The position numbers were made by a program, and so were the translations under genes. DNA of 64,000 nt from Streptomyces sp. NBC_01478 (GTDB taxonomy: Bacteria > Actinomycetota > Actinomycetes > Streptomycetales > Streptomycetaceae). Where the stretch lies: assembly GCF_036227225.1 (NCBI RefSeq), contig NZ_CP109444.1, positions 4,631,501 to 4,695,500 of the forward strand, in the 5' to 3' direction. This document shows, piece after piece, positions 1 to 64,000 of this stretch. Numbering within the stretch: position 1 is the first letter of the stretch; each line of letters opens with the position of its first letter. Below the pieces are notes generated by a model. The model was not told the origin of the DNA. It made no database searches and worked only from the letters and a program-made list of their open reading frames with translations.

Positions 1-1972
1 ACTTCCAGATCAACAGGCCGTTCTGGTAGGCGTAGTGCTCCACCCAGTCCGGACGGGTCGTCGAGAAGCCGAAGTTGTACGGACCGACCTTCAACACCTT
101 GTCGTACGACACGTATTGACGGTTCTCGGCGATGTAGTACTGCGCGTAGTCGTCCGTGAAGGAGGCGCCGATGCGCGAGAAGCCCTTCGCGGTCCACGCG
201 GCGTCCGCGGCCTCGGCGTTGTCGGAGAAGAGGGTCGCGCCGTCGGCGGTCACCGTGATCTCGTCGGCCGTGAAGCCCTTCTGCGCCACACCGCTGTCGG
301 TCTGGTAGCGGAAGCGGACGTCGATCTTCTGGCCCGCGTAGGCGTCCAGCGGGTACGTCAGCTTCTGGTACGCCGCCGCCGTGCCGGTGAGCGCGGGGTT
401 GCCGCTGCCGTCACGCGGGATGGCGGAGCCGTCGGCCAGCGTGCCGTCGATCGGGGTCCAGGTCGTGCCGCCGTTCGTGGACACCTCGGTGTAGAGGTAG
501 TCGTAGTCGGCCTCGATGTCGTAGTAGCCGTCCAGCGTGAGGGACGCGGCCGACTTCCCGGTCAAGTCCACTGTCCGGGAAAGGGTGTTGCTCAGACTGT
601 CGCCGCTGCCGCTCCACCACTGCGTGGCACCCTGCGCCGGGGTGACCACCTCGGTGGTGACCTCCTTCTGGGGCAACTGCACCACCAGCGCCTGCGCGTT
701 CTTGGTGTTGTACTCCGCGACGCCCAGCGTGTGCTTCGACTTGGTGCCGGCCTTGGCCACGTCGTAGTCCAGCCAGCCCAGTTGGAGCTTGTCCCAGGCG
801 TTCATGTCGCCGGGCAGGTCACCGATCGCCTCCTTGCCCGTGCCGAGCCAGGAGCCGGACGACATCAGCGTCCAGAAGCCGGTGGAGTTCTCGCCGCCCG
901 CGGTGTCGTACTCGTCGGGCAGGCCGAGGTCGTGGCCGTACTCGTGGGCGTAGACGCCGAGTCCGCCGTTCTCCGGCTGGATCGTGTAGTCGCCGACCCA
1001 GATGCCGGTGTCGCCGACCTGGGTGCCGCCGAGCAGGTTGGTGCCCGGGCCGGTGGCGCCGGCGTCGGTGCCGAACGCGTACCAGCGGTGGGCCCAGATC
1101 GCGTCCTCGCCCTGCGCGCCGCCGCCGGCGGACTCGTCCTCACCGGCGTGCACGATCTGGAAGTGGTCGATGTAGCCGTCGGGCTCGTTGAAGTTGCCGT
1201 CGCCGTCGTAGTCGTAGCGGTCCCACTGGTCGAACTGGGCCAGCTCCGTCTTGATCTCGGCGGCCGTGTCACCCGCGGCCTCGCGCTGGGCGACCCAGGC
1301 GTTGACGCCGTCCTGGACCGCGTACCAGGCGCCGGTGGACGCGCTGTTGGAGCCGTAACGGGCCTCGTTGTAGGGGACCTTGACCCAGTCGGTGACCTCG
1401 CCCTCGACCGAGTAGCGGCCCGAGGACTGCTTCTCGTAGTACTTCTTGAGCGACTCGGTGTTCTTGCCGGTGCCGAAGTACAGGTCCTGGAAGTGCGCCT
1501 GGTTGTAATCCGCCTGCCAGGCCGTGGAGTTGTCCTTCGTACGGTCCGGCGCGGCTATCTGGTTGTGCAGCGGGCCGACGGTGCCGCCGTAGCGGGTGTC
1601 CACCTGGTCGCCGAACTCGACCAGGATCGTGAAGATCTTGTCGGTCTGCTCCCGGCCCAGTTCGACGTACTTGCTCTTGCCGCCCTTGCTCTTGAGCTGG
1701 ACGACCTGCGAGCCGTTGCGGTCCTTGACCGACGCCTTGCCGGATATGACCTGGTTCAGGGCCTCTTGGCGCTGCGCGTCCTGCGTCTTGCTCAGCGGGC
1801 CGTCGAGGTCGTGCTCCTTCTGTGCGACCGGTGCCGGGTCATGCCGGTCGACAGTGGTGGCCTTGGCCGAGGTGTCGGCCTCCGCCACGGCGAACGTCGA
1901 GAACGTGGCGGTGGCCGCCGCGAGGGCCACGCCCACCGCGGCCGCTCTGAACGTCCAGGGTCTGCTGGTCAC
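1..1972 (-). CDS. Secreted M6 (immune inhibitor A-like) zinc metalloprotease, 3' end outside window
   Basis: This is an extracellular peptidase of family M6, an immune inhibitor A relative that degrades proteins outside the cell. The GTG start follows a strong AGGGGAGGA ribosome site. The first 30 residues form a basic N-terminus, a hydrophobic Ala/Val core and an Ala-rich cleavage region, so it is exported. A propeptide-like stretch follows. The zinc motif HEYGH lies at about residues 343-347 and continues into GLPDEYD, the M6 signature (HExxHxxG then PDxYD). The following about 300 residues look like the beta-rich M6 C-terminal part. About 657 residues are inside the window and the C-terminus is cut by the left edge. 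Family members are usually 700-800 aa, so most of the protein is present. The gene is monocistronic as far as visible and is read away from the small gene at 2408. Confidence 0.93.
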   Translation of the reverse strand, partial: MTSRPWTFRAAAVGVALAAATATFSTFAVAEADTSAKATTVDRHDPAPVAQKEHDLDGPLSKTQDAQRQEALNQVISGKASVKDRNGSQVVQLKSKGGKSKYVELGREQTDKIFTILVEFGDQVDTRYGGTVGPLHNQIAAPDRTKDNSTAWQADYNQAHFQDLYFGTGKNTESLKKYYEKQSSGRYSVEGEVTDWVKVPYNEARYGSNSASTGAWYAVQDGVNAWVAQREAAGDTAAEIKTELAQFDQWDRYDYDGDGNFNEPDGYIDHFQIVHAGEDESAGGGAQGEDAIWAHRWYAFGTDAGATGPGTNLLGGTQVGDTGIWVGDYTIQPENGGLGVYAHEYGHDLGLPDEYDTAGGENSTGFWTLMSSGSWLGTGKEAIGDLPGDMNAWDKLQLGWLDYDVAKAGTKSKHTLGVAEYNTKNAQALVVQLPQKEVTTEVVTPAQGATQWWSGSGDSLSNTLSRTVDLTGKSAASLTLDGYYDIEADYDYLYTEVSTNGGTTWTPIDGTLADGSAIPRDGSGNPALTGTAAAYQKLTYPLDAYAGQKIDVRFRYQTDSGVAQKGFTADEITVTADGATLFSDNAEAADAAWTAKGFSRIGASFTDDYAQYYIAENRQYVSYDKVLKVGPYNFGFSTTRPDWVEHYAYQNGLLIWK

Positions 1973-2407
1973 TTGAGGTCCTCCCCTGCGTACCCGACCG
2001 CGCGGAAGGGGGGGTCCTGGAAGTCATGGAAGGTCCGCGCGCGGTGTACGCGTGATAGTCAAGTGACGTTATTTGACTAGAGGTTTACGAGAAAAGACAG
2101 ACCTTGACTTGAGCAGGACAAGTGCACTATGCGAAGCCGGGGTCCGCTTTACGGACACGCACAGGCGACTCGGGGCTCGCTCAACGGGCGCGTACATCCG
2201 TCCACTTGGTGGACGGTATGACTCCGTGCGCCCCCCATGCTCCGGAGCTGTGTGTTAGGTCATGCTTACTGCACGTTCCACTCGGGCATGCAGGCGAATA
2301 GAGTCGATTGGCGGAACGCCCGGAACCCGGCGGAAAGCCAGGCCGACATCCTTGTCGCACCCCCCTTTCACAGCTCCCCTCCATCGCCTAACGAGGACTC
2401 GATTGCC
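1973..2407. other. 435-bp divergent intergenic region
   Basis: This spacer separates the M6 protease from the small membrane protein, which are transcribed divergently. It is less GC-rich than its surroundings and must hold both promoters. A 7-bp inverted repeat sits 84-107 bases upstream of the protease start and is listed separately. A TTGACT at 2104-2109, 18 bases before TATGCG, is the only sigma-70-like pair seen toward the plus strand, and its -10 is poor. No RNA gene or credible small ORF is seen. Confidence 0.5.
2056..2079. promoter_or_regulatory. Candidate operator, TAGTCAA-N10-TTGACTA
   Basis: The arms TAGTCAA (2056-2062) and TTGACTA (2073-2079) are perfect reverse complements separated by 10 bases. 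They lie in the upstream region of the secreted protease. The spacing and symmetry suit a dimeric repressor. Each arm also contains a TTGACT -35-like hexamer on one strand, so a bound protein could block either promoter. The regulator is unknown. Confidence 0.4.
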
Positions 2408-2731
2408 ATGCCTCGTCCGACCGCCGCACAGCTCGCCTACGGTTCGTTCACCGTGATCTTCTCGACGCTCGCCATGCTGCTGCTGTCACAGACGAACTCC
2501 GGTCTGGGGATCGCGGTCATCGCATGCGCTGCGCTCGCCCTCGGGCTGCTCGTCTCCCTGACGGTGCCGCAGCCGAAGACCCGTGCCCGGGCAACGGCCC
2601 AGACCGCCGTCCAGACCCTCTCCGCCCCGGTTCCGGCCGTTCCACAGGCACGGGTGTCGGTACGGCGGGAGACCGTCTCCGCCGCCGCCGTGTCGTCCGC
2701 GCAGCCGGTACGGGAGCGGAGCACTCCCTAG
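2408..2731 (+). CDS. Small membrane protein, function unknown (107 aa)
   Basis: I do not recognise the family. The ATG at 2408 is preceded by a GAGGAC ribosome-site-like sequence, and the ORF upstream of it has no better start. Residues about 12-32 and 34-52 are two adjacent hydrophobic segments joined by a short SQTNSG turn, predicting a membrane hairpin. The remaining about 50 residues are an Ala/Val/Pro/Arg-rich, probably disordered tail with several Arg-Glu pairs. A perfect terminator hairpin follows the stop by about 40 bases, so the gene is a single transcription unit. Confidence is in the gene being real, not in a function. Confidence 0.7.
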   Translation: MPRPTAAQLAYGSFTVIFSTLAMLLLSQTNSGLGIAVIACAALALGLLVSLTVPQPKTRARATAQTAVQTLSAPVPAVPQARVSVRRETVSAAAVSSAQPVRERSTP

Positions 2732-2768
2732 ACCAAGCACAAGCCCAGGCTCACGCTCAACTACACGA

Positions 2769-2801
2769 ATCGGCGGGTCCGTTGACGACGGACCCGCCGA
2801 T
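2769..2801. terminator. Perfect 14-bp bidirectional terminator hairpin
   Basis: ATCGGCGGGTCCGT (2769-2782) pairs perfectly with ACGGACCCGCCGAT (2788-2801) around a 5-base loop. It lies between two convergent genes (stops at 2731 and 2838) and is followed on the plus strand by a short T-containing tail. It probably serves both. Confidence 0.85.
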
Positions 2802-2837
2802 CGCTTTGTGCGCCCCGGGAGTTGCCCCCCGGTCGCC

Positions 2838-3500
2838 TCAACGCGTGCTGACCACCACGGTCTTGGCCGCCTTGTCGTGCAGCCCCTGCTTGTACGGCTT
2901 GTCGAAGAAGCTCCAACCGCCGCTGATCGCCGTCCAGATGCAGGCGCAGCAGAACGCGAACGGGATCCACAGCACCGCCGCGCGGATCAGGTTGGTCTGC
3001 ACGGAGGGGGTCGACCCGTTGTCGAGGTTGGCCACGCGCAGGCCCAGCCACCGCTTGCCCAGCGTCTGCCCGGACTTGGCGAGCATCACGGTGTCGTAGC
3101 CGATGTAGAGCACGGCCGCGATGAGCGACTGGCCGAGGGACTTGGCGTACGAGGCCCCGTCGGAGCCGACGTCGTACTCGTGGACGCCGAAGGCCCAGGT
3201 GACCAGCCAGACGACGATGCCGACGAGGATCATGTCGATGATCCTCGCGAGCGTGCGGCGGCCGCTGTCGGCGAGCGGGGGCATGCCGGCGAGCGGGTCG
3301 GTGGGGTAGGAGCCGCCGCCGTAGGGGTCGGCGCCACCGCCGCCGTAGGGGTCGGCGCCACCGCCGCCGTACGGAGGGGGCTGGTTCCCGTAGGACGGGT
3401 CGTAAGGTGAGCCCGATCCCTGGCCAGGAGGGGGCTGCTTCCTGAACGGGTCGTCTTCCGGCGGCTGCTGGCCGGAGCCCGGAGGCGGTTCGGTGCTCAT
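2838..3500 (-). CDS. RDD family membrane protein (220 aa)
   Basis: The first 75 residues are Pro/Gly/Gln-rich and low in complexity, with a repeated ADPYGGGG unit (two full copies plus a partial one). The RDD domain follows: an Arg in SGRRTLARIIDMI opens the first membrane helix, and further helices lie near residues 88-105, 122-140 and 172-195. The motif GQTLGKRWLGLRV is the conserved RDD core, and the conserved GLHDKAAKT stretch ends the domain. RDD proteins are poorly characterised and some relatives act in ion or osmolyte exchange. The ATG at 3500 gives a normal length, although no clear ribosome site precedes it. The next gene upstream on the same strand is a second RDD protein, 89 bases away, so they may be co-transcribed. 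Confidence 0.88.
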   Translation of the reverse strand: MSTEPPPGSGQQPPEDDPFRKQPPPGQGSGSPYDPSYGNQPPPYGGGGADPYGGGGADPYGGGSYPTDPLAGMPPLADSGRRTLARIIDMILVGIVVWLVTWAFGVHEYDVGSDGASYAKSLGQSLIAAVLYIGYDTVMLAKSGQTLGKRWLGLRVANLDNGSTPSVQTNLIRAAVLWIPFAFCCACIWTAISGGWSFFDKPYKQGLHDKAAKTVVVSTR

Positions 3501-3589
3501 GGGCAGAGTCGACCGCGAACCGCCCGGCTCCGCATCCGGCGAGCGGCCGTCCGGGGTACGGAATCAGGTCCCCCGGATGCCGTACCCCG

Positions 3590-5143
3590 CTATCCCGCTA
3601 CGAACGTATGTGCTGCCTTGTCGTGCCAGCACTGGCGCCAGGGCCGGTCGAACAGGCACCAGGCGACACCGACGAGCCCGATGCCGAGCAGGCCCGGGAC
3701 GCTGTAGACGAGCCAGCGGCGCAGCGCCCCGCCGAAACCGGGCGGCTCGTGGCTCTCGATGCCGCGCACCTCGAGACCGCAGAGCTTCTTGCCCAGGGTG
3801 CGGCCCCACTTGGCCGTGGGCAACGCCTCGTAGAGGACGCCGAAGAGGAGGATCACGGCGATGACGATGCCCAGGTAGACGGCGGTCGTGCCGTCCAGCA
3901 GCCAGACCGTTTCGGTACGGCCGGAGAGCTTGGCCGCGTCGATCTTCCCGTCGATGTGGTCGGCCGCCCTGGTGCCCAGCGGTACGGCGGCCGCGGCGGT
4001 GACCGCGCCGAGCACGACGGTGTCCACGAGCCGGGCCACCAGCCGCTTGCCGAGCCCCGCGGGCCGCGCCGCCGACTGCCGCCGGGCCGCCGCCTGGAAC
4101 ACGTCCTCCACGGGCGGCTTCCAGGGCGGTACGGCCCCTTCCTCGTCCCCCGCCAGTTGGTGCACCTGCTGCGCCCAGGAGGGCTGTCCGCCGCCGACGC
4201 CGGGCGCCATGGGCGTCCCCACGGCGGCGCCCTGCGGCTGCGCCGGGCCGGGTTGCGGGGGAACGCCGGGGGCGGGCTGCGGGGGGCCGGAGAGAGCCGT
4301 GGAGCCGCCGGGCGCGGAGGCCGCGGCGGGTGCCCCGGTACCGGTGCCCGCCGGGCCCGCCTGCGCCTGTGCGGCGGCACGGGCGGCGGCCGCCTTCCCG
4401 GCACCGAAGCCGGGGCCGGAGGGGTCGGTGGAGGGGGCGTTCCCGGCGGGATTCCGGGGACCGAAGCCGCCACCGGCGGAGCCGGTTCCTACGGGACCTT
4501 GAGCCCCGAAGCCCCCGGCGCCCGAACCGGACCCGGCCCCACCCGCCGAACCGAAGCCACCGGCACCCGAGTTGGACCCCGCCCCACCCGGCGCGCCAAA
4601 ACCACCCGCGCCCGGGCCGGACCCGGCCGGACCCTGCGCGCCGAACCCGCCCGGGGTCCCCGCGCCCCCGCCCTGCGCCCCCGGCGCCCCGCCCTGGTGG
4701 GGTGTGCGCGGGGTCGGGCGGCGGAAAGTCGTCGTGCCCTCGTCGGGGGTGTCGGCGGGGACCCTCGGATCCGTGCCCGCTCTCGGGTCCGCGCCCGCTC
4801 TCGGGTCCGGGGCGCCCCAGGAGACGCGGCGGTCCTGGTCGGTGCCGAAACCGGACTGGTGGGAGCGGTCCGCGCCCCATGCCGTCGCCGGTTCGGGGCG
4901 GCTGCCGTGCTGGGCCTGCGCCGGGCCGTCCGGTGCGGGGTCCTCGTCGAAGAAGTGCGGGCCGGTCTCCTCGACGGACTGGCCCGGCGCGCCGAGCGGC
5001 AGGCCGTCGGACGGCGCCGGGCGGCTGGTGCCGGGCACCCAGGCCGCGCCGTTCCAGTACCGGACATAGCCAGGAATGGACGGGTCCGGGTAGTACCCCT
5101 CGCGGGGCCTGTCGTCACCGGGTGCCGGCGTTGGGGCGCTCAT
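3590..5143 (-). CDS. RDD family membrane protein with N-terminal DUF2510 and long disordered linker (517 aa)
   Basis: The domain order is clear. Residues about 16-45 are a DUF2510 segment (GYYPDP then RYWNGAAWV). About 280 residues of Gly/Ala/Pro/Gln-rich sequence follow, including a degenerate GSGAGGFG-type repeat between about residues 140 and 225. An RDD domain of four hydrophobic segments occupies residues about 355-515. The RDD core GRTLGKKLCGLEV and the terminal WHDKAAHTFV motif are present. DUF2510 is common at the cytoplasmic start of actinobacterial membrane proteins. The ATG at 5143 is chosen because it begins the DUF2510 segment. The gene is divergent from ssgG and lies 89 bases before the smaller RDD gene on the same strand. 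Function is unknown. Confidence 0.88.
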   Translation of the reverse strand: MSAPTPAPGDDRPREGYYPDPSIPGYVRYWNGAAWVPGTSRPAPSDGLPLGAPGQSVEETGPHFFDEDPAPDGPAQAQHGSRPEPATAWGADRSHQSGFGTDQDRRVSWGAPDPRAGADPRAGTDPRVPADTPDEGTTTFRRPTPRTPHQGGAPGAQGGGAGTPGGFGAQGPAGSGPGAGGFGAPGGAGSNSGAGGFGSAGGAGSGSGAGGFGAQGPVGTGSAGGGFGPRNPAGNAPSTDPSGPGFGAGKAAAARAAAQAQAGPAGTGTGAPAAASAPGGSTALSGPPQPAPGVPPQPGPAQPQGAAVGTPMAPGVGGGQPSWAQQVHQLAGDEEGAVPPWKPPVEDVFQAAARRQSAARPAGLGKRLVARLVDTVVLGAVTAAAAVPLGTRAADHIDGKIDAAKLSGRTETVWLLDGTTAVYLGIVIAVILLFGVLYEALPTAKWGRTLGKKLCGLEVRGIESHEPPGFGGALRRWLVYSVPGLLGIGLVGVAWCLFDRPWRQCWHDKAAHTFVAG

Positions 5144-5408
5144 GTCCGTCGTCCCGTATCTGCTCGGAGGTCGAATGAGGGTGTCCACATCTACCAGACC
5201 CGTGCCACCGCCACTGCCCGTCCCGCCGGACCTGCCCCTTTCCGGGCAACCTCGGGCACGGAGTCCACACACCCCGAAGCCCCGCGAAGCCTTGGTGACG
5301 CGGCGCGGAAAAAAAGTTTCCCGAAGTCGCGTAATGCTTGGGCCCGCACGCCCTCTCCACTCGTACGGGCCCACCTCGGGGCCCCGTGAGCGAGAGGGGA
5401 CGTACGTC

Positions 5409-5882
5409 ATGCACACAGTCGTAGAGCGGGAGTTGGAGCTGCAGCTCATCCTGTCGCCGGAGCGGAGCATTCCGGTCCCGGCCCGGCTCAGCTATCGGAC
5501 GGACGACCCGTACGCCGTCCACATCTCCTTCCACATCAACTCCGAGAACCCGGTGAACTGGACGTTCGCCCGCGAGCTGCTCGTGGAGGGCGTGTTCCGG
5601 CCGTGCGGGCACGGGGACGTGCGGGTGTGGCCGACGAAGGTGGAGCGGCGCAGTGTCGTCCTGATGGCGCTGAGTTCACCCGACGGAGACGCCCTCCTCC
5701 AGGCCCCGGCGGCCCAGGTGTCGGCGTGGCTGGAGCGCACCCTGCGGGTGGTCCCTCCGGGCTCTGAGGCGGAGCAGCTCGGCATCGACGACGGCCTCGC
5801 CGAGCTGCTCGCACCGACCGCGGCCGACGACCTGTGGCTGCGCGACCCGTGGCCGTCGGACGAGTCGCGGGACGGGGAGTGA
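5409..5882 (+). CDS. ssgG: SsgA-like sporulation/cell division protein, SsgG type
   Basis: This is a member of the SALP (SsgA-like) family, found only in sporulating actinomycetes. These proteins control where sporulation septa form and how spore walls are made or separated. The 157-residue length and the conserved core (PVPARLSYRTDDPYAV, then the VNWTFARELL segment and DVRVWP) match the family. SsgG is known to be needed for correct septum placement in S. coelicolor. I assign this paralogue from overall sequence and from gene order, with ssgG just before a glcD-like gene, so SsgG is likely but not proven. The ATG at 5409 has a GAGAGGGGA ribosome site 7-8 bases upstream. The C-terminal 25 residues are acidic. 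It converges on the FAD oxidase with only 13 bases between stops. Confidence 0.82.
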   Translation: MHTVVERELELQLILSPERSIPVPARLSYRTDDPYAVHISFHINSENPVNWTFARELLVEGVFRPCGHGDVRVWPTKVERRSVVLMALSSPDGDALLQAPAAQVSAWLERTLRVVPPGSEAEQLGIDDGLAELLAPTAADDLWLRDPWPSDESRDGE

Positions 5883-5895
5883 GCGGGAGGGACGA

Positions 5896-7296
5896 TCAGA
5901 AGAGCTTGCCGGGGTTGAGGATCCCCAGCGGGTCGAAACTCGCCTTCACCGCCCGCTGCATCTCCACGCCGACCGGGCCGAGCTCGCGGGCGAGCCACTC
6001 CTTCTTCAGGACGCCGACCCCGTGTTCGCCGGTGATGGTGCCGCCGAGTTCCAGGCCGAGGGCCATGATCTCGTCGAAGGACTCGCGGGCGCGCCGGGAC
6101 TCGTCGACGTCCTGCGCGTCGAAGCAGACGGTGGGGTGCGTGTTGCCGTCACCGGCGTGCGCGCAGACGCCGATCGTCAGCCGGTACTTCTCGCCGATCC
6201 GCTCCACCCCTTCGAGCATCTCGCCGAGCCGCGACCGGGGCACGCACACGTCGTCGATCATCGTCGTGCCCTTGACCGCCTCCAGCGCCGTGAGCGACAA
6301 CCGCCGCGCCTGGAGCAGCAGTTCGGACTCGGCCGCGTCCTCGGCGGGGACGACCTGGGTGGCTCCGGCCGCCTCGCAGAGGGCTCCTACGGCGGCCAGG
6401 TCGGCGGCCGGGTCCAGCGTGTCGAAGGCGGCGAGCAGCAGCGCCTCGGTCGTCTCGGGCAGTCCCATGTGCGCCAGGTCGTTGACGGCCTTGACGGTCG
6501 TACGGTCCATCAGTTCGAGGAGGGACGGGACGTGCCCGCCGGCCATGATCCGGCACACGGCGTCGCAGGCGGCCGCCGCGGACCCGAACTCGGCTGCCAG
6601 CACGAGCTGTTGGGGCGGCTGCGGCTTGAGCGCGAGGATCGCCTTGACGACGATCCCGAGCGAGCCCTCCGAGCCCACGAACAGCCGGGTCAGGTCGTAC
6701 CCGGCGACCCCCTTGGCCGTACGCCGGCCCGTGCTCATCAGGCGCCCGTCGGCGAGGACGACGTCCAGGCCCAGGACGTACTCGGCCGTCACCCCGTACT
6801 TCACGCAGCACAGTCCGCCGGACGCGGTGCCGATGTTGCCGCCGATCGTGCACATCTCCCAACTGGAGGGATCCGGCGGGTAGTAGAGGCCGTGTTCGTT
6901 GACCGCGCGGGAGAGGGTCGCGTTGATGACGCCCGGTTCGACGACCGCGATGCGGTCGACCGGGCTGATCTCCAGGATGCGGTCCATCTTGACGAGGGAA
7001 AGGACGATGCAGCCCTCGGAGGCGTTGGCCGCCCCCGACAAGCCCGTGCGGGCGCCCTGCGGGACGACCGGCACGCGCAGTTCGGTGGCGACGCGCATGA
7101 CGTGCTGGACCTGCTCGACCGTGCGCGGCAGCACGACGACGGCGGGGGTGCCGGACGGGCAGAAGCTCGCCATGTCGTTGGCGTACGCGACCGTGACGTC
7201 CGGGTCGGTGACGACGGCCTCGGCGGGCAGCCCGGCCAGCAGGTGGTCGACGAGGGTCCCGGTGTCCTGGTCGCGAGGCGCTTCGATACGGCTCAT
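5896..7296 (-). CDS. FAD-linked oxidase, GlcD-like (466 aa)
   Basis: This is a flavoprotein of the vanillyl-alcohol oxidase/PCMH fold that oxidises an alpha-hydroxy acid (glycolate or D-lactate type). The N-terminal FAD domain (about residues 35-215) shows VVPQGARTGLSG, the FAD pyrophosphate loop, and TIGGNIGTASGG. The C-terminal FAD-oxidase cap (about 215-466) ends with GEHGVGVLKKEW, a family signature carrying a metal- and substrate-binding His, and the closing NPGKLF. An in-frame GTG six bases upstream is an alternative start; I prefer the ATG at 7296, though neither has a good ribosome site. No GlcE or GlcF partner is nearby, so the true substrate is open. It is divergent from the TPR gene. 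Confidence 0.88.
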   Translation of the reverse strand: MSRIEAPRDQDTGTLVDHLLAGLPAEAVVTDPDVTVAYANDMASFCPSGTPAVVVLPRTVEQVQHVMRVATELRVPVVPQGARTGLSGAANASEGCIVLSLVKMDRILEISPVDRIAVVEPGVINATLSRAVNEHGLYYPPDPSSWEMCTIGGNIGTASGGLCCVKYGVTAEYVLGLDVVLADGRLMSTGRRTAKGVAGYDLTRLFVGSEGSLGIVVKAILALKPQPPQQLVLAAEFGSAAAACDAVCRIMAGGHVPSLLELMDRTTVKAVNDLAHMGLPETTEALLLAAFDTLDPAADLAAVGALCEAAGATQVVPAEDAAESELLLQARRLSLTALEAVKGTTMIDDVCVPRSRLGEMLEGVERIGEKYRLTIGVCAHAGDGNTHPTVCFDAQDVDESRRARESFDEIMALGLELGGTITGEHGVGVLKKEWLARELGPVGVEMQRAVKASFDPLGILNPGKLF

Positions 7297-7394
7297 GATC
7301 ACAGCGTCGCACTCGCGGCCATCGGTGTGAACCCCGTCCGCGCGCGGCTTTGGGTGCCGGGATGTGGTCGTCGTACTGACGCAGAGTGAGCGCC

Positions 7395-8876
7395 ATGGAG
7401 AACGAACAGCGGAGCCCTGGTACGTCCCTGGTGGCGGAAGCGCGGGGGCGCCGCTCCCCCGTTCTGCGGCGGGTGCTGATCGCCTCGGTCGCCGGATGTG
7501 CCGTGGTCGGCGGGCTGCTGTGGCTGCTGCCCGAGGAGCCGCGTCCGGCGCCGCCGCCCGCGCCGGGGCCCAAGGCGCAGGCGCTGAGCGCGGTCACGGC
7601 GGGGGTGCCGGCCGCGCTGCCGGACCTGGCCGCGCTGATCGGCGACCGGGAGACGCGGGTGCGGGTCCGTCCGGGGGACGCGAGGTCCTGGGCGGTGCTC
7701 GGCTCGGCGTATGTGGAGCAGGGGCGGCGGACCGGGGACACCGTGTACTACCCGAAGGCCGAGGACGCCCTGCGCACCGCGCTGAGGGTGCGGGCGAAGG
7801 GCGACGACGCGAGCGCCGTCGCGATGGACGGTCTCGCGGCCCTGGCGAACGAACGGCGGGACTTCCGTACGGCGCGGACCTGGGGCGAGGCGGCACTGAA
7901 GGCGGCGCCGCGCCGGTGGACGACGTATCCGCTGCTGATCGACGCGTACACCGGCCTCGGCGACTACAAGGCGACCAAGCGCACCCTCGACAAGCTGCTG
8001 GATCTGCACACCGGGCCCGCCGTGATGGCGCGGGCCGCCGCCGTCTACCGCGACCGGGGCTGGCGCGAGGACGCCGCCGCCCAGCTCGCCGACGCGGCGG
8101 CGAAGGCCACCGCCCCCGCCGAACAGGCCGCCTGGCTGGAGCGCGCCGGGCAACTGGCCTGGGAACGCGGGGACCGCGAGGCCGCGCTACGGCACTTCGA
8201 GGCGGCCGTACGGCTGGATCCCGACCAGCGGGAGGCGCTGGCCGGTGAGGGGCGCGCGCTCGCGGCGCTGGGCCGTACCTCGGAGGCCCTGAACGCCTAC
8301 CAGGTCGCCCTCGCCAAGCAGCCGACCCCTCAATACGCCCTGGAGCTGGGCGAGTTGTACGAGTCGCTGGGTCTCGGCCAGGCGGCCCGGGTGCAGTACG
8401 ACACGCTGCGCGCCCTCGTCGCCAAGGACGCGGCGGCCGGGGTCGACGACGAGGTGGTCCTCGGCGTGTTCGAGGCGGACCACGGCGACGCGCAGGAGGC
8501 CGTACGGCGGCTGCGCGGCGAGTGGGCCCGGCAGCCGGGGATCGCGGTGGCCGACGCGCTGGGGTGGGCGCTGCACCGGGCCGGGCAGGACGAGGAGGCG
8601 CTGAAGTTCGCGTCGGTGGCGACGGACAAGGTGCACGGGGGCGGGGTGCGGGACGCGCGGTACGCGTTCCACCGGGGCATGATCGAGCGGGAGTTGGAGA
8701 AGGTCGCGTCCGCGCGCCGGCATCTCCGGGAGGCGTTGCAGATCAACCCGTACTTCTCGCCGCTGCAAGTGCCGGTGGCGCAGCGGGCGTTGGCGGCGCT
8801 GGGCGAGCCGGCCGACGAGCCGCCGCCCTCGGACCAGGAGGGGCGGGAAAAGGAGCCGGAGAACAGGGCGGGTTGA
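7395..8876 (+). CDS. Membrane-anchored tetratricopeptide repeat protein
   Basis: This protein of about 493 residues has a short cytoplasmic N-terminus, one transmembrane segment (about residues 24-43), and then a long helical region of TPR-like repeats (about 90-470). Recognisable units include RSWAVLGSAYVEQGR, LDPDQREALAGEGRALAALG and YALELGELYESLG. The C-terminal tail is Pro/Glu-rich and charged. TPR arrays bind protein partners, so this is probably a surface scaffold. No catalytic domain is visible. The ATG at 7395 is preceded by AGTGAG; an in-frame GTG at 7386 would add three residues. It converges with the nitrile hydratase genes with only 9 bases between stops. Confidence 0.8.
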   Translation: MENEQRSPGTSLVAEARGRRSPVLRRVLIASVAGCAVVGGLLWLLPEEPRPAPPPAPGPKAQALSAVTAGVPAALPDLAALIGDRETRVRVRPGDARSWAVLGSAYVEQGRRTGDTVYYPKAEDALRTALRVRAKGDDASAVAMDGLAALANERRDFRTARTWGEAALKAAPRRWTTYPLLIDAYTGLGDYKATKRTLDKLLDLHTGPAVMARAAAVYRDRGWREDAAAQLADAAAKATAPAEQAAWLERAGQLAWERGDREAALRHFEAAVRLDPDQREALAGEGRALAALGRTSEALNAYQVALAKQPTPQYALELGELYESLGLGQAARVQYDTLRALVAKDAAAGVDDEVVLGVFEADHGDAQEAVRRLRGEWARQPGIAVADALGWALHRAGQDEEALKFASVATDKVHGGGVRDARYAFHRGMIERELEKVASARRHLREALQINPYFSPLQVPVAQRALAALGEPADEPPPSDQEGREKEPENRAG

Positions 8877-8885
8877 GCCCGCGCG

Positions 8886-9467
8886 TCACACGGCAGCGGT
8901 GCCGATGAGCGCGTTGCGGGTGACCAGGGCGGCCAGTTCGTCCTCCGTCAGGGACTCCGTGCCCGCGGGCCTGAGCGGCAGGACCATGTACCGGCTCTCC
9001 GCGCTGGAGTCCCACACGGTGATGTCCGTGGCCGCGGGCAACCGGAGGCCGAACTCGGCCAGTACGGAACGGGGTTCGCGGACCACGCGGGAGCGGTAGG
9101 CCTCCGACTTGTACCAGCCCGGGGACGGGCCGAGGAGGGGCAGGGGGTAGCAGGAGCAGAGGGTGCAGACGATGACGTTGTGGGTCGCTTCCGTGTTCTC
9201 GACGACCCGCAGCCGCTGGAACGAGCCGTCCATGAAGCCGAGTTCCTGCACGGCGGCCGTGCCGTCCGTCAACAGCCGTTCCCGGTAGGCCTCGTCGGTC
9301 CAGGCGCGGGCGACGACCCGCGCACCGTTCACCGGCGACGCACCCGAGAGGAACGCGTCGAGCACCTCGTCGACCGCTCCGCCCGCGACGATCCCCTTCT
9401 CCTCCAGCAGGGTCTCAAGGCGCCGCACCCGCCGGGAGACCGAGGCGTCCTCGTGGTCACCGCTCAT
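8886..9467 (-). CDS. Nitrile hydratase alpha-type subunit, cobalt type (193 aa)
   Basis: This is the metal-binding subunit of a nitrile hydratase or close relative (thiocyanate hydrolase gamma, toyocamycin nitrile hydratase). It carries the claw motif Cys101-Thr-Leu-Cys104-Ser105-Cys106, whose cysteines and backbone amides bind the non-corrin metal. Thr at the second position is the cobalt form; iron enzymes have Ser. The flanking YRSRVVREPR matches the family. The usual CYPWP after the claw is CYPLP here. A GAGGAT ribosome site lies just upstream. The start overlaps the stop of the preceding gene by 11 bases, so translation is coupled. Length fits the family (about 190-210). It is the last gene of a likely hppD-betaN-betaC-alpha unit. 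No cobalt transporter or activator gene is adjacent. Confidence 0.9.
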   Translation of the reverse strand: MSGDHEDASVSRRVRRLETLLEEKGIVAGGAVDEVLDAFLSGASPVNGARVVARAWTDEAYRERLLTDGTAAVQELGFMDGSFQRLRVVENTEATHNVIVCTLCSCYPLPLLGPSPGWYKSEAYRSRVVREPRSVLAEFGLRLPAATDITVWDSSAESRYMVLPLRPAGTESLTEDELAALVTRNALIGTAAV

Positions 9468-9753
9468 CGTCACGATCCTCTTCGTACGCTTCCAAGTAGC
9501 TTTCCCACAGGTCCAGTACGACGTGGTGGTCGCCCTCGCCCCACAGGTCGCGAGCCGCGAACCGCACCGCGTACACCTGCTCCACCGGCGCGTCCCCGCG
9601 CCCCCGCGCACTGACGTCGGCCAGCTCCGCGCGCCCCTCCGGCTCGACGACGACGCCGGACTTGCCGCGCGCGTACCGGGGCAGGCGGGTGTGGTGCGGC
9701 GGGTCGTGCGGGAAGGTCCGCACCCGGGTGCCGGGCGGGAAGCGGTCAGTCAT
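9457..9753 (-). CDS. Nitrile hydratase beta subunit, C-terminal half as a separate protein (98 aa)
   Basis: This small protein equals the C-terminal SH3-like barrel of a normal nitrile hydratase beta subunit. It begins FPPGTRVRT and contains HTRLPRYARGKSG, which matches the canonical PPGHTRLPRYVRGK block that carries an active-site Arg. It ends with the typical VYAVRFAARDLWGE and LDLWESYLE. Normal beta subunits are about 220-230 aa in one chain. Here the N-terminal half is a separate gene overlapping by 8 bases. The same split is known in thiocyanate hydrolase (scnB, scnA, scnC) and in the toyocamycin nitrile hydratase (toyJKL), in both of which the pieces assemble into one enzyme. Confidence 0.87.
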   Translation of the reverse strand: MTDRFPPGTRVRTFPHDPPHHTRLPRYARGKSGVVVEPEGRAELADVSARGRGDAPVEQVYAVRFAARDLWGEGDHHVVLDLWESYLEAYEEDRDDER

Positions 9754-10027
9754 CCAACTCACCCGGTTCGAGGACGCCTTTGCGTTCCAGCAGGGCGGTG
9801 ATCGCGGTGAACCAGCGTTCGTAGTACGACATCGAGAGGTACGCGGCGGGCGGGATCGCCTCGATCGCGTCCCGGAACTCGTTGGTGTTGAAGATCCCTT
9901 GCGCGCGCAGGGCGTTGAACAGCCCGACGACCCGGGCCTCCCAGTCGGCGTGGAAGGGCTCGGGGTCGTCGGTGGTGTCGATGGCACCGAAGCCCTGGGT
10001 GCCGCCCACGTCGTTGATCCTGGCCAT
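9746..10027 (-). CDS. Nitrile hydratase beta subunit, N-terminal half as a separate protein (93 aa)
   Basis: The sequence matches the helical N-terminal domain of nitrile hydratase beta: it starts MARINDVGGTQGFG, where the family has NGIHDTGGxxGxG, and contains EFRDAIEAIPPAAYLSMSYY and WFTAITALLERKGVL. Small cobalt-insertion activators are also related to this domain. However, they are longer and are not normally fused by overlap to a beta C-terminal piece, so a structural subunit is more likely. The ATG at 10027 lies 38 bases after the hppD stop on the same strand, with no good ribosome site and no clear promoter, suggesting transcription from hppD. Confidence 0.87.
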   Translation of the reverse strand: MARINDVGGTQGFGAIDTTDDPEPFHADWEARVVGLFNALRAQGIFNTNEFRDAIEAIPPAAYLSMSYYERWFTAITALLERKGVLEPGELDD

Positions 10028-10065
10028 GGGTGCAGCGTACGTCCGTATCCGGGGCTACGGCCGCG

Positions 10066-11283
<1,218 letters not shown>

Positions 11284-11345
11284 TCAGTGGTACGACCGTT
11301 TCGGCGGGCTTTCCGTACAGGATGACCATCGGTGGAGGCGGCGGC

Positions 11346-11837
11346 ATGGGGATCGATCAGCTCGACGGCCGGATCATCGTGCTGCTGGCCGAGGAGCCGC
11401 GGATCGGGGTGCTGGAGATGTCCCGGCGGCTGGGGGTGGCCCGGGGGACGGTGCAGGCGCGGCTGGACCGGCTTCAGTCGAATGGAGTCATCCGCGGGTT
11501 CGGGCCCCAGGTCGATCCGGCGGCGCTCGGCTATCCGGTCACGGCGTTCGCGACGCTGGAGATCCGGCAGGGGCAAGGGACGGACGTCCGGGCGCACTTG
11601 GCGACCGTCCCGGAGGTGCTCGAACTGCACACCACGACCGGCAGCGGGGACATGCTGTGCCGGCTGGTGGCCCGCTCGAACGCCGATCTTCAGCGGGTCA
11701 TCGACCGGGTTGTCGGTTTTGATGGCATTGTCCGGGCCGCCACCGCGATCGTGATGGAGAACCCGGTTCCGCTGCGGGTCATCCCCTTGGTGGAACAGGC
11801 GGCCCTGGATCGGGAAAGGACGACCTGGCCGACGTAG
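11346..11837 (+). CDS. Lrp/AsnC family transcriptional regulator (163 aa)
   Basis: The N-terminal winged helix (about residues 1-60; IDQLDGRIIVLLAEEP, then LGVARGTVQARLDRL as the recognition helix) is followed by an RAM/AsnC ligand-binding domain (about 70-150). The ligand is probably an amino acid or aromatic keto acid. The ATG at 11346 has GGAGGC 7 bases upstream, although the reading frame is open 66 bases further. It is divergent from hppD across about 125 bases, and its stop is 12 bases before the ABC transporter operon, so it may be co-transcribed with the transporter as well as controlling hppD. Confidence 0.88.
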   Translation: MGIDQLDGRIIVLLAEEPRIGVLEMSRRLGVARGTVQARLDRLQSNGVIRGFGPQVDPAALGYPVTAFATLEIRQGQGTDVRAHLATVPEVLELHTTTGSGDMLCRLVARSNADLQRVIDRVVGFDGIVRAATAIVMENPVPLRVIPLVEQAALDRERTTWPT

Positions 11838-11849
11838 GGGTGTGGGCAT

Positions 11850-12497
11850 GTGAGCTTCTGGGAGTACGTGAGCAACCGGCACCAGCAACTGCTCACCGAC
11901 GCCTACCAACATGCCAGCGCGGTCTTCCAGTGCATGGTCGTGGCCACGCTGATCGGGGTGCTGATCGGGGTCGTGACCTATCGGAGCGAGTGGGCGGGCA
12001 ACCTGGCCACCACGGCCACGTCGACCATTCTGACCATTCCGTCGCTCGCCATGATCGGTCTGCTCATTCCGATCGTGGGCCTTGGCGTTCCGCCCACCGT
12101 GATCGCTCTGACCCTGTACGGGCTGCTGCCGATCGTGCGCAACTCGATCGTGGGGCTGCGCGGGGTCGACCCGTCCCTGGTGGACGCGGCGAAGGGCATC
12201 GGGATGTCCCGGCTGATGCGGCTCGCGCGGGTCGAACTGCCGCTGGCCTGGCCGCCGATCCTGACCGGTATCCGGGTCTCCACCCAGATGCTGATGGGCA
12301 TCGCGGCCATCGCGGCGTACGCCTCCGGGCCCGGCCTCGGCAACGAGATCTTCCGCGGTATCGGGTCGCTGGGCAGCAAGAACGCCCTCAACCAGGTGCT
12401 CGCGGGCACGCTCGGGATCATCGTCCTGGCGCTGCTGTTCGACGCCGCGTACGTCCTTCTCGGACGGCTGACCATTCCCAGGGGGATCCGTGCCTGA
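11850..12497 (+). CDS. Glycine betaine/choline-type ABC transporter permease
   Basis: This is an OpuCB/ProW-like inner-membrane component (215 aa) with about five hydrophobic segments. The EAA-type loop near residues 112-130 reads DAAKGIGMSRLMRLARVELPLA and contacts the ATPase. Its start is GTG at 11850, 12 bases after the regulator stop. The reading frame overlaps the next gene by 8 bases, so translation is coupled. Two similar permeases in one operon is the normal OpuC arrangement. Substrates of this family are quaternary ammonium osmoprotectants. Confidence 0.88.
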   Translation: MSFWEYVSNRHQQLLTDAYQHASAVFQCMVVATLIGVLIGVVTYRSEWAGNLATTATSTILTIPSLAMIGLLIPIVGLGVPPTVIALTLYGLLPIVRNSIVGLRGVDPSLVDAAKGIGMSRLMRLARVELPLAWPPILTGIRVSTQMLMGIAAIAAYASGPGLGNEIFRGIGSLGSKNALNQVLAGTLGIIVLALLFDAAYVLLGRLTIPRGIRA

Positions 12498-13737
12498 GCC
12501 GGCGACCACCACGACCTCCGGTGCCTCCATCGAACTGGAGAACCTGACCAAGAAGTACCCGGGCAGTCAGCAGCCGGCCGTCGACAGCGTCAACATGGAG
12601 ATCAAGGCGGGCGAGCTGGTCGTCTTCGTCGGGCCCTCCGGCTGCGGGAAGTCCACCACGCTCAAGATGATCAACCGGCTGATCGAACCGACCGGCGGTC
12701 GCATCCGCATCGACGGCGAGGACGTCACCGACATCGACCCGGTGAAGCTGCGCCGCAAGGTCGGCTACGCGATCCAGTCGAGCGGTCTCTTCCCGCACAT
12801 GACCGTCGCCCAGAACATCGCGCTGGTACCGAGGATGATCGGCTGGTCGAAGTCCCGGATCAGGAACCGGGTGGAGGAGATGCTCGACCTGGTCGGGCTC
12901 GACGCCGGCGAGTTCCAGGGCCGCTATCCGCGCCAGCTCTCCGGCGGGCAGCAGCAACGCGTGGGCGTGGCACGGGCGTTGGCGGCCGATCCGCCGGTGC
13001 TGCTGATGGACGAACCGTTCGGCGCGGTCGACCCGATCACCCGCGACCATCTCCAGGACGAGCTGATCAGGCTCCAGCACGAACTGCACAAGACGATCGT
13101 CTTCGTCACCCACGACTTCGACGAGGCGATCAAACTGGGCGACCGGATCGCCGTGCTGCGCGAACGCTCGCACATCGCGCAGTTCGACACCCCGGAGGCG
13201 ATCCTCACCAACCCTGCGGACGACTTCGTGTCCGGGTTCGTGGGCGCCGGGGCCGCCCTGAAGCGGCTGAACCTGACCCGCGTACGGGACGTGGAGATCA
13301 CCGACTATCCGACGGTGACCGTCGACGACCCGCTCCAGAACATCTTCGACAAACTCCGGGACAGCGGCACCAACGAGATCCTCCTCCTCGACAAGCGCGG
13401 CCGGCCCTACAAGTGGCTGCGGCGCGGCGACATGATGCGCGCCAAGGGGTCGCTGGCCCGGGCGGGCACGCTGGTCAGCGACACCGTGACCCGGGACGCG
13501 ACCCTCCGGGACGCGCTGGAGGCCGTGCTCACGGACAACGCGGGGCGGGTCGCGGTCACCGGGCGGCGCGGCGAGTACACCGGCGTCGTCGACATGGAGA
13601 CGCTGATGAACTCCGTGCACGAACTCCTCGAAGCCGACCGGCTGGAGGCCATGGAGGGCCGGCACGAGCTGGAGGAGGCCCGGGCCCTCCAGACGCACGC
13701 CGAGCAGGAAGGCGCCGGCGGGGAGGAGAAGGCGTGA
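12490..13737 (+). CDS. Glycine betaine/choline-type ABC transporter ATPase with CBS domains
   Basis: This is the ATP-binding subunit (415 aa), OpuCA/ProV-like. Walker A is GPSGCGKST (about 48-56), the Q-loop follows in YAIQSSGLFPHM, the signature is LSGGQQQR (about 150) and Walker B is LLMDEPFGAVDP (about 171). A C-terminal pair of CBS modules (about 260-390) is the usual osmosensing or nucleotide-sensing part of this family. The last 30 residues are Glu/Ala-rich. Start is GTG at 12490, inside the end of the permease gene, and its stop overlaps the next start in GTGA. Confidence 0.92.
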   Translation: MPEPATTTTSGASIELENLTKKYPGSQQPAVDSVNMEIKAGELVVFVGPSGCGKSTTLKMINRLIEPTGGRIRIDGEDVTDIDPVKLRRKVGYAIQSSGLFPHMTVAQNIALVPRMIGWSKSRIRNRVEEMLDLVGLDAGEFQGRYPRQLSGGQQQRVGVARALAADPPVLLMDEPFGAVDPITRDHLQDELIRLQHELHKTIVFVTHDFDEAIKLGDRIAVLRERSHIAQFDTPEAILTNPADDFVSGFVGAGAALKRLNLTRVRDVEITDYPTVTVDDPLQNIFDKLRDSGTNEILLLDKRGRPYKWLRRGDMMRAKGSLARAGTLVSDTVTRDATLRDALEAVLTDNAGRVAVTGRRGEYTGVVDMETLMNSVHELLEADRLEAMEGRHELEEARALQTHAEQEGAGGEEKA

Positions 13738-14537
13738 CCACTCCCGAGCTGGAAGAAGAGGCGGAAGTCGAGGCCCCGCCGCCCGCGCCTCCCCCGAAGC
13801 GACGCGTCACCTGGCAGAAGCTGACGATTCTGCCCGCGTTCCTGGTGGCGGTCCTGCTGGCGACCTGGCTGTGGTTCAACCAGGCGGACCTGGACGCCAT
13901 TTCGGAGAACGCGCTGTCCAACGGGCAGGTGAGCAAGGCCCTTTGGCAGCATGTCCAACTGACCGTGATCTCCACGTTCTTCGTGCTGATCATCGCGATC
14001 CCGCTGGGCATCCTGCTGACCCGCAGGGCGTTCCGGAAGGCCGCACCGGTGGCGATGACCTTCGCCAACATGGGCCAGGCCACCCCGGCGATCGGCCTGT
14101 TGGCCCTGCTGGTGATCTGGCTGGGCACCGGCGAGAAGGCGGCCCTGATCGGCATCATCATCTACGCCGTCCTGCCGGTGCTGTCCAACACCATCGCCGG
14201 CCTGAAGGCCAACGACCCCACGCTCCTGGAGGCGGCCCGGGGCATCGGCATGTCCCAACTCGGCGTCCTGAGACGGGTGGAGCTCCCGCTCGCCGTCCCG
14301 CTGATCCTGGCCGGCGTCCGCACGGCCCTGGTCCTCAACGTCGGTACGGCGACCCTGGCGACCTTCGGCGGGGGCGGCGGCCTGGGCGTCCTGATCACCA
14401 CCGGCATCACCACCCAGCGGATGCCCGTCCTGGTCCTCGGCTCGATCCTCACGGTCAGTCTCGCCCTGCTGGTGGACTGGCTGGCCTCGCTGGCCGAACT
14501 GCTGCTGCGGCCAAGGGGATTGGAGGCGGGCGCATGA
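13734..14537 (+). CDS. Glycine betaine/choline-type ABC transporter permease (second)
   Basis: This second inner-membrane subunit (267 aa) has an acidic, Pro-rich cytoplasmic start, one extra N-terminal membrane helix (about 28-45) and the permease domain (about 70-265). The EAA loop reads EAARGIGMSQLGVLRRVELPLA. GTG at 13734 overlaps the ATPase stop by 4 bases, and its own stop overlaps the next ATG by 4. It pairs with the permease at 11850 to form the heterodimeric channel. Confidence 0.9.
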   Translation: MTTPELEEEAEVEAPPPAPPPKRRVTWQKLTILPAFLVAVLLATWLWFNQADLDAISENALSNGQVSKALWQHVQLTVISTFFVLIIAIPLGILLTRRAFRKAAPVAMTFANMGQATPAIGLLALLVIWLGTGEKAALIGIIIYAVLPVLSNTIAGLKANDPTLLEAARGIGMSQLGVLRRVELPLAVPLILAGVRTALVLNVGTATLATFGGGGGLGVLITTGITTQRMPVLVLGSILTVSLALLVDWLASLAELLLRPRGLEAGA

Positions 14538-15496
14538 AACGCACCTGTCTGCTGCTGTCCGGGACGCTGTTCGTCGTCTCCGGCTGCGGACTGACCAGCG
14601 GCTCCCCCATGGTCGACGACGTCAGCCCCGGCACGATCGGGCGGGGCGAGCCGCTCAAGGGCGCCCATCTCACCGTCACCTCCAAGGAGTTCACCGAGCA
14701 ACTGATCCTCGGCGCGATGATGGGCATCGCCTTCGAGGCGGCCGGCGCGGATGTCCTCGACCGGACCGGCATCCAGGGTTCGATCGGCGCGCGGGAGGCC
14801 GTCAAGTCCGGTGACGCGGACGGGATGTACGAGTACACCGGCACCGCGTGGATCACCTACCTCGGCAACAGCGAACCGATCACCGACCCGATGAAGCAGT
14901 GGGAGGCGGTCCGGGACGCCGACCTCAAGAACGGCCTGACCTGGCTGCCGCCCTCCGCTCTCAACAACACCTACGCGCTCGCGATGAACCAGGCCAACTT
15001 CAAGAAGTACGGCACGAAGACGCTCTCCGAGGTGGCCGCGCTGGCGAAGAAGGACCCGGGTGCGGTGACGGTGTGCGTGGAGAGCGAGTTCGCCAACCGC
15101 GCGGACGGGCTGCCGGGCATGGAGAAGGCGTACGGCATGAATCTCCCGGCGAAGAACATCACGCAGATGGACACCGGGATCATCTACACCCAGGTGAAGA
15201 AGGGGAGTTGCACGTACGGCGAGGTCTTCACCACCGACGGCCGCATCAAGTCGATGAACCTCGCGGTGATGGCCGACGACAAGAAGTTCTTCCCCAACTA
15301 CAACGCGGCGCCCGAGATCAACACGAAGGCCCTGAAGAAGTGGCCGGCGATCGCGAAGGTCCTGGACCCGGTCACGAAGAAGCTGAACAACACGGTGGCG
15401 CAGGCGCTGAACGCGAAGGTGGATGTCGACGGGGAGGATCCGCATCAGGTGGCGTTGGACTGGATGAAGGCGGAGGGGTTGGTCAAGGGCGGGTGA
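14534..15496 (+). CDS. Glycine betaine/choline-type ABC transporter substrate-binding lipoprotein
   Basis: A lipoprotein signal is evident: Lys-Arg start, hydrophobic stretch, then a lipobox-like VVSGC with the acylated Cys at about residue 18. The mature 300 residues form an OpuAC-type binding domain, starting LTVTSKEFTEQLILG as in choline/betaine binders of this type. Length is 320. The ATGA overlap with the permease gene places it last in the four-gene operon. I cannot distinguish glycine betaine, choline and carnitine from sequence alone. Confidence 0.92.
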   Translation: MKRTCLLLSGTLFVVSGCGLTSGSPMVDDVSPGTIGRGEPLKGAHLTVTSKEFTEQLILGAMMGIAFEAAGADVLDRTGIQGSIGAREAVKSGDADGMYEYTGTAWITYLGNSEPITDPMKQWEAVRDADLKNGLTWLPPSALNNTYALAMNQANFKKYGTKTLSEVAALAKKDPGAVTVCVESEFANRADGLPGMEKAYGMNLPAKNITQMDTGIIYTQVKKGSCTYGEVFTTDGRIKSMNLAVMADDKKFFPNYNAAPEINTKALKKWPAIAKVLDPVTKKLNNTVAQALNAKVDVDGEDPHQVALDWMKAEGLVKGG

Positions 15497-15511
15497 GTTC
15501 CAAAGAACTCG

Positions 15512-15545
15512 TTGCAAAGGAGTCTTTGCAACGCTATCTTTGCAA
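15512..15545 (+). promoter_or_regulatory. Palindromic operator overlapping a leaderless promoter
   Basis: TTGCAAAG (15512-15519) and CTTTGCAA (15524-15531) are a perfect inverted repeat with a 4-base spacer, and a third half-site CTTTGCAA lies at 15538-15545. TTGCAA at 15512-15517 is separated by exactly 17 bases from TATCTT at 15535-15540, a plausible -35/-10 pair. The ATG at 15548 begins 8 bases after the -10 and has no ribosome site, so the transcript is probably leaderless. A bound repressor would cover the promoter, suggesting autoregulation by the ArsR-like product. Confidence 0.7.
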
Positions 15546-15547
15546 GT

Positions 15548-16132
15548 ATGCCCGAGCCCGAGGAACGTCCCACACGCGTACTCGATGCCCGCTCCCTGCG
15601 CGGCCTCGCCCATCCCCTGCGCATGCGCCTGCTGAGCGAGCTACGACGCAACGGTCCCGCCACCGCCTCCCAACTCGCGGCCAAACTGGGCGAGTCCAGC
15701 GGGGCTACCAGCTACCACCTGCGGCAGCTCGCCGAGTACGGCTTCCTTGAAGACGCGCCGGAGCACGGCAAGGGCCGGGAGCGCTGGTGGCAAGCGATGC
15801 ACGGGGGCGTGGAACTCAACGAGACCCTGCTCCTCGACCCGGACCCGGCGGTCCGCGGTGCCGCCGCCGTGTTCATGCACGAGGTCTCGACCGTCCACGC
15901 CCAGGAGCTCTCGACCTTCGTCGCCACCACGCACGACTGGTCCGCGGACTGGTACGAAGCCTCGGACGCGAGCGACTGGACCCTACGGCTGACGCCCGAG
16001 ATGTCGGTCGAGCTCATCGCGAAGATGCACGAACTCGTCAACAGCTACCGCGCACAAGCCCTGCCCGAAGGCACCCCGGAGGCCGAGCAGGTGCGGATCC
16101 ACAGCCACGTCTTCCCCGTCCGAACGGTCTGA
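15548..16132 (+). CDS. ArsR-like winged-helix transcriptional regulator (194 aa)
   Basis: The N-terminal winged helix (about residues 14-90) contains ARSLRGLAHPLRMRLLSEL, the typical ArsR opening, and SGATSYHLRQLAEYGFL as recognition helix. There is no CxC metal-binding motif, so it is not an obvious metal sensor. The C-terminal about 100 residues have acidic and aromatic stretches and may bind a small ligand or form the dimer. The ATG directly follows the palindromic promoter. A 65-residue ORF begins 14 bases after its stop and may be in the same unit. Confidence 0.87.
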   Translation: MPEPEERPTRVLDARSLRGLAHPLRMRLLSELRRNGPATASQLAAKLGESSGATSYHLRQLAEYGFLEDAPEHGKGRERWWQAMHGGVELNETLLLDPDPAVRGAAAVFMHEVSTVHAQELSTFVATTHDWSADWYEASDASDWTLRLTPEMSVELIAKMHELVNSYRAQALPEGTPEAEQVRIHSHVFPVRTV

Positions 16133-16145
16133 GAGGCACCGCCCG

Positions 16146-16343
16146 ATGCACCCCGAGACCCACCTCGCCCTGCACCACGCCCGCACCGCCGAACTCCAGG
16201 CCCGGGCCGCGGCCCACCGCCTCGCCGCCGAGGCCGGGGCACCCCGGCAGGAACTCCGTACCCGCCTCGGCTGGACCCTCGTGGAACTGGGGCTGCGGTT
16301 GGCCGCCACGCCGCCGAACGGTACGAAGCCCGCCGTCGCCTAA
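16146..16343 (+). CDS. Small Ala/Arg/Leu-rich helical protein (65 aa), unknown
   Basis: I do not recognise it. The sequence is dominated by Ala, Leu, Arg and His and predicts two amphipathic helices, roughly residues 5-30 and 35-53. GAGAGG sits about 9 bases before the ATG, and spacing from the ArsR-like gene is 13 bases, which favours a real co-transcribed gene. Its stop overlaps the stop of the convergent Lon-domain gene by 4 bases. Confidence 0.55.
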   Translation: MHPETHLALHHARTAELQARAAAHRLAAEAGAPRQELRTRLGWTLVELGLRLAATPPNGTKPAVA

Positions 16344-17134
16344 CAGCCCGGCACCGAACCCTTACCCGTCTCCAACGCCTTCAGCGCGCTCACCGCGCCC
16401 TTCAGCGAGGTCACCGCAACCAGCCGTAGACCCTTGGGCAGTTCGGACTTGGCGTCCGAGCATTCGGCCTTCGGTACCAGGAACACCGTCGCTCCGTCGC
16501 GGCGCGCGGCCTGGGTCTTCAGGGCCACTCCCCCGACCGCGCCCACCGTGCCGTCGGTGCCGATCGTGCCCGTGCCGGCGATGGTGCGACCGCCGGTGAG
16601 ATCGCCCCCGCTGCCGTCGCCGTTCAGCTTGTCGATGATCCCCAGGGTGAAGAGCAGACCCGCGCTGGGGCCGCCGACGTCCGCCAACGTCAGCGTGACC
16701 TTGACCTTCTTGTCGCTGAGGTTCAGGTAGTTGAGCGCGGCCGTGGTCGCGTCGTCCTGCGACTCCTGCATCTGCTCCGTGTTGTGCTGCTCGATCTCCT
16801 TGACGCTGTTGCCGCTCGGGTAGACCGAGTCACGCGGCATGACCGCTCGATCGGTACGGAACCAACTGTCGATCACATCGCTCAACGCGACATGCTGATC
16901 GGGTCCGGTCGCCTCGATCGTCGTCATGCGCAACTGACCGCTCGTCGTCCGCACCGGCGCCCCGGAGATCGTGATCACCGGGGTGCCCTTGTTCTCGCCG
17001 AGCACGTTCGCGGTCAGACCGGGCTGCGCCAGCGAGAAGGGCAGCGGCGCGAAGCCCGCCGTGGCGAGCAGTGCCACGACGGGCAGGGCGCAGACGGCTA
17101 CGGCCTGGGGGCGCGTGAGGCGAGAGAGGAGCAC
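16340..17134 (-). CDS. Membrane-anchored Lon-type (S16) serine protease, YlbL-like
   Basis: This protein of 264 residues has an N-terminal membrane anchor or signal segment (about 10-36) followed by an S16 Lon proteolytic domain (about 130-255). The catalytic dyad is visible: Ser157 in GGPSAGL and a Lys in GGVALKTQAA (about 206). The YlbL relatives are anchored proteases, usually with a PDZ domain, which I do not see here: the 60-125 region is too short and unlike PDZ. The active site should therefore face outward. Start is ATG at 17134. Substrate is unknown. Confidence 0.85.
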   Translation of the reverse strand: MLLSRLTRPQAVAVCALPVVALLATAGFAPLPFSLAQPGLTANVLGENKGTPVITISGAPVRTTSGQLRMTTIEATGPDQHVALSDVIDSWFRTDRAVMPRDSVYPSGNSVKEIEQHNTEQMQESQDDATTAALNYLNLSDKKVKVTLTLADVGGPSAGLLFTLGIIDKLNGDGSGGDLTGGRTIAGTGTIGTDGTVGAVGGVALKTQAARRDGATVFLVPKAECSDAKSELPKGLRLVAVTSLKGAVSALKALETGKGSVPGC

Positions 17135-17199
17135 GGGATCAATCTAACGCGACGGTCACTTCAGGCCAGGCGCCGGTCACCCCCTGCTCGCGAACGGCC

Positions 17200-17841
17200 T
17201 CAGCGCAGCGCCTCCGCTACCTCGCGCGCCGCGTCGACGACCCGCGGTCCCACCCGTTCGGGCACGGCATCGGCCAGCATCACCACGCCGACGCTGCCCT
17301 CGACGCCCGTGACCCCGAGCAGGGGTGCCGCGGCGCCGCTCGCTCCCGCCTCCAACTCCCCGTGCGTCAAGGTGTATCCGGGTTCGTCGGCGGCCCGGTG
17401 CCGGGCGGCGAGGATCGCGCGGCCGGCGGCTCCCCGGTCCAGGGGGTGGCGGAACCCGGCCCGGTAGGCCACGTGGTAGTCCGTCCAGGTCGGCTCGACC
17501 ACCGCGACGGCGAGGGCGTCCGCCCCGTCGACCAGGGTGAGGTGAGCGGTCGCCCCGATGTCCTCGGCCAGCGACCGCAGCGCGGGCAGCGCCGCCTCCC
17601 GTACCAGCGGATGCACCTGGCGGCCCAGCCGCAGCACCCCGAGCCCGACCCGGGCCCGGCCGCCCAGATCACGGCGTACGAGTGCGTGCTGTTCGAGGGT
17701 GGCCAGCAACCGGTATACGACGGTCCGGTTGACGCCCAGTTTGTTGGACAGTTCGGTGACGGTCAGCCCGTGGTCCGTATCGGCCAGCAGTTTGAGGACG
17801 CGCAGTCCCCGGTCGAGCGTCTGGGAGGTCTCCGCGGTCAC
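17200..17841 (-). CDS. IclR family transcriptional regulator (213 aa)
   Basis: The winged helix occupies about residues 5-60 (SQTLDRGLRVLKLLADT, then LGVNRTVVYRLLATLEQ), followed by an IclR effector domain (about 75-210). I place the start at GTG 17841 because AAGGAG lies 8 bases upstream; a GTG three codons further upstream sits on top of that ribosome site. The family binds small carbon-source molecules. The neighbours give no obvious metabolic target. A 7-bp inverted repeat 48-75 bases upstream is a candidate self-operator. Confidence 0.87.
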   Translation of the reverse strand: MTAETSQTLDRGLRVLKLLADTDHGLTVTELSNKLGVNRTVVYRLLATLEQHALVRRDLGGRARVGLGVLRLGRQVHPLVREAALPALRSLAEDIGATAHLTLVDGADALAVAVVEPTWTDYHVAYRAGFRHPLDRGAAGRAILAARHRAADEPGYTLTHGELEAGASGAAAPLLGVTGVEGSVGVVMLADAVPERVGPRVVDAAREVAEALR

Positions 17842-17889
17842 GACGCCCACTCCTTAGGTGGTGAGGTCGGCGGCCCCCTCGCGGCGGAT

Positions 17890-17915
17890 GCGTCACCGAG
17901 TCCCGTCAGTGACGC
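17890..17915. promoter_or_regulatory. Candidate IclR operator, GCGTCAC-N12-GTGACGC
   Basis: The arms GCGTCAC (17890-17896) and GTGACGC (17909-17915) are perfect reverse complements with a 12-base spacer, 48-75 bases upstream of the IclR start. IclR proteins bind as dimers or tetramers to such palindromes and are usually autoregulated. Binding is inferred. Confidence 0.4.
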
Positions 17916-18176
17916 GCTTCAGAGGCCGCCGATCGGCGAGGCGGCCCGGCGTGTCCGGGCCCAGTCGCTTCACGGCTGCGCTCCGCGGCGGCGCTGCCAC
18001 GGGGCGTGTGCGTAGCGGGACACTAGCGAAGGCGGTTCGCTGAGCGGAAGTCTCCGTCCAGAATCCGGGCACTGACTGGTACGGACCGGTTCACTTGATG
18101 CCGTTATGCCCCGTCCCGGGGATCGGCGTCCTGGAGATCGGCTCAGCGGCCAATGGCGCGTGGCGAGTGGGGGGTG

Positions 18177-18245
18177 CTGGAGGCTGGGGTCGTTCCTAAC
18201 CACTGTCGCTGGCTTTGACTGGTTAGAAAGGACCCCAGCTTCCAG
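18177..18245 (-). terminator. Long hairpin (26-bp arms, 3 mismatches) after the helicase gene
   Basis: The arm at 18177-18202 pairs with 18220-18245, with 3 mismatches in 26 positions and a 17-base loop. On the minus strand it starts about 20 bases after the helicase stop, the position of a terminator. No U-run follows. The stem is unusually long and has AT-containing stretches such as CTAACCA, so it could instead be a small mobile-type palindrome. Confidence 0.6.
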
Positions 18246-18265
18246 AGGGTGCAGGGTCGGGTGGG

Positions 18266-20065
18266 TCACTTCATGCGCGTGGCCCACTCCTGGACCTTGG
18301 CGATGCGCTGCCGCAACTGCCCGGCCGTGGCCTCGGCGCTCGGCGGGCCGCCGCAGGTGCGGCGCAGTTCGGTGTGGATGACACCGTGCGGTTTGCCGGT
18401 CTGGTGGACGTACGCGGAGACCATGGTGTTGAGCGACTTCCTCAGCTCCATCATCTCCTTGTGCGAGACGACGGGCCGCCGCTCGGCGGGCAGTTCCAGC
18501 AGGTCGGCCTGGTCGTCCGGCTTCTTGCGGCTGTGCGCGATCTGCCGGGCCTGCCGCTTCTGGAGCAGCATCTGCACCTGGTCGGGTTCGAGGAGTCCGG
18601 GGATGCCGAGGTAGTCCTGCTCCTCCTCGCTCCCCGGGTGCGCCTGCATGCCGAACTCGGCGCCGTCGTAGAGCACCCGGTCGAAGACGGCCTCGGACTC
18701 CAGCGCCTCGAAGGCGAACTGCTCCTGCTCGCCGGTGTCCTCGTCCTGCTCCTTGTTCGCCTCGTCCATCTCCTTCTCGGACTCGGCGTACGGGTCCTCC
18801 TCGCCCTCCTTCTTGGGCTTGTCGAGGGCGTGGTCGCGCTCGACCTCCATCTCGTTGGCGAAGGTGAGGAGGTCGGGGACGGTCGGGAGGAAGACGGATG
18901 CGGTCTCGCCGCGCCGCCGGGACCGCACGAAGCGGCCGACGGCCTGGGCGAAGAAGAGGGGGGTGGAGATGGTGGTGGCGTACACCCCGACGGCGAGCCG
19001 CGGCACGTCGACGCCTTCCGACACCATGCGTACGGCGACCATCCAGCGGTCGTTGCTCGCGGCGAAGTCGTCGATGCGCTTGGAGGCACCGGTGTCGTCC
19101 GACAGCACGACGGTCGCCTTGCTGCCGGTGATCTCGCGGATCAGCTTGGCGTAGGCGCGCGCGGAGTCCTGGTCGGAGGCGATGACGAGGGCACCGGCGT
19201 CCGGGATGCCCTTCCTGACCTCGGTCAGCCGCTGGTCGGCGGCGCGCAGCACGCTCGGCATCCACTCGCCGCGCGCGTCCAGCGCCGTACGCCAGGCCTG
19301 GCTGATCGCGTCCTTGGTCATCGGCTCGCCGAGCCGCGCGGCGATCTCGTCGCCGGCCTTGGTCCGCCACCGCATGTTGCCGCTGTAGGAGAGGAAGATG
19401 ACGGGCCGGACTACGTGGTCGGCCAGGGCGTTGCCGTAGCCGTAGGTGTAGTCGGCGGAGGACCGCCGGATCCCGTCGTTCCCTTCCTCATACGTCACGA
19501 AGGGAATGGGATTGGTGTCTGACCGGAACGGCGTCCCGGTCAGCGCGAGCCGCCGCGTGGCCGGCTCGAAGGCCTCCAGGCATGCCTCGCCCCAGGACTT
19601 CGAGTCACCGGCGTGGTGGATCTCGTCGAGGATCACGAGGGTCTTGCGCTGCTCGACGCGGTTGCGGTGCAGCATCGGCCGCACACCGACGCCGGCGTAC
19701 GTGACGGCGACACCGTCGTAGTCCTTGCCGAGCGGCCCGGCGCTGTACTCCGGGTCGAGTTTGATCCCTATCCGCGCGGCCGCTTCCGCCCACTGCTTCT
19801 TCAGGTGCTCGGTCGGCGCGACGACGGTCACCTGCTGCACGACATGGTGGTGCAGCAGCCAGGAGGCGAGGGTGAGCGCGAAGGTCGTCTTGCCTGCACC
19901 CGGGGTCGCGACCGCGAGGAAGTCCCGCGGCTGCTCCTGGACATACCTCTCCATCGCGCCCTGCTGCCAGGCACGCAGCTTGCCGGCGGTGCCCCAGGGG
20001 GCGCGGCCGGGGAAGGCGGGAGAGAGGTGGTGGGAGCTGGTGGAGGAGGCGGCGGTGGTAGTCAC
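18266..20065 (-). CDS. DEAD/DEAH-box helicase (SF2), 599 aa
   Basis: This is an ATP-dependent nucleic-acid helicase. Motif I is ATPGAGKTT (about residues 54-62), motif II is DEIHH (about 147), motif III is TGTPFR, and motif VI is QAVGRFVRSRR (about 385), preceded by the SEGVDVPRL segment. After the second RecA domain comes a very acidic stretch (about 420-455, rich in Glu/Asp/Lys) and a C-terminal domain of no known type. The GTG at 20065 follows GGAGA. The overall plan resembles the SSL2/UvsW-like helicases of actinobacteria often annotated only as DEAD/DEAH. It is probably a DNA-repair or RNA helicase, but the substrate cannot be told from sequence. Confidence 0.92.
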   Translation of the reverse strand: MTTTAASSTSSHHLSPAFPGRAPWGTAGKLRAWQQGAMERYVQEQPRDFLAVATPGAGKTTFALTLASWLLHHHVVQQVTVVAPTEHLKKQWAEAAARIGIKLDPEYSAGPLGKDYDGVAVTYAGVGVRPMLHRNRVEQRKTLVILDEIHHAGDSKSWGEACLEAFEPATRRLALTGTPFRSDTNPIPFVTYEEGNDGIRRSSADYTYGYGNALADHVVRPVIFLSYSGNMRWRTKAGDEIAARLGEPMTKDAISQAWRTALDARGEWMPSVLRAADQRLTEVRKGIPDAGALVIASDQDSARAYAKLIREITGSKATVVLSDDTGASKRIDDFAASNDRWMVAVRMVSEGVDVPRLAVGVYATTISTPLFFAQAVGRFVRSRRRGETASVFLPTVPDLLTFANEMEVERDHALDKPKKEGEEDPYAESEKEMDEANKEQDEDTGEQEQFAFEALESEAVFDRVLYDGAEFGMQAHPGSEEEQDYLGIPGLLEPDQVQMLLQKRQARQIAHSRKKPDDQADLLELPAERRPVVSHKEMMELRKSLNTMVSAYVHQTGKPHGVIHTELRRTCGGPPSAEATAGQLRQRIAKVQEWATRMK

Positions 20066-20195
20066 GGTCTCCGTTTGTTCGGTCGGGCGGCTCGGCCATG
20101 TATGACAACCGGGCCACCCTACCGGCGGGGTGGCGGTGTCGACGTGCGGACGGCGCCGGGGCGGGTGGGGATGGGACTGAGGTCACACCTGTGGT

Positions 20196-21686
20196 TCAGC
20201 CGGGGCCCGCAGCGCCTTCCCGATCGCTTTGACCTCGTCCGGCCCGCACCCGCGTGGTCACCCAGGCCCCCACCAACGCCACCCCCGCCATCGGCAGAAA
20301 CACGGCGGCGAAGGCGGCCGGATGGGAGCCGCCGCCCGCCGAACCGACCACATGCCCCACCGTGCCACCCCCCAACGCACCGAACGCGGCCCCGCCGACG
20401 GACAGCAGCACGACGTTGGACAACCCGTCAGAAATCTGCAGCGCGGCGGAGTTGGAGCCGGCCTCTTCCGGTGCGGACAACTGGAGCAGCAGCACGCTGG
20501 TGGAGGAGATCACCAGCCCCATCCCGAAACACCCGAATCCCCACGCGACGGCGACGATCCACACGGGCACGGCCTGGACGAGGACGCTCGGCGCCCCGGC
20601 GATCGCGGCGGCCACCAGCACCATCCCGAACGTCATCAGCCGTTCCCGATACGGCTCGACCCGCGCCCGGGCCTGCACCCACGACCCGAGCGCCCACGTC
20701 CCGCCACCCGCCGCGAGCGAGAACCCGGCCAGGGTCGGCGACAGCCCCCGCTGGGTGACGAGCATCAACGGCACGAAGGACTCGGCCGAGATGAACGACC
20801 CGGCCGCCACCCCGCGCAGCAGTACGACCGAGGGCAGCCCCCGCGCCGCCCGGTACGTACCGCGCGGCAACAGCCCGAGCACGGCGGGCACGAGCAGCGC
20901 GACGCCGGCGACGGCCGGGAGGAGGGAGAACCAGGTCAGATCCTGAGCGGCGTACTGAACGAGCCCGGCACCGAGCGAAATCCCGAGGGCGAGCCGAATA
21001 CGACGCCGGTCGAAGGAGGCGGACGGCTCACCTGCGTTGCTCACCGGCCCGGCGGCCCGCCGCCGTATCTGAGGAAGGGCGAGGGCAAGCGGAAACACCA
21101 CGAGCACGGGGATCCCGAGGAACACCCACCGCCACCCCAGATGCTCGGTCACCGCCCCGGAGGCAAGCGGCCCGACGACGGACGGCACGACCCAGCTCGC
21201 GGCGAACGCGGCCATGATGGCGGGCCGCAACCGCTCGGAATAGGCCCGCCCGACAACGACGTACAGAGCGACAATGACCAGCCCACCCCCGAGCCCCTGC
21301 ACGGCCCGCCCCAGGATGAACACCCACATGACCTGAGCGGTCCCCGCCACCACCAGCCCGGCGGCGAAGGCCCCGATCCCGGTGGTCAACGCCCCGAGCG
21401 GCCCCCGCCGGTCCGACCACTGCCCGGCGAACACCATCCCGAACAGGCTGGTGGTGAAGTACCCGGAGAACGCGAACGCGTACAACGACACCCCGCCCAG
21501 CTCCCGAGCGGCGACGGGCATGGCCGTCCCCACCGCCGTGGCCTCGAAGGCGATCAGCAGAACGACGGACACGATCCCGACACTGAGCGCCCGGTGCGAC
21601 CGCCCCAGCACGGAGTCGCCGCACTCGTCGGCCAGGTCAGGGGCGGTGCCCGTGACACCGGCGTCACGAGGTTCAAGGACGGTCAT
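20196..21686 (-). CDS. MFS transporter (multidrug-type), 496 aa
   Basis: This is a major-facilitator membrane protein with about 12-14 hydrophobic segments. The first transmembrane region begins about residue 36, and motif A (GQWSDRRGP) lies between TM2 and TM3. The family usually exports drugs or metabolites by proton antiport. The ATG at 21686 is preferred; the frame is open a further 132 bases upstream, but that extension is polar and unlike a transporter start. Ribosome site is weak. No regulator is adjacent, so the substrate is open. It is divergent from the tRNA-Cys gene. Confidence 0.88.
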   Translation of the reverse strand: MTVLEPRDAGVTGTAPDLADECGDSVLGRSHRALSVGIVSVVLLIAFEATAVGTAMPVAARELGGVSLYAFAFSGYFTTSLFGMVFAGQWSDRRGPLGALTTGIGAFAAGLVVAGTAQVMWVFILGRAVQGLGGGLVIVALYVVVGRAYSERLRPAIMAAFAASWVVPSVVGPLASGAVTEHLGWRWVFLGIPVLVVFPLALALPQIRRRAAGPVSNAGEPSASFDRRRIRLALGISLGAGLVQYAAQDLTWFSLLPAVAGVALLVPAVLGLLPRGTYRAARGLPSVVLLRGVAAGSFISAESFVPLMLVTQRGLSPTLAGFSLAAGGGTWALGSWVQARARVEPYRERLMTFGMVLVAAAIAGAPSVLVQAVPVWIVAVAWGFGCFGMGLVISSTSVLLLQLSAPEEAGSNSAALQISDGLSNVVLLSVGGAAFGALGGGTVGHVVGSAGGGSHPAAFAAVFLPMAGVALVGAWVTTRVRAGRGQSDREGAAGPG

Positions 21687-21874
21687 GCCCGCCAGCGTAA
21701 GGTCCACAGCCCGCCTTGACCCCTGTCGGAGGACGGTCCCCTGCTGAGACCTTGGTCGTACGACCCGGTGCCCCGCTCCCCCGTTCATGAACGCGGTGTG
21801 GCAGTCCCGTTGCACCATCCCCGGCCCCCTTGTCCAGCCCCCTCACCCGCCCCTACGGTCAACTCAACACACAC

Positions 21875-21949
21875 GGCCGTGTGCCCGAGTGGTTCAGGGA
21901 CTCGCCTGCAAAGCGAGTTACGCGGGTTCGATTCCCGCCACGGCCTCCA
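21875..21949 (+). tRNA. tRNA-Cys (anticodon GCA)
   Basis: A full cloverleaf can be drawn. The acceptor GGCCGTG pairs with CACGGCC. The anticodon stem CTCGC/GCGAG encloses loop CTGCAAA, anticodon GCA. The T stem GCGGG/CCCGC has loop TTCGATT. Discriminator T is followed by an encoded CCA. The GCA anticodon and U73 identify cysteine. Confidence 0.96.
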
Positions 21950-22043
21950 CCAGTACGTCTGATCTGCATGTTCTTGGGTCAGACACGGCTTTCGTTGTCC
22001 GGGACTCCCATGCCGGACAGCGGCCAGGTCAGTCGCTTGGTTC

Positions 22044-22616
22044 TCAGGCGCTCCCCTGATGCCATCCCATTCCGAGGCACCGGCCCTCCCCTGACTCCAC
22101 GGAACCCACCTGTTCCATGCGTCGGATCTCCCGCTCCGCCGCTTCCAGGTGTCCAAGGTCGAGGGCCATCGCGGCACGGCCGGCGACGTAGAAGACGTCC
22201 TCGCGGATCCGGCAGTCCAACTCCGATCGGCTGCACAAGGCCAGGAACCGCACCTCAAGACTGAGTTCGATACGGCCCATCTCGTCCCGAACGCGGACCG
22301 GGAGTGCTGCGTGCCGGAGATCCTTTGCGTAGTCGCGTGTCTGCCGGTCGGCCTCGTCCGGACGGGCTTCCACGGGGCGATGGGGGTGATCGGCCCACTC
22401 CGTGTCAGCCCACAGGACGAGTTCGTCCAGGTGCTCCGAGGCGACCGCCAGATCCGGGGGCGAGGCGGAGAGGGCTGCGTCCGCGCCGGCGATCAACTGG
22501 GCGAGACGGCGTCGCGCGTCGTCGTCCCCCGCCACGCCCATCGCGATGAAGCCCGACAACACGTCGAGCCTGCGCGACACGTCCGCCCGCTGCCAGATCT
22601 CGTACAGTCCCGCCAT
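22044..22616 (-). CDS. Conserved hypothetical protein, mostly helical (190 aa)
   Basis: I do not recognise the family. The sequence is acidic and helical, with a clear start MAGLYEIWQRADVS and heptad-like Ala/Leu patterns over residues 20-160. No membrane segment, signal or catalytic motif is visible. The ATG at 22616 has GAAGAGGGGA 7 bases before it, better than the ATG 39 bases further up. It lies between the tRNA-Cys and the APH-like gene, on the same strand as the latter. Confidence 0.65.
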   Translation of the reverse strand: MAGLYEIWQRADVSRRLDVLSGFIAMGVAGDDDARRRLAQLIAGADAALSASPPDLAVASEHLDELVLWADTEWADHPHRPVEARPDEADRQTRDYAKDLRHAALPVRVRDEMGRIELSLEVRFLALCSRSELDCRIREDVFYVAGRAAMALDLGHLEAAEREIRRMEQVGSVESGEGRCLGMGWHQGSA

Positions 22617-22804
22617 CCGCCGTCCCCTCTTCGCCGTTCCCTCTTCACCGCGCACCGGACCCTACGGCGCGCCACCGTCAGCAGGTCCAGCGGTTTTCCC
22701 GGGCTCAGCGAACGAACCGCGTGCCCGGCTCGGTGTGGCGCACGATCTCCTCGCACAGTTCGGGTGTCCGTGAGCGAGGGCTTCTTGATCGTTGCGGGAC
22801 AGCC

Positions 22805-23713
22805 CTAGATGCCCTGCAGAACACGATCAAGTGCCGTCCGGCCCGCAGGTCCCCAGTTCGGCTTGCCGCCGGGAAGGCCGCGGTCTCCGTTCTGCCCCAT
22901 GAGCATCAGGAAAAGGCTCTTCATGGCGGCCAGTCCGCGGGCGCGTCGGATCGCCGCCTCGTCCGCGTGCGCGTACGTGTCGAAGAATCGTGAGGCCGTT
23001 CCCGCGGGCAGCAGCACCCATGCGGCGGCGAGGTCCCACGCCGGATCGCCGGCGAACAGGGCACCGAAGTCGACGATGCCCGAGAGCGTTCCGTCCGAGA
23101 CGACGACGTTCGCGGGATGGAGGTCGCCGTGCACCCACACCGCCGGGCCCTCCCACGCGTGGGCCGCAACCGCGTCGTCCCAGACGGCCCGGACGTCGGC
23201 GGCGATGTCGTCGGGGGCAACGGCCCGGAGGAAGTTCTCGAAGCCCTCCGTGCAGTTCCTGGGATGGGCGCCGCGGTCCGTGGCGATCGGCGCCTCCGCG
23301 GGCGCCTCGACATGGAGCGCCCGGAGGAAACCCGCCAGCGTGTCGGCCGCGTGGGCACCCCGGCTGATCGAGCCGTGGTCCAGCGGCTCGCCGGGAACCC
23401 ACGTCATCACGGTCCAGTGCTTGGGGAAGCGCTCGGACGGTTCGCCGAACCGCACCGGGGTCGGCACCGGGAGCGGCAGGCGCGGGGCCAGCACGGGGAG
23501 CCACCGGCGCTCCTTGAGCTGGAGTTCCGGAGTGGGGTCCATGCGCTGCATGCGCACCGCCAACTCGTCCCCGAGGCGCCACATTTGGTTGCCCCAGCCG
23601 CCCGCCACCTCACGGATGGCCAGCCCCGCAAGGTCCGGATGTTGCTCCTGCAGCAGGTCGCGGACCAGGTCTGCGGTGATCTCGATGTCGAACTCGATCT
23701 CGGTGTCGGTCAT
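22805..23713 (-). CDS. Aminoglycoside phosphotransferase-family kinase (302 aa)
   Basis: This is an APH/choline-kinase fold protein. The catalytic loop is HGDLHPANVV (about residues 195-204), and the metal-binding site is IVDFG (about 214-218). The N-lobe has WGNQMWRL and the hydrophobic EPLDHGS region. The length is typical. These enzymes phosphorylate small hydroxylated molecules, and many chromosomal copies do not give drug resistance, so naming a resistance function is not justified. The ATG at 23713 is 132 bases from a divergent ABM-domain gene. Confidence 0.88.
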   Translation of the reverse strand: MTDTEIEFDIEITADLVRDLLQEQHPDLAGLAIREVAGGWGNQMWRLGDELAVRMQRMDPTPELQLKERRWLPVLAPRLPLPVPTPVRFGEPSERFPKHWTVMTWVPGEPLDHGSISRGAHAADTLAGFLRALHVEAPAEAPIATDRGAHPRNCTEGFENFLRAVAPDDIAADVRAVWDDAVAAHAWEGPAVWVHGDLHPANVVVSDGTLSGIVDFGALFAGDPAWDLAAAWVLLPAGTASRFFDTYAHADEAAIRRARGLAAMKSLFLMLMGQNGDRGLPGGKPNWGPAGRTALDRVLQGI

Positions 23714-23845
23714 GCGGAGTCACAGTACCGAGAAGGCGCCTATGGTCGATGGACCGCCCCGGTGTGGTGTCGGGCTCCAACTGACCGGTGTTCCTTGATG
23801 AGTTCGACGTCTCCCTTACCGCGCCGCCTCCCTTACAGTGCCGCC

Positions 23846-24226
23846 ATGAGCAACCACTCCGAGGCGCCTGTCACGCCCGTCGAGGCCTTTGAACCCCCGT
23901 ACTACGCGGCTGTCTTCACCACCGTGCGGACCCAGGAACAGAGCGACTACCGCGAGACCAACGCGCGTATGGAAGAGCTCGTGAAGGACATCCCCGGGTA
24001 CCTGGGGATGGACCACGCTCAGACTCCGGGTGGGCTGGGGATCACCGTCGGGTACTTCCGCGACGCCGACGCCCTCACGGAGTGGCGGACCAACGCCGAG
24101 CACCGTGCGGCGCAGAAGCGTGGGCAGGCCGAGTGGTACGAGAGCTACACGCTGCACGTGGCGAAAGTGGAACGGAGCCACGGGTTCGTCCGGGCGCAGA
24201 CCCCGCGGAGCGCCACAGCGGGCTGA
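23846..24226 (+). CDS. Antibiotic biosynthesis monooxygenase (ABM) domain protein (126 aa)
   Basis: A small ferredoxin-like ABM-fold protein: YYAAVFTTVRT is the first strand, and YFRDADALTEWRTNAEHRAAQKRG is the conserved helix, with the Trp and His typical of the family. Such proteins oxidise aromatic compounds without cofactor, or degrade haem; this one has no neighbouring biosynthetic genes. The ATG at 23846 is the only Met at the right position. Confidence 0.82.
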   Translation: MSNHSEAPVTPVEAFEPPYYAAVFTTVRTQEQSDYRETNARMEELVKDIPGYLGMDHAQTPGGLGITVGYFRDADALTEWRTNAEHRAAQKRGQAEWYESYTLHVAKVERSHGFVRAQTPRSATAG

Positions 24227-24392
24227 CCAGCCGAACTCGGCCCGGCCCGGCGCGGCCCACAGCGATCCCCGATCAGGAAGGGCCCTAAAACCGTACTCAT
24301 GTGCGGCATTCAGACCCTATGATCACTCAACCCCGGCCTCCGCCGCACCCTCAGCCGCACCCGCTCACACCCCCGAGACAGGCCAAGAGACG

Positions 24393-24989
24393 ATGACGAG
24401 TACCGCCCGCAAAGCCCCCCGGCTCCTTGTCCGTTCCGCGCAGGTGGCGATAGCCGCGGCCGCCGTGACGGACGTGTTCCGTGCGGTGGCGGTGCGGGAT
24501 CGCTACGTGCACGACACCGACGCGTCCGAGTCGGGCTTCGTCTCCATGGTCTTCGTGTACGTGACGACTCTCGCGATCGTGCTGTTCCTCGTGTGGCTCG
24601 CCCAAGCCCGGCGCAACGCGCAGGAGTTGTCGCCCGAGGCCTCGGTTCCGAGTCGGGGCCGGACGATCGGCATGTGGTTCGTCCCGGTGGTCAACCTCTT
24701 TGTCCCTCGCGGGGTCGTCCTCGACGTCGGGCGCGCGAGCTCCGCGTCGTGGGAGGAGAAGCGGGACACGACCCTGGTGAATGCCTGGTGGGCCGCCTGG
24801 ATCACGCACTCGCTGGTGCTCGTGTTCGCGGGGCGGCTGGCCCCGGGCTCGATGGTCCTCCTCGTGGTGGAGGAGGTCCTCATGATCGCGGCGGCTGTGC
24901 TGGCAGGGCTCGTGATCGAGCGCATCACGGCGCTGCAGGACACCGCACTCGGTGCCGCCGTTCCCGCCGAATCCCTCACCCAGGCGTGA
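24393..24989 (+). CDS. DUF4328 membrane protein (198 aa)
   Basis: A four-helix membrane protein with the DUF4328 pattern: helix 1 near residues 15-30, helix 2 about 50-70 (VYVTTLAIVLFLVWLAQARRNA), then the conserved GMWFVPVVNLFVPR, VNAWWAAWITHSLV and helix 4 about 150-172. Many of these follow a DUF2510 segment, which is not present here. Function is unknown. AAGAGA lies a few bases before the ATG. Confidence 0.82.
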   Translation: MTSTARKAPRLLVRSAQVAIAAAAVTDVFRAVAVRDRYVHDTDASESGFVSMVFVYVTTLAIVLFLVWLAQARRNAQELSPEASVPSRGRTIGMWFVPVVNLFVPRGVVLDVGRASSASWEEKRDTTLVNAWWAAWITHSLVLVFAGRLAPGSMVLLVVEEVLMIAAAVLAGLVIERITALQDTALGAAVPAESLTQA

Positions 24990-25074
24990 GCCGGCCGCCC
25001 TCCCGGACCTCTCGCCCGGCCCACCTCACTCATCGCGAACGATCTCCCCGGCCCCGTACGCGCACGAGTACACG

Positions 25075-26277
25075 TCAGAGCACCCCGCCCGCCTCGTCCT
25101 GGAACGCCTCCGTCCAGTAGTGCGGGTGGTGTCGGCCGGCCATCCGGGCATCCGTCCCCGTCGGGTCCACCGACGACAGGGTCTGGAGCATCGTCGCCGC
25201 CAACTGGTCGTACGCCTCTGCCGTCAGCTCGCCCGACAGGTCCGCGTCGATCGCCTTCTCGCGGTGGAGCAGCCAGAGGGTGAAGGCGAGGGTCGAGACG
25301 TCCGTGTTGAGGGGAGTCAGTGTCGCTTCCGGCTCGCTCCAGGTCAGGATCTCGCCCGTCGCGCCGTCCACCACCATGCTGTTGTCCTCCAGGAGGTAGC
25401 CGAGGCGGATCAACTGGTCGGCGCGGGGCGGGAGTTGCCCGGCGGGTGCGTCCTCGTAGAACTCGGCGAGGGTGGGGAGCGGTACGTCCGTGTCCAGTTG
25501 GAAGAGGAACGCGTCCTCGGGCAGGCCCGTCTCGAGCAGGAAGCGGCGGGTCGGTTCGTGTGTGAGTGTGGCGGGGAAGTCGACCTCTTCGAAGCGCGCG
25601 ACCGTGCCCTGGCCGAACTCCTGGTCCAGCAGGCGGGCCGGGATGTCGAGGGTCAGCCCCGATGTCGTGCCCGGGCCCGCGACCAGGGCGAGCGGGCGGA
25701 TCAGGGCCGCCGCCTTCCAGAACGGGGGCACCTCGCCGTCCGTCTCCGACTCGAACACCGCGAGCAGTTGGCGTGATGCCTCCGCCGCCGTCTTCGGGCC
25801 GTGCCGGCCCTCGTAGGACGCGAACTGGCCGCGCAGGCCCGACAGTTCGTCCGTCGTCGCGGTGAAGCGGGTCAGCGTTTCGATCGACGGAGCCAGCGGG
25901 CCGGTCTCCATCAGGTCCGGGCGGTCGTGGAAGAAGTACGTCGTCGCGATCTCGCCCGTCTCGCCGTCCAGCAGGATCGACTCCGCCTCCCCGCCGTCGG
26001 GTCCCCAGAGCGCGCCTATCACCAACTGGTCCCGGAGCTCCTCCGCCAGCGGGCCGGGGTCCCCCATCGAGTCCGCCACCGTCCGCAGGCCCTCCCTGCG
26101 CAGCTCCTCGAACGTCAACAGGGCGCTGTCGCCCGGCAGGCCGGGGCCTGTCAGCCAGCGGCGCGTCGACGCGTGCGTGATGTACGGATCGAGGTCGTCC
26201 TCGGTCAAAGTGATCGTGATCGCCGTAGAGCCGTAGCCCTGCGCAGCGTCGGTCCTGCTCATTACTCCCCCGTGCAT
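25075..26277 (-). CDS. SUKH-4-type protein with two tandem immunity-like repeats (400 aa)
   Basis: The protein holds two related modules. The first spans about residues 30-190 (THASTRRWLTGPGLPGDSAL, then FFHDRPDLMETGPLAPSIET), the second about 235-370 (THEPTRRFLLETGLPEDAFL, then NTDVSTLAFTLWLLHREK). Each follows the SUKH-4 pattern of a TxxxLxxxGLP strand, an acidic strand-turn, and an FxxxL helix. SUKH proteins neutralise polymorphic nuclease or deaminase toxins and are often solitary in Streptomyces. No toxin is visible alongside. The ATG at 26277 follows GGGGAAG; an internal ATG at 26262 is an alternative. Confidence 0.78.
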   Translation of the reverse strand: MHGGVMSRTDAAQGYGSTAITITLTEDDLDPYITHASTRRWLTGPGLPGDSALLTFEELRREGLRTVADSMGDPGPLAEELRDQLVIGALWGPDGGEAESILLDGETGEIATTYFFHDRPDLMETGPLAPSIETLTRFTATTDELSGLRGQFASYEGRHGPKTAAEASRQLLAVFESETDGEVPPFWKAAALIRPLALVAGPGTTSGLTLDIPARLLDQEFGQGTVARFEEVDFPATLTHEPTRRFLLETGLPEDAFLFQLDTDVPLPTLAEFYEDAPAGQLPPRADQLIRLGYLLEDNSMVVDGATGEILTWSEPEATLTPLNTDVSTLAFTLWLLHREKAIDADLSGELTAEAYDQLAATMLQTLSSVDPTGTDARMAGRHHPHYWTEAFQDEAGGVL

Positions 26278-26439
26278 GAATCTTCCCCGTGTGCCACCAG
26301 TGTTCCGCTGTCTCCCCACTGCCCAAAACACTACGCGGCACCACTGACAATCGCCCTGACCAGCGAAAACGCAACGGAAACGCCTCGCAGGGCCTGAGAG
26401 GACGCGAAACGTCCGAAACGTCCTCACCCCGTCAGACGC

Positions 26440-26970
26440 TCAGACCACCCGCGAACGTTCCCGTCCCTCGATGATCGCGTCCACCGTCTCCCCCACCGTC
26501 AGCCCGGAGCTGTCCAGCCACAGGCCGATGCGCGGGGTCTCCGTCCGCAGCCCGGCGTCCAGTTCCTCGACCGTCCACGCGCCGTAGCCGTTCTTCGCCC
26601 GGCCCGCCTCCCGTGCCGTCACGGCCTGTGGGGTCGGTGCGAGGACGATCACGTGCAGCGGGCGGGTGCGGATCAGGTCGACGTACGCCGGCAACTCCGC
26701 GCCCAGCACCACGTCCTGGACGACCGCCGTGAAACCGGCCTCCGCGTACGCGTCCGCCGTCGCCGCCGACAGCCGGTACCGCAACCGGAGTTGGGACTCC
26801 CCCTCGCCGCTCGCACCGGGGACGTAATCCTCGCGCCCCGAGACGATCATCCGCCGGAAGACATCACCCCGGACGTGCGCCGCCCTCGGCAGACGCTCCG
26901 CGAGCGCCTGCGCGACCGTCGACTTGCCGGCGGCCATCACTCCCGTGATGAGGACGACACCCTCGAACAC
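26440..26970 (-). CDS. P-loop kinase, chloramphenicol-phosphotransferase/AAA type (176 aa)
   Basis: This is a small P-loop phosphotransferase: Walker A is GVMAAGKST (about residues 9-17), followed by HVRGDVFRRMIVSG and a likely LID-type region (about 120-145). The fold resembles chloramphenicol phosphotransferase and gluconate-kinase-like enzymes; the substrate cannot be told. GTG at 26970 is preferred since GGAAGG lies 9 bases before it; a TTG two codons upstream has only 3 bases of spacing. It lies between the SUKH protein and the molybdenum hydroxylase operon. Confidence 0.8.
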   Translation of the reverse strand: MFEGVVLITGVMAAGKSTVAQALAERLPRAAHVRGDVFRRMIVSGREDYVPGASGEGESQLRLRYRLSAATADAYAEAGFTAVVQDVVLGAELPAYVDLIRTRPLHVIVLAPTPQAVTAREAGRAKNGYGAWTVEELDAGLRTETPRIGLWLDSSGLTVGETVDAIIEGRERSRVV

Positions 26971-26997
26971 CCTCAAGTACCTTCCAGGGCCTGCCGC

Positions 26998-29328
26998 CTA
27001 GTACCCGTACTGCCCGTACTGCTCGGCCGTCGTCGTCACCACCGCCGCCTGCGGGCGGATCGGCAGCCGGTTCACCGGGCGGCCCGTCGCGGCGCGTACG
27101 GCGGAGGCGATGGCAGCCGGGGATGTGACCACCGGTACCGCGCTGACCGCCTTCGCCCCGAAGGGGGCGACCACGTCACGTTCCTCGACGAGTTTCACGA
27201 TCTTGATGTCGGGGGTGTCCAGGGCGGTGGGCAGGGCGTAGCCGGTGAGGTCGGGGTGGCGGATCAGCCCGCGCGCGGTGCGCAGGTTTTCCGTCAACGC
27301 GATGCCCACGCCCTGGGTGACACCGCCCTCGATACGGGCGACCAACTGCGTCGGGTTCAGGATGCGGCCGACGTCCTGGGCGAGGGCCAGTTCGACGACC
27401 CGTACGGAGCCGAGTTCGATGTCGACGTCGACGACCGCGCGGATCGCGCAGAAGGCGAGCCCTACGAAGGCGTCGCCCTGGCCGGCCTCGTCCAGGGGCT
27501 CGGTCGGGTGCGGGCGGCACTGGGCGGTGGCCCACAGTTCCTTGCCGTCCAGGGCCTCGGTGACGGTGGTCGAGAGGACGCCGTCGTAGGAGGTGATCTT
27601 GCCGTCGGTGATCTGGAGCAGCTCGGTCGACATCCCGAACTTGTGCGCCAGGGGCTGGAGCAGTTGGGTGCGGACCATTTTCGCGGCCCGTTCGACCGCG
27701 CCACCCGATACCCAGGTATGACGTCCCCGGCAGCCGGGGCCGGCGGGAGGCTGATCGGTGTCTACGGGGGCGACGTGCACCTCGTCGATACCGAGGGTCT
27801 CCTGGACGATCTGCCGGGCGAGCGTGGTGAAGCCCTGGCCGGTCTCGACGGCCGCGCAGAGCACCGTAGCGATGCCGTCATGGACCTTCACGGTGGCTGT
27901 GGAGACCTCGTCCGCGCCCTCCGCGCCGAGCATGTGCACCATGCCGAGGCCGTAGCCGACACCCCGGCGCACCGCGCCCGGTTCGCCCGCGCCCTCGGGG
28001 CCGCCGGGCAGCAGCCACTCGTCCTCGGGGGTGTCCTTGGGGAGCTGCGGCAGCGGGAAGTCCCGTACGGCCTGGAGGAGTTCGGCGACCGGCGCCGGGC
28101 AGGTCACCGTCTGGCCGGTCGGGAGGACGTCACCGGTGGCCATGGCGTTGCGCAGGCGCAGCTCGGCCGGGTCCATGGCGAGCTTCTTGGCGAGCTTGTC
28201 CATCTGCGCCTCGTAGGCCGCGCAGACCTGCATCGCGCCCTCGCCCCGGACGTGCCCTGAAGGCGGGTTGTTGGTGCGGACGGCCCAGCCCTCGATGAAG
28301 GCGTTCGGGACGACGTACGGGCCGCAGGCGAAGGAGACCGCGGCGGCCAGGGCCTCCGAGGAGGTGTCGGCGTAGGCGCCCGCGTCGAGCAGCACCTGGG
28401 CCTCGACCTTCACCAGGCGGCCGTCCTCGTCGGCGTGGTGGCGGTAGCGCAGGAGTGTGGGGTGGCGGTGGGTGTGGCCGAGGAAGGACTCCTCGCGCGT
28501 GGCGGTGAGTTTGACCGGGCAGCCGGTCTTCAACGCGAGCAGTCCGAGCGGGAGTTGGAAGCCCTGGTCCTCGCGGTCGGCGGTGGCCCCGGGGACGCCG
28601 GTGACGACGACCTTCACGCGGTCGGACTCCAGGCCGAAGCAGGCGGCGGCCGTGTCGCGGTCGTTGTGCGGGTCCGTGGAGGCGATGTACAGCTCGACGC
28701 CGCCGTCGGGGCGGGGCACGGCGAGACCGGCCTCGGCGCCGATGGGGGCGGGGTCCTGGCGGCCGATGCGGTACAGGCCCTCCACGACGATGTCGCCGGC
28801 CGCGTCCGGGTCGCCGTGGCGCAGCGGGATGTGCCGGATCAGGTTGCCGTCGGGGTGCAGCGGCTCGGCCTCGAATGCCTGCTCGGGGTCGGTCACCGGG
28901 TCGAGTACTTCGTACTCGACCATGATGGCCGCGGCGGCCATCCGCGCGGTGTCGGGGTGGTCGGCGGCGACGGCGGCGATGGGCTCCCCGTGGTGGCGTA
29001 CGACCTCGGAGGCGAACACCGGGCGGTCGGCGGTGCCCCGGCCGTAGCGGTCCCGGCCCGGCACGTCCTCGTGGGTGATGACGGCCCGTACGCCCGGCAT
29101 GTCGCGCGCGTGGGACGTGTCGACGGACACGATGCGCGCGTGCGGGTGCGGCGAGCGCAGAACGGCCGCCCAGAGGAGGCCCTCGGCCCACAGGTCGGCC
29201 GCGTACGGGAAGGTGCCCTCGGTCTTGGCGCGGGCGTCGGCGGCCGGGAGCGAGGCGCCCAGGCCGTGGCCCGGATGCTCCGGGGCGGGGGCGGCCTCCG
29301 TGGTCGCGGTGGCGGCTTCGTTGCTCAC
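26998..29328 (-). CDS. Xanthine dehydrogenase-family molybdopterin subunit, unusual active site (776 aa)
   Basis: This is the large molybdenum-cofactor subunit of a molybdenum hydroxylase. The a/b hammerhead domain is about residues 25-130 and the Mo-binding domain about 150-760. Several regions match the family, but the catalytic Glu is not where it should be. Relatives read GAKGVGEPP at this site; here the aligned stretch is GAKAVSAVP, with Ala at about residue 730 (codon 27139-27141). The rest of the alignment around it, through VVTSPAAIASAVRAATG, holds without gaps. The GTG start overlaps the preceding stop in GTGA. It is the last gene of a three-gene operon with [2Fe-2S] and FAD subunits. 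Confidence 0.9.
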   Translation of the reverse strand: MSNEAATATTEAAPAPEHPGHGLGASLPAADARAKTEGTFPYAADLWAEGLLWAAVLRSPHPHARIVSVDTSHARDMPGVRAVITHEDVPGRDRYGRGTADRPVFASEVVRHHGEPIAAVAADHPDTARMAAAAIMVEYEVLDPVTDPEQAFEAEPLHPDGNLIRHIPLRHGDPDAAGDIVVEGLYRIGRQDPAPIGAEAGLAVPRPDGGVELYIASTDPHNDRDTAAACFGLESDRVKVVVTGVPGATADREDQGFQLPLGLLALKTGCPVKLTATREESFLGHTHRHPTLLRYRHHADEDGRLVKVEAQVLLDAGAYADTSSEALAAAVSFACGPYVVPNAFIEGWAVRTNNPPSGHVRGEGAMQVCAAYEAQMDKLAKKLAMDPAELRLRNAMATGDVLPTGQTVTCPAPVAELLQAVRDFPLPQLPKDTPEDEWLLPGGPEGAGEPGAVRRGVGYGLGMVHMLGAEGADEVSTATVKVHDGIATVLCAAVETGQGFTTLARQIVQETLGIDEVHVAPVDTDQPPAGPGCRGRHTWVSGGAVERAAKMVRTQLLQPLAHKFGMSTELLQITDGKITSYDGVLSTTVTEALDGKELWATAQCRPHPTEPLDEAGQGDAFVGLAFCAIRAVVDVDIELGSVRVVELALAQDVGRILNPTQLVARIEGGVTQGVGIALTENLRTARGLIRHPDLTGYALPTALDTPDIKIVKLVEERDVVAPFGAKAVSAVPVVTSPAAIASAVRAATGRPVNRLPIRPQAAVVTTTAEQYGQYGY

Positions 29329-30971
29329 GCCTGACCTCCGTCCTGGCCGTACGCCTGGTCCTGCGTGCGCGGGGACTCGAACGCCGACTGGTGCACACCA
29401 CCGGCTCCGGGGCCCGCCTGATGGGGAATACGCGCCTCGTCGCCGTCCGACTCAGGTTCGGCGGCAGCGGCGTGCGCCTCACGCTCGGCGACGACTTCCT
29501 GTACGGCGTCCAGGACACCCCGGTAGCCGGAGCAGCGGCACAGGTTGCCGCACAGGGCCTGGCGCGCCTCCAGTTCGGTGGGCGCGGGGTTGCCCTCCAG
29601 GAGGTCGTGCACGGTCATCGCCATGCCGGGCACGCAGAAACCGCACTGCACGGCACCGCACTTGGCGAGCGCCCGCTGCACGTCCGAGGGCTGTCCCTCG
29701 ACGGCGAGACCCTCGACCGTACGGACCTCGGAGCCGGCGGCGGTGACGGCGGGCACCAGGCAGGAGGCGACGAGCCGTCCGTCGACCTGGACGTTGCAGG
29801 CCCCGCACTCGCCCTGGGAGCAGCCGTCCTTGGCGCCCGCGAGGCCGAGGCGTTCGCGCAGCACGTACAGCAGCGACTCGCCGATCCAGGCGTCGGTGAC
29901 GGGCCGGTCGGCGCCGTTGACGCGCAACACGTAGGAGGCGAGCGGGTGTTCCTCGCCGGGGATCGTCGGGGCGGGCTCGGCGGCCTCGTCCGGCGCGTCG
30001 GGCTCGACGGCCGTCACGGGCGCCTCGGCGGCCTCCGGGGCAGCTTCGGCACTCTCGCCGGCGTCGGCCGTCACGGACGGCTCAGCGGGCCCCTCAGCGC
30101 CCTCCGCGGCCCCTTCGCCGTCGGCCGCCCCGCCGCTCGTGTGAGCCGACTGTGCGTCGGCCGCGGCGAGTTCGGTCGAGGTGTCGTCGTGGCGGTCGGC
30201 GCGTGCGTCGCCGTAGGGATCGCCGGCGGCGTCGGTGCGGGTGTGCGCGTACGGGTCCCCGGGTTCGCCGTACGGCTGCCGGGGCGCCTCGGTCGGCGGG
30301 CGGGTGGCCGCCCGTGCCGACACCTCGCCGGTCCCGTCGGTTCCGGACGGATCGGCCGGGTACGGAACGCCGTGCCCGTCGGTCTGCTCGCCGGGCCGCT
30401 CGGCCACGTCCGCGCCGGACGCCTGCTGTGCCCAGTTCTGGCCCGCGCCGTCCGTCGCCCAGGGCGCGGGCGCGCCGCCGGGCAGGGTGGCCGGAGGGGT
30501 GCCGCCCCACTGCTCGACCAGGGCCGAGGTGGTGAACTCGCCCGATTCGTCCGGGAGATCACCGCCGGCCACGGGGATCGACCACTCCCCGGTCACATCG
30601 CGACCGGGGGCGGCGCCCGCGTCCGGGACGTTGGTGTCCTGGAAGGTCCACTGGCCGGTGGACCCGGGGTGGTACGCGAACCGGCCGTCGCCGGCGGTCC
30701 CCTGCTGCGGTGCGGCGTTCGGGTCGGGCCACTGGACGCCCTCGGCGGGCCTGGCCCAGGAGCCGGTGTCCGAGGGGTCGGCGTCCGAGCCGGGGGTGGC
30801 CGTTATGGGCGGCGGCACATAGCCGTGCCCCGGGGCGGCCAGGAGGGCGTCGATGCCCCCTTCGGGGAGTTTCACGAAGGCCGTGGCGCCGTCGTCGTAG
30901 TCGCCCTGGGGCAGCGGGTCCCAGCGTCCGCCGCCCTGGGGGGTGCCCTCTCCGTGCTGGTCGTCGGTCAC
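29325..30971 (-). CDS. Xanthine dehydrogenase-family [2Fe-2S] subunit with long N-terminal extension (548 aa)
   Basis: The C-terminal part (about residues 350-500) is a normal Fe-S subunit: DGCSQGECGACNV binds the plant-ferredoxin-type cluster, and CGFCVPG plus CGNLCRCSGY bind the second. About 340 residues precede it, rich in Gly/Pro/Asp/Ala/Thr, with acidic and Ala/Glu runs, no domain and no signal peptide. A normal subunit is about 160-180 aa. The last 50 residues are again disordered and Gln-rich. GTG at 30971 overlaps the FAD-subunit stop in GTGA, which fixes the start. Confidence 0.9.
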   Translation of the reverse strand: MTDDQHGEGTPQGGGRWDPLPQGDYDDGATAFVKLPEGGIDALLAAPGHGYVPPPITATPGSDADPSDTGSWARPAEGVQWPDPNAAPQQGTAGDGRFAYHPGSTGQWTFQDTNVPDAGAAPGRDVTGEWSIPVAGGDLPDESGEFTTSALVEQWGGTPPATLPGGAPAPWATDGAGQNWAQQASGADVAERPGEQTDGHGVPYPADPSGTDGTGEVSARAATRPPTEAPRQPYGEPGDPYAHTRTDAAGDPYGDARADRHDDTSTELAAADAQSAHTSGGAADGEGAAEGAEGPAEPSVTADAGESAEAAPEAAEAPVTAVEPDAPDEAAEPAPTIPGEEHPLASYVLRVNGADRPVTDAWIGESLLYVLRERLGLAGAKDGCSQGECGACNVQVDGRLVASCLVPAVTAAGSEVRTVEGLAVEGQPSDVQRALAKCGAVQCGFCVPGMAMTVHDLLEGNPAPTELEARQALCGNLCRCSGYRGVLDAVQEVVAEREAHAAAAEPESDGDEARIPHQAGPGAGGVHQSAFESPRTQDQAYGQDGGQA

Positions 30972-31861
30972 GACAGCGCCCTCCCGAGTGCTCGTCGGGC
31001 CAGTGCGGCGACGGTGCGCCGCAGGTGCAGTACCGCGGGCGGAAGCTGTTCCACGGAGCCGTCCTCGGCCGGTGCCGGGTCGGGGATGCAGGCCGCGGCG
31101 ACGTACTCCCCGAAGGCGCTCAGGGCCTCGGGGACGATCGTGCGGCTGTTGTCCCAGTCGATCAGCCGGGCCACCCACTGCTCGGCGTCCAGCGGTCTCA
31201 GCGGCATCGGCGCTATGGCTCCGACGGCGCACCTGACCCCGCGCCGGGCGGGGTCGAGGACGACCGCGACGGACGCGACCGAGCGCCCGGGGCCGGTCCG
31301 GCCGGTGGCCTTCAGGAAGACCTGCGGGGCGTGCAGCAGCGGCACGCGCACGAAGCCGATGAGTTCGCCGCCGCGCAGCATCTCGACGCCGGCCAGGAGG
31401 TGCGACACCGGGATCTCCCGGCGGGCTCCGTCCTGGCCCGCGATGATCAGCGTCGCCTCCAGGGCGGCCAGCACGGGCAGCGCGTCACCGGTGGGCGCGG
31501 CCGAGGCGATGTTGCCGCCCAGGGTGCCCGCGTTGCGGATCTGCGGCGGTCCCGCGGCACGCGCGGAGGCGGCGAGCGCGGGGATGAGGGCGGCGAAGTC
31601 GGGGCGGCCCATGCGGGCGTGCGTGAGCCCCGCGCCGAGCAGTGCGTGCCCGTCCTGGTACTGCCAGCCGCGGATCTCGCTGATCCGGCCGAGACCGACC
31701 AGCGCGCTGGGCCTGAGCTGGCCCGAGTTGACGGCCGCCATGAGGTCGGTGCCACCGGCCACGGGAACGGCCGTGGGCAGGGCCGTGAGCGCCGCCACGG
31801 CCTCGTCCAGCGTCGTGGGCAGCGTGACGGACTGCCCCGCCTGCGCTGCGTGCGTGGTCAA
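30968..31861 (-). CDS. Xanthine dehydrogenase-family FAD-binding subunit (297 aa)
   Basis: This is the FAD-binding subunit, with an N-terminal FAD fold (AGGTDLMAAVNSG; then IRNAGTLGGNIASAAPTGD) and the C-terminal CO-dehydrogenase flavoprotein domain. Normal length is about 290, which supports TTG at 31861 as start, with GAAGGGG about 9 bases upstream. The open frame runs further, but the extra residues are not family-like. First gene of the operon (FAD, Fe-S, Mo), read into the Fe-S gene by a 4-base overlap. The electron acceptor is unknown. Confidence 0.88.
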   Translation of the reverse strand: MTTHAAQAGQSVTLPTTLDEAVAALTALPTAVPVAGGTDLMAAVNSGQLRPSALVGLGRISEIRGWQYQDGHALLGAGLTHARMGRPDFAALIPALAASARAAGPPQIRNAGTLGGNIASAAPTGDALPVLAALEATLIIAGQDGARREIPVSHLLAGVEMLRGGELIGFVRVPLLHAPQVFLKATGRTGPGRSVASVAVVLDPARRGVRCAVGAIAPMPLRPLDAEQWVARLIDWDNSRTIVPEALSAFGEYVAAACIPDPAPAEDGSVEQLPPAVLHLRRTVAALARRALGRALS

Positions 31862-32033
31862 ACCGGCTGCCCCTTCCCGCTGCCCCACCTGGTCCCACCT
31901 GTTGCTGCCGTACGGTACGTGCTGACAGGGCGGACGTGGCAACTCTGGCACATCTTCGCAAGACCCGAGCGCGGGGGTCCGCTAGGAGGCATTCGCCCGT
32001 CTCATCTGGGAGATGGTCCGTTTTCGTACGGCA

Positions 32034-32067
32034 TCACCGGTACGCGTGGATTGCCACTCATCGGTGA
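32034..32067 (-). terminator. Weak hairpin after the GH20 gene
   Basis: TCACCG (32034-32039) and CGGTGA (32062-32067) enclose a second small hairpin (GTGG 32046-32049, CCAC 32054-32057). On the minus strand it is about 50 bases beyond the GH20 stop and upstream of the molybdenum hydroxylase promoter, where a terminator would be needed. Short stems, so low confidence. Confidence 0.35.
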
Positions 32068-32117
32068 CTCCTGGGGGGCTTTTTCCCTTACGTGTTCTCC
32101 GCGTTCCTACGCGATTC

Positions 32118-33752
32118 CTACGCGTGCGGGGGCGGGCCGTCCTTGGGGCGTCCGAGCACTCCGGGGCGGCGCTGCCACGGCAGTGGTCCGGTGGGCGGAC
32201 GGTAGGCGACCCCCAGGGCGTCGAGGCGCGGGTAGTGGGCGGTCATCCGGCGCTCGAAGTCGGCGAAGTCCCGTTCCGCGGGCGCCGGAAGCGCACTCCA
32301 GGCGACCTCGGCGAACGCGGCCAGCCTGGGGAACGTCTGGTAGTCCACGCGTGCGTGATCCTCCATCACCTCGGTCCACACGTTGGCCTGCGCGCCCAGC
32401 ACATGACGGGCCTCGGCCTCGCTGAGCTGCTCCGGAACCGGCTCGAAGCGGTAGACGTCCTCCAGGGTGCGCACATGGGCGATCGGCACCGGCTCGTCCT
32501 CGCCGGGGGCCTGCCGCCAGTCCAAGTACACGTGCTGTTCAGGACACATGACGACGTCGTGACCCGCGCGGGCGGCGGTGATCCCGCCCTCGTAGCCGCG
32601 CCAGGACGACACGACGGCCCCCTCCGCGAGACCGCCCTCCAGGATCTCGTCCCATCCGACGAGCCTTCTCCCGCGCGCGGAGAGCCACTTGTCGAAGTGT
32701 CCGATGAACCACGACTGCAACTCGTCCTCGTCCGCGAGCCCGAGTTCCGCGATCCGCGCCTGCGCGGTCACCGACTGCTTCCACTGGTCCTTGAGGCATT
32801 CGTCACCGCCGACGTGAATGAACTCCGAGGGGAACAGCTCCAGGAGTTCCTCGAACACCCCCTCGTAGAAGCGCAGGGTGATGTCAGTGGGGGCGAGTAC
32901 GTTCGGGTTGATGCCCCAGTTGTCCCAGACCGAGAGGGAGTTGGTGTCGATGACGTCGGTGTTGCCGAGTTCCGGATACGCGGCGATGGCGGCCTGCGAG
33001 TGTCCCGGTACGTCGATTTCGGGGACCACGGTGATATGCCGCTCGGCGGCGTAGGCGACGATCTCGCGGATGTCGTCCTGCGTGTAGTAGCCGCCGTGGG
33101 GCCTGTCGTCCCACAGGGGTGAGGCACGGTGGCCGAATTTCGTGCGCGCCCGCCAGGAGCCGATCTCGGTCAGCTTCGGGTACCGCTTGATCTGTACGCG
33201 CCATCCCTGATCGTCCGTCAAGTGGAAGTGGAAGACGTTGAGTTTGTGCGCCGCCATGAGATCCAGGTAGCGCAGGACGCCTTCCTTCGGCATGAAGTGC
33301 CGGGCGACGTCGAGCATGAGGCCGCGCCAGTGGAAGCGGGGGGAGTCCTGGATGGTGAGGTGCGGTACGGCCCAGGTGCGGTCACGGTCGAGCGGAGCCC
33401 TGCGGTACGCGTCGGGGCCGAGGAGCTGACGGAGCGTCTGGGCGCCCCAGAAGACACCGGCCGCGCTGCCGCCCTCGATGAAGACCCCGTTCGAGTCGCT
33501 GACGAGGCGATACTCCTCGGGGCCGAGCGTGGGGTCGAGTTGGAGCCCGATGCCGTCGTCGCAGGCGTCGTCGAGTTCCCGCCCCTCGTGCAACGGCAGA
33601 CCGGTGGCCTGCTGGAGGACAGCGCGCAGCCAGTTGCCGACGCCTTCCGTCGCGTCGCCGGCGTAGAGCTTGGAGCGCTTCGTCAGCCGCACCTCGCCGG
33701 AACCGGCGGCAACACTGCCGGGCCGAGGAATCAGTTCCGTCTCTGAAGTCAC
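32118..33752 (-). CDS. Beta-N-acetylhexosaminidase, GH20 (544 aa), cytoplasmic
   Basis: This cytoplasmic GH20 enzyme removes terminal beta-linked GlcNAc/GalNAc from oligosaccharides. The catalytic pair is HVGGDE (Asp-Glu at about residues 318-319). The TIM-barrel segments RGLMLDVARHFMPKEG, NVFHFHLTDDQGWR, VVPEIDVPGHS and WDEIL are all present, preceded by a GH20b-type domain (about 5-135). There is no signal peptide, so it acts on imported sugars. GTG at 33752 lies just beyond the permease stop (33754), so it ends the ABC operon. It probably cleaves chitobiose or similar. Confidence 0.93.
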   Translation of the reverse strand: MTSETELIPRPGSVAAGSGEVRLTKRSKLYAGDATEGVGNWLRAVLQQATGLPLHEGRELDDACDDGIGLQLDPTLGPEEYRLVSDSNGVFIEGGSAAGVFWGAQTLRQLLGPDAYRRAPLDRDRTWAVPHLTIQDSPRFHWRGLMLDVARHFMPKEGVLRYLDLMAAHKLNVFHFHLTDDQGWRVQIKRYPKLTEIGSWRARTKFGHRASPLWDDRPHGGYYTQDDIREIVAYAAERHITVVPEIDVPGHSQAAIAAYPELGNTDVIDTNSLSVWDNWGINPNVLAPTDITLRFYEGVFEELLELFPSEFIHVGGDECLKDQWKQSVTAQARIAELGLADEDELQSWFIGHFDKWLSARGRRLVGWDEILEGGLAEGAVVSSWRGYEGGITAARAGHDVVMCPEQHVYLDWRQAPGEDEPVPIAHVRTLEDVYRFEPVPEQLSEAEARHVLGAQANVWTEVMEDHARVDYQTFPRLAAFAEVAWSALPAPAERDFADFERRMTAHYPRLDALGVAYRPPTGPLPWQRRPGVLGRPKDGPPPHA

Positions 33753-33753
33753 G

Positions 33754-34599
33754 TCAGTCCTTAACCGCTCCGCCCAGCCCCGAGACCAGACGTCGCTGTA
33801 CGAGTACGAAGAACACCAGCACCGGAATCGTCATCACCGTGGAGGCCGCCATGACCCCGCCCCAGTCCGGATCATCGGGCTTGTAGAAGACGAGGAGGGC
33901 CATCGGCAGGGTCGACTGGGAAGTGTCGCTGATGATGAACGACTTGGCGAAGAGGAAGTCGTTCCAGGCCGAGATGAAGGAAAACACGCTCGTGGCGACC
34001 AGCCCGGGGAAGACGAGCGGGAAAAGGATCTGCCACAGGAATCGCGTCCGGCTCGCCCCGTCGATGTACGCGGCCTCCTCCAGCGCGTCCGGTACGGCTT
34101 TCACGAACCCCCGCAGCATCCAGATCGCGAACGGCAGCGAGAACGCGATCTGAGGCAGGATCAGCGACCCCAGGGTGTTCAGCAGCCCGAGCCCCCGCAT
34201 GGTGAAGAACAGGGGGATCGTCAGCGCTTCCACGGGCACCATCTGGGCCACCAGGAACATGATCAGGAGGGTGGTCCGGAAGCGGAACCGGAATCGCGTC
34301 ACCGCCGTCGCGGCGAGAAAGGCGATCAGCGCCGAGACGATCACCACCGAGCACGCCACGACAAGGCTGTTGACGAAGTAACGGCCGAATTCCTGCTGCC
34401 CGAAGACCCGTCGGAAGGAGTCCAGGGAGGGCGCGAGCGTCCACGGCCGGGGCTCGCTCGACTCGATTTCCCCGGCCGGTTTGAAGGCGCTGAGCACCAT
34501 CCAATAGAGGGGGAAGGCGACGACGACCGCGATCAGCAGCGCCGAGGCCTCGGCAGCGAGCCGCCAGGGCCGTCGGACAAGACCGCGAAGCAGACTCAC
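33754..34599 (-). CDS. CUT1 sugar ABC transporter permease, MalG/NgcG-like (281 aa)
   Basis: This is a six-helix inner-membrane permease with the EAA loop EEAAYIDGASRTRFLWQILFPL (about residues 195-215). GTG at 34599 overlaps the stop of the other permease in GTGA. The open frame continues upstream but antisense-like and without family match. It pairs with the 34596 permease. No ATPase gene is present, so the shared MsiK-type ATPase, usual in streptomycetes, is expected. Confidence 0.9.
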   Translation of the reverse strand: MSLLRGLVRRPWRLAAEASALLIAVVVAFPLYWMVLSAFKPAGEIESSEPRPWTLAPSLDSFRRVFGQQEFGRYFVNSLVVACSVVIVSALIAFLAATAVTRFRFRFRTTLLIMFLVAQMVPVEALTIPLFFTMRGLGLLNTLGSLILPQIAFSLPFAIWMLRGFVKAVPDALEEAAYIDGASRTRFLWQILFPLVFPGLVATSVFSFISAWNDFLFAKSFIISDTSQSTLPMALLVFYKPDDPDWGGVMAASTVMTIPVLVFFVLVQRRLVSGLGGAVKD

Positions 34600-35579
34600 A
34601 GCTCCTCCCCCTGCCTGCGCAGCAGGCGCAGATAGACCAGCGTGACGGCGAGCAGCATCAGCAGCATGACGACGCCGATCGCCGAGCCGAGGCTGTACTT
34701 CGAGGACGCGAACGCCTGTTGGTAGGCGTACACGTTCAGGACGAGGTTCTGGCCGGCGATGCCGCCGCCGTTGGTCATGACGTAGATCTGGGTGAAGACC
34801 TTGAAGTCCCAGATGACGGACTGAATGGTCACGACGGTCAGGATCGGCCGCAGCATCGGCGTGAGGACGGACCGCCAGATCCGCCACTGCGAGGCCCCGT
34901 CCAGAGCGGCGGCCTCCAGCACCTCGGAGGGCACGGCACGGATGCCGGCGTAGACCGTCACCATCACGAACGGGAAGGAGCACCACACCACTTCGAGCAA
35001 CACGAGGAAGAACGCGCTCAGCCGCCCGTACGTCCAGGAGTGGTCGCCGAGCCCGAGGATCCGGTTCACCGGCCCGAAGTCGGGGTCGAAGAGCAGCAGC
35101 CAGACCGTGGAACCGGTGACCGCCGGTGTCGCCCACGCGCCGAGCGCAGCCAGCATCAACACCAGCCGCGGCAAGGCACGCACGCGCGTGAGCAACACGG
35201 CGAGCGCACACCCGACAGCAAGCGTCGACACCACACACGCCCCCGCGAACAACACGGTGGCCACCAGCACTTGCCAGAACTGACTGTCCGAGAAGAGCGC
35301 GGAGTAGTTCCCGAACCCCTCGAAGGTAGTCGGCTCCCCACCACTGACCTGGGCTTGCGTGTACTGGAAGAACGAGATCAGGCCGAGTTGGTAGATGGGG
35401 TAGACCAGCAACCCCCCAAGGACGACAAGAGCCGGGGCCAGATACAACCAGGGCACACCCCAACCCCCTTGGGTGCGCGGGGCTGTGTTTGATTTGCGGC
35501 TACCGCCGCGTGGGCGCGACAAGCCACGACGGCCCCGCACCCGCAAGCGCTCCACAACAACCGAGCTATTAGGCGCCAC
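34596..35579 (-). CDS. CUT1 sugar ABC transporter permease, MalF/NgcF-like, with repeat-derived N-terminus (327 aa)
   Basis: The membrane part (about residues 45-320) is a normal six-helix permease with EAA loop EAAALDGASQWRIWRSVLTP. The first about 40 residues are basic (several Arg-Arg pairs) and have no family match. Their DNA, 35475-35525, is nearly the same as a dispersed repeat at 59752-59800. GTG at 35579 sits 3 bases after the binding-protein stop. An internal start after the repeat would give a shorter, family-length protein; both are possible. Confidence 0.86.
   Translation of the reverse strand: MAPNSSVVVERLRVRGRRGLSRPRGGSRKSNTAPRTQGGWGVPWLYLAPALVVLGGLLVYPIYQLGLISFFQYTQAQVSGGEPTTFEGFGNYSALFSDSQFWQVLVATVLFAGACVVSTLAVGCALAVLLTRVRALPRLVLMLAALGAWATPAVTGSTVWLLLFDPDFGPVNRILGLGDHSWTYGRLSAFFLVLLEVVWCSFPFVMVTVYAGIRAVPSEVLEAAALDGASQWRIWRSVLTPMLRPILTVVTIQSVIWDFKVFTQIYVMTNGGGIAGQNLVLNVYAYQQAFASSKYSLGSAIGVVMLLMLLAVTLVYLRLLRRQGEEL
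35475..35525 (+). repeat. Dispersed intergenic repeat, copy A (inside permease 5' end)
   Basis: A stretch beginning GCGCGGGGCTGT and continuing with GCGGCT, CCGCCGCGTGGGCGCGAC and AGCC closely matches 59752-59800 apart from a small indel and a few substitutions in the middle. It contains a GCGGC/GCCGC hairpin and an outer GGGGC/GCCCC pairing. Sequences of this type are common between Streptomyces genes. Confidence 0.7.
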
Positions 35580-35582
35580 CGG

Positions 35583-36887
35583 TCAACCCGCGGAGCTGAA
35601 CGCGTCGTTCATCTTCTTCGCCGCGTCCCCCGAAGCGGCCGCCACGCTCTTCTTCCCGCTGATGACCTCCTGCAGCATCGTCGGCAGCACGAGCGAGGAG
35701 TCGATCTCGGACCAACCCGGCGACGCGGGCACGAACTTCGTCCCCGCAGCCAACGTCTCCACGAACGGCTTCTCGAACGGCACCTTCGCCGCAGCCGCGT
35801 CACGGACATCGGTGAACGTGGGCAGGAACCCCATCGCGTCGAACATGGACGTCTGCGTCTTCTTCGAGGTGAGCTGCTCCATGAGGTCCACCGCGAGCGT
35901 GCGGTGCGACGTGCTCTTCAGGACACCGATGTTGTTGCCCCCGGCGAACGCGGGAGCGACCGACCCGGACGCGACACCGGGCAACGGCACGACCGCGTAC
36001 TTCCCCTTGACCTTCCCCGCCTCGACCGCACTGTGGCTGAAGTCGCCGCCGATCGCCATGCCCGCCTTGCCGGCCGCGAACGCGGTGATCGTGTCGTTGC
36101 CGCCCATGACCGCGCACTTGGCGGCGGGACAGTTGTCGCTCGTGAAGAGCGAGGTGTAGGCCTTGATGCCCTTCTGGGCGGCGGCGCTGTCGATCGCGGA
36201 GGTGTACGAGCCCCCCGAACCCCCCTCGGCGGTGGCGAGTTCGCCGCCGTTGGCCCAGACGAAGGGCATCGCGCCGTACGTGTAGGCGCCGCCGACGACG
36301 AGGCCGTAGAGGTCGGACCTGGCCTTGTGGATCTTTCGGGCGGTGGCTGCCAACTCGGCCATGGACTTGGGGGGTTGGAGGCCCAGGTCCTTGAAGACGT
36401 CGGTGCGGTAGTACAGGGCGCGGACGCCGACGTAGAACGGGGAGCCGTACAGCTTGCCGTCGACCGTGACGGACTGCTTCGCGGTCGGGTCGGTGTCCTT
36501 GGCCTCGCTCCAGGCGCCGAACTCCTTGGTGACGTCGAGGAGTCCGCCGTCGTGGACGTAGCCGGCCGTGTCGGTGTTGCCGTACTCCATGACGTCGGGC
36601 GCGGACTTCGGGTCGTTGAAGGCGGCTTTGACGCGCTGGGCGCGGGTGTCGATCGGGATGTACTCGACATCGACCTTGGTGCCCTTGTGGGCCTTCTCGA
36701 AGGCGGAGACCACTGAGTCGACGACCTTCGCCTTCGGGTCGTTGCCGACCTCCTGGAAGAGCCACACCCGCAGGGTGCCGCTCGTCTCGTCCTTGTCGGA
36801 GGACGAGTTGTCGGAGGTCTGGGGCGCGCAGCCGGCGACGACAGCGGCGGCCGCCAGGAGTACGGCGAATCTGGGGGCGAGCTTCAT
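35583..36887 (-). CDS. CUT1 sugar ABC transporter substrate-binding lipoprotein (434 aa)
   Basis: A lipoprotein signal is clear: Lys near the start, Ala/Val core, then a lipobox VVAGC with Cys at about residue 20. The mature protein is a family-1 solute-binding protein: LRVWLFQE, APDVMEYGNTD and YGSPFYVGVRALYYRTDVF are typical. ATG at 36887 has GGAGGAAC upstream. First gene of an SBP-permease-permease-GH20 operon; the GH20 suggests N,N'-diacetylchitobiose or another GlcNAc oligosaccharide as substrate. Confidence 0.93.
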   Translation of the reverse strand: MKLAPRFAVLLAAAAVVAGCAPQTSDNSSSDKDETSGTLRVWLFQEVGNDPKAKVVDSVVSAFEKAHKGTKVDVEYIPIDTRAQRVKAAFNDPKSAPDVMEYGNTDTAGYVHDGGLLDVTKEFGAWSEAKDTDPTAKQSVTVDGKLYGSPFYVGVRALYYRTDVFKDLGLQPPKSMAELAATARKIHKARSDLYGLVVGGAYTYGAMPFVWANGGELATAEGGSGGSYTSAIDSAAAQKGIKAYTSLFTSDNCPAAKCAVMGGNDTITAFAAGKAGMAIGGDFSHSAVEAGKVKGKYAVVPLPGVASGSVAPAFAGGNNIGVLKSTSHRTLAVDLMEQLTSKKTQTSMFDAMGFLPTFTDVRDAAAAKVPFEKPFVETLAAGTKFVPASPGWSEIDSSLVLPTMLQEVISGKKSVAAASGDAAKKMNDAFSSAG

Positions 36888-36917
36888 GGAGCGTTCCTCC
36901 GGGAATCCGGGCGTGCG

Positions 36918-36932
36918 TTGCAACATATGCAA
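36918..36932. promoter_or_regulatory. Candidate operator, TTGCA-N5-TGCAA
   Basis: TTGCA (36918-36922) and TGCAA (36928-36932) are perfect reverse complements around 5 bases, 31-45 bases upstream of the sugar-binding protein start. This is the position of a repressor site over a promoter. It does not match the DasR consensus. The local regulator gene is not visible in the window. Confidence 0.45.
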
Positions 36933-37051
36933 TGGGCGTTTCGCTCTGCACAACACCACGGAGATTAAGGAGTAGATGAACGCGGCCACAAGAGGTCTCA
37001 ACCACTTCGTGACACGCGAAAGACCGTCGAAAAGTCGTCGAAACACACAAA

Positions 37052-37089
37052 AGGCCCTCAGGGCGCACCGAAGCGCGCCCTGAGGGCCT
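37052..37089 (-). terminator. 15-bp rho-independent terminator after the DUF3039 gene
   Basis: AGGCCCTCAGGGCGC (37052-37066) pairs perfectly with GCGCCCTGAGGGCCT (37075-37089). On the minus strand the stem is followed by TTTTGTGTG. It lies 41 bases beyond the DUF3039 stop. This is among the best terminators in the window. Confidence 0.9.
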
Positions 37090-37129
37090 CGGAAACAGAG
37101 AGCCTCAGAAAGTCAGACCGGCACAGCGG

Positions 37130-37417
37130 CTACTTGTCGCCGCCCTTGCCCTTGTCGCCGTCCCCGCCCGAGCCCATGGACTCGTAGATCTCCTTGCACA
37201 TGGGACACACCGGGTACTTCTTCGGGTCGCGGCCCGGCACCCAGACCTTCCCGCACAACGCCACCACGGGAGTGCCGTCCAGGGCGCTCGCCATGATCTT
37301 GTCCTTCTGGACGTAATGGGCGAAGCGCTCATGGTCCCCGTCACCGTGCGACACCTGGGGCGTCGGCTCAACGAGGGTCCCCGTACCAGTCCCGCGCTCG
37401 GGCTCAAGAGTGCTCAT
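37130..37417 (-). CDS. DUF3039 protein, possible zinc ribbon (95 aa)
   Basis: A small soluble protein with FAHYVQKDKIM, ALCGKVWVPGRDPKKYPVCPMCKEIYE and a disordered Gly/Asp/Lys tail. Cys residues in ALCG and CPMC resemble a metal site. DUF3039 is conserved in actinobacteria and of unknown function. ATG at 37417 is chosen over an ATG 30 bases upstream because it starts the conserved region; no strong ribosome site is seen, so it may be leaderless. Confidence 0.85.
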   Translation of the reverse strand: MSTLEPERGTGTGTLVEPTPQVSHGDGDHERFAHYVQKDKIMASALDGTPVVALCGKVWVPGRDPKKYPVCPMCKEIYESMGSGGDGDKGKGGDK

Positions 37418-37462
37418 AGGGCCAAGGGTACTGAAGCTCACCGGCATCAGTTCCGCGAAGGG

Positions 37463-37502
37463 TCGTTCAGTTCAGGGATCAGCTCGGGGATCAGTTCAGG
37501 GA
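37463..37502. repeat. Imperfect 12-bp tandem repeat at the YqgE 3' end
   Basis: Units of GGGATCAGYTCR recur with a 12-base period (37475, 37487 and partially 37463 and 37499). The array begins upstream of and overlaps the YqgE stop codon on the minus strand. It may be neutral slippage. Confidence 0.45.
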
Positions 37503-38066
37503 AGGGTCGTCCGGATACGTCGCCACCATCGCCAGCTCGCTGCGCTGGCGGCGCAGCACCTCGCGCCAGAGTCTCTCCGGGGCCGGCGAGGACACGTCAC
37601 CGGGCTCCGACTCGACGACGTACCAGGCGCCGTCCACCAGTTCGTCCTCCAGTTGCCCGGGCCCCCAGCCGGCGTACCCGGCGAAGATCCGCAGCGAGCC
37701 GAGCGCGGAGGCCAGCAGCTCCGGCGGGGCCTCCAGGTCGACGAGTCCGATCGCGCCGTGCACGCGCCGCCAGCCGAGCGGGGCGCGCTCGGTGGACGAC
37801 GCGCCGCCCGGGATGACGGCGACGCCGAGGGCCGAGTCCAACTGGACCGGGCCGCCCTGGAAGACGACTCCCGGTTCACCGGCGAGATCCCCCCAGCCCT
37901 CCAGGATGTCGCCGACGTCCACGGGGGTCGGACGGTTGAGGACGACACCGAGGGAGCCCTCCTCGTCGTGGTCGAGAAGGAGCACCACCGCGCGGTCGAA
38001 GTTCGGGTCCGCCAGGGCGGGTGTTGCCACGAGCAACCGCCCTGTGAGCGAGGACACCTCGGTCAT
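37491..38066 (-). CDS. YqgE/AlgH family protein (191 aa)
   Basis: The protein has the typical opening SSLTGRLLVATPALADPNFDRAVVLLLDHDEEGSLGVVLNRP in the first 50 residues, FQGGPVQLDS, and RIFAGYAGWGPGQLEDEL. The family is widespread, possibly regulatory, but not understood. ATG at 38066 begins the conserved region; ATG at 38075 (three codons longer) is an alternative with a slightly better ribosome site. It is divergent from murA. Confidence 0.9.
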   Translation of the reverse strand: MTEVSSLTGRLLVATPALADPNFDRAVVLLLDHDEEGSLGVVLNRPTPVDVGDILEGWGDLAGEPGVVFQGGPVQLDSALGVAVIPGGASSTERAPLGWRRVHGAIGLVDLEAPPELLASALGSLRIFAGYAGWGPGQLEDELVDGAWYVVESEPGDVSSPAPERLWREVLRRQRSELAMVATYPDDPSLN

Positions 38067-38320
38067 GCCAGACATGATCCCGCATCTTCCGCGTGATGGG
38101 GGAGGCAATGCGGGTACCTGAGTGAACGCAGCTCAGGGCGCACCGAAGCGTCCGACGCGCACACCCCCTGCCCGGTGACCCCATGTGCCCGATTGAGAAC
38201 GGTTCGTGTTGTGACACAGCTATGACGTAGCTGAGTGGTCCTCGGGCTTTCTGAAGGGGGGTGGGCGGCCATTACGCTTACGTCTTCGGCCCCTGCCCAA
38301 CTCCACGGAACGCGAGATTC

Positions 38321-39667
38321 ATGACCGTCAACGGCTCAGACGACGTACTGCTTGTCCACGGCGGAACCCCGCTGGAGGGCGAGATCCGTGTCCGCGGTGC
38401 GAAGAACCTCGTACCCAAGGCCATGGTCGCCGCCCTGCTGGGCAGTGAGCCAAGTCGACTGCGCAACGTTCCGGACATCCGTGACGTTCGTGTCGTACGC
38501 GGACTCCTGCAACTGCACGGGGTGACGGTCCGTCCGGGTGAGGAGCCGGGCGAGCTGGTGCTCGATCCGTCGCACGTCGAGAGTGCCAACGTCGCCGACA
38601 TCGATGCCCACGCGGGTTCGTCGCGCATCCCGATCCTGTTCTGCGGTCCGCTGCTGCACCGGCTCGGGCACGCGTTCATCCCGGGGCTCGGCGGCTGTGA
38701 CATCGGCGGCCGGCCGATCGACTTCCACTTCGAGGTGCTGCGGCAGTTCGGCGCGAAGATCGAGAAGCGGGCGGACGGCCAGTACCTGGAGGCCCCGCAG
38801 CGGCTGCGCGGTACGAAGATCGAGCTGCCGTACCCGTCCGTGGGCGCCACCGAACAGGTGCTGCTGACAGCGGTGTTGGCGGAGGGCGTCACCGAACTCG
38901 CCAACGCGGCCGTGGAACCGGAGATCGAGGACCTCATCTGCGTACTGCAGAAGATGGGCGCGATCATCGCCATGGACACCGACCGGACGATCCGCATCAC
39001 CGGCGTGGACTCGCTCGGCGGCTACAACCACGCGGCCCTCCCGGACCGCCTTGAGGCCGCGTCCTGGGCGTCGGCGGCGCTGGCGACCGAGGGCAACATC
39101 TACGTCCGGGGCGCGCAGCAGCGCTCGATGATGACGTTCCTCAACACCTACCGGAAGGTGGGCGGTGCCTTCGCGATCGACGACGAGGGCATCCGCTTCT
39201 GGCACCCCGGTGGCCAGTTGAAGTCCATCGCGCTCGAAACGGACGTGCACCCCGGCTTCCAGACGGACTGGCAGCAGCCGCTGGTCGTCGCCCTGACGCA
39301 GGCGACCGGCCTCTCCATCGTCCACGAGACGGTCTACGAGTCCCGGCTGGGCTTCACCTCCGCGCTCAACCAGATGGGCGCGCACATCCAGCTCTACCGC
39401 GAGTGCCTGGGCGGTTCGCACTGCCGCTTCGGCCAGCGCAACTTCCTGCACTCGGCGGTCGTCTCGGGCCCGACCCGCCTCCAGGGCGCCGACCTGGTCA
39501 TCCCCGACCTCCGAGGCGGCTTCTCGTACCTCATCGCGGCCCTGGCGGCCCAGGGCACGTCCCGCGTCCACGGCATCGACCTCATCAACCGCGGCTACGA
39601 GAACTTCATGGAGAAGCTCGTGGAGCTGGGCGCGAAGGTCGAACTCCCGGGCAAGGCGCTCGGATAA
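38321..39667 (+). CDS. murA: UDP-N-acetylglucosamine 1-carboxyvinyltransferase
   Basis: The first committed step of peptidoglycan synthesis: PEP plus UDP-GlcNAc gives enolpyruvyl-UDP-GlcNAc. The 448-residue length is slightly over the family norm. Lys28-Asn29 (RGAKN) bind substrate. Cys126 in GGCDIGGRP is the loop residue attacked by fosfomycin (Asp in mycobacteria), so the enzyme should be sensitive. ATG at 38321 follows GCGAGA. A 60-bp copy of its 3' end lies 138 bp downstream (39746-39805). Confidence 0.97.
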   Translation: MTVNGSDDVLLVHGGTPLEGEIRVRGAKNLVPKAMVAALLGSEPSRLRNVPDIRDVRVVRGLLQLHGVTVRPGEEPGELVLDPSHVESANVADIDAHAGSSRIPILFCGPLLHRLGHAFIPGLGGCDIGGRPIDFHFEVLRQFGAKIEKRADGQYLEAPQRLRGTKIELPYPSVGATEQVLLTAVLAEGVTELANAAVEPEIEDLICVLQKMGAIIAMDTDRTIRITGVDSLGGYNHAALPDRLEAASWASAALATEGNIYVRGAQQRSMMTFLNTYRKVGGAFAIDDEGIRFWHPGGQLKSIALETDVHPGFQTDWQQPLVVALTQATGLSIVHETVYESRLGFTSALNQMGAHIQLYRECLGGSHCRFGQRNFLHSAVVSGPTRLQGADLVIPDLRGGFSYLIAALAAQGTSRVHGIDLINRGYENFMEKLVELGAKVELPGKALG

Positions 39668-39729
39668 CCCCCACCCCACCACCCCGGCCCTGGGCAACCC
39701 CCCGTCCGCTGGGGGTCCGGGGGTTATCC
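39662..39729 (+). terminator. Large inverted repeat over the murA stop
   Basis: GGATAACCCCC (39662-39672) pairs perfectly with GGGGGTTATCC (39719-39729). The 46-base interior has a second hairpin (CCCCC/GGGGG). The left arm includes the murA stop codon, so it could terminate or bound the duplicated segment. Confidence 0.55.
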
Positions 39730-39745
39730 CCCGGATAGGCACAGC

Positions 39746-39805
39746 ATGGAGAAGCTCGTCGAACTGGGCGCGAAGGTCGAACTCCCGGGCAAGGCGCTCG
39801 GATAA
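39746..39805 (+). pseudogene. Duplicated 3' end of murA (60 bp)
   Basis: Bases 39746-39805 repeat murA bases 39608-39667 with only two differences, both silent (GTG to GTC and GAG to GAA in consecutive codons). Both copies run from an ATG to a TAA and would encode the same 19 residues plus stop. No ribosome site precedes the copy, so it is probably a gene-end remnant rather than a peptide gene. Confidence 0.85.
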
Positions 39806-39823
39806 GCAGTCGTACGTACGACG

Positions 39824-39858
39824 ATGGGGCGGCCACCCTGACCGGGTGGCCGCCCCAT
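39824..39858. terminator. 15-bp bidirectional terminator between murA and hup
   Basis: ATGGGGCGGCCACCC (39824-39838) pairs perfectly with GGGTGGCCGCCCCAT (39844-39858), loop TGACC. It lies between convergent murA and hup, so it probably stops both. Confidence 0.88.
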
Positions 39859-39905
39859 TCGCGTTACTCGAGCCTCGTACGCAATCCCGTCGCGTACGCG
39901 AAGGC

Positions 39906-40187
39906 CTACTTGCCCTTGGCGGCTTCCTTGAGCTTCGAGCCCGCGGACACCTTGACGCTGTAACCGGCGGGGATGTTGATCGGGTCGCCGGTCTGCGGGT
40001 TGCGCGCGGTGCGAGCGGCACGGTGGGTGCGCTCGAAGGTCAGGAAGCCGGGGATGGTGACCTTCTCGTCGCCCTTGGAGACGATCTCACCGACGGTCTC
40101 GGCGAACGCGGCCAGAACGGCGTCGGCGTCCTTGCGGGTCACCTCGGCACGGTCGGCCAGCGCGGCCACCAGCTCACTGCGGTTCAT
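39906..40187 (-). CDS. hupA: Histone-like DNA-binding protein HU
   Basis: A small HU-type nucleoid protein (93 aa) that bends and compacts DNA. MNRSELVAALADRAEVTRKDAD is the family start; FLTFERTHRAARTARNPQTG is the DNA-binding beta arm with the typical Arg and NPQTG. There is no Lys-rich C-terminal tail, which the second Streptomyces HU (HupS) carries, so it is the HupA type. ATG at 40187 follows GGGAG. Confidence 0.95.
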   Translation of the reverse strand: MNRSELVAALADRAEVTRKDADAVLAAFAETVGEIVSKGDEKVTIPGFLTFERTHRAARTARNPQTGDPINIPAGYSVKVSAGSKLKEAAKGK

Positions 40188-40593
40188 GTTGTTACTCCCG
40201 TGTTCTTCTTGCCGTTTGAGGCGTGCCACGCGGCGGAGCCGCATATCGGGCACGGTGAAGCCGATGCTGCCAGGGTCCTCGGTGAGTCCCCGGACCCGGG
40301 TCCGTCGTCCAGACCCTCGCGCCCGAAGACGCATCCTGCCCCTACCTGCGGCGGGAAAGCCAATCCGGCACCCGTAGGAGTCGCGAGAACACCCTTGGGA
40401 GTCACACGAAGAGCGCCACTGCATCAGCGTGGTGACGCTCCGTCGGCTCCCGGCAGCGAGGGCCGGGCCTGGACAGGCCCGAAGCCTGGCCGCCACGATA
40501 AACGGCCGCCGAAGGCCCCGGGTTCCGCGACGCGCCGATGTGGGGGCGGCCGTGGCGATCCTCACAGCCACCGCACACACGCGGCCCGATGGG
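40188..40593. other. 406-bp intergenic region between hup and the malic enzyme gene
   Basis: This holds the hup promoter region (about 40190-40430) and the 3' flank of the malic enzyme gene. I see one short hairpin, at 40464-40481, and no ORF of interest. Confidence 0.5.
40464..40481 (-). terminator. Short hairpin after the malic enzyme gene
   Basis: CGGGCCTG (40464-40471) and CAGGCCCG (40474-40481) form a tight stem about 115 bases beyond the malic enzyme stop. Only moderately convincing as a terminator. Confidence 0.4.
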
Positions 40594-42021
40594 CTACGAC
40601 GCGGAGGGCGCCGCCGCCCCCGCGGCCTTCGCGGCGTCGCGCACCGCGCCGGCCACCGCACCGGCGACCTTGTCGTTGAAGACGCTGGGGATGATGTAGT
40701 TCGCGTTCAGCTCGTCCTCGGACACGACGTTCGCGAGTGCGGTCGCGGCGGCGAGCATCATCTCCGTGTTGACGGTGCGGGACTGCGCGTCCAGCAGACC
40801 GCGGAAGACACCCGGGAAGACCAGCACGTTGTTGATCTGGTTCGGGAAGTCCGAGCGGCCGGTGGCGACGACAGCCGCCGTCTGACGGGCGATCGTCGGG
40901 TCGACCTCAGGGTCGGGATTCGCGAGCGCGAACACGATGGCACCCTCGGCCATCGCGGCCACGTCGTCCCCGTCGAGGACGTTCGGGGCGGAGACGCCCA
41001 CGAAGACGTCGGCCCCGCGCACGGCCTCCTTCAGGGTGCCGGTGAGGCCGTCGGGGTTGGTGTTGTCGGCGATCCAGCGCAGCGGCGAGTCGGGCTTGGC
41101 GTCCACCAGGTCCTCACGGCCGGCGTGCACGACACCGTGGATGTCGGCGACGACCGCGTTCTTGACGCCGGCGGCGATCAGCAGCTTGAGGATGGCCGTA
41201 CCGGCCGCGCCCGCGCCGGACATGACGACCCGGATGTCACCGATGCCCTTGCCGGCGACCCGCAGCGCGTTCGTCAACGCGGCGAGGACCACGATCGCGG
41301 TGCCGTGCTGGTCGTCGTGGAAGACGGGGATGTCGAGGGCCTCGCGCAGCCGGGCCTCGATCTCGAAGCAGCGCGGCGCGGAGATGTCCTCCAGGTTGAT
41401 GCCGGCGAAGCCCGGGGCGATCGCCTTGACGATCGCGACGATCTCGTCGGTGTCCTGGGTGTCCAGGCAGAGCGGCCAGGCGTCGATGTCGGCGAAGCGC
41501 TTGAAGAGGGCCGCCTTGCCCTCCATGACCGGCATGGCGGCCATCGGGCCGATGTTGCCCAGGCCCAGGACCGCCGAGCCGTCCGTCACGACCGCGACGG
41601 TGTTGCGCTTGATGGTGAGGCGGCGCGCGTCCTCGGGGTTCTCCGCGATCGCCATGCACACACGGGCCACGCCCGGGGTGTAGATCATGGAGAGGTCGTC
41701 ACGGTTGCGGATCGGGTGCTTGGACTGCATCTCGATCTTGCCGCCGAGGTGCATGAGGAACGTACGGTCCGAGACCTTGCCCAGCGTGACGCCCTCGATG
41801 CCGCGCAACTGCTGGACGATCTCGTCGGCGTGGGCCGTCGAGGACGCCGCGATGGTGACGTCGATGCGGAGCTTCTCGTGGCCGGAGGCGGTCACGTCGA
41901 GGCCGGTCACCGAGCCTCCGTGGGACTCCACGGCCGTGGTGATCTGGGAGACCGCGGTTCCGCTCGCGGGCACCTCCAGACGGACCGTGATCGAGTAGGA
42001 GACGCTGGGCGCCGTAGCCAT
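40594..42021 (-). CDS. NAD-dependent malic enzyme with N-terminal ACT domain (475 aa)
   Basis: Decarboxylates malate to pyruvate with reduction of NAD(P). Residues about 8-80 are an ACT domain, often a ligand-binding switch. The malic N domain (about 100-225) includes YTPGVARVC, TDGSAVLGLGNIGP and FHDDQHGTA; the NAD domain (about 240-450) has the GAGAAG nucleotide loop. In S. coelicolor the matching enzyme is the NAD type. ATG at 42021. Strong terminator upstream in the same spacer belongs to HelD. Confidence 0.93.
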   Translation of the reverse strand: MATAPSVSYSITVRLEVPASGTAVSQITTAVESHGGSVTGLDVTASGHEKLRIDVTIAASSTAHADEIVQQLRGIEGVTLGKVSDRTFLMHLGGKIEMQSKHPIRNRDDLSMIYTPGVARVCMAIAENPEDARRLTIKRNTVAVVTDGSAVLGLGNIGPMAAMPVMEGKAALFKRFADIDAWPLCLDTQDTDEIVAIVKAIAPGFAGINLEDISAPRCFEIEARLREALDIPVFHDDQHGTAIVVLAALTNALRVAGKGIGDIRVVMSGAGAAGTAILKLLIAAGVKNAVVADIHGVVHAGREDLVDAKPDSPLRWIADNTNPDGLTGTLKEAVRGADVFVGVSAPNVLDGDDVAAMAEGAIVFALANPDPEVDPTIARQTAAVVATGRSDFPNQINNVLVFPGVFRGLLDAQSRTVNTEMMLAAATALANVVSEDELNANYIIPSVFNDKVAGAVAGAVRDAAKAAGAAAPSAS

Positions 42022-42107
42022 GGCCGACTTCCTCTGCTTTCACCGTTGAGCTGAGTACGCGCTCCGATGGTCGCACCTACTGCCGGGTAGGCGTTAGCCG
42101 CCCCCAA

Positions 42108-42128
42108 TTGCGAACGTTTTGTTCTCAA
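42108..42128. promoter_or_regulatory. Candidate operator upstream of the malic enzyme
   Basis: TTGCGAAC (42108-42115) and GTTCTCAA (42121-42128) are an 8-bp inverted repeat with one mismatch and a 5-base centre, 87-107 bases before the malic enzyme start. The GAAC/GTTC core resembles the LexA box, but the spacing is 5 instead of 4, so I do not call it SOS. Confidence 0.35.
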
Positions 42129-42153
42129 CGGGTCGCCTTCGTTCACCACAAGA

Positions 42154-42189
42154 AGAGGCCCGCGCCACTTTCCCGTGACGCGGGCCTCT
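42154..42189 (-). terminator. 11-bp terminator hairpin downstream of HelD
   Basis: AGAGGCCCGCG (42154-42164) pairs with CGCGGGCCTCT (42179-42189), 14-base loop. On the minus strand it is followed by CTTCTTG. It lies about 170 bases beyond the HelD stop. Confidence 0.8.
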
Positions 42190-42360
42190 CCTGTCGTTCA
42201 AGTGACACCGACCCGCCATGCTCGCCTCGCGGCAAGTGGTCGCTCTAAGCGACGAAGGTTGGGCCCGGGGGCTTGGATCGGGCCGGTGTCACATCCAGGC
42301 TAACAAACAGATCCCGTAAGACCATTCCCATCCCGAGAGTTCATATAAAGCACCCCGAGA

Positions 42361-44676
42361 TCAGTCCCTGAGAAGGTCCGGCACCCCGTTCGCGTCCGGC
42401 TCGTCCCGCTCGGCGGAGACGACCGTGAGCTGCTGGGTCGCGCGGGTGAGGGCGACGTACAGGACACGGAGGCCGGCGGGCGACTCGTCGGCGATCTCCG
42501 CCGGGGAGACGACCACCGTCGCGTCGTACTCCAGGCCCTTGGCCTCCAGGCTGCCGAGGGCGACGACCCGGTCGCCGAGGCCGGTGAGCCAACGGCGGGC
42601 CTCCTCGCGGCGGTTCATGGCGACGACCACGCCGACGGTGCCGTCCACGCGGTCGAGCAGCCGGGCGGCCTCCGCGCGGACCGACTCCGCCAACGAGTTC
42701 CGTACGACGGCGAAGTGCGGTCGTACCCCCGTCGAACGGACCGCTGACGGGGACTCGGAGCCGGGCATCGCCAGAGCCAGGACCTTCGCCGCCAGCTCCG
42801 CGATCTCCGCCGGGTTGCGGTAGTTGACCGTGAGGGTGAAGCGGCGGCGGGGGCGGGAGCCGAGGGCCTCGTCGCGGGCCTCGGCGGCCTCGTCGGGGTC
42901 GGACCAGGAGGACTGGGCCGGGTCTCCTACGACCGTCCAGGTGGCGTGCCTGCCGCGGCGGCCGACCATACGCCACTGCATCGGGGTGAGGTCCTGGGCC
43001 TCGTCGACGATGACGTGCGCGTACTCGACGCGCTCCTGGGCGAGCCGCTCGGCCCGTTCGCGCTGCGACTCCTCGCGTACGGGCATCAGCTCCTCCAGGC
43101 CGGTGAGCTGGTCCAGCGGGTCCAGGTCGCGCCGCTTGCGGGGGCGGGCCGGGGTGCCGAGGATCGCCTGGAGTTCGTCGAGGATGGCCACGTCGTGGAC
43201 GGAGAGGCCGTCCCGCTTCAGGGCGCGGGCGACCCTGCGGACCTCGCCGGGGTTGAGGATGCGCCGGGCCCAGCGGCCGAGCTTGCGCTCGTCGGACATG
43301 GACTCCAGGACGGCGCGCGGGGTGAGTTCGGGCCACCAGGCGTCGAGGAACGCGATGAACTCGTCCTCGCTCGCGATGTCCTCGTCGAAGGACGAGCGCA
43401 GTTCGGCGGCCAGTTCGGGGTCGGTGTGCCGGCCGGCCGAACCGGAGCGCTCCCACAGGGCGTCCAGAAGGAGCTTGCGGGCGCGCGGGCGCAGCATGTT
43501 GACCGGTGCCGTACCGCTGAGGGCGCTCTGCCGGACGCGCTCCAGGTCGGCGGCCTCCAGTTCGAGCCGGCGCCCGAAGGCGACGACCCGCAGCCGGGCC
43601 GGTGACTCGCTCGCTTCCAGGGCACCGCGCGCGGCCTTCCGCAACACGCGGAGCATGCGGTACGAGCCCTTGGCGCGGGCCACGGCCGGGGAGTCGTACA
43701 GGGTGGCCTCGGCGCCGTCGACGAGCGAGCCGATGGCCCGGATGGCGACCTGGCCCTCCTCGCCGAGGGACGGCAGGACGCCCTCCGTGTACGCGACGAG
43801 CAGCGGGGTCGGCGAGACGATGAGGATGCCGCCCGCGTACCGGCGCCGGTCCTGGTAGAGCAGGTAGGCGGCGCGGTGCAGGGCGACGGCCGTCTTACCC
43901 GTCCCCGGGCCGCCCTCGACGTACGTCACCGAGGCGGCGGGGGCGCGGATCACCAGGTCCTGCTCGGCCTGGATGGACGCCACGATGTCGCGCATGGTGT
44001 GGCTGCGGGCCTGGCCGAGCGCGGCCATCAGGGCGCCGTCGCCGATGACGGCCAGTTGCTCGCCCTCCAGGAAGGCGGTCAGCTCCGGCCGCATCAGGTC
44101 GTCCTCGACCCCGAGCACCTGGCGGCCCTTGGAGCGGATGACCCGCCGCCGTACGACCCGCCCGGGGTCGACCGGGGTCGACCGGTAGAAGGGCGCCGCG
44201 GCGGGCGCCCGCCAGTCGATGACCAGCGGCGCGTACTCGGAGTCCAGGACCCCGATCCGCCCGATGTGCAGGGTCTCGGCGATGTCGGCGGTCCGGTCGT
44301 CCTCCCGCACGGCGCCTTCGGCCGGTTCCACGGCGGTGTAGGCGCCGTCGGGTCCCTTCTTGCCGTCCTTGCCGAGCAGGAGGTCGATCCTGCCGAAGAG
44401 GAAGTCCTCGAACTCGTTGTTGAGCCGGTTGAGATGGATACCGGCGCGGAACACCTGCGCGTCCCGTTCGGCGAGCGCGCCGGGCGTGCCGACCTGGCCG
44501 CGCTTGGCCGCGTCGTTCATGAGGAACTCGGCCTCGTGGATCTTCTCCTCAAGGCGCCGGTACACCCGGTCCAGGTGTGCCTGTTCGACGCTGATCTCCC
44601 GGTCCCGTAGCGAATCCTGGGCGGATTTGTCGGACACCGTGTCGAGCGCGGTCTCCTGTTGAGCCTGTGCGGCCAC
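42361..44676 (-). CDS. HelD-family RNA-polymerase-associated helicase (771 aa)
   Basis: A UvrD-like SF1 ATPase with the HelD plan: an N-terminal coiled coil (about residues 25-95) that reaches into the RNA polymerase secondary channel, motif I GGPGTGKT (255-262), an inserted arm region (about 330-540), motif II VDEAQDLTP (about 565), VGDPAQSSW, and C-terminal motifs VNYRNP and YVALTRATQQL. HelD recycles stalled polymerase, and some actinobacterial copies (HelR) displace rifamycins. GTG at 44676 follows AGAAGGGGG. I found no rifamycin-associated palindrome upstream. Confidence 0.92.
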   Translation of the reverse strand: MAAQAQQETALDTVSDKSAQDSLRDREISVEQAHLDRVYRRLEEKIHEAEFLMNDAAKRGQVGTPGALAERDAQVFRAGIHLNRLNNEFEDFLFGRIDLLLGKDGKKGPDGAYTAVEPAEGAVREDDRTADIAETLHIGRIGVLDSEYAPLVIDWRAPAAAPFYRSTPVDPGRVVRRRVIRSKGRQVLGVEDDLMRPELTAFLEGEQLAVIGDGALMAALGQARSHTMRDIVASIQAEQDLVIRAPAASVTYVEGGPGTGKTAVALHRAAYLLYQDRRRYAGGILIVSPTPLLVAYTEGVLPSLGEEGQVAIRAIGSLVDGAEATLYDSPAVARAKGSYRMLRVLRKAARGALEASESPARLRVVAFGRRLELEAADLERVRQSALSGTAPVNMLRPRARKLLLDALWERSGSAGRHTDPELAAELRSSFDEDIASEDEFIAFLDAWWPELTPRAVLESMSDERKLGRWARRILNPGEVRRVARALKRDGLSVHDVAILDELQAILGTPARPRKRRDLDPLDQLTGLEELMPVREESQRERAERLAQERVEYAHVIVDEAQDLTPMQWRMVGRRGRHATWTVVGDPAQSSWSDPDEAAEARDEALGSRPRRRFTLTVNYRNPAEIAELAAKVLALAMPGSESPSAVRSTGVRPHFAVVRNSLAESVRAEAARLLDRVDGTVGVVVAMNRREEARRWLTGLGDRVVALGSLEAKGLEYDATVVVSPAEIADESPAGLRVLYVALTRATQQLTVVSAERDEPDANGVPDLLRD

Positions 44677-44771
44677 CGGGCCCCCTTCTGACGTGCTGGG
44701 CAGCCGTCAACCGTACGCGAAAAAGAGCCTCGGTAGCGAGGGGCGTGCCCGGTGGATCTTGACAAAGACGC

Positions 44772-44808
44772 GGGGTCCGGCACGCGTACCTTCCGCGTTC
44801 CGGACCCC
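44772..44808 (-). terminator. Terminator hairpin after the anti-sigma gene
   Basis: GGGGTCCGG (44772-44780) pairs perfectly with CCGGACCCC (44800-44808), 19-base loop. It lies about 32 bases beyond the anti-sigma stop. Confidence 0.75.
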
Positions 44809-44839
44809 ACACACCACAATCGGCCTGTTGTTACGTGCC

Positions 44840-45643
44840 TTACGCGTCCACCGCCACGAGCTTCTTGCCGTCGAAGGTCATGACCTCGAAGTGGTCGATC
44901 TCGTTCGGCGTGAAGGCCGCGCCGCCCTGGGCGTAGAGCGGGCTCTTGGCCTCGGCCTTGGTGGCGTTGGCGATGCCGTAACCCCAGGCCGGGACCGACC
45001 AGGAGCTCATGGTCTCGCGTTCGCCGTTCTTGCCGACGGCGATCAGGGAGCACTTCAGCGGGCCCTTGACGTTGCTGAGCTCCACGACGCCGAGGGTGCC
45101 CCAGTCCTTCTTGGACATCGCCACGGTCGCGGTGACCTTGGTGGTCTTGTCCGTCGCCGAGACCTTGTCGGACAAAGTGTCGAAGGTGGTCTTGGCGGTG
45201 GACACGGCCACGTTGTTGTTGCCGCCCGAGTCGTTGCCGCCGTTGGCCGCGATGACGGCCAGCGGTCCCGCGATGATCAGGGCCGCCGCGGCGGCGATCA
45301 TGTAGAAACTGCGCCGCCGCTTCAGGGCTCGTCGGTCGCCGACGTCGTCGACCAGCCGCTCCACCAGCCGTGGGCTGGGCTTCGCGGCCAGGGACTCGGC
45401 GATCGCCGGGGTGCCGGTGCCCGGCAGATCCGCGAGCGCCGCCAGCATCGGTTCCATCCCGGCCAGCTCGTCGAGCTGCTGGGCGCACCATTCACAGGTC
45501 GCGAGATGGGCCTCGAAAGCGGTTGCTTCGGCGTCGTCGAGAATCCCGAGGGCGTAGGCGCCGACGGTCTCGTGTTCGTTCGAGCCCTGAGATCCCTGCA
45601 TGGAACCAGGACTACCCGTTCCGTATCCCCCGTAAATGCTCAT
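44840..45643 (-). CDS. rsuA: Zinc-finger anti-sigma factor, RsuA-like (267 aa)
   Basis: Cytoplasmic residues 20-100 are an anti-sigma zinc domain: His46-x3-Cys50-x2-Cys53 (HLATCEWC) is the HC2 zinc motif. One transmembrane segment (about 113-133) leads to a C-terminal RskA-type domain outside the membrane (about 150-265). Its ATG overlaps the sigma factor stop by 4 bases, typical of a cognate pair. In S. coelicolor the matching gene, next to HelD and sigU, is rsuA; name inferred from that order. Confidence 0.9.
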   Translation of the reverse strand: MSIYGGYGTGSPGSMQGSQGSNEHETVGAYALGILDDAEATAFEAHLATCEWCAQQLDELAGMEPMLAALADLPGTGTPAIAESLAAKPSPRLVERLVDDVGDRRALKRRRSFYMIAAAAALIIAGPLAVIAANGGNDSGGNNNVAVSTAKTTFDTLSDKVSATDKTTKVTATVAMSKKDWGTLGVVELSNVKGPLKCSLIAVGKNGERETMSSWSVPAWGYGIANATKAEAKSPLYAQGGAAFTPNEIDHFEVMTFDGKKLVAVDA

Positions 45644-46215
45644 GCCGTCACCCCCCGCTCCTCCAGAGCAAGCTTCATCGATCGAAGGGCGTAGAACACC
45701 CTTGAGCGCACCGTGCCACTGGGGATGCCAAGCGTCTCGGCCGCCTCATTGACGGTACGCCCCTTGAAGTACGTCTCGACGAGCACCTCCCGGTGGGCCG
45801 GGGTCAGGTCGTCCAGCGCGTCCGACAGTGTCATCAGCCACAACGCCTTGTCGATCTCGTCCTCCGCGGGGATGACCTCCAGCGGCGACGGGTCCACCTC
45901 CTGCGGCCGGGCCTGCCGGCTGCGGTGACCGTCGATGACGATGCGCCGTGCGACCGTCACCAGCCAGGGTCGTACCGATCCGGTCGCCCGATTGAGCTGG
46001 CCGGCGTTCTTCCAGGCCCGGATGAGCGTCTCCTGCACCACGTCCTCGGCACGTTGCCGGTCGCCGGCGACGAGCCGCAGCACATAGGCGAGCAAGGGTC
46101 CGGCGTGCTCTCGGTACAGGGCACGCATCAGCTCCTCATCAGGTTCCGAGGACTGGGACATGCGATGTCGGGCCCTCGGTGCGTGTTCATTGGCCACGAC
46201 GGAATCCTTGCGCAC
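45640..46215 (-). CDS. sigU: ECF RNA polymerase sigma factor, SigU-like (191 aa)
   Basis: Region 2 (about residues 28-95) has YREHAGPLLAYVLRLV, AEDVVQETLIRAWK and WLVTVARRIVIDGHR. Region 4 (about 130-185) has LTPAHREVLVETYFKGRTVNEAAETLGIPSGTVRSRVFYALR. No region 3, as normal for ECF. GTG at 46215 is favoured with GGAGG 5 bases upstream. In S. coelicolor SigU overactivity blocks aerial growth and alters secreted proteins. Paired with the anti-sigma gene. Confidence 0.88.
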   Translation of the reverse strand: MRKDSVVANEHAPRARHRMSQSSEPDEELMRALYREHAGPLLAYVLRLVAGDRQRAEDVVQETLIRAWKNAGQLNRATGSVRPWLVTVARRIVIDGHRSRQARPQEVDPSPLEVIPAEDEIDKALWLMTLSDALDDLTPAHREVLVETYFKGRTVNEAAETLGIPSGTVRSRVFYALRSMKLALEERGVTA

Positions 46216-46429
46216 GCCCACCTCCGGTGTCCGGGGGTTCCCCCAGTCGGTCGCTCAGGGAGAGGTACGCGGCCGGGTGGGCGAGTGTTCAACGTGAGGC
46301 GACAGTTTTCTCGGAAGTGACGTGACGACCGGGACATGAGTGCACATTCCCACCGTACGATCTTTACATTTCCACCACACAAGCAAGATCACGCGGGCTG
46401 CCCGCCCCCCGCCGAAGTGAAACGCACTG

Positions 46430-46450
46430 TTGTCGAAATCACTTCGACAA
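46430..46450. promoter_or_regulatory. AT-rich perfect palindrome between sigU and the CGNR gene
   Basis: TTGTCGAA (46430-46437) and TTCGACAA (46443-46450) are perfect reverse complements with a 5-base centre. An overlapping pair CGAAGTGA (46414-46421) and TCACTTCG (46439-46446) gives a second possible fold. It lies about 41 bases after the CGNR stop and 215 bases before sigU, so it could be a terminator or a regulatory site. Confidence 0.5.
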
Positions 46451-46490
46451 TTGACGTCCCGTCACTTCACAGAAGCCGCATAAGGGATTC

Positions 46491-47084
46491 TCAGGCTCGG
46501 GCGAGCGCCGCGCGCCGCCGATGCCGGGCCACTCTTTCGCGGTTTCCGCACACCTCGCTGGAGCACCAGCGCCTCCGCCGGCCCCGGGACGTATCGAGAT
46601 AGACGATCGGGCAGTTGTCCCCCGCGCACTGTCTCAGCGAGGCCCGCGCGACCGGATCGGTGAGCAGTTCCACGGCATCCCTGGCGATCACCGCGAGCAG
46701 CGCGGCGCACCCCGGCGGACCGTCCAACTTCCGCACCAGCGCGCCGTCTTCGTCGCGTACGGCACGGGGGGCCGGGGGCGCGGCGCGGGCGAGGTCGTTG
46801 ACCTGGGCGAGGGCGAGGTCGTAGGGCCGGGTGTCGGAACCGGCGCTTCTGCGCACCAACTGGCCCACTTGCCCCCGGAGTTCACGAAAGCCGACAAGCC
46901 AGCCGGAGTCGACGTGGGCGAGCGGGGTGCCCGCCGGGACGAGCCCCGAGCGGACGATCCACGCACGCAACGGCTCCGGCGCGTCGAGCCGTTCCTCGGG
47001 ATGCGTGGTCGCGAGGAGATCCAGACAGATCCGCCCGGCGTCGAAGCGCAGCTCGTACGGGACCATGGTCGAACCCAGTGCCAT
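46491..47084 (-). CDS. CGNR zinc-finger/ABATE domain regulator (197 aa)
   Basis: N-terminal ABATE domain (about residues 8-140), then a C-terminal CGNR zinc finger: Cys in RQCAGDNC and WCSSEVCGNRERVARHRRR, the family signature. The tail is Arg-rich and probably binds DNA. ATG at 47084. Function of most members is not known. Confidence 0.88.
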   Translation of the reverse strand: MALGSTMVPYELRFDAGRICLDLLATTHPEERLDAPEPLRAWIVRSGLVPAGTPLAHVDSGWLVGFRELRGQVGQLVRRSAGSDTRPYDLALAQVNDLARAAPPAPRAVRDEDGALVRKLDGPPGCAALLAVIARDAVELLTDPVARASLRQCAGDNCPIVYLDTSRGRRRRWCSSEVCGNRERVARHRRRAALARA

Positions 47085-47308
47085 GTGCCTGTCACCGCCT
47101 AGGGATTACCCCGGTAGGGGAACCGTTCCCCCTACAGTGCCTGCCCGCTCGCGCGGCCGGAACCCCTCGGGCGGGGGCGCCGTGCGGATCGCCGTGCGGG
47201 GACGCGGGCGTATGCGGTCGCGGGCGTCGGTGTTGTACGGGGCGTTCAGGCGCGGGGTGAATTCTCGGCGCACGGTGGCTTCTTGACACGGGCCGCGCAA
47301 ACGCCCGG

Positions 47309-48469
47309 TCACCCCACGCTGTACTTCGAGTCCGCCGCCGGATCCAACGCCAGCCGATACCCCCGCTTCACCACCGTCTGGATCAGCTTCGGCGCCCCAA
47401 GTGCCGTACGGAGGCGGGCCATCGCCGTCTCCACGGCGTGCTCGTCGCGCCCGGCGCCGGGAAGGGCGCGGAGGAGTTCGGCCCGGGCCACGACCCAGCC
47501 GGGGCGGCGGGACAACGCCCGGAGCAGGGACATACCGGCCGGCGGAACCGGCCGTAGCGCGCCGTCCACGAGGACCGCGTGGCCGCGGATCTCCACCCGG
47601 TGACCCGCGACGGGCAGGGTGCGGGCGCGGCCGGGGAGTTCCTGGCAGAGGAGCTGGACGAGGGGGCCGAGACGGAAGCGTTCGGGCTGGACCGTGCCGA
47701 TGCCGTGGTTCTGGAGGGGCAGCGCGGTGACGGGGCCGACGCAGGCCGGGAGGACGTCGTGGTGCAGGGCGGCGAGGAGTTCGGGCAGCAGGCCGCGGGT
47801 CTCGGCGCGGGAGAGGAGCGACGCGGCGGCCGGCGCGCTGGTGAACGTCAGGGCGTCCACGCCACGGGAGACCGTGGCGTCCAGGAGCCGGTCCAGCGGG
47901 GCGATGTCCTCGGGCGGCATCCACCGGTACACGGGGACGACGACGACATCGGCGCCGCCCGCCCGCAGCGACTCCACGAACCCGGGCAGGGGTTCGCCGT
48001 GCAGTTGGATGCCGACGCGGCGGCCCTCGACGCCCTCCTCCAGGAGCCGGTCGAGCACCTCGGCCATGGACTCGGACGAGGGCGACCACTCCTCGGTGAG
48101 ACCGGCGGCGCGCACCGCCCCTTTCACCTTGGGCCCGCGGACGAGCAGTTCCACCCCGCGCAACCGGTCGAGGAGCGCCTCCCCGAGCCCCCACCCGTCG
48201 GCGGCCTCGACCCATCCCCGGAACCCGATCGCGGTGGTGGCCACCACCACATCGGGCGCCTGGTCGATCAACTCCTTGGTGGCGGCGAGCAGTTCGCTGT
48301 CGTCGGCGAGGGGCACGATGCGCAGCGCGGGCGCGTGGACGACCGCCGCGCCGCGCCGCTGGAGCAGTGCCCCCAGCTCGTCGGCGCGGCGCGCGGCGGT
48401 GACGCCCACGGTGAACCCGGAGAGGGGCCCGTGCTGGGCGCTCTCCGGTCGCTGCGGTTGTTCGTACAT
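47309..48469 (-). CDS. nnaR: Nitrate-assimilation regulator NnaR: HemD-like domain fused to OmpR-type DNA-binding domain
   Basis: The 386-residue protein has a uroporphyrinogen-III-synthase-like domain (about 18-270; GFTVGVTAARRADELG at the start, TFTSAPAAASLL) and a C-terminal winged helix of the OmpR type (about 285-375; LLRALSRRPGWVVARAELLRAL, VETAMARLRTALG, TVVKRGYRL). In S. coelicolor the protein with this composition (NnaR) helps GlnR activate nitrate and nitrite genes. The location beside narK fits. ATG at 48469. Confidence 0.9.
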   Translation of the reverse strand: MYEQPQRPESAQHGPLSGFTVGVTAARRADELGALLQRRGAAVVHAPALRIVPLADDSELLAATKELIDQAPDVVVATTAIGFRGWVEAADGWGLGEALLDRLRGVELLVRGPKVKGAVRAAGLTEEWSPSSESMAEVLDRLLEEGVEGRRVGIQLHGEPLPGFVESLRAGGADVVVVPVYRWMPPEDIAPLDRLLDATVSRGVDALTFTSAPAAASLLSRAETRGLLPELLAALHHDVLPACVGPVTALPLQNHGIGTVQPERFRLGPLVQLLCQELPGRARTLPVAGHRVEIRGHAVLVDGALRPVPPAGMSLLRALSRRPGWVVARAELLRALPGAGRDEHAVETAMARLRTALGAPKLIQTVVKRGYRLALDPAADSKYSVG

Positions 48470-48530
48470 GGCTCTCGTCCCGAACGTAGTCGTACACGTA
48501 GTGGTACATGGAATGACCCGGTACCTACAT

Positions 48531-48573
48531 GTCGAACGAGCCTGTCAACGGCGCGTGACAGGCTCGGTTCGAC
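48531..48573 (-). terminator. Long terminator hairpin after narK
   Basis: A stem of about 17 bp with a single bulge spans 48531-48573: core GAGCCTGTCA (48538-48547) and TGACAGGCTC (48556-48565), extended by GTCGAAC and GTTCGAC. It lies about 20 bases beyond narK and separates it from nnaR. Confidence 0.8.
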
Positions 48574-48593
48574 TTTATGTCGACGGTGTTACG

Positions 48594-49949
48594 TCACACC
48601 TCGGCATAGCTGAGCTGCGACTTCGCCTCCGATGCGGAAGCCTTGGCCTGGGTCTGGGCGGTCGGGCGGCGAAGGTATACGGCCCAGGTGGCCACGAAGC
48701 AGAGGCCGTAGAAGACGAGGAAGGCGACGAACGCGCCGGTCCCGGAGCCGGAGGAGAGGAAGGACTGGCGGAAGGCGAGGTTGATGCCGACCCCGCCGAG
48801 CGCGCCGACGGCCCCGATGAGCCCCATGGAGGCCCCGGAGAGCCGCCGGCCGTAAGCGGCGGCCTCATCCCCTTCCAGTCCCTTCGCGAGGGCCTTGGTC
48901 TGGAAGATGCCGGGGATCATCTTGTACGTCGACCCGTTGCCGAGCCCGCTGAGCACGAACAGGACGACGAACACGGTCACGAACAGCGGCAGCGACTTCT
49001 GCATGCTGGCGACGATCAGGATCGCGGTGGCGGCGGCCATGGCGACGAAGTTCCACAGGGTGATCTTCGCGCCGCCGTAGCGGTCGGCGAGCCAGCCGCC
49101 GACGGGGCGGATGAGCGAGCCGAGCAGCGGGCCGATGAAGGTGAGATACGCGGCCTGCAACGGCGTACGGCCGAACTGGACCTGAAGCACCTGCCCGAAG
49201 GCGAACGCGTACCCGATGAACGACCCGAACGTGCCGATGTACAGGAACGCCATGATCCAGGTGTGCCAGTCCCGCGCGGCGTCCTTGGCGGCGCCGGTGT
49301 CGTTCTTCACGGAGGTGAGGTTGTCCATGAAGAGCGCGGCGAGCACGGCGGCGACGAGGATGAGCGGGATGTAGATCCCGAGCAGTACGCGCGGCCCGCC
49401 GCTCGCGCCGATGATCGCGAGGGCGACGAGTTGGATGACCGGGACGCCGATGTTGCCGCCGCCGGCGTTCAGCCCGAGGGCCCACCCCTTCTTCCGCAGC
49501 GGGAAGTAGGCGTTGATGTTGGTCATGGAGGAGGCGAAGTTGCCGCCGCCGATACCGGCCAGCAGGCCGATCCAGAGGAAGGTGTCGAAGGAGGTCCCCG
49601 GCTTCATCACCACGAAGGCGGCGACGGTGGGGATGAGCAGGAGGCCGGCGGAGACGATCGTCCAGTTCCGCCCGCCGAACAGGGCGACCGCGAAGGTGTA
49701 CGGCACCCGGACGACCGCGCCGACGAGCGTGACCATCGAGGTCAGCAGGAACTTGTCGGCCGGGGTCAGCCCGTACTCCGGGCCCATGAAGAGCACCAGC
49801 ACGGACCACAGCGTCCAGATCGAGAAGCCGATGTGCTCGGAGAGCACGGAGAAGACGAGATTGCGACGGGCGACCTTCTCGCCGGTCTCCCGCCAGAAGG
49901 TCTCGTCCTCCGGATCCCAGTGCTCGATCCACTTGCCAGTGGCTGTCAT
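48594..49949 (-). CDS. narK: Nitrate/nitrite transporter NarK
   Basis: A 12-helix MFS nitrate/nitrite transporter (451 aa). The two nitrate-signature motifs are seen: GIGGGNFASSMTNINAYFP (about residues 112-130) and GLGNGSTYKMIP (about 325-336). Conserved Arg residues in TM2 and TM8 are expected for nitrate binding. ATG at 49949 has GGAGGC upstream. In S. coelicolor the gene is under GlnR, and a half-site lies upstream. Probably for nitrate import. Confidence 0.95.
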   Translation of the reverse strand: MTATGKWIEHWDPEDETFWRETGEKVARRNLVFSVLSEHIGFSIWTLWSVLVLFMGPEYGLTPADKFLLTSMVTLVGAVVRVPYTFAVALFGGRNWTIVSAGLLLIPTVAAFVVMKPGTSFDTFLWIGLLAGIGGGNFASSMTNINAYFPLRKKGWALGLNAGGGNIGVPVIQLVALAIIGASGGPRVLLGIYIPLILVAAVLAALFMDNLTSVKNDTGAAKDAARDWHTWIMAFLYIGTFGSFIGYAFAFGQVLQVQFGRTPLQAAYLTFIGPLLGSLIRPVGGWLADRYGGAKITLWNFVAMAAATAILIVASMQKSLPLFVTVFVVLFVLSGLGNGSTYKMIPGIFQTKALAKGLEGDEAAAYGRRLSGASMGLIGAVGALGGVGINLAFRQSFLSSGSGTGAFVAFLVFYGLCFVATWAVYLRRPTAQTQAKASASEAKSQLSYAEV

Positions 49950-50011
49950 GACGCCTCCACGGTGCACTACGGGGTAACGAGCGGTGATGCACCCGAAGGT
50001 AGGGAGGGCGG

Positions 50012-50027
50012 GTTTCCACGCTGTGGC
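50012..50027 (-). promoter_or_regulatory. Partial GlnR-like box upstream of narK
   Basis: On the minus strand the order is GCCAC, six bases, then GAAAC, close to the GlnR half-site pattern gTnAC-N6-GaAAC, 63-78 bases from the narK start. The second half is poor. Supported mainly by narK being a known GlnR target. Confidence 0.4.
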
Positions 50028-50097
50028 TGTGGGTGACCGGAAGGGAACGTTGCTCTCACGAACGCGGGGAGGGCGCGGTGAGGTCGTGCCGAGGTCC

Positions 50098-51324
50098 TCA
50101 GGGCAGCAGGCGCCGGCCGGTCTCCACGTCGGCGCAGTACAGGCGGGTCTCCTTGTCGTTCCGGCTCCGGGCCCTGAACAGGAAACGGTCGCCGTCGAGC
50201 GGCACCGGCGAGACATCCGGCCGGGTGTGCGAAGCCCACAGCACGCGACCGTCCCGGACCACGGCCATCCCGTCCGTGCCCGAGGCGAGCACATACCCGG
50301 GCCCGGCGGTGAGGTACTGCGGCTCCCGCACGGTCAGTTTGTGCGGGCCCCGCAGCCTCAACCGCCGCAGGCCACGCCGTCGGCCGACCTCGGCGGCGTA
50401 CACCTTGTTCCGCCAGCAGAGGACGTACACCCAGTCACCGACGCACACCACGCTCTGGAGGATGCCCCGTTGCAGCCACCCCAGCTTCCAGCTCTCCAGC
50501 GACTCGGCCCGGTCCAGGCCCGCGTACCCCAACAGCCGGACCCTGCGCCCGGAGGACCGGAAGAACAGCACGCGCCCGCCGTCGACGAGTTGGGGGTGTC
50601 CCCAGAAGTACTTCTGGGCTTCCTCGGGGAACCGGGTCCCGGCGAGTTCCGCGCCGGTGTCCGAGGCTGCCACGACGAGGCTCCTGGGCCCGTGGCGCTC
50701 GCCGCGCCAGCAAAGAAAGACGGCCGCGTCCTCGACAGCTCCGGCCCGGCTGAGCAGCTCCCCGTCCCCTCCGCTCCAGATCTCGGCACCGCTACGGCCG
50801 TCCAGCGCCCGCAGCCGGCCCGCGTCCAGAATCACCCGCTCCCCCCGCACGACGAGCCTGTCGATCCGCTCGAACTCGTCCTCCCACAACGTCTCGCCGG
50901 TGAGCGCGTCGACGCCGGCGATCGATCCGCGTTCCTCGGAGGTGTTGTTCCACACGACGAAGGTCGAGTCACCGACGGCGACGACCCCGTGCAGGGCGCT
51001 CGCGCGGCGGGTCCAGCGCACCTTGCCGGTGGCCGCGTCCAGCGCGGTGAACGCACCGTGCCTCATGTCCTGCTGTACGGAGGCGACGACCACGACAGCG
51101 GCGACGGCCACATACCGCGGCCACACCTTCGCGACCTCGCCACTGCACCAGCGCACCCGCCCACTGCCGGCATCGAGAGCGGCGATGCGCTCGCCCGGCA
51201 CGGACACGTACACCGTGTCGCCCACCACAACCGGATGTCCCACCTCGGCGCCCTCGGCCCGCAGCGTCCACAGCCGCAGCTCCGCGTCCGCCCTGACCTT
51301 CAACGGCACTCTGTCGTCGGCCAC
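50098..51324 (-). CDS. PQQ-like beta-propeller repeat protein (408 aa)
   Basis: A beta-propeller of repeating blades: IAALDAGSGRVRW, FTALDAATGKVRW, IAGVDALTGETLW and others recur about every 45-50 residues. No signal peptide or membrane helix is apparent, so it is probably cytoplasmic. No catalytic residues recognised. GTG at 51324 follows GAGGGGGAGC. It is divergent from a MerR gene. Confidence 0.85.
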   Translation of the reverse strand: MADDRVPLKVRADAELRLWTLRAEGAEVGHPVVVGDTVYVSVPGERIAALDAGSGRVRWCSGEVAKVWPRYVAVAAVVVVASVQQDMRHGAFTALDAATGKVRWTRRASALHGVVAVGDSTFVVWNNTSEERGSIAGVDALTGETLWEDEFERIDRLVVRGERVILDAGRLRALDGRSGAEIWSGGDGELLSRAGAVEDAAVFLCWRGERHGPRSLVVAASDTGAELAGTRFPEEAQKYFWGHPQLVDGGRVLFFRSSGRRVRLLGYAGLDRAESLESWKLGWLQRGILQSVVCVGDWVYVLCWRNKVYAAEVGRRRGLRRLRLRGPHKLTVREPQYLTAGPGYVLASGTDGMAVVRDGRVLWASHTRPDVSPVPLDGDRFLFRARSRNDKETRLYCADVETGRRLLP

Positions 51325-51432
51325 TTGCTCCCCCTCGGGGTTGCGTGACGGGTCCGGGACCCCGTCTGAAAGAGTCGCACGATGCCCGACCGTGTCTGGC
51401 AGAAGTCCACTGACAACGCGGAAGGCGACGAC

Positions 51433-51822
51433 ATGCGGATCGGTGACCTGGCGCGACGTACCGAGGTGCCGACCCGGCTGCTGCGCTACTACGAGAAACA
51501 GGGCCTCCTGCACGCCTCCCGCGACACCAACGGCTATCGCGTGTACGCGGAACCGGCGGTCAAGCGGGTGCTGACGATCCGCGAGCTGCTGGAGTCCGGC
51601 TTCACCACGGAACTCATCCGCGCCATTCTCGTGTGCAAGGAGAACCCGCACACCCCTGACGAGCAGCAGGCGGGCGCGACACCGGAGACCGTCGAGGCAC
51701 TCCGCCGCCAGGTGATCAACATCGAGCGCCGCATCGACAGTCTCACCCGCACCCGTGAGGCCGTACGCGGCTACCTGGAGATGGTCGAGGCCGTCGTCGA
51801 CGCCGTGCAGCCCCCAGTTTGA
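51433..51822 (+). CDS. MerR family transcriptional regulator (129 aa)
   Basis: N-terminal MerR winged helix (MRIGDLARRTEVPTRLLRYYEKQGLL) plus coiled-coil dimer helix (about 75-120). No C-terminal ligand domain or metal Cys cluster. ATG at 51433 follows GGAAGGCG. The stop at 51822 lies just before an inverted repeat and an NADP-binding reductase gene, its likely target. Confidence 0.88.
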   Translation: MRIGDLARRTEVPTRLLRYYEKQGLLHASRDTNGYRVYAEPAVKRVLTIRELLESGFTTELIRAILVCKENPHTPDEQQAGATPETVEALRRQVINIERRIDSLTRTREAVRGYLEMVEAVVDAVQPPV

Positions 51823-51824
51823 CC

Positions 51825-51840
51825 TTGACACTAATGCCAA
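51825..51840 (+). promoter_or_regulatory. Candidate MerR operator
   Basis: TTGACA (51825-51830) and TGCCAA (51835-51840) form a 6-bp inverted repeat with one mismatch, between the MerR gene and the reductase. Overlaps a TTGAC -35-like element; MerR proteins typically bind within the promoter spacer. Confidence 0.45.
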
Positions 51841-51912
51841 CACGCAGGGTGGAGTCATGACCCCGTACTCCGGTGCGGACCGGAGCGGGCAGGGACTCAC
51901 AGGAAGTGCACC

Positions 51913-52560
51913 ATGGCGAAGATCGGCATTCTCGGTGCCGGAAACATCGGCAAGCAGATCGCGCGTCTGGCGGCCGCCCACGGCCACCACGTTCTCCTGA
52001 GCAATTCACGCGGCCCGCAGAACATCCCGTTCGACATCATTCTGGAGCTGGGCGAGAGCGTCACACGGTCCACGGCCCAGGAGGTAGTCGCAGAGAGCGA
52101 TCTGATCGTGGTGGCGATCCCGCTGGCGAACTACACCCAAATTCCGCAGCCCCCGGCCGGGACGATCGTGATCGACGCGGGCAACTACTACCCGGACCGC
52201 GACGGCGTGATCCCCGAGCTGGAGGAGGGGCGGACGACCATGTCCGAGCTGCTCCAGAGGCATCTGCCGCAGGCCCGTGTGGTGAAGGCCTTCAACCACT
52301 TCCCGGCAGTCGCGCTGACCGACGACGCGCAACCGCGCGGCACACGGAACCGGCGCGCGTCCATCGTCGCCGGTGACGACCCCGAAGCCCGGGCGACGGT
52401 GGCCGCGCTCGTCGACGAGTTCGGCTTCGACGCCCTGGACATCGGGGAGTTGGCCGAGGGCTGGCGCGTCGAGCGGGGCACGCCGGCCTACCTGCCCCGG
52501 TTCACCAGGGAGGAACTCACCGCCAAGGTCCACGAAGCCGAGCGGCAGCACGGCCGCTGA
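51913..52560 (+). CDS. NADPH-dependent F420 reductase-like/NAD-binding protein (215 aa)
   Basis: A Rossmann protein with GAGNIGKQIARL (GxGxxG at about residues 8-13) followed by LLSNSRGP, matching the F420H2:NADP+ oxidoreductase family; VVKAFNHF is also typical. The protein probably exchanges hydride between NADP and another factor. ATG at 51913 follows AGGAAG. Likely controlled by the MerR gene upstream. Confidence 0.83.
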   Translation: MAKIGILGAGNIGKQIARLAAAHGHHVLLSNSRGPQNIPFDIILELGESVTRSTAQEVVAESDLIVVAIPLANYTQIPQPPAGTIVIDAGNYYPDRDGVIPELEEGRTTMSELLQRHLPQARVVKAFNHFPAVALTDDAQPRGTRNRRASIVAGDDPEARATVAALVDEFGFDALDIGELAEGWRVERGTPAYLPRFTREELTAKVHEAERQHGR

Positions 52561-52596
52561 CCCGGGCCGGGCTCCCGGGCCACCACCCCTCGCTCG

Positions 52597-53874
52597 TCAG
52601 CTCCTGCGCCGAGACCGAGACCCCCCACCACCGACCCCGTTGGGCCACAACCTCGGCCCCCGCTTCGCCGCGAGGTCCTCGACCCACCCGAACGCGAGGA
52701 TCGCCACCGCGATGAGCGGCCAGATCAGCAGGAACATCAGGAGCGTGTCCGCCCTGTCGAGGAACGAGGTCGCCGTCTCGCTCTCCATGAAGGGGAGGCT
52801 GTACAACTGGTCGATGATCGGGACCGTGGCCATGATGAGGAGGTTGTGCCACAAGTAGATCGTGACGGCGCGGTTGTTGGAGAGGGTCACCAGCTTGTCC
52901 CAGCGGGCCAGGCGACCCGGCAGCTCCTGCCAGGACGGCGAGTACTGGAGCAGGATCACCACGATGCCGAAGGACCACGTCGCCTGGGCCAGCGGGATGT
53001 CGTTCAAGTCCCAGCCGTCCGGGCCCAGATGACCCGACGCCCACCACAGGCCGAAGCCCATGATCACGGTCGCGCCCGACACCGCGAGGTAGCGCGGGAC
53101 CTGCTTCAACACCCCCTCGTGGTGGGCGAAGCCCAGGACCCAACAGCCCCCGTACACCGCGAAGTCCGACACCGCGTTGCCCGTCTCGCCGGGGATCGTC
53201 ACCAGGCCCGTGCCCACAACTGCCGTCAACGCCAAAGGCGCCAGCAGTGTCGCCCACGGGACCCGCCGGAACGCCCACAGCAACAGCGGTGACGCGATCA
53301 CGAACCACAGATACGCCCGCAGGTACCAGAGCGGGCCCGCCGCCTGGTCCGCCCACGTGCTCTCCAACAGGCCCGACTCCGACCCCAGATGCTCGGGATA
53401 CGGCGGCGCACCGAACGGCACGACGTAGTCGAACAGCTTCGCCGCGCCCCACCAAGTGCCGCCCAGATCAGGGTCCTTGAGGGGATGCCAGCCGCTCGCG
53501 AACATCATCACCAGCACGACAGCGCCGAACGCCCACAGCGGGGGCAGCAGTCGCCGTAGCCGACCCTTGATCACGCCCAGCGCGGGACGGTTCAGCGAGC
53601 GGGCCATCAGGGAACCCGCCAGCGCGAACATCACGCCCATGGAAGGGAACAGGACCGACAGCCAGGCCCAGCCGAAGAGGTGGTAGACGACCACCCGGAC
53701 CAGGGCGATCGAGCGGAGGAGGTCCAGGTAGCGGTCCCGGCCGCCCCCCGGCTTGGGCTTCTTCGGCTCCGGCGCCGACTCCGCTTCCTGCCGGCGCTGT
53801 TGGGGAATCCCGTACGCGGGCGTCGACTCCGGGCCCGGGTCCGTGTCCGCACCTGCCGTGTGTCCGTGCGTCAT
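52597..53874 (-). CDS. Acyltransferase 3 family membrane protein (425 aa)
   Basis: An integral-membrane acyltransferase with about 10 transmembrane segments. RYLDLLRSIALVRVVVYHLFGWAW is the family opening (conserved Arg and His). These add acetyl or other acyl groups to cell-surface sugars. N-terminal and C-terminal tails are Pro/Gly/Arg-rich. ATG at 53874 overlaps the matB stop by 4 bases, so it is the third gene of the mat-like operon and could acylate the polysaccharide. Confidence 0.88.
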   Translation of the reverse strand: MTHGHTAGADTDPGPESTPAYGIPQQRRQEAESAPEPKKPKPGGGRDRYLDLLRSIALVRVVVYHLFGWAWLSVLFPSMGVMFALAGSLMARSLNRPALGVIKGRLRRLLPPLWAFGAVVLVMMFASGWHPLKDPDLGGTWWGAAKLFDYVVPFGAPPYPEHLGSESGLLESTWADQAAGPLWYLRAYLWFVIASPLLLWAFRRVPWATLLAPLALTAVVGTGLVTIPGETGNAVSDFAVYGGCWVLGFAHHEGVLKQVPRYLAVSGATVIMGFGLWWASGHLGPDGWDLNDIPLAQATWSFGIVVILLQYSPSWQELPGRLARWDKLVTLSNNRAVTIYLWHNLLIMATVPIIDQLYSLPFMESETATSFLDRADTLLMFLLIWPLIAVAILAFGWVEDLAAKRGPRLWPNGVGGGGSRSRRRS

Positions 53875-56195
53875 GCCACGGTCCTCCGATCACTGCCGCT
53901 GCGTTGAGTCGGTACCGGTCCGCCCGGCGCCTCCACGACCCCCGTGCGCCGCAGTTTCTGCCAGCGCAGCCGGCCGCCGGTGAGGGCCGTGATCCAGGAC
54001 TGGAGCAGTACGACGTACATGAGTTGGCGGTAGAGGATCTGCTGGAGGGGCAGCGAGACGAGGTGGGACATGCGTTCGCGGTCCAGGCGGAAGGCGTACG
54101 CCGCGCAGAACGCCTGGATCGCCAGGACGCCCAGCCAGGCCAGGAACGTCTTCGCCGTCGGGCCGAACACCAGGCCGTAGAGCAGGAACACGTCGATCAG
54201 CGGGGCCAGGATCGGGGCCACCACCATGAACAGGGCCACCAGCGGGAGGCCGACCCTGCCGAAGCGGCCGGACGGGCCTCGGTCGAGCAGCGCGCCCCTG
54301 TGCTTCCAGATCGCCTGCATCGTGCCGTACGACCACCGGTAGCGCTGGGACCACAACTGCTGGACCGTCTCCGGTGCTTCCGTCCAGGCCCGGGCCTTCT
54401 CGGCGTAGACGACGCGCCAGCCGTCGCGGTGCATCGCCATCGTGATGTCGGTGTCCTCGGCGAGGGTGTCGTCGCTCATCCCGCCGACCCGCTCCAGCGC
54501 GCTTCTCCTGAAGGCCCCCACGGCGCCCGGGATCGTCGGCATGCAGCGCAGGACGTCGTACATCCGGCGGTCGAGATTGAAGCCCATCACGTACTCGATG
54601 TGCTGCCAGGCACCGATGAGGGAGTCCCGGTTGCCGACCTTGGCATTGCCGGCGACGGCGCCCACGCGCGGGTCGCCGAAGGGCTGGACCAACTCCCGTA
54701 CGGTGGCCGGTTCGAAGACCGTGTCGCCGTCCATCATCACGACGATGTCGTGACTGGCGTTCGCCAGGCCGCGGTTGAGGGCGGCCGGCTTGCCCGCGTT
54801 GACCTGGCGTACGACCCGGACGTTCGGGAGAGACATCGCCTCCACGATTCTCGCCGTACCGTCCGCCGAGCCGTCGTCGATGACGACCACCTCGACGGGA
54901 TGCTCGCTCGCCATCAGTGAACGGACCGTGTTCTCAATGCACTTGGCCTCGTTGTACGCCGGGACCAGCACGCTGACCGGCTCGGTGACCGGCGGGCCCC
55001 ACGCGAAGTCCTTGCGCCGCACCCGGCGGGCGTGGATCACGGAGAGCAGGAGCATCAGCGCGAAGCGGGCGATGACCAGGGACCCGGTGATCGCCAGACC
55101 GACCACCAGGACGTCGGTGATGTTGTCCGAGGCCTGGACCAGGAAGATCCACGCCTTGCCCTTCCAGAGGTTCACGCCGGTCACCGGGGTGAGCGCGCTG
55201 CGGGCGCCGAGCGCCTGGGTGAGGTTGTCGAACCGGTAGCCCTTGGCCTGCATCTCCGGCAGGAACTTGTCCAGCGCCTCGATCGTCTGGTGCCGGTCGC
55301 CGCCCGAGTCGTGCATCAGGACGATCGCGCCCTTGCCGCCGCGCGGAGTGGCGTTGCTGATGATCTTCGCGACGCCGGGCTTCTGCCAGTCCTCGCTGTC
55401 CGTGTTGTTGACGGCGGTGAGGTAGCCGCGGGTGCCGATGTACTCGGTCACCGGCCAGGACAGGTTGTCCATCGCGTCGGCGGAGGACGAGTACGGCGGC
55501 CGGAACAGCGACGTACGGATGCCTGCCGCGCCGGTGATCGCCAACTGGGTCTGGGACAGCTCCCAGTCGATGCGCTTCTTGGACTGGAAGGAGAGGTCGG
55601 GGTGGCTGAAGGTGTGCACACCGACCTCGTTGCCCTCGTCCACGATGCGTTTGACCAGCTCCGGGTAGCGCGAGGTCATGGTGCCGGTGACGAAGAAGAC
55701 GCCGTGCGCGTGGTGCTTCTTGAGCACGTCCAGGACCTTGGGCGTCCAGGTCGGGTCGGGGCCGTCGTCGAAGGTCAGGACGATGTCGCGGTCGGGCACG
55801 TCCAGGCTGGTCGTACGGCCGCTGCGGGTGTCGATGACCGGGCCGCCGTCGAGGATCTTGTCCGGCACCTTGTTCGTCGCCGCCTCGGGGCGGATGCGGT
55901 GGTCGGCGAGGATCTCGCTGTGCACATAGCCGCGCAGCATCAGCATCGCGAGCAACGCGACGAGGAGCAGCATCGGCAGCAGGAACCGCATGGACAGACG
56001 ACGGCGCCGGGGATCGCGCCGGGCGCGGGGCGCGGTTCGGTTCGGCAGGCCTCCCTCGGCTCCCTGTGGAGCGCCGGGCCCAACTCCACTCCCGGCACCG
56101 GGAGTTGACGGAGTCGTCGGAGCCGCCGGAGTTGCTCCGTGCCGGCCGCCCGGGGCCGGGTTCGTGGCCTTGGCGCGGCGGTTGTGCGATGCCAT
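53871..56195 (-). CDS. matB: Bifunctional polysaccharide deacetylase/glycosyltransferase, MatB-like (774 aa)
   Basis: Domain order: disordered basic N-terminus, TM helix (about 70-90), NodB-type deacetylase (about 130-335; TFDDGPD, HTFSHP with metal residues Asp and His), TM helices (about 363-390), GT2 glycosyltransferase (about 405-640; DDG, DGD at 489-491, EDTD at 580-583, QRYRW at 617-621), then three or more TM helices. This plan fits a beta-1,6-GlcNAc polymer synthase with built-in deacetylase. In S. coelicolor and S. lividans MatAB makes poly-GlcNAc needed for pellet formation. ATG at 56195 overlaps matA by one base. Confidence 0.9.
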   Translation of the reverse strand: MASHNRRAKATNPAPGGRHGATPAAPTTPSTPGAGSGVGPGAPQGAEGGLPNRTAPRARRDPRRRRLSMRFLLPMLLLVALLAMLMLRGYVHSEILADHRIRPEAATNKVPDKILDGGPVIDTRSGRTTSLDVPDRDIVLTFDDGPDPTWTPKVLDVLKKHHAHGVFFVTGTMTSRYPELVKRIVDEGNEVGVHTFSHPDLSFQSKKRIDWELSQTQLAITGAAGIRTSLFRPPYSSSADAMDNLSWPVTEYIGTRGYLTAVNNTDSEDWQKPGVAKIISNATPRGGKGAIVLMHDSGGDRHQTIEALDKFLPEMQAKGYRFDNLTQALGARSALTPVTGVNLWKGKAWIFLVQASDNITDVLVVGLAITGSLVIARFALMLLLSVIHARRVRRKDFAWGPPVTEPVSVLVPAYNEAKCIENTVRSLMASEHPVEVVVIDDGSADGTARIVEAMSLPNVRVVRQVNAGKPAALNRGLANASHDIVVMMDGDTVFEPATVRELVQPFGDPRVGAVAGNAKVGNRDSLIGAWQHIEYVMGFNLDRRMYDVLRCMPTIPGAVGAFRRSALERVGGMSDDTLAEDTDITMAMHRDGWRVVYAEKARAWTEAPETVQQLWSQRYRWSYGTMQAIWKHRGALLDRGPSGRFGRVGLPLVALFMVVAPILAPLIDVFLLYGLVFGPTAKTFLAWLGVLAIQAFCAAYAFRLDRERMSHLVSLPLQQILYRQLMYVVLLQSWITALTGGRLRWQKLRRTGVVEAPGGPVPTQRSGSDRRTVA

Positions 56196-57334
56196 CAGAG
56201 GATGTGCTCCGGGGTCTTGGACGGGGCCGGCGCCGGTTCCGAAGGAGCGGCGGGGCCCTGCGCCACGGGCGACGGGCTGCTGGGGCCGTCGGCCACCGTG
56301 CCGGTGCCCGTCGTCGCGCTCGGGGTCGGCGTCGGAGAGACCGGCGCGCTCACGGTGGCGGACGGGGTCGGGGAGACCGGCGGTGAGGCCGAGGACCGCG
56401 AGGGCTGTACGACCGGATTGCTCGCGCCGCCGCCCGTCGGCGCCGAGGCGCTCTTGCTGGCGGACACCCCGGGCGACGCGGACGCGCTCGCCTTGGCACC
56501 GGGCGCCACGGACGCGCCGGACGCGCTCGCCTTCGCGCCGGGCGACGGCGTCGTACCGTCGCTGGCCGTCGGGATGTTCCCCGGCGCCACGCTGCCGCTG
56601 CCACCGGACGGCTGCCCGGAGTCGGACGGCACCGGCGAGGTGTCGACCTTCCCGGCGGGCGCGTCGTCCTTCTGCCCCGGCACCGGCAGCCACGGCGCGT
56701 CCGAACTGCCGGACAGCAGGGTGACGACGATGACGACGGCGTAGACCGCGCACGCGATACCGACGGCCATGCCGATCCGGCGGTACCTACGGCTGCGACG
56801 GCCGGACTCGTCGACGAAGACGGGCCGGTCGGAACCGTCGTGACCGGCGCCGGGTCCGCTCTTGCCGCCCGCGTCCGCCCGCTGAGCGGGCCCGTCGAGC
56901 TGAACGGTCACCTCGTTGGGGTCGGCCTCGGCTCCCGTGCCCCCTGCCGCACCCCAGGGATCGGCGAGGAGTCCCGCGCCGACGGCGGATACGTCCTTCA
57001 CTGCGGGCGGCTCGGGCCACCCGGTCCCTATACGACGACCGTCCTTGGTCGTACGACGGCTGTCCTTGCCGCCATGACGACCGCCTGCGACCGCATGCCG
57101 ACCGTCCGAACCGACATGCCGACCGTCCTTGGCGACATGCCGGCCGCCCTCCAGAATCTCTGATCCTCTAGGTGCTCCGGCAGTCGTTCCAGCGGTCGTT
57201 CCAGCACTAGCTCCGGTAGTCGCTCCGGTGTCCGGAAACGCCGCCTCGGCCTCTCCGCCTATGACCGGTACGTCTCTGGTCGCGGATGCAGCTTGGGGCC
57301 ATTCCGGTTGGGCGTCTTCTCGCCATTTTTCCAT
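56195..57334 (-). CDS. matA: MatA-like membrane protein, Ser/Pro/Ala-rich (379 aa)
   Basis: Cytoplasmic N-terminal half has degenerate repeats (GRHVGSDGRHAVAGGRH region), one TM helix (about 190-212; GMAVGIACAVYAVVIVVTLL), then about 165 residues of Ser/Ala/Pro/Thr-rich extracellular sequence. No enzyme domain. First gene of the operon. Start is uncertain: ATG 57334, GTG 57340 and ATG 57346 all possible; a GGGGGG run lies before them. Name by order with matB. Confidence 0.75.
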   Translation of the reverse strand: MEKWREDAQPEWPQAASATRDVPVIGGEAEAAFPDTGATTGASAGTTAGTTAGAPRGSEILEGGRHVAKDGRHVGSDGRHAVAGGRHGGKDSRRTTKDGRRIGTGWPEPPAVKDVSAVGAGLLADPWGAAGGTGAEADPNEVTVQLDGPAQRADAGGKSGPGAGHDGSDRPVFVDESGRRSRRYRRIGMAVGIACAVYAVVIVVTLLSGSSDAPWLPVPGQKDDAPAGKVDTSPVPSDSGQPSGGSGSVAPGNIPTASDGTTPSPGAKASASGASVAPGAKASASASPGVSASKSASAPTGGGASNPVVQPSRSSASPPVSPTPSATVSAPVSPTPTPSATTGTGTVADGPSSPSPVAQGPAAPSEPAPAPSKTPEHIL

Positions 57335-57493
57335 GCGCACGCACATCCCCCCACGGGACTGTTCCGGGTGCGCAGACGACCCTGAGCACACGCCGCCGAA
57401 CCGGGCCCCCACCCGGTCCTCGCGCCCCCCTTACCACACCGTGCTCAGGCCCTGAAGGTAGCGCACAGGGGGCATCACATGTGCCGTGATGCA

Positions 57494-58468
57494 TCATTTT
57501 TTCCTTTTTAGCATGTCCACGTCGATGGCTGGAATCCACCCGTCTACCGGCCGCCGCAGCCACCCACGGGCATGGCCGATCTCCACCGCAGCACGTCGAA
57601 GCGCATCGAATCCGGGGTGCACCAGCCCCTTTCGCCACACGAGCGACACAGGGGACAACGGCACCGGGTCCACCAGTGGCCTCAGCACCATCCGAGGCAT
57701 GGCCGGAAAACCCACCACGGCGAGAATCGGCGTCGGCGCCTTCGCCATGACCCGCTCGAACTCCTCTTCGCCTACGGCCATGGGTACGGGCGGCGCGACC
57801 TCGATGTCACGCCCCTCGAACAGCCGGCGCGCGAGATCCGTCCACTCCGGAGTACGCGGATTCCCGGCACCGGCGTACACGGCCTCCCCCGCGAGCGCGT
57901 CCACCGGCACCTCCGCGAGCGACGCCAGCCGATGCCCCTCGGGCAGCAGGACCGCCATCGGCTCGTAGCGCACGAGCTGATGATCGAGCCCGGCTCGCAG
58001 CACCGGCTCCAGCCCGGCGAACCGCCCGAACGACACATCGAGCCGCCCCGCCAGCAACTCCCCGGCCGCACCGGCGAGTCCACTCTCGTACCGGGCCATC
58101 AGCTCCTGTTCCGGGGCGAGTTCACGGGCCCGGTGCAGCACCCGGCGCCCGGTGGCCAGCCCCGGCGAGTTCAGATCGACAAGCAGGGGCCGGGCCTGCC
58201 GGAACGCGGCGAGCAGCTCGTCCTGCGCCCCGAGCACCCGCCGCGCGTACGGCACCAGCCGCTCACCGTCCGCCGTCAGCGTCACCTGCCGAGTGGTCCG
58301 CACGAACAACTCGGCCCCCAACTCCCGCTCCAGCCGCCGCACATCACGACTGAGCGCCTGCTGGGCGACATACAGACGAGTGGCGGCACGAGTGAAGTGC
58401 AGTTCCTCGGCTACGGCGAGAAAGGCACGGAGAAGTCGGGGGTCCACGTGGGCCGGTGTCCAGGACAT
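57494..58468 (-). CDS. LysR family transcriptional regulator (324 aa)
   Basis: N-terminal winged helix (LRAFLAVAEELHFTRAATRLYVAQQALSRDVRRLERELG in about residues 13-48), then a LysR substrate-binding domain (about 95-300). ATG at 58468 faces an MFS gene 83 bases away, its likely target. The inducer is unknown. Confidence 0.9.
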   Translation of the reverse strand: MSWTPAHVDPRLLRAFLAVAEELHFTRAATRLYVAQQALSRDVRRLERELGAELFVRTTRQVTLTADGERLVPYARRVLGAQDELLAAFRQARPLLVDLNSPGLATGRRVLHRARELAPEQELMARYESGLAGAAGELLAGRLDVSFGRFAGLEPVLRAGLDHQLVRYEPMAVLLPEGHRLASLAEVPVDALAGEAVYAGAGNPRTPEWTDLARRLFEGRDIEVAPPVPMAVGEEEFERVMAKAPTPILAVVGFPAMPRMVLRPLVDPVPLSPVSLVWRKGLVHPGFDALRRAAVEIGHARGWLRRPVDGWIPAIDVDMLKRKK

Positions 58469-58551
58469 CCGGCGAACCTACAACGCAGGTGCGTGAATCG
58501 ACGCCGAGCAGGTGTTGGACCCCGTGATCCACTCCGGGCGACGGTTGCCGC

Positions 58552-59748
58552 ATGCCACACCGAATGCCCCAACGGACCACCTACCGCAGCCTGTTCAGCA
58601 TCCCCGGCACCCGAGCCTTCACCGCCGGGAACCTCCTCGCCCGCCTCCCCGCAGGCATGTTCGGCGTGAGCGCGGTGGTGATGATCGCCGGTTCACGGGG
58701 TTCCTACGCCCTGGCCGGCGCGGTGACGGCGACGGGGCTGGCGGCGACCGCGCTGGCCGCTCCCTGGACGGCCCGGCTCATCGACAGACACGGCCAGTCC
58801 AGAACAGCCGTACCGGCAACGGCAGTTGCGGTACTCGGCTCCCTCGCCCTCCTCCTCTGCGTCCACTACGGCGCCCCCGACTGGACCCTGTTCGCCGCGT
58901 ACGCGGCCACGGCGACCACCCCCAACACCGGCGGCATGTCCCGTGCCCGCTGGTCCCACCTGCTCGACGGCGACACAGAGGCCCTGCACACCGCGAACTC
59001 CTTCGAGCAGGCCGCCGACGAACTCTGCTTCATGCTGGGCCCGGCACTGGCGGCCTTCCTGTGCGGCACGTTCTTCCCGGAGGCGGGGACGCTGACCGGA
59101 GCGGTCCTCCTGCTGACCGGGATCCTGATCTTCACGGCCCAGCGTTCGACGGAGCCACCGCCGAGCCCGACGACGAAGGGCAGGTCTCCCCTCCGCTCCC
59201 CCGGCATCCCGCCCCTGATCGCCGGTTTCGTGGCGACCGGCGCGGTGTTCGGTTCGATGGAGGTCGTCACGCTCGCGTACGCGAACGCGGCCGGCCACCG
59301 CGCGGCAGGCGGGGCGGTGTTGGCCCTCCAGGCGGCAGGTTCCTGCGCGGCGGGCCTGCTGTACGGGAGGCTGAAACCGAGGGGCCCCGCGGAACTCCGC
59401 CTGCGGTGGTGCCTGTTGGCGATGAGCGCCTTGATGCCCCTGCCGCTGCTGGCGGCAAGCACGCTGGGCTCACTACCAGCACTGGGGGCGGCCTTGCTGC
59501 TCGCAGGCATGGCAACGGCCCCGGCGATGATCACCGCGATGACACTCGTCCAACACCGCACCCCTGAAGGCAGGTTGAACGAGGGCATGAGCCTGGCGGT
59601 GACGGCGTTGCTGCTGGGCATCGCGTGCGGTTCGGCGGCAGCGGGTTGGGCAACGGACCATGCCTCACCAACGGCGGGATTCTGGCTGCCGGTTGCGGCA
59701 GCAACAAGCGCCCTGGCCATCGCAGTACAGAGCAGGACAGTTCCTTAA
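58552..59748 (+). CDS. MFS transporter (398 aa)
   Basis: A 12-helix MFS protein starting RTTYRSLFSIPGTRAFTAGNLLARLPAGMFG. The two six-helix halves are divided near residue 195. Substrate is unknown, but position next to the LysR gene suggests regulated efflux. ATG at 58552. The stop is followed directly by a dispersed repeat. Confidence 0.88.
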   Translation: MPHRMPQRTTYRSLFSIPGTRAFTAGNLLARLPAGMFGVSAVVMIAGSRGSYALAGAVTATGLAATALAAPWTARLIDRHGQSRTAVPATAVAVLGSLALLLCVHYGAPDWTLFAAYAATATTPNTGGMSRARWSHLLDGDTEALHTANSFEQAADELCFMLGPALAAFLCGTFFPEAGTLTGAVLLLTGILIFTAQRSTEPPPSPTTKGRSPLRSPGIPPLIAGFVATGAVFGSMEVVTLAYANAAGHRAAGGAVLALQAAGSCAAGLLYGRLKPRGPAELRLRWCLLAMSALMPLPLLAASTLGSLPALGAALLLAGMATAPAMITAMTLVQHRTPEGRLNEGMSLAVTALLLGIACGSAAAGWATDHASPTAGFWLPVAAATSALAIAVQSRTVP

Positions 59749-59751
59749 GGG

Positions 59752-59800
59752 GCGCGGGGCTGTATCGATGTGCGGCTCCGCCGCGTGGGCGCGACCAGCC
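59752..59800 (+). repeat. Dispersed intergenic repeat, copy B
   Basis: Starts 4 bases after the MFS stop. Matches 35475-35525 with a small indel and few substitutions; includes a GCGGC/GCCGC hairpin and GGGGCTG/CAGCCCC pairing. It may also act as the MFS terminator. Confidence 0.7.
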
Positions 59801-59897
59801 CCCACAACCCGTACCCGACGCACAACTCATCGAACCGCTTGCGCCAATCTCCGCCTAACCCATTGACGCACGAACACCACCTACATACGTTCCTCCA

Positions 59898-59911
59898 TCG
59901 AAGCGCTTCGA
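59898..59911. promoter_or_regulatory. LacI-type operator upstream of the xyloside operon
   Basis: TCGAAGCGCTTCGA is a perfect 14-bp palindrome with the central CG of LacI/CcpA-type operators, 30-43 bases upstream of the binding-protein start. The LacI regulator itself is not in the window; it may lie beyond the right edge. Confidence 0.75.
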
Positions 59912-59940
59912 CACCCATCCAACTCCCCCGGAGGCCCTGG

Positions 59941-61233
59941 ATGCTGACGACCCGAACGCAAGCGATGACAGCCGCGGCGATCATGACAGGAGCCCTGCTC
60001 CTCTCCTCCTGCGGCAGCTCGGACAGCGGTACCTCAGACAGCAAAACCCTGAAGCTCTGGCACTACGAGGGCCCCGACAGCGCGATGGGCGTGGCCTGGA
60101 ACGCGGCCATCAAGGAGTTCGAGGCCCAACACCCGGGCGTCAAGGTGAAGTTCGAGGAGAAGGGCTTCGAGCAGATCCAGAAGACCGCCCCGATGGTCCT
60201 CAACTCCTCCGACGCCCCGGACATCATGGAGTACAACAAGGGCAACGCGACGGCCGGCCTGCTCTCCAAACAAGGCCTGCTCACCGACCTCACCGCCGAG
60301 GCGACGAAGCGCGGCTGGGACAAGAAGATCCCCGCGAGCGTCGGCACCACGGACATGTACGACACCAACGGAGTGATGGGCTCCGGCAAGTGGTACGGCG
60401 TCACCGACTACGGCGAGTACACGATGGTCTACTACAACAAGGCCCTCTTCCAGAAGTACAAGATCGCCGAGCCGAAGACGTTCGACGAACTGACCGCCGC
60501 CATGGCCCAGTTCGCGGCGAAGGGCATCACCCCTCTCGCCAACGCGGGCGCCGAGTACCCGGCCCAGCAGTACCTCTACCAACTCGCCCTGTCGAAGGCC
60601 GACCGCGCCTGGGTCGACAAGTACGAGCTGTACAAGGGCAAGACGGACTTCCACGACGCGGCCTGGACGTACGCGGCGACGACCTTCGCCGACTGGGTGA
60701 AGAAGGGCTACATCGCCAAGACCTCCAGTTCGACCAAGGCCGAGGACGCCGGCGTCTCCTGGATCCAGGGCAAGGCACCGATCCTGTTCTCCGGCAGTTG
60801 GTGGTACGGCCGCTTCCAGACGGAGGCCAAGTTCGACTGGGACACGACCCTGTGGCCCGGTTCGAACCTCACCCTCGGCTCCGGCGGCAACATCTGGGTC
60901 GTTCCCAAGGGCGCCAAGAACAAGCAACTCGCCTACGACTTCATCGACATCACCCTGTCGAAGAAGATCCAGAACCTGATGGGCAACAAGGGTGGCATCC
61001 CGGTCGCGGCCGACACCTCCGCGATCACGGACCCCAAGTCCAAGGAGCTCATCGCCAACTTCAACACCCTTTCGGCCCGCGACGGCCTCGCCTTCTACCC
61101 GGACTGGCCGGTCCCCGGCTTCTACGACGTCCTCGTCTCCGAGACCCAGAAGCTGATCACGAACAGTGAGAAACCGGACGCCTATCTCAGCAACCTGCAG
61201 AAGGCGTACGACAAGGGCGTTCCGTCGACATGA
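59941..61233 (+). CDS. CUT1 sugar ABC transporter substrate-binding lipoprotein (430 aa)
   Basis: Lipoprotein signal with lipobox LLSSC (Cys at about 24). Mature family-1 solute-binding protein: KLWHYEGPDSAMGVAWNAA, APDIMEYNKGNA, WYGVTDYGEYTMVYYNKALF. ATG at 59941 follows GGAGGC. The downstream alpha-xylosidase suggests alpha-xylosides such as isoprimeverose as the substrate. First gene of the operon. Confidence 0.92.
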   Translation: MLTTRTQAMTAAAIMTGALLLSSCGSSDSGTSDSKTLKLWHYEGPDSAMGVAWNAAIKEFEAQHPGVKVKFEEKGFEQIQKTAPMVLNSSDAPDIMEYNKGNATAGLLSKQGLLTDLTAEATKRGWDKKIPASVGTTDMYDTNGVMGSGKWYGVTDYGEYTMVYYNKALFQKYKIAEPKTFDELTAAMAQFAAKGITPLANAGAEYPAQQYLYQLALSKADRAWVDKYELYKGKTDFHDAAWTYAATTFADWVKKGYIAKTSSSTKAEDAGVSWIQGKAPILFSGSWWYGRFQTEAKFDWDTTLWPGSNLTLGSGGNIWVVPKGAKNKQLAYDFIDITLSKKIQNLMGNKGGIPVAADTSAITDPKSKELIANFNTLSARDGLAFYPDWPVPGFYDVLVSETQKLITNSEKPDAYLSNLQKAYDKGVPST

Positions 61234-62189
61234 CGGTCACCGTCGAGAAGGACGGCCGGGTGCTCGACAAGCGTCACACCGTGAGGCACCCGGCCCGTCG
61301 CCCGCGCAACTCGTACGCCCTGTTCCTGCTCCCCGGTGCCCTCGCCGCCCTCACCGTGATCGTCGTCCCCTTCCTGATGAACACGGCCGTCAGCTTCACG
61401 AGTTGGCAGGGCGTCGGCGACCCCAAGTGGACCGGGCTCGCCAACTACCGTGACCTGCTGGACGATGCGGAGTTCTGGGCGTCCTTCCGGCACAGCCTGT
61501 TCATGGTCGTGGCGATGGCGGCCGTACCGACAGTGATCGGACTGGTCCTCGCCGCCGCCCTGTTCGACTACATCGCCAAACACTTCGGCAGCCGTGTCGC
61601 GACCGTCCTCCGCGCCTGCTTCTACCTCCCCCAGGTGCTGCCGATCGCGGTCGCCGGCATCGTCTGGAGCTGGATCCTCGCCCCCGACAACGGCTCCCTC
61701 AACACCCTCTTGAAAGCAGTGGGGTTGGGCTCCTGGCAACAGGACTGGCTCGGCGACCCCGACCTCGCGCTCTACAGCGTCATGGGCGTCATGGTCTGGG
61801 TCCAACTCGGCTTCCCGCTCGTGGTGTTCATGGCCGGACTGCAACGCGTCGACCCCCAGCTCTACGAGGCCGCCGAACTCGACGGCGCCGGCTGGTGGCG
61901 CCGCTTCTGGCACATCACGCTGCCGCAGATCCGCCCCGAGATCTACGTCGTCCTCACCTGGTGCACGATCGCCGCGCTCAAGGTGTTCGGCGCGGTGTAC
62001 GTCCTGACGAAGGGCGGCCCGGGCGGCGCGACCGACGTCCCGTCCTACTTCTCCTTCACCACGTTCTTCGAGAAGACCCAGGTCGGCTACGGAGCCGCGA
62101 TATCAACGGTGTTGACGCTGATCATCCTGGTGCTCTCCCTCGCCTTCCTGAAACTCCAGACCCGCGCGGAGGAAGGTGATCGGGCATGA
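61230..62189 (+). CDS. CUT1 sugar ABC transporter permease, MalF-like (319 aa)
   Basis: Six-helix permease with EAA loop EAAELDGAGWWRRFWHITLPQ. ATG overlaps the binding-protein stop in ATGA, and its stop overlaps the next ATG the same way. Basic cytoplasmic N-terminus of about 30 residues. Partner of the 62186 permease; no ATPase gene is seen, so a shared MsiK-type ATPase is expected. Confidence 0.92.
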   Translation: MTVTVEKDGRVLDKRHTVRHPARRPRNSYALFLLPGALAALTVIVVPFLMNTAVSFTSWQGVGDPKWTGLANYRDLLDDAEFWASFRHSLFMVVAMAAVPTVIGLVLAAALFDYIAKHFGSRVATVLRACFYLPQVLPIAVAGIVWSWILAPDNGSLNTLLKAVGLGSWQQDWLGDPDLALYSVMGVMVWVQLGFPLVVFMAGLQRVDPQLYEAAELDGAGWWRRFWHITLPQIRPEIYVVLTWCTIAALKVFGAVYVLTKGGPGGATDVPSYFSFTTFFEKTQVGYGAAISTVLTLIILVLSLAFLKLQTRAEEGDRA

Positions 62190-63010
62190 CGACCGCCCTG
62201 CGCCGCTACCCCGTACTGATCGCCCTGTGCATCGCCGCCCTCTTCATGGTCGTCCCGTTCCTGATCGTCCTGGTCAACGCCGTGAAGTCACCGGCCGAGT
62301 ACTCCGAACACGGCCCGCTCAGCCTCCCCCAGGGCCTCTACCTGGACGGACTCAAGGACTTCTGGCAGCGCGTCGACTACGGCCAGAAGCTCTTCAACTC
62401 GGCCCTGATCAGCGGCTCGGTGGCTTTCCTCGCCGCCGCCCTCTCCGTCCTCAACGCCTACGCGATCGGCATCGGCCGTATCAAGGGCCGCACATGGGTC
62501 CTGGCCTTCTTCGTCCTCGCCAACATGCTGCCGCAGGAGGCGCTGGTCTACCCGATCTACTACCTGAGCAAGCAAGTCGGCCTGTACGACACGAGGTTGA
62601 GCGTCATCATCGTCTTCACGGTGATCCAGGCGGCGTTCGGCACGTATCTCCTCTCCTCCGTACTGAGCCAGTTCCCCCGCGAGATCCTCGAGGCCGCCCG
62701 GATCGACGGCGCGAACAAGTGGCAGGTGCTGTGGCGGATCGTGGTCCCGGTCAGCCGCCCCACGATCGGTGTCCTGCTGGTCTTCTTCTTCATCTGGACC
62801 TGGAACGAGTTCCTGCTCCCGCTGGTCATGCTGATCTCCAACGACAACCAGACCGTGTCGGTGGCCCTCGGCGTCCTCCAGGGCCAGCGCCTGATGGACG
62901 CCACGATGACCAACGCGGCTGCCCTGCTGGGTGTGTTGCCCGCCATCGTCTTCTTCCTCGTCTTCCAGCGGACCCTCACGCGCGGCATCGCCGTGGGTGC
63001 CGTCAAGTAG
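62186..63010 (+). CDS. CUT1 sugar ABC transporter permease, MalG-like (274 aa)
   Basis: Six-helix permease with EAA loop EAARIDGANKWQVLWRIVVPV. ATG at 62186 overlaps the previous stop. Followed 15 bases later by the GH31 gene. Confidence 0.92.
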   Translation: MTTALRRYPVLIALCIAALFMVVPFLIVLVNAVKSPAEYSEHGPLSLPQGLYLDGLKDFWQRVDYGQKLFNSALISGSVAFLAAALSVLNAYAIGIGRIKGRTWVLAFFVLANMLPQEALVYPIYYLSKQVGLYDTRLSVIIVFTVIQAAFGTYLLSSVLSQFPREILEAARIDGANKWQVLWRIVVPVSRPTIGVLLVFFFIWTWNEFLLPLVMLISNDNQTVSVALGVLQGQRLMDATMTNAAALLGVLPAIVFFLVFQRTLTRGIAVGAVK

Positions 63011-63025
63011 TAAGGGGACCCCCAC

Positions 63026-64000
63026 ATGAAGTTCACCGACGGCTACTGGCTGATGCGCGAGGGCGTCACCGCCGCCCACCCGGTCGAGGTCCTCGATGTC
63101 ACCGCCCCGGACGGCGCGCTGGAGATCCACGCCCCGACGATGCCGATCCGCCACCGCGGCGACCTGCTGAAGGGACCGGTCGTGACGATCAGCGCCCACG
63201 CCCCGTTGCCCGACGTCATCGGCGTCACCTTCACCCACTTCGAGGGCGAACAGCCGCGCGGCCCCCAATTCGACGTCCAGAAGGAGGAGTTCGCGGTTCA
63301 TACCTCCTACGACGACGAGCACGCGACCCTCACCTCCGGCGCCCTGTCGGTGAAAGTGGCCCGCACCGGCCCCTGGCACGTCGACTTCCTCGCCCACGGC
63401 CGCGTCCTCACCAGCAGCGGCCCCAAGGGCATGGGCATCATGCGGGACGCGACCGGCGCCCACTATCTGCGCGAGCAGCTCGGGCTCCAAGTGGGCACGT
63501 CCGTCTACGGACTCGGCGAACGCTTCGGCCCGCTCGTCAAGAACGGCCAGGTCGTCGACATGTGGAACGCCGACGGCGGCACCGCCACCGAACAGGCCTA
63601 CAAGAACATCCCCTTCTACCTGACCGACGCCGGCTACGGCGTCTTCGTCGACCACCCCGGAAAGGTCTCCTTCGAGGTCGGTTCGGAGGCGGTCTCCCGG
63701 GTCCAGTTCAGCGTGGAGAGCCAGCAGTTGACGTACTACGTCATCTACGGCCCGACGCCCAAGGACATCCTCCGCAAGTACTCCGCCCTCACCGGCCGCC
63801 CGGCCCTCCCGCCCGCCTGGTCGTTCGGCCTGTGGCTGTCGACGTCCTTCACCACCTCCTACGACGAGGAGACGGTGACGTCGTTCATCGAGGGCATGCG
63901 GGAGCGTGAACTCCCGCTCTCCGTCTTCCACTTCGACTGTTTCTGGATGCGCGAGTTCAACTGGTGCGACTTCCAGTGGGACCCGAGGGTCTTCCCCGAC
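63026..64000 (+). CDS. Alpha-xylosidase, GH31 (YicI-like), 3' end outside window
   Basis: The first 325 residues of a GH31 enzyme: MKFTDGYWLMREGV is the usual start, the N-terminal beta domain runs to about 245, then the barrel begins (ALPPAWSFGLWLSTSF). FHFDCFWMREFNWCDFQWDP matches YicI-type alpha-xylosidases, where Cys and Trp shape a xylose-specific pocket, unlike alpha-glucosidases. Catalytic Asp residues lie beyond the edge. No signal peptide; it acts on imported alpha-xylosides. AAGGGGA before the ATG. Confidence 0.92.
   Translation, partial: MKFTDGYWLMREGVTAAHPVEVLDVTAPDGALEIHAPTMPIRHRGDLLKGPVVTISAHAPLPDVIGVTFTHFEGEQPRGPQFDVQKEEFAVHTSYDDEHATLTSGALSVKVARTGPWHVDFLAHGRVLTSSGPKGMGIMRDATGAHYLREQLGLQVGTSVYGLGERFGPLVKNGQVVDMWNADGGTATEQAYKNIPFYLTDAGYGVFVDHPGKVSFEVGSEAVSRVQFSVESQQLTYYVIYGPTPKDILRKYSALTGRPALPPAWSFGLWLSTSFTTSYDEETVTSFIEGMRERELPLSVFHFDCFWMREFNWCDFQWDPRVFPD

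Follow-up and report, generated by a model that had tools for sequence, protein, structure and literature searches.

A split-beta Co-type nitrile hydratase gene set beside hppD in Streptomyces sp. NBC_01478

A split beta subunit and a Co-type alpha subunit

Open reading frames and family profiles of the window, a 64,000-nt stretch of DNA from Streptomyces sp. NBC_01478, bear out the anatomy of a split-beta nitrile hydratase beside hppD. In the direction of transcription, hppD is followed, after 38 bases, by betaN, betaC and alpha:

10066-11220, minus strand: hppD, 4-hydroxyphenylpyruvate dioxygenase, genomic neighbour (TIGR01263, 456.7 bits, cut-off 277)
10028-10065, minus strand: hppD-betaN intergenic gap, 38 bases
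10034-10039, minus strand: predicted leaderless-promoter -10 box, TACGCT, 6 bases upstream of the start ATG of betaN
9746-10027, minus strand: betaN, an AnhD-like protein of 93 aa and 10.34 kDa that corresponds to the N-terminal half of beta (PF21006 NHase_beta_N, 8.2e-30)
9457-9753, minus strand: betaC, an AnhE-like protein of 98 aa and 11.24 kDa that corresponds to the C-terminal half of beta (PF02211 NHase_beta_C, 3.6e-23)
8886-9467, minus strand: alpha (AnhA-like), Co-type subunit, 193 aa, 20.94 kDa (PF02979, 3e-79)

The elements named in a preliminary description, a split beta subunit, a Co-type alpha subunit carrying CTLCSC, and overlapping genes 38 bases past hppD, are all present by profiles and coordinates, betaN overlapping betaC by 8 bases and betaC overlapping alpha by 11. 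The interval to which the set had been assigned, 9457-10065, holds both beta halves, but alpha falls outside it. Profile searches of the 12.1 Mb host genome returned one alpha match and one beta-N match. Neither a sequencing artefact nor a frameshift accounts for the split: betaN and betaC overlap by exactly 8 bases in 57 of 66 split-clade loci (starts chosen by script; 63 loci distinct, as L034 = L097, L040 = L120 and L041 = L127), and split-beta genes are also found in named Streptomyces, Geodermatophilus, Modestobacter, Actinomycetospora and Fodinicola records. The 66 loci exclude the unsplit L062 and L063, L064 and L065 with a broken-looking or partial alpha, L093 and L094 of a second split type, and rows lacking either beta half; one locus gave no alpha row, leaving 65. 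When the window was compared with seven relatives, dN/dS lay between 0.07 and 0.31 in 20 of 21 comparisons over the three genes, the single outlier (0.50) being betaN against L034.

Alpha passes the NCBIfam equivalog for Co-type nitrile hydratases, TIGR01323 (266 bits, cut-off 249.85), under which the clade members L067, L053 and L072 fall narrowly (249.4, 249.4 and 244.4 bits), and its best solved-structure matches are Co-type nitrile hydratases. The metal claw CTLCSC occupies residues 101-106 and is found in 65/65 split and 20/20 unsplit rows. By homology, it would hold Co(III), with two of its cysteines oxidised. In two-subunit enzymes, beta arginines hold this oxidised Co(III) cysteine claw; here, betaN R52 and Y68 as well as betaC R23 are conserved in 66/66 split-clade loci, and betaN W72 in 64/66. 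We take betaN R52 and betaC R23 to be the two arginines with this role. Both halves score below the one-chain cut-off (152.2) of the full-length beta model TIGR03888, as expected for a split subunit, betaN reaching 94.1 bits over residues 1-92 and betaC 77 bits. An alternative reading of betaN as an activator instead of a beta half was discarded: betaN spans residues 1-92 of beta, the catalytic Arg and Tyr included, and its TIGR03888 score compares with about 30 bits (29.5-30.2; cut-off 46) for the activator model TIGR03889. In the alpha pocket, Leu109 stands where Trp is usual, the position being Leu, Ile or Val in 65/65 split rows and Trp in 19/20 unsplit rows. The long-branch L089 is unsplit and yet aliphatic there, so an aliphatic pocket does not need the split.

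The enzyme had been described as using nitriles or thiocyanate, and only the first half of this description is supported. Thiocyanate hydrolase, another known split-beta enzyme, which converts SCN- to COS and NH3, shares the three-polypeptide architecture, and alpha matches its chain 2dd4_C at 2.6e-42. However, the 177.1 bits scored by alpha against TIGR03887, the thiocyanate hydrolase gamma model, fall under the cut-off of 291.45 while the nitrile hydratase cut-off is exceeded; the pocket residue following CYP is Leu in the window but Arg in L168, the sole tested row to pass TIGR03887 (362 bits); betaN matches the SCNase beta chain with an E of only 0.24; and the scanned neighbours (hppD, Lrp-type, TPR and FAD oxidase genes) include no sulfur genes. 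Arg at the pocket position is presumably a defining mark of the thiocyanate hydrolase family. L094 has Arg there too, yet it is the nitrile hydratase model that this row passes. On the curated cut-offs, with the pocket residue as support, thiocyanate hydrolase identity was dropped as very improbable.

A clade of split hydratases was found in 37 of 295 sampled Streptomyces genomes, and the window type in 30 of these 295, an accessory distribution. In a tree of 91 alphas, built without 2DD4, 64 split rows lie to one side of a branch supported at 100/99, and the toyocamycin-cluster rows L072 and L073 fall within the split clade, grouping with his-type rows at 97/92. In these comparisons, split-beta hydratases form one mainly actinobacterial clade that includes the toyocamycin-cluster enzymes, a grouping that is new here, as is the observation that its members share an aliphatic pocket residue and the lack of the segment bearing the lower tunnel loop. 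The earlier view of split-beta enzymes as few overlooked this clade and the S. canus enzyme ScNHase: three-subunit nitrile hydratases make up a mainly actinobacterial clade and are not curiosities. Plasmid carriage was considered and rejected: among 180 plasmid records with a relative, counted irrespective of a split, 3 show 60-80% identity and 177 less than 60%.

The betaN upstream region and the hppD neighbourhood

Of 47 distinct upstreams of hppD-type and his-type Streptomyces loci, 46 carry a TANNNT element 6-7 bases ahead of the betaN ATG, and the remaining one carries it at 5 (identical upstreams were counted once; the 42 hppD-type sequences, L154 among them, were picked by alpha identity). 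It occurs nowhere else within 60 bases upstream in the 46 full-length sequences, is not placed in this way at other starts (0/69 betaC, 0/69 alpha, 0/40 hppD), and is conserved behind three differing upstream contexts. The absence of an obvious promoter before betaN, as first described, agrees with a sigma-70 consensus scan of the window gap, which found none; that scan also missed the -10 box, and the claim is qualified by the conserved -10 element located 6 bases upstream of the ATG. The aligned betaN upstreams show no conserved -35 box. In the available text of two reports on S. coelicolor (PMC4895711, PMC3160421), leaderless genes carry a -10 element that the betaN element resembles. From its position and conservation, betaN-betaC-alpha probably have a leaderless promoter of their own. 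The set would then be read at least partly from this promoter, with the three cistrons coupled through overlapping stop and start codons. Since the gap in the window shows neither a terminator-like site nor a significant hairpin (fold z-score 0.69 for 10016-10085), some read-through from hppD into betaN is possible. Some papers contain both nitrile hydratase and leaderless, but, by their titles and abstract openings, none deals with a connection between the two.

The position of the set raises the question of whether it serves tyrosine and homogentisate metabolism, sharing a transcript with hppD that the divergent Lrp-type regulator controls, and hydrating a tyrosine-derived aromatic nitrile. 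The two genes lie on the same strand, separated by the short terminator-free gap, and the linkage extends beyond the window: of the 29 hppD-type genomes that could be scored, 27 have hppD at most 5 kb upstream and 16 have it directly adjacent. The distances of alpha also correlate with those of HPPD (Mantel r 0.72 over 37 loci), making a selected hppD link possible. However, two hppD-type genomes have no hppD in the fetched locus (L126 was counted as lacking hppD, its weak match at gap 938 being absent in stricter searches), a foreign beta-propeller gene separates hppD from betaN in 10 of the 29, and clade relatives sit after hisA, by queC in toyocamycin-type clusters, or with other neighbours. 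The -10 element belongs to betaN itself, and in L106, L116 and L125 stretches rich in stem-loops (-40 to -64 kcal/mol, computed without a shuffle control) lie between hppD and this element. The Lrp-type gene is divergent from hppD in hppD loci with enough flank, but also where the hydratase is missing; indeed, 20 of 20 sampled Streptomyces genomes without the hydratase keep the neighbourhood, with hppD-TPR in 19. Given the element, the inserted gene and the differing neighbours, co-expression with tyrosine catabolism, as initially proposed, is not supported.

The aldoxime route proposed for such a nitrile fared no better. Aldoxime dehydratase (PF13816) has 0 matches in the host genome. The search was extended across the genus because the initial control genomes gave no match, and among the 295 Streptomyces genomes PF13816 exceeded its cut-off in 7, all without a split hydratase. 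Two side observations concern this family: in G124 the PF13816 match adjoins a two-subunit hydratase, and the his-type G232 has one match under the cut-off, at 20.4 bits. In addition, the available text of the ScNHase report (PMC7329996) describes the arylacetonitrile indole-3-acetonitrile as hardly hydrated by that enzyme. Taken together, these results make a role in tyrosine metabolism improbable. We conclude that the position after hppD is probably mostly a matter of location and not of pathway, since for a hydratase with an apparent promoter of its own the hppD neighbour probably says little about function. Where the genes downstream seem to have their own promoter, a 38-base gap is weak evidence that a pathway is shared. 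Papers that name both nitrile hydratase and hydroxyphenylpyruvate dioxygenase exist, but, by their titles and abstract openings, none concerns a link between the two.

Metal loading and candidate substrates

No activator gene lies adjacent to the set, as had been noted. Among the 40 genomes surveyed (G001 and G275 of the 37 split genomes being left out), TIGR03889 exceeded its curated cut-off in 0/32 split-only genomes and in 7/7 genomes with a two-subunit hydratase, the latter chosen partly because activator-like genes had already been seen there. In G132, which carries the second split type, there is likewise no match over the cut-off. In G236, a 247-aa frame gives a second TIGR03889 match, which stays below the threshold. 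The single PF21006 match of the host genome is betaN, and the best TIGR03889 match also falls at betaN, below the cut-off, so no distant activator was detected over this threshold. Of the two options for metal loading first suggested, a distant or a built-in factor, only the built-in one retains support. According to the available text of PMC7329996, ScNHase matures without an activator, AnhD (the counterpart of betaN) acts as a chaperone, and no activator gene is reported in the S. canus genome. By analogy with ScNHase, betaN, a homologue of P14K-type activators, would double as metal chaperone, and a separate activator would not be needed. Members of the clade appear to manage without the activator type that many two-subunit Co-type enzymes need.

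We then considered where the split falls relative to the substrate tunnel. Residue 4 of betaC aligns to residue 138 of the Pseudonocardia thermophila beta subunit (1ire_B), and the tunnel-entrance residues named in the available text of PMC9297474, beta 127, 128, 129 and 131, fall in the stretch absent between betaN and betaC. Loss of this lower tunnel-loop segment, together with the aliphatic residue replacing the pocket Trp, may explain bulky substrates. Such a change would favour bulky nitriles such as toyocamycin, for the toy-cluster enzymes nested in the clade, and neonicotinoids, for ScNHase. Whether the split itself opens access to these nitriles is testable from the clade. Host-made preQ0 or toyocamycin was rejected as a substrate: the host genome has no full-length QueC, and its two partial matches (68-72 of 210 positions) lie elsewhere than in the window, in frames of more than 800 aa, just over the cut-off of 22 bits. 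A toyocamycin-cluster (ToyJKL) identity was also dismissed, the scanned neighbours not being toy genes and the QueC (ToyM) matches being partial and distant. Exogenous (hetero)aromatic nitriles are the likeliest candidate class of natural substrate.

The set could instead encode a broad detoxifying enzyme directed against nitrile natural products of neighbours, such as toyocamycin or preQ0, and the sangivamycin-pathway enzyme would be a later recruit from it. The accessory distribution and the nesting of toy-cluster hydratases in the clade are consistent with this, and without a full-length QueC a toyocamycin- or preQ0-like substrate would probably come from outside. Yet none of the genes next to the hydratase was recognised as serving resistance or transport, and sangivamycin is itself bioactive. 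We regard the detoxification proposal as rather unlikely.

The three genes probably encode a Co nitrile hydratase of the AnhD-AnhE-AnhA kind that needs no activator and is expressed, at least in part, from a leaderless promoter belonging to the set. By homology, it would assemble as (betaN-betaC-alpha)2 and hydrate nitriles to amides. More tentatively, with somewhat less than even confidence, the split may be an adaptation to bulky substrates, in which the lower tunnel loop is lost, Trp becomes aliphatic and the freed betaN serves as metal chaperone for the enzyme, and a leaderless chromosomal "house" hydratase at fixed Streptomyces core sites, after hppD or hisA, may have been the stock for the sangivamycin-pathway enzyme.

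Comparison with known enzymes

The window set resembles ScNHase, the three-subunit enzyme (AnhD/AnhE/AnhA) described from Streptomyces canus CGMCC 13662, in gene order, masses and primer sites, and appears to belong to one kind with it. The available text of PMC7329996 gives the same betaN-betaC-alpha order and masses of 10.41, 11.35 and 21.33 kDa, each within 0.4 kDa of the window values. Among the primers given there, those for anhD fit betaN with 1 mismatch each and those for anhE fit betaC with 1 and 2 (in total, 81 of the 86 primer bases agree), a fit that discriminates poorly, since L111, with an alpha 78% identical to that of the window, also shows 5 mismatches and L034 shows 4. According to the same text, ScNHase was purified, from another Streptomyces strain; the window enzyme is predicted from its genes.

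TNHase (ToyJKL) of Streptomyces rimosus likewise has three subunits, of about 21, 10 and 11 kDa in the available text of PMC8574189; further likeness to toyocamycin enzymes is drawn here via L072 and L073 and not via the S. rimosus sequence. These two loci share with the window the split, the 8-base overlap and the aliphatic pocket residue, but their alphas are only 60-61% identical to that of the window, they adjoin queC- and adenylosuccinate-family genes inside a biosynthetic cluster, and, unlike the window, they carry no leaderless -10 box. As cited in the available text of PMC7329996, ToyJ alone is active and AnhA of ScNHase alone is inactive.

The two-subunit Co-type enzymes (Pseudonocardia thermophila 1IRE, 2DPP, 3QXE) belong to the same fold family and share CTLCSC and the beta Arg and Tyr, but their beta is one chain with the lower tunnel loop, their pocket residue is usually Trp, and an activator gene often lies alongside (called beside 7 loci). 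In thiocyanate hydrolase 2DD4, beta is likewise split into two polypeptides. L168, which passes TIGR03887, combines the pocket Arg with a beta that matches as one piece; the window combines Leu with a split beta.

Gene organization and distribution of the split hydratase

On the minus strand of the window, the gene order is hppD, betaN, betaC and alpha, with overlaps of 8 bases between betaN and betaC and of 11 bases between betaC and alpha:

10066-11220, minus strand: hppD, upstream neighbour of betaN
38 bases, minus strand: gap between hppD and betaN
9746-10027, minus strand: betaN, 93 aa
9457-9753, minus strand: betaC, 98 aa
8886-9467, minus strand: alpha, 193 aa

In family searches, all three hydratase genes gave strong nitrile hydratase matches, the window alpha exceeded the cut-off of the curated nitrile hydratase model, and all three genes are under purifying selection. 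Thiocyanate hydrolase was rejected for the window alpha, which failed the corresponding curated model. Judged from its sequence, the window holds a real, intact cobalt nitrile hydratase with three subunits, an enzyme of a kind that has been characterised before; the preliminary description had the genes right, with coordinates that omitted alpha.

An alpha relative is present in 55 of 295 Streptomyces genomes. Hydratases with the beta subunit split into two proteins are of the hppD-type in 30 of them (73-100% alpha identity), of the his-type, after hisA, in five (67-70%) and of the toy-type, in toyocamycin-type clusters, in two (60-61%), and the split reading holds in all 37. The remaining Streptomyces relatives are mostly two-subunit, apart from some partial loci and two that belong to a second split type. 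Named records place the split form in Streptomyces, Geodermatophilus, Modestobacter, Actinomycetospora and Fodinicola, and it also occurs in one Pseudonocardiales MAG and one Dormiibacterota MAG; both Aquisalimonas rows are unsplit. In a class-wide sample, 26 of 296 genomes carry an alpha relative, and in its readable fetched loci outside Streptomyces beta looked unsplit or none was found. In Fodinicola feengrottensis (L064:7001-7589 and L065:477-1060), alpha was matched in two pieces at each locus, which look broken or badly sequenced.

In a maximum-likelihood tree of 91 alphas, 64 split rows fall on one side of a 100/99 branch, and the split label takes two changes because L093 and L094 split separately. 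The toy-type rows lie inside the split clade on a long branch adjoining the his-type (97/92); their neighbours are QueC-, adenylosuccinate synthetase-, adenylosuccinate lyase- and IMPDH/GMP-reductase-family genes. The second, separately split nitrile hydratase (L093:3862-5226 and L094:3797-5201, two Streptomyces genomes) has Arg at the pocket position (CYPRPVLG). Its L094 alpha passed the nitrile hydratase model and failed the thiocyanate hydrolase model (211 of 291 bits), and downstream of the L093 hydratase are genes for a MIP-family channel and a NicO nickel/cobalt transporter.

The hppD neighbourhood and a putative promoter element

The proposed link to tyrosine catabolism was the weak part of the preliminary description. 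Almost all fetched Streptomyces loci share the arrangement hppD, TPR gene, FAD oxidase gene. Among 20 hand-picked hppD loci from genomes without the split type (one, G291, with a two-subunit hydratase elsewhere), the hppD-TPR interval is empty of query matches in 17; two (L133, L137) have a beta-propeller gene alone after hppD, and L134 lacks the TPR gene and has the FAD oxidase gene next. Of the 30 hppD-type genomes, 29 could be scored, one being cut by a contig end: hppD lies directly upstream in 16 (gap 20-577 bases), a PF21311 beta-propeller gene intervenes in 10, 4.7 kb separates the two in one, and no hppD was found in the fetched locus of G006 and G084. By eye, the 577-base gap, in G188, resembles a decayed propeller gene. 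Over 37 loci, duplicates included, HPPD and alpha distances are correlated (Mantel r 0.72, a value reached by 0 of 2000 permutations). This is consistent with inheritance together with the locus and recurrent loss, and alone speaks neither for nor against a shared pathway.

The propeller gene encodes 286-337 aa (L034:5523-6389 and five ORFs in L097, L101, L102, L103 and L105); the two copies scanned matched PF21311, a phage 5-bladed beta-propeller receptor-binding platform domain. The his-type hydratases (L067-L071) lie inside or beside the histidine operon, immediately after a hisA/priA-type gene, with aminotransferase (hisC-like), hisB- and hisH-type genes upstream and, in most, a RidA-type gene. 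In the window, an Lrp/AsnC-type regulator (11280-11837, plus strand) diverges from hppD, followed by membrane and ATPase genes (11850-15496, plus strand) resembling, by eye, an osmoprotectant-type ABC transporter.

In a 60-base alignment, TANNNT lies 6-7 bases 5' of the betaN ATG in 41 of 42 distinct hppD-type sequences, the remaining one (L109) having it at 5 bases, and in 5/5 distinct his-type sequences, although these upstream sequences are related and not independent trials. Across 46 full-length upstreams it occurs at no other place in the 60 bases, and its three fixed positions stand out against poorly conserved flanks. No TANNNT was found 3-13 bases before the starts of betaC (0/69), alpha (0/69) or hppD (0/40); among the other called ORF starts, 21 of 663 carry it at 6-7 bases, a control based on the longest frame's starts, by which betaN itself scores only 24/47. 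A coding constraint from hppD is disfavoured as the cause, since the element is retained behind three upstream contexts, namely hppD, the propeller gene and the his genes. According to two reports, TANNNT is the -10 motif in S. coelicolor, where leaderless starts make up 21% of primary starts (PMC4895711), and in high-GC bacteria it marks leaderless genes when it precedes the start codon by about 12 bases (PMC3160421). Of 16 sequences from outside Streptomyces, 12 carry TAGGAA, equally far from a GTG start and a possible -10 box or Shine-Dalgarno sequence, and one carries TANNNT; neither motif precedes betaN at the two toy-type loci. Between hppD and the start, L106, L116 and L125 contain low-folding-energy stretches (-40 to -64 kcal/mol, computed without a shuffle control). 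The hppD-betaN region of the window shows no significant folding, so read-through from hppD may occur there.

Substrate route, pocket and tunnel entrance

The suggested aromatic nitrile derived from an aldoxime was not supported: the enzyme of that route, aldoxime dehydratase (PF13816), has no match in the host genome, and none of the seven of 295 Streptomyces genomes over its cut-off carries the split form. The his-type genome G232 has one weak match, below cut-off. In G124, PF13816 adjoins a two-subunit hydratase, the arrangement expected of the classical pathway; this locus (L095, G124:C26:58000-68000) resembles a classical aldoxime cluster, with two PF13816 genes near the hydratase and an activator match.

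The alpha residue after CTLCSCYP is Leu, Ile or Val in all 65 split rows, Trp in 19 of 20 unsplit rows, and Arg in one row passing the thiocyanate hydrolase model. One unsplit row (L089, G045:C12:163500-173500), whose long branch adjoins the split clade, has Leu, so the change at the pocket can occur without a split beta; this row is a possible intermediate. Alphas with CALCSCYPRPIL or a similar motif occur in other actinobacterial genomes of the class (L168-L175, L179, L180); of these, L168 was scanned and scored above the cut-off of the thiocyanate hydrolase gamma model (362 bits), although its beta matches as one unsplit piece.

BetaN aligns without offset to residues 4-77 of P. thermophila beta and 3-90 of 3qxe_B, its end reaching residue 97 of 3hht_B, and residue 4 of betaC corresponds to P. 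thermophila beta 138; beta residues ~94-134, including the lower loop, are therefore missing. Residues 127, 128, 129 and 131 of P. thermophila beta are among those published for the tunnel entrance, and the same paper reports that enzyme to be inactive on toyocamycin and two entrance mutants to be weakly active (PMC9297474). We infer that the split enzyme would have a wider entrance.

Metal loading and comparison with ScNHase

The host genome (12.1 Mb, one contig) contains one alpha match and one match to the beta-N/activator family, namely betaN. Among 40 chosen genomes searched, the curated activator model (TIGR03889) exceeded its cut-off in 0 of 32 split-only genomes and in 7 of 7 with a two-subunit hydratase, a contrast that is not blind, these seven having been chosen partly for activator-like genes beside some; three of them (G040, G211, G139) have the split form too. 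It likewise gave none over cut-off in G132, of the second split type. Most split-only genomes have a sub-threshold match, at betaN in the rows compared, and G236 carries a further one, located on another contig within a frame of 247 aa. Of the distant or built-in factor first proposed for metal loading, the built-in one is, on this count, the better option.

The three-subunit kind of hydratase was already known from ScNHase, purified from Streptomyces canus CGMCC 13662. Its report (PMC7329996) gives the gene order anhD-anhE-anhA, with anhD and anhE as the beta fragments, an AnhD2E2A2 assembly inferred from gel filtration, cobalt entry without an activator, and AnhD as metal and subunit-swapping chaperone; acetamiprid, thiacloprid and 'BN' are substrates, and activity on indole-3-acetonitrile is near nil. 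What is new here is the clade-wide view, with a common putative promoter element, common entrance changes, no activator over the cut-off and a nested toyocamycin-type enzyme, points not found in the open-licence papers searched. The anhD and anhE cloning primers match the window betaN and betaC ends with 1, 1, 1 and 2 mismatches, and subunit masses differ by at most 0.4 kDa (PMC7329996). Primer ends are a coarse measure, with total mismatches of 4 for L034 and 5 each for L111 and the window; the L111 alpha is 78% identical to that of the window, yet L111 fits the primers equally well. From the agreement in primer sites and masses, the window most likely encodes an enzyme of the ScNHase kind, probably an orthologue.
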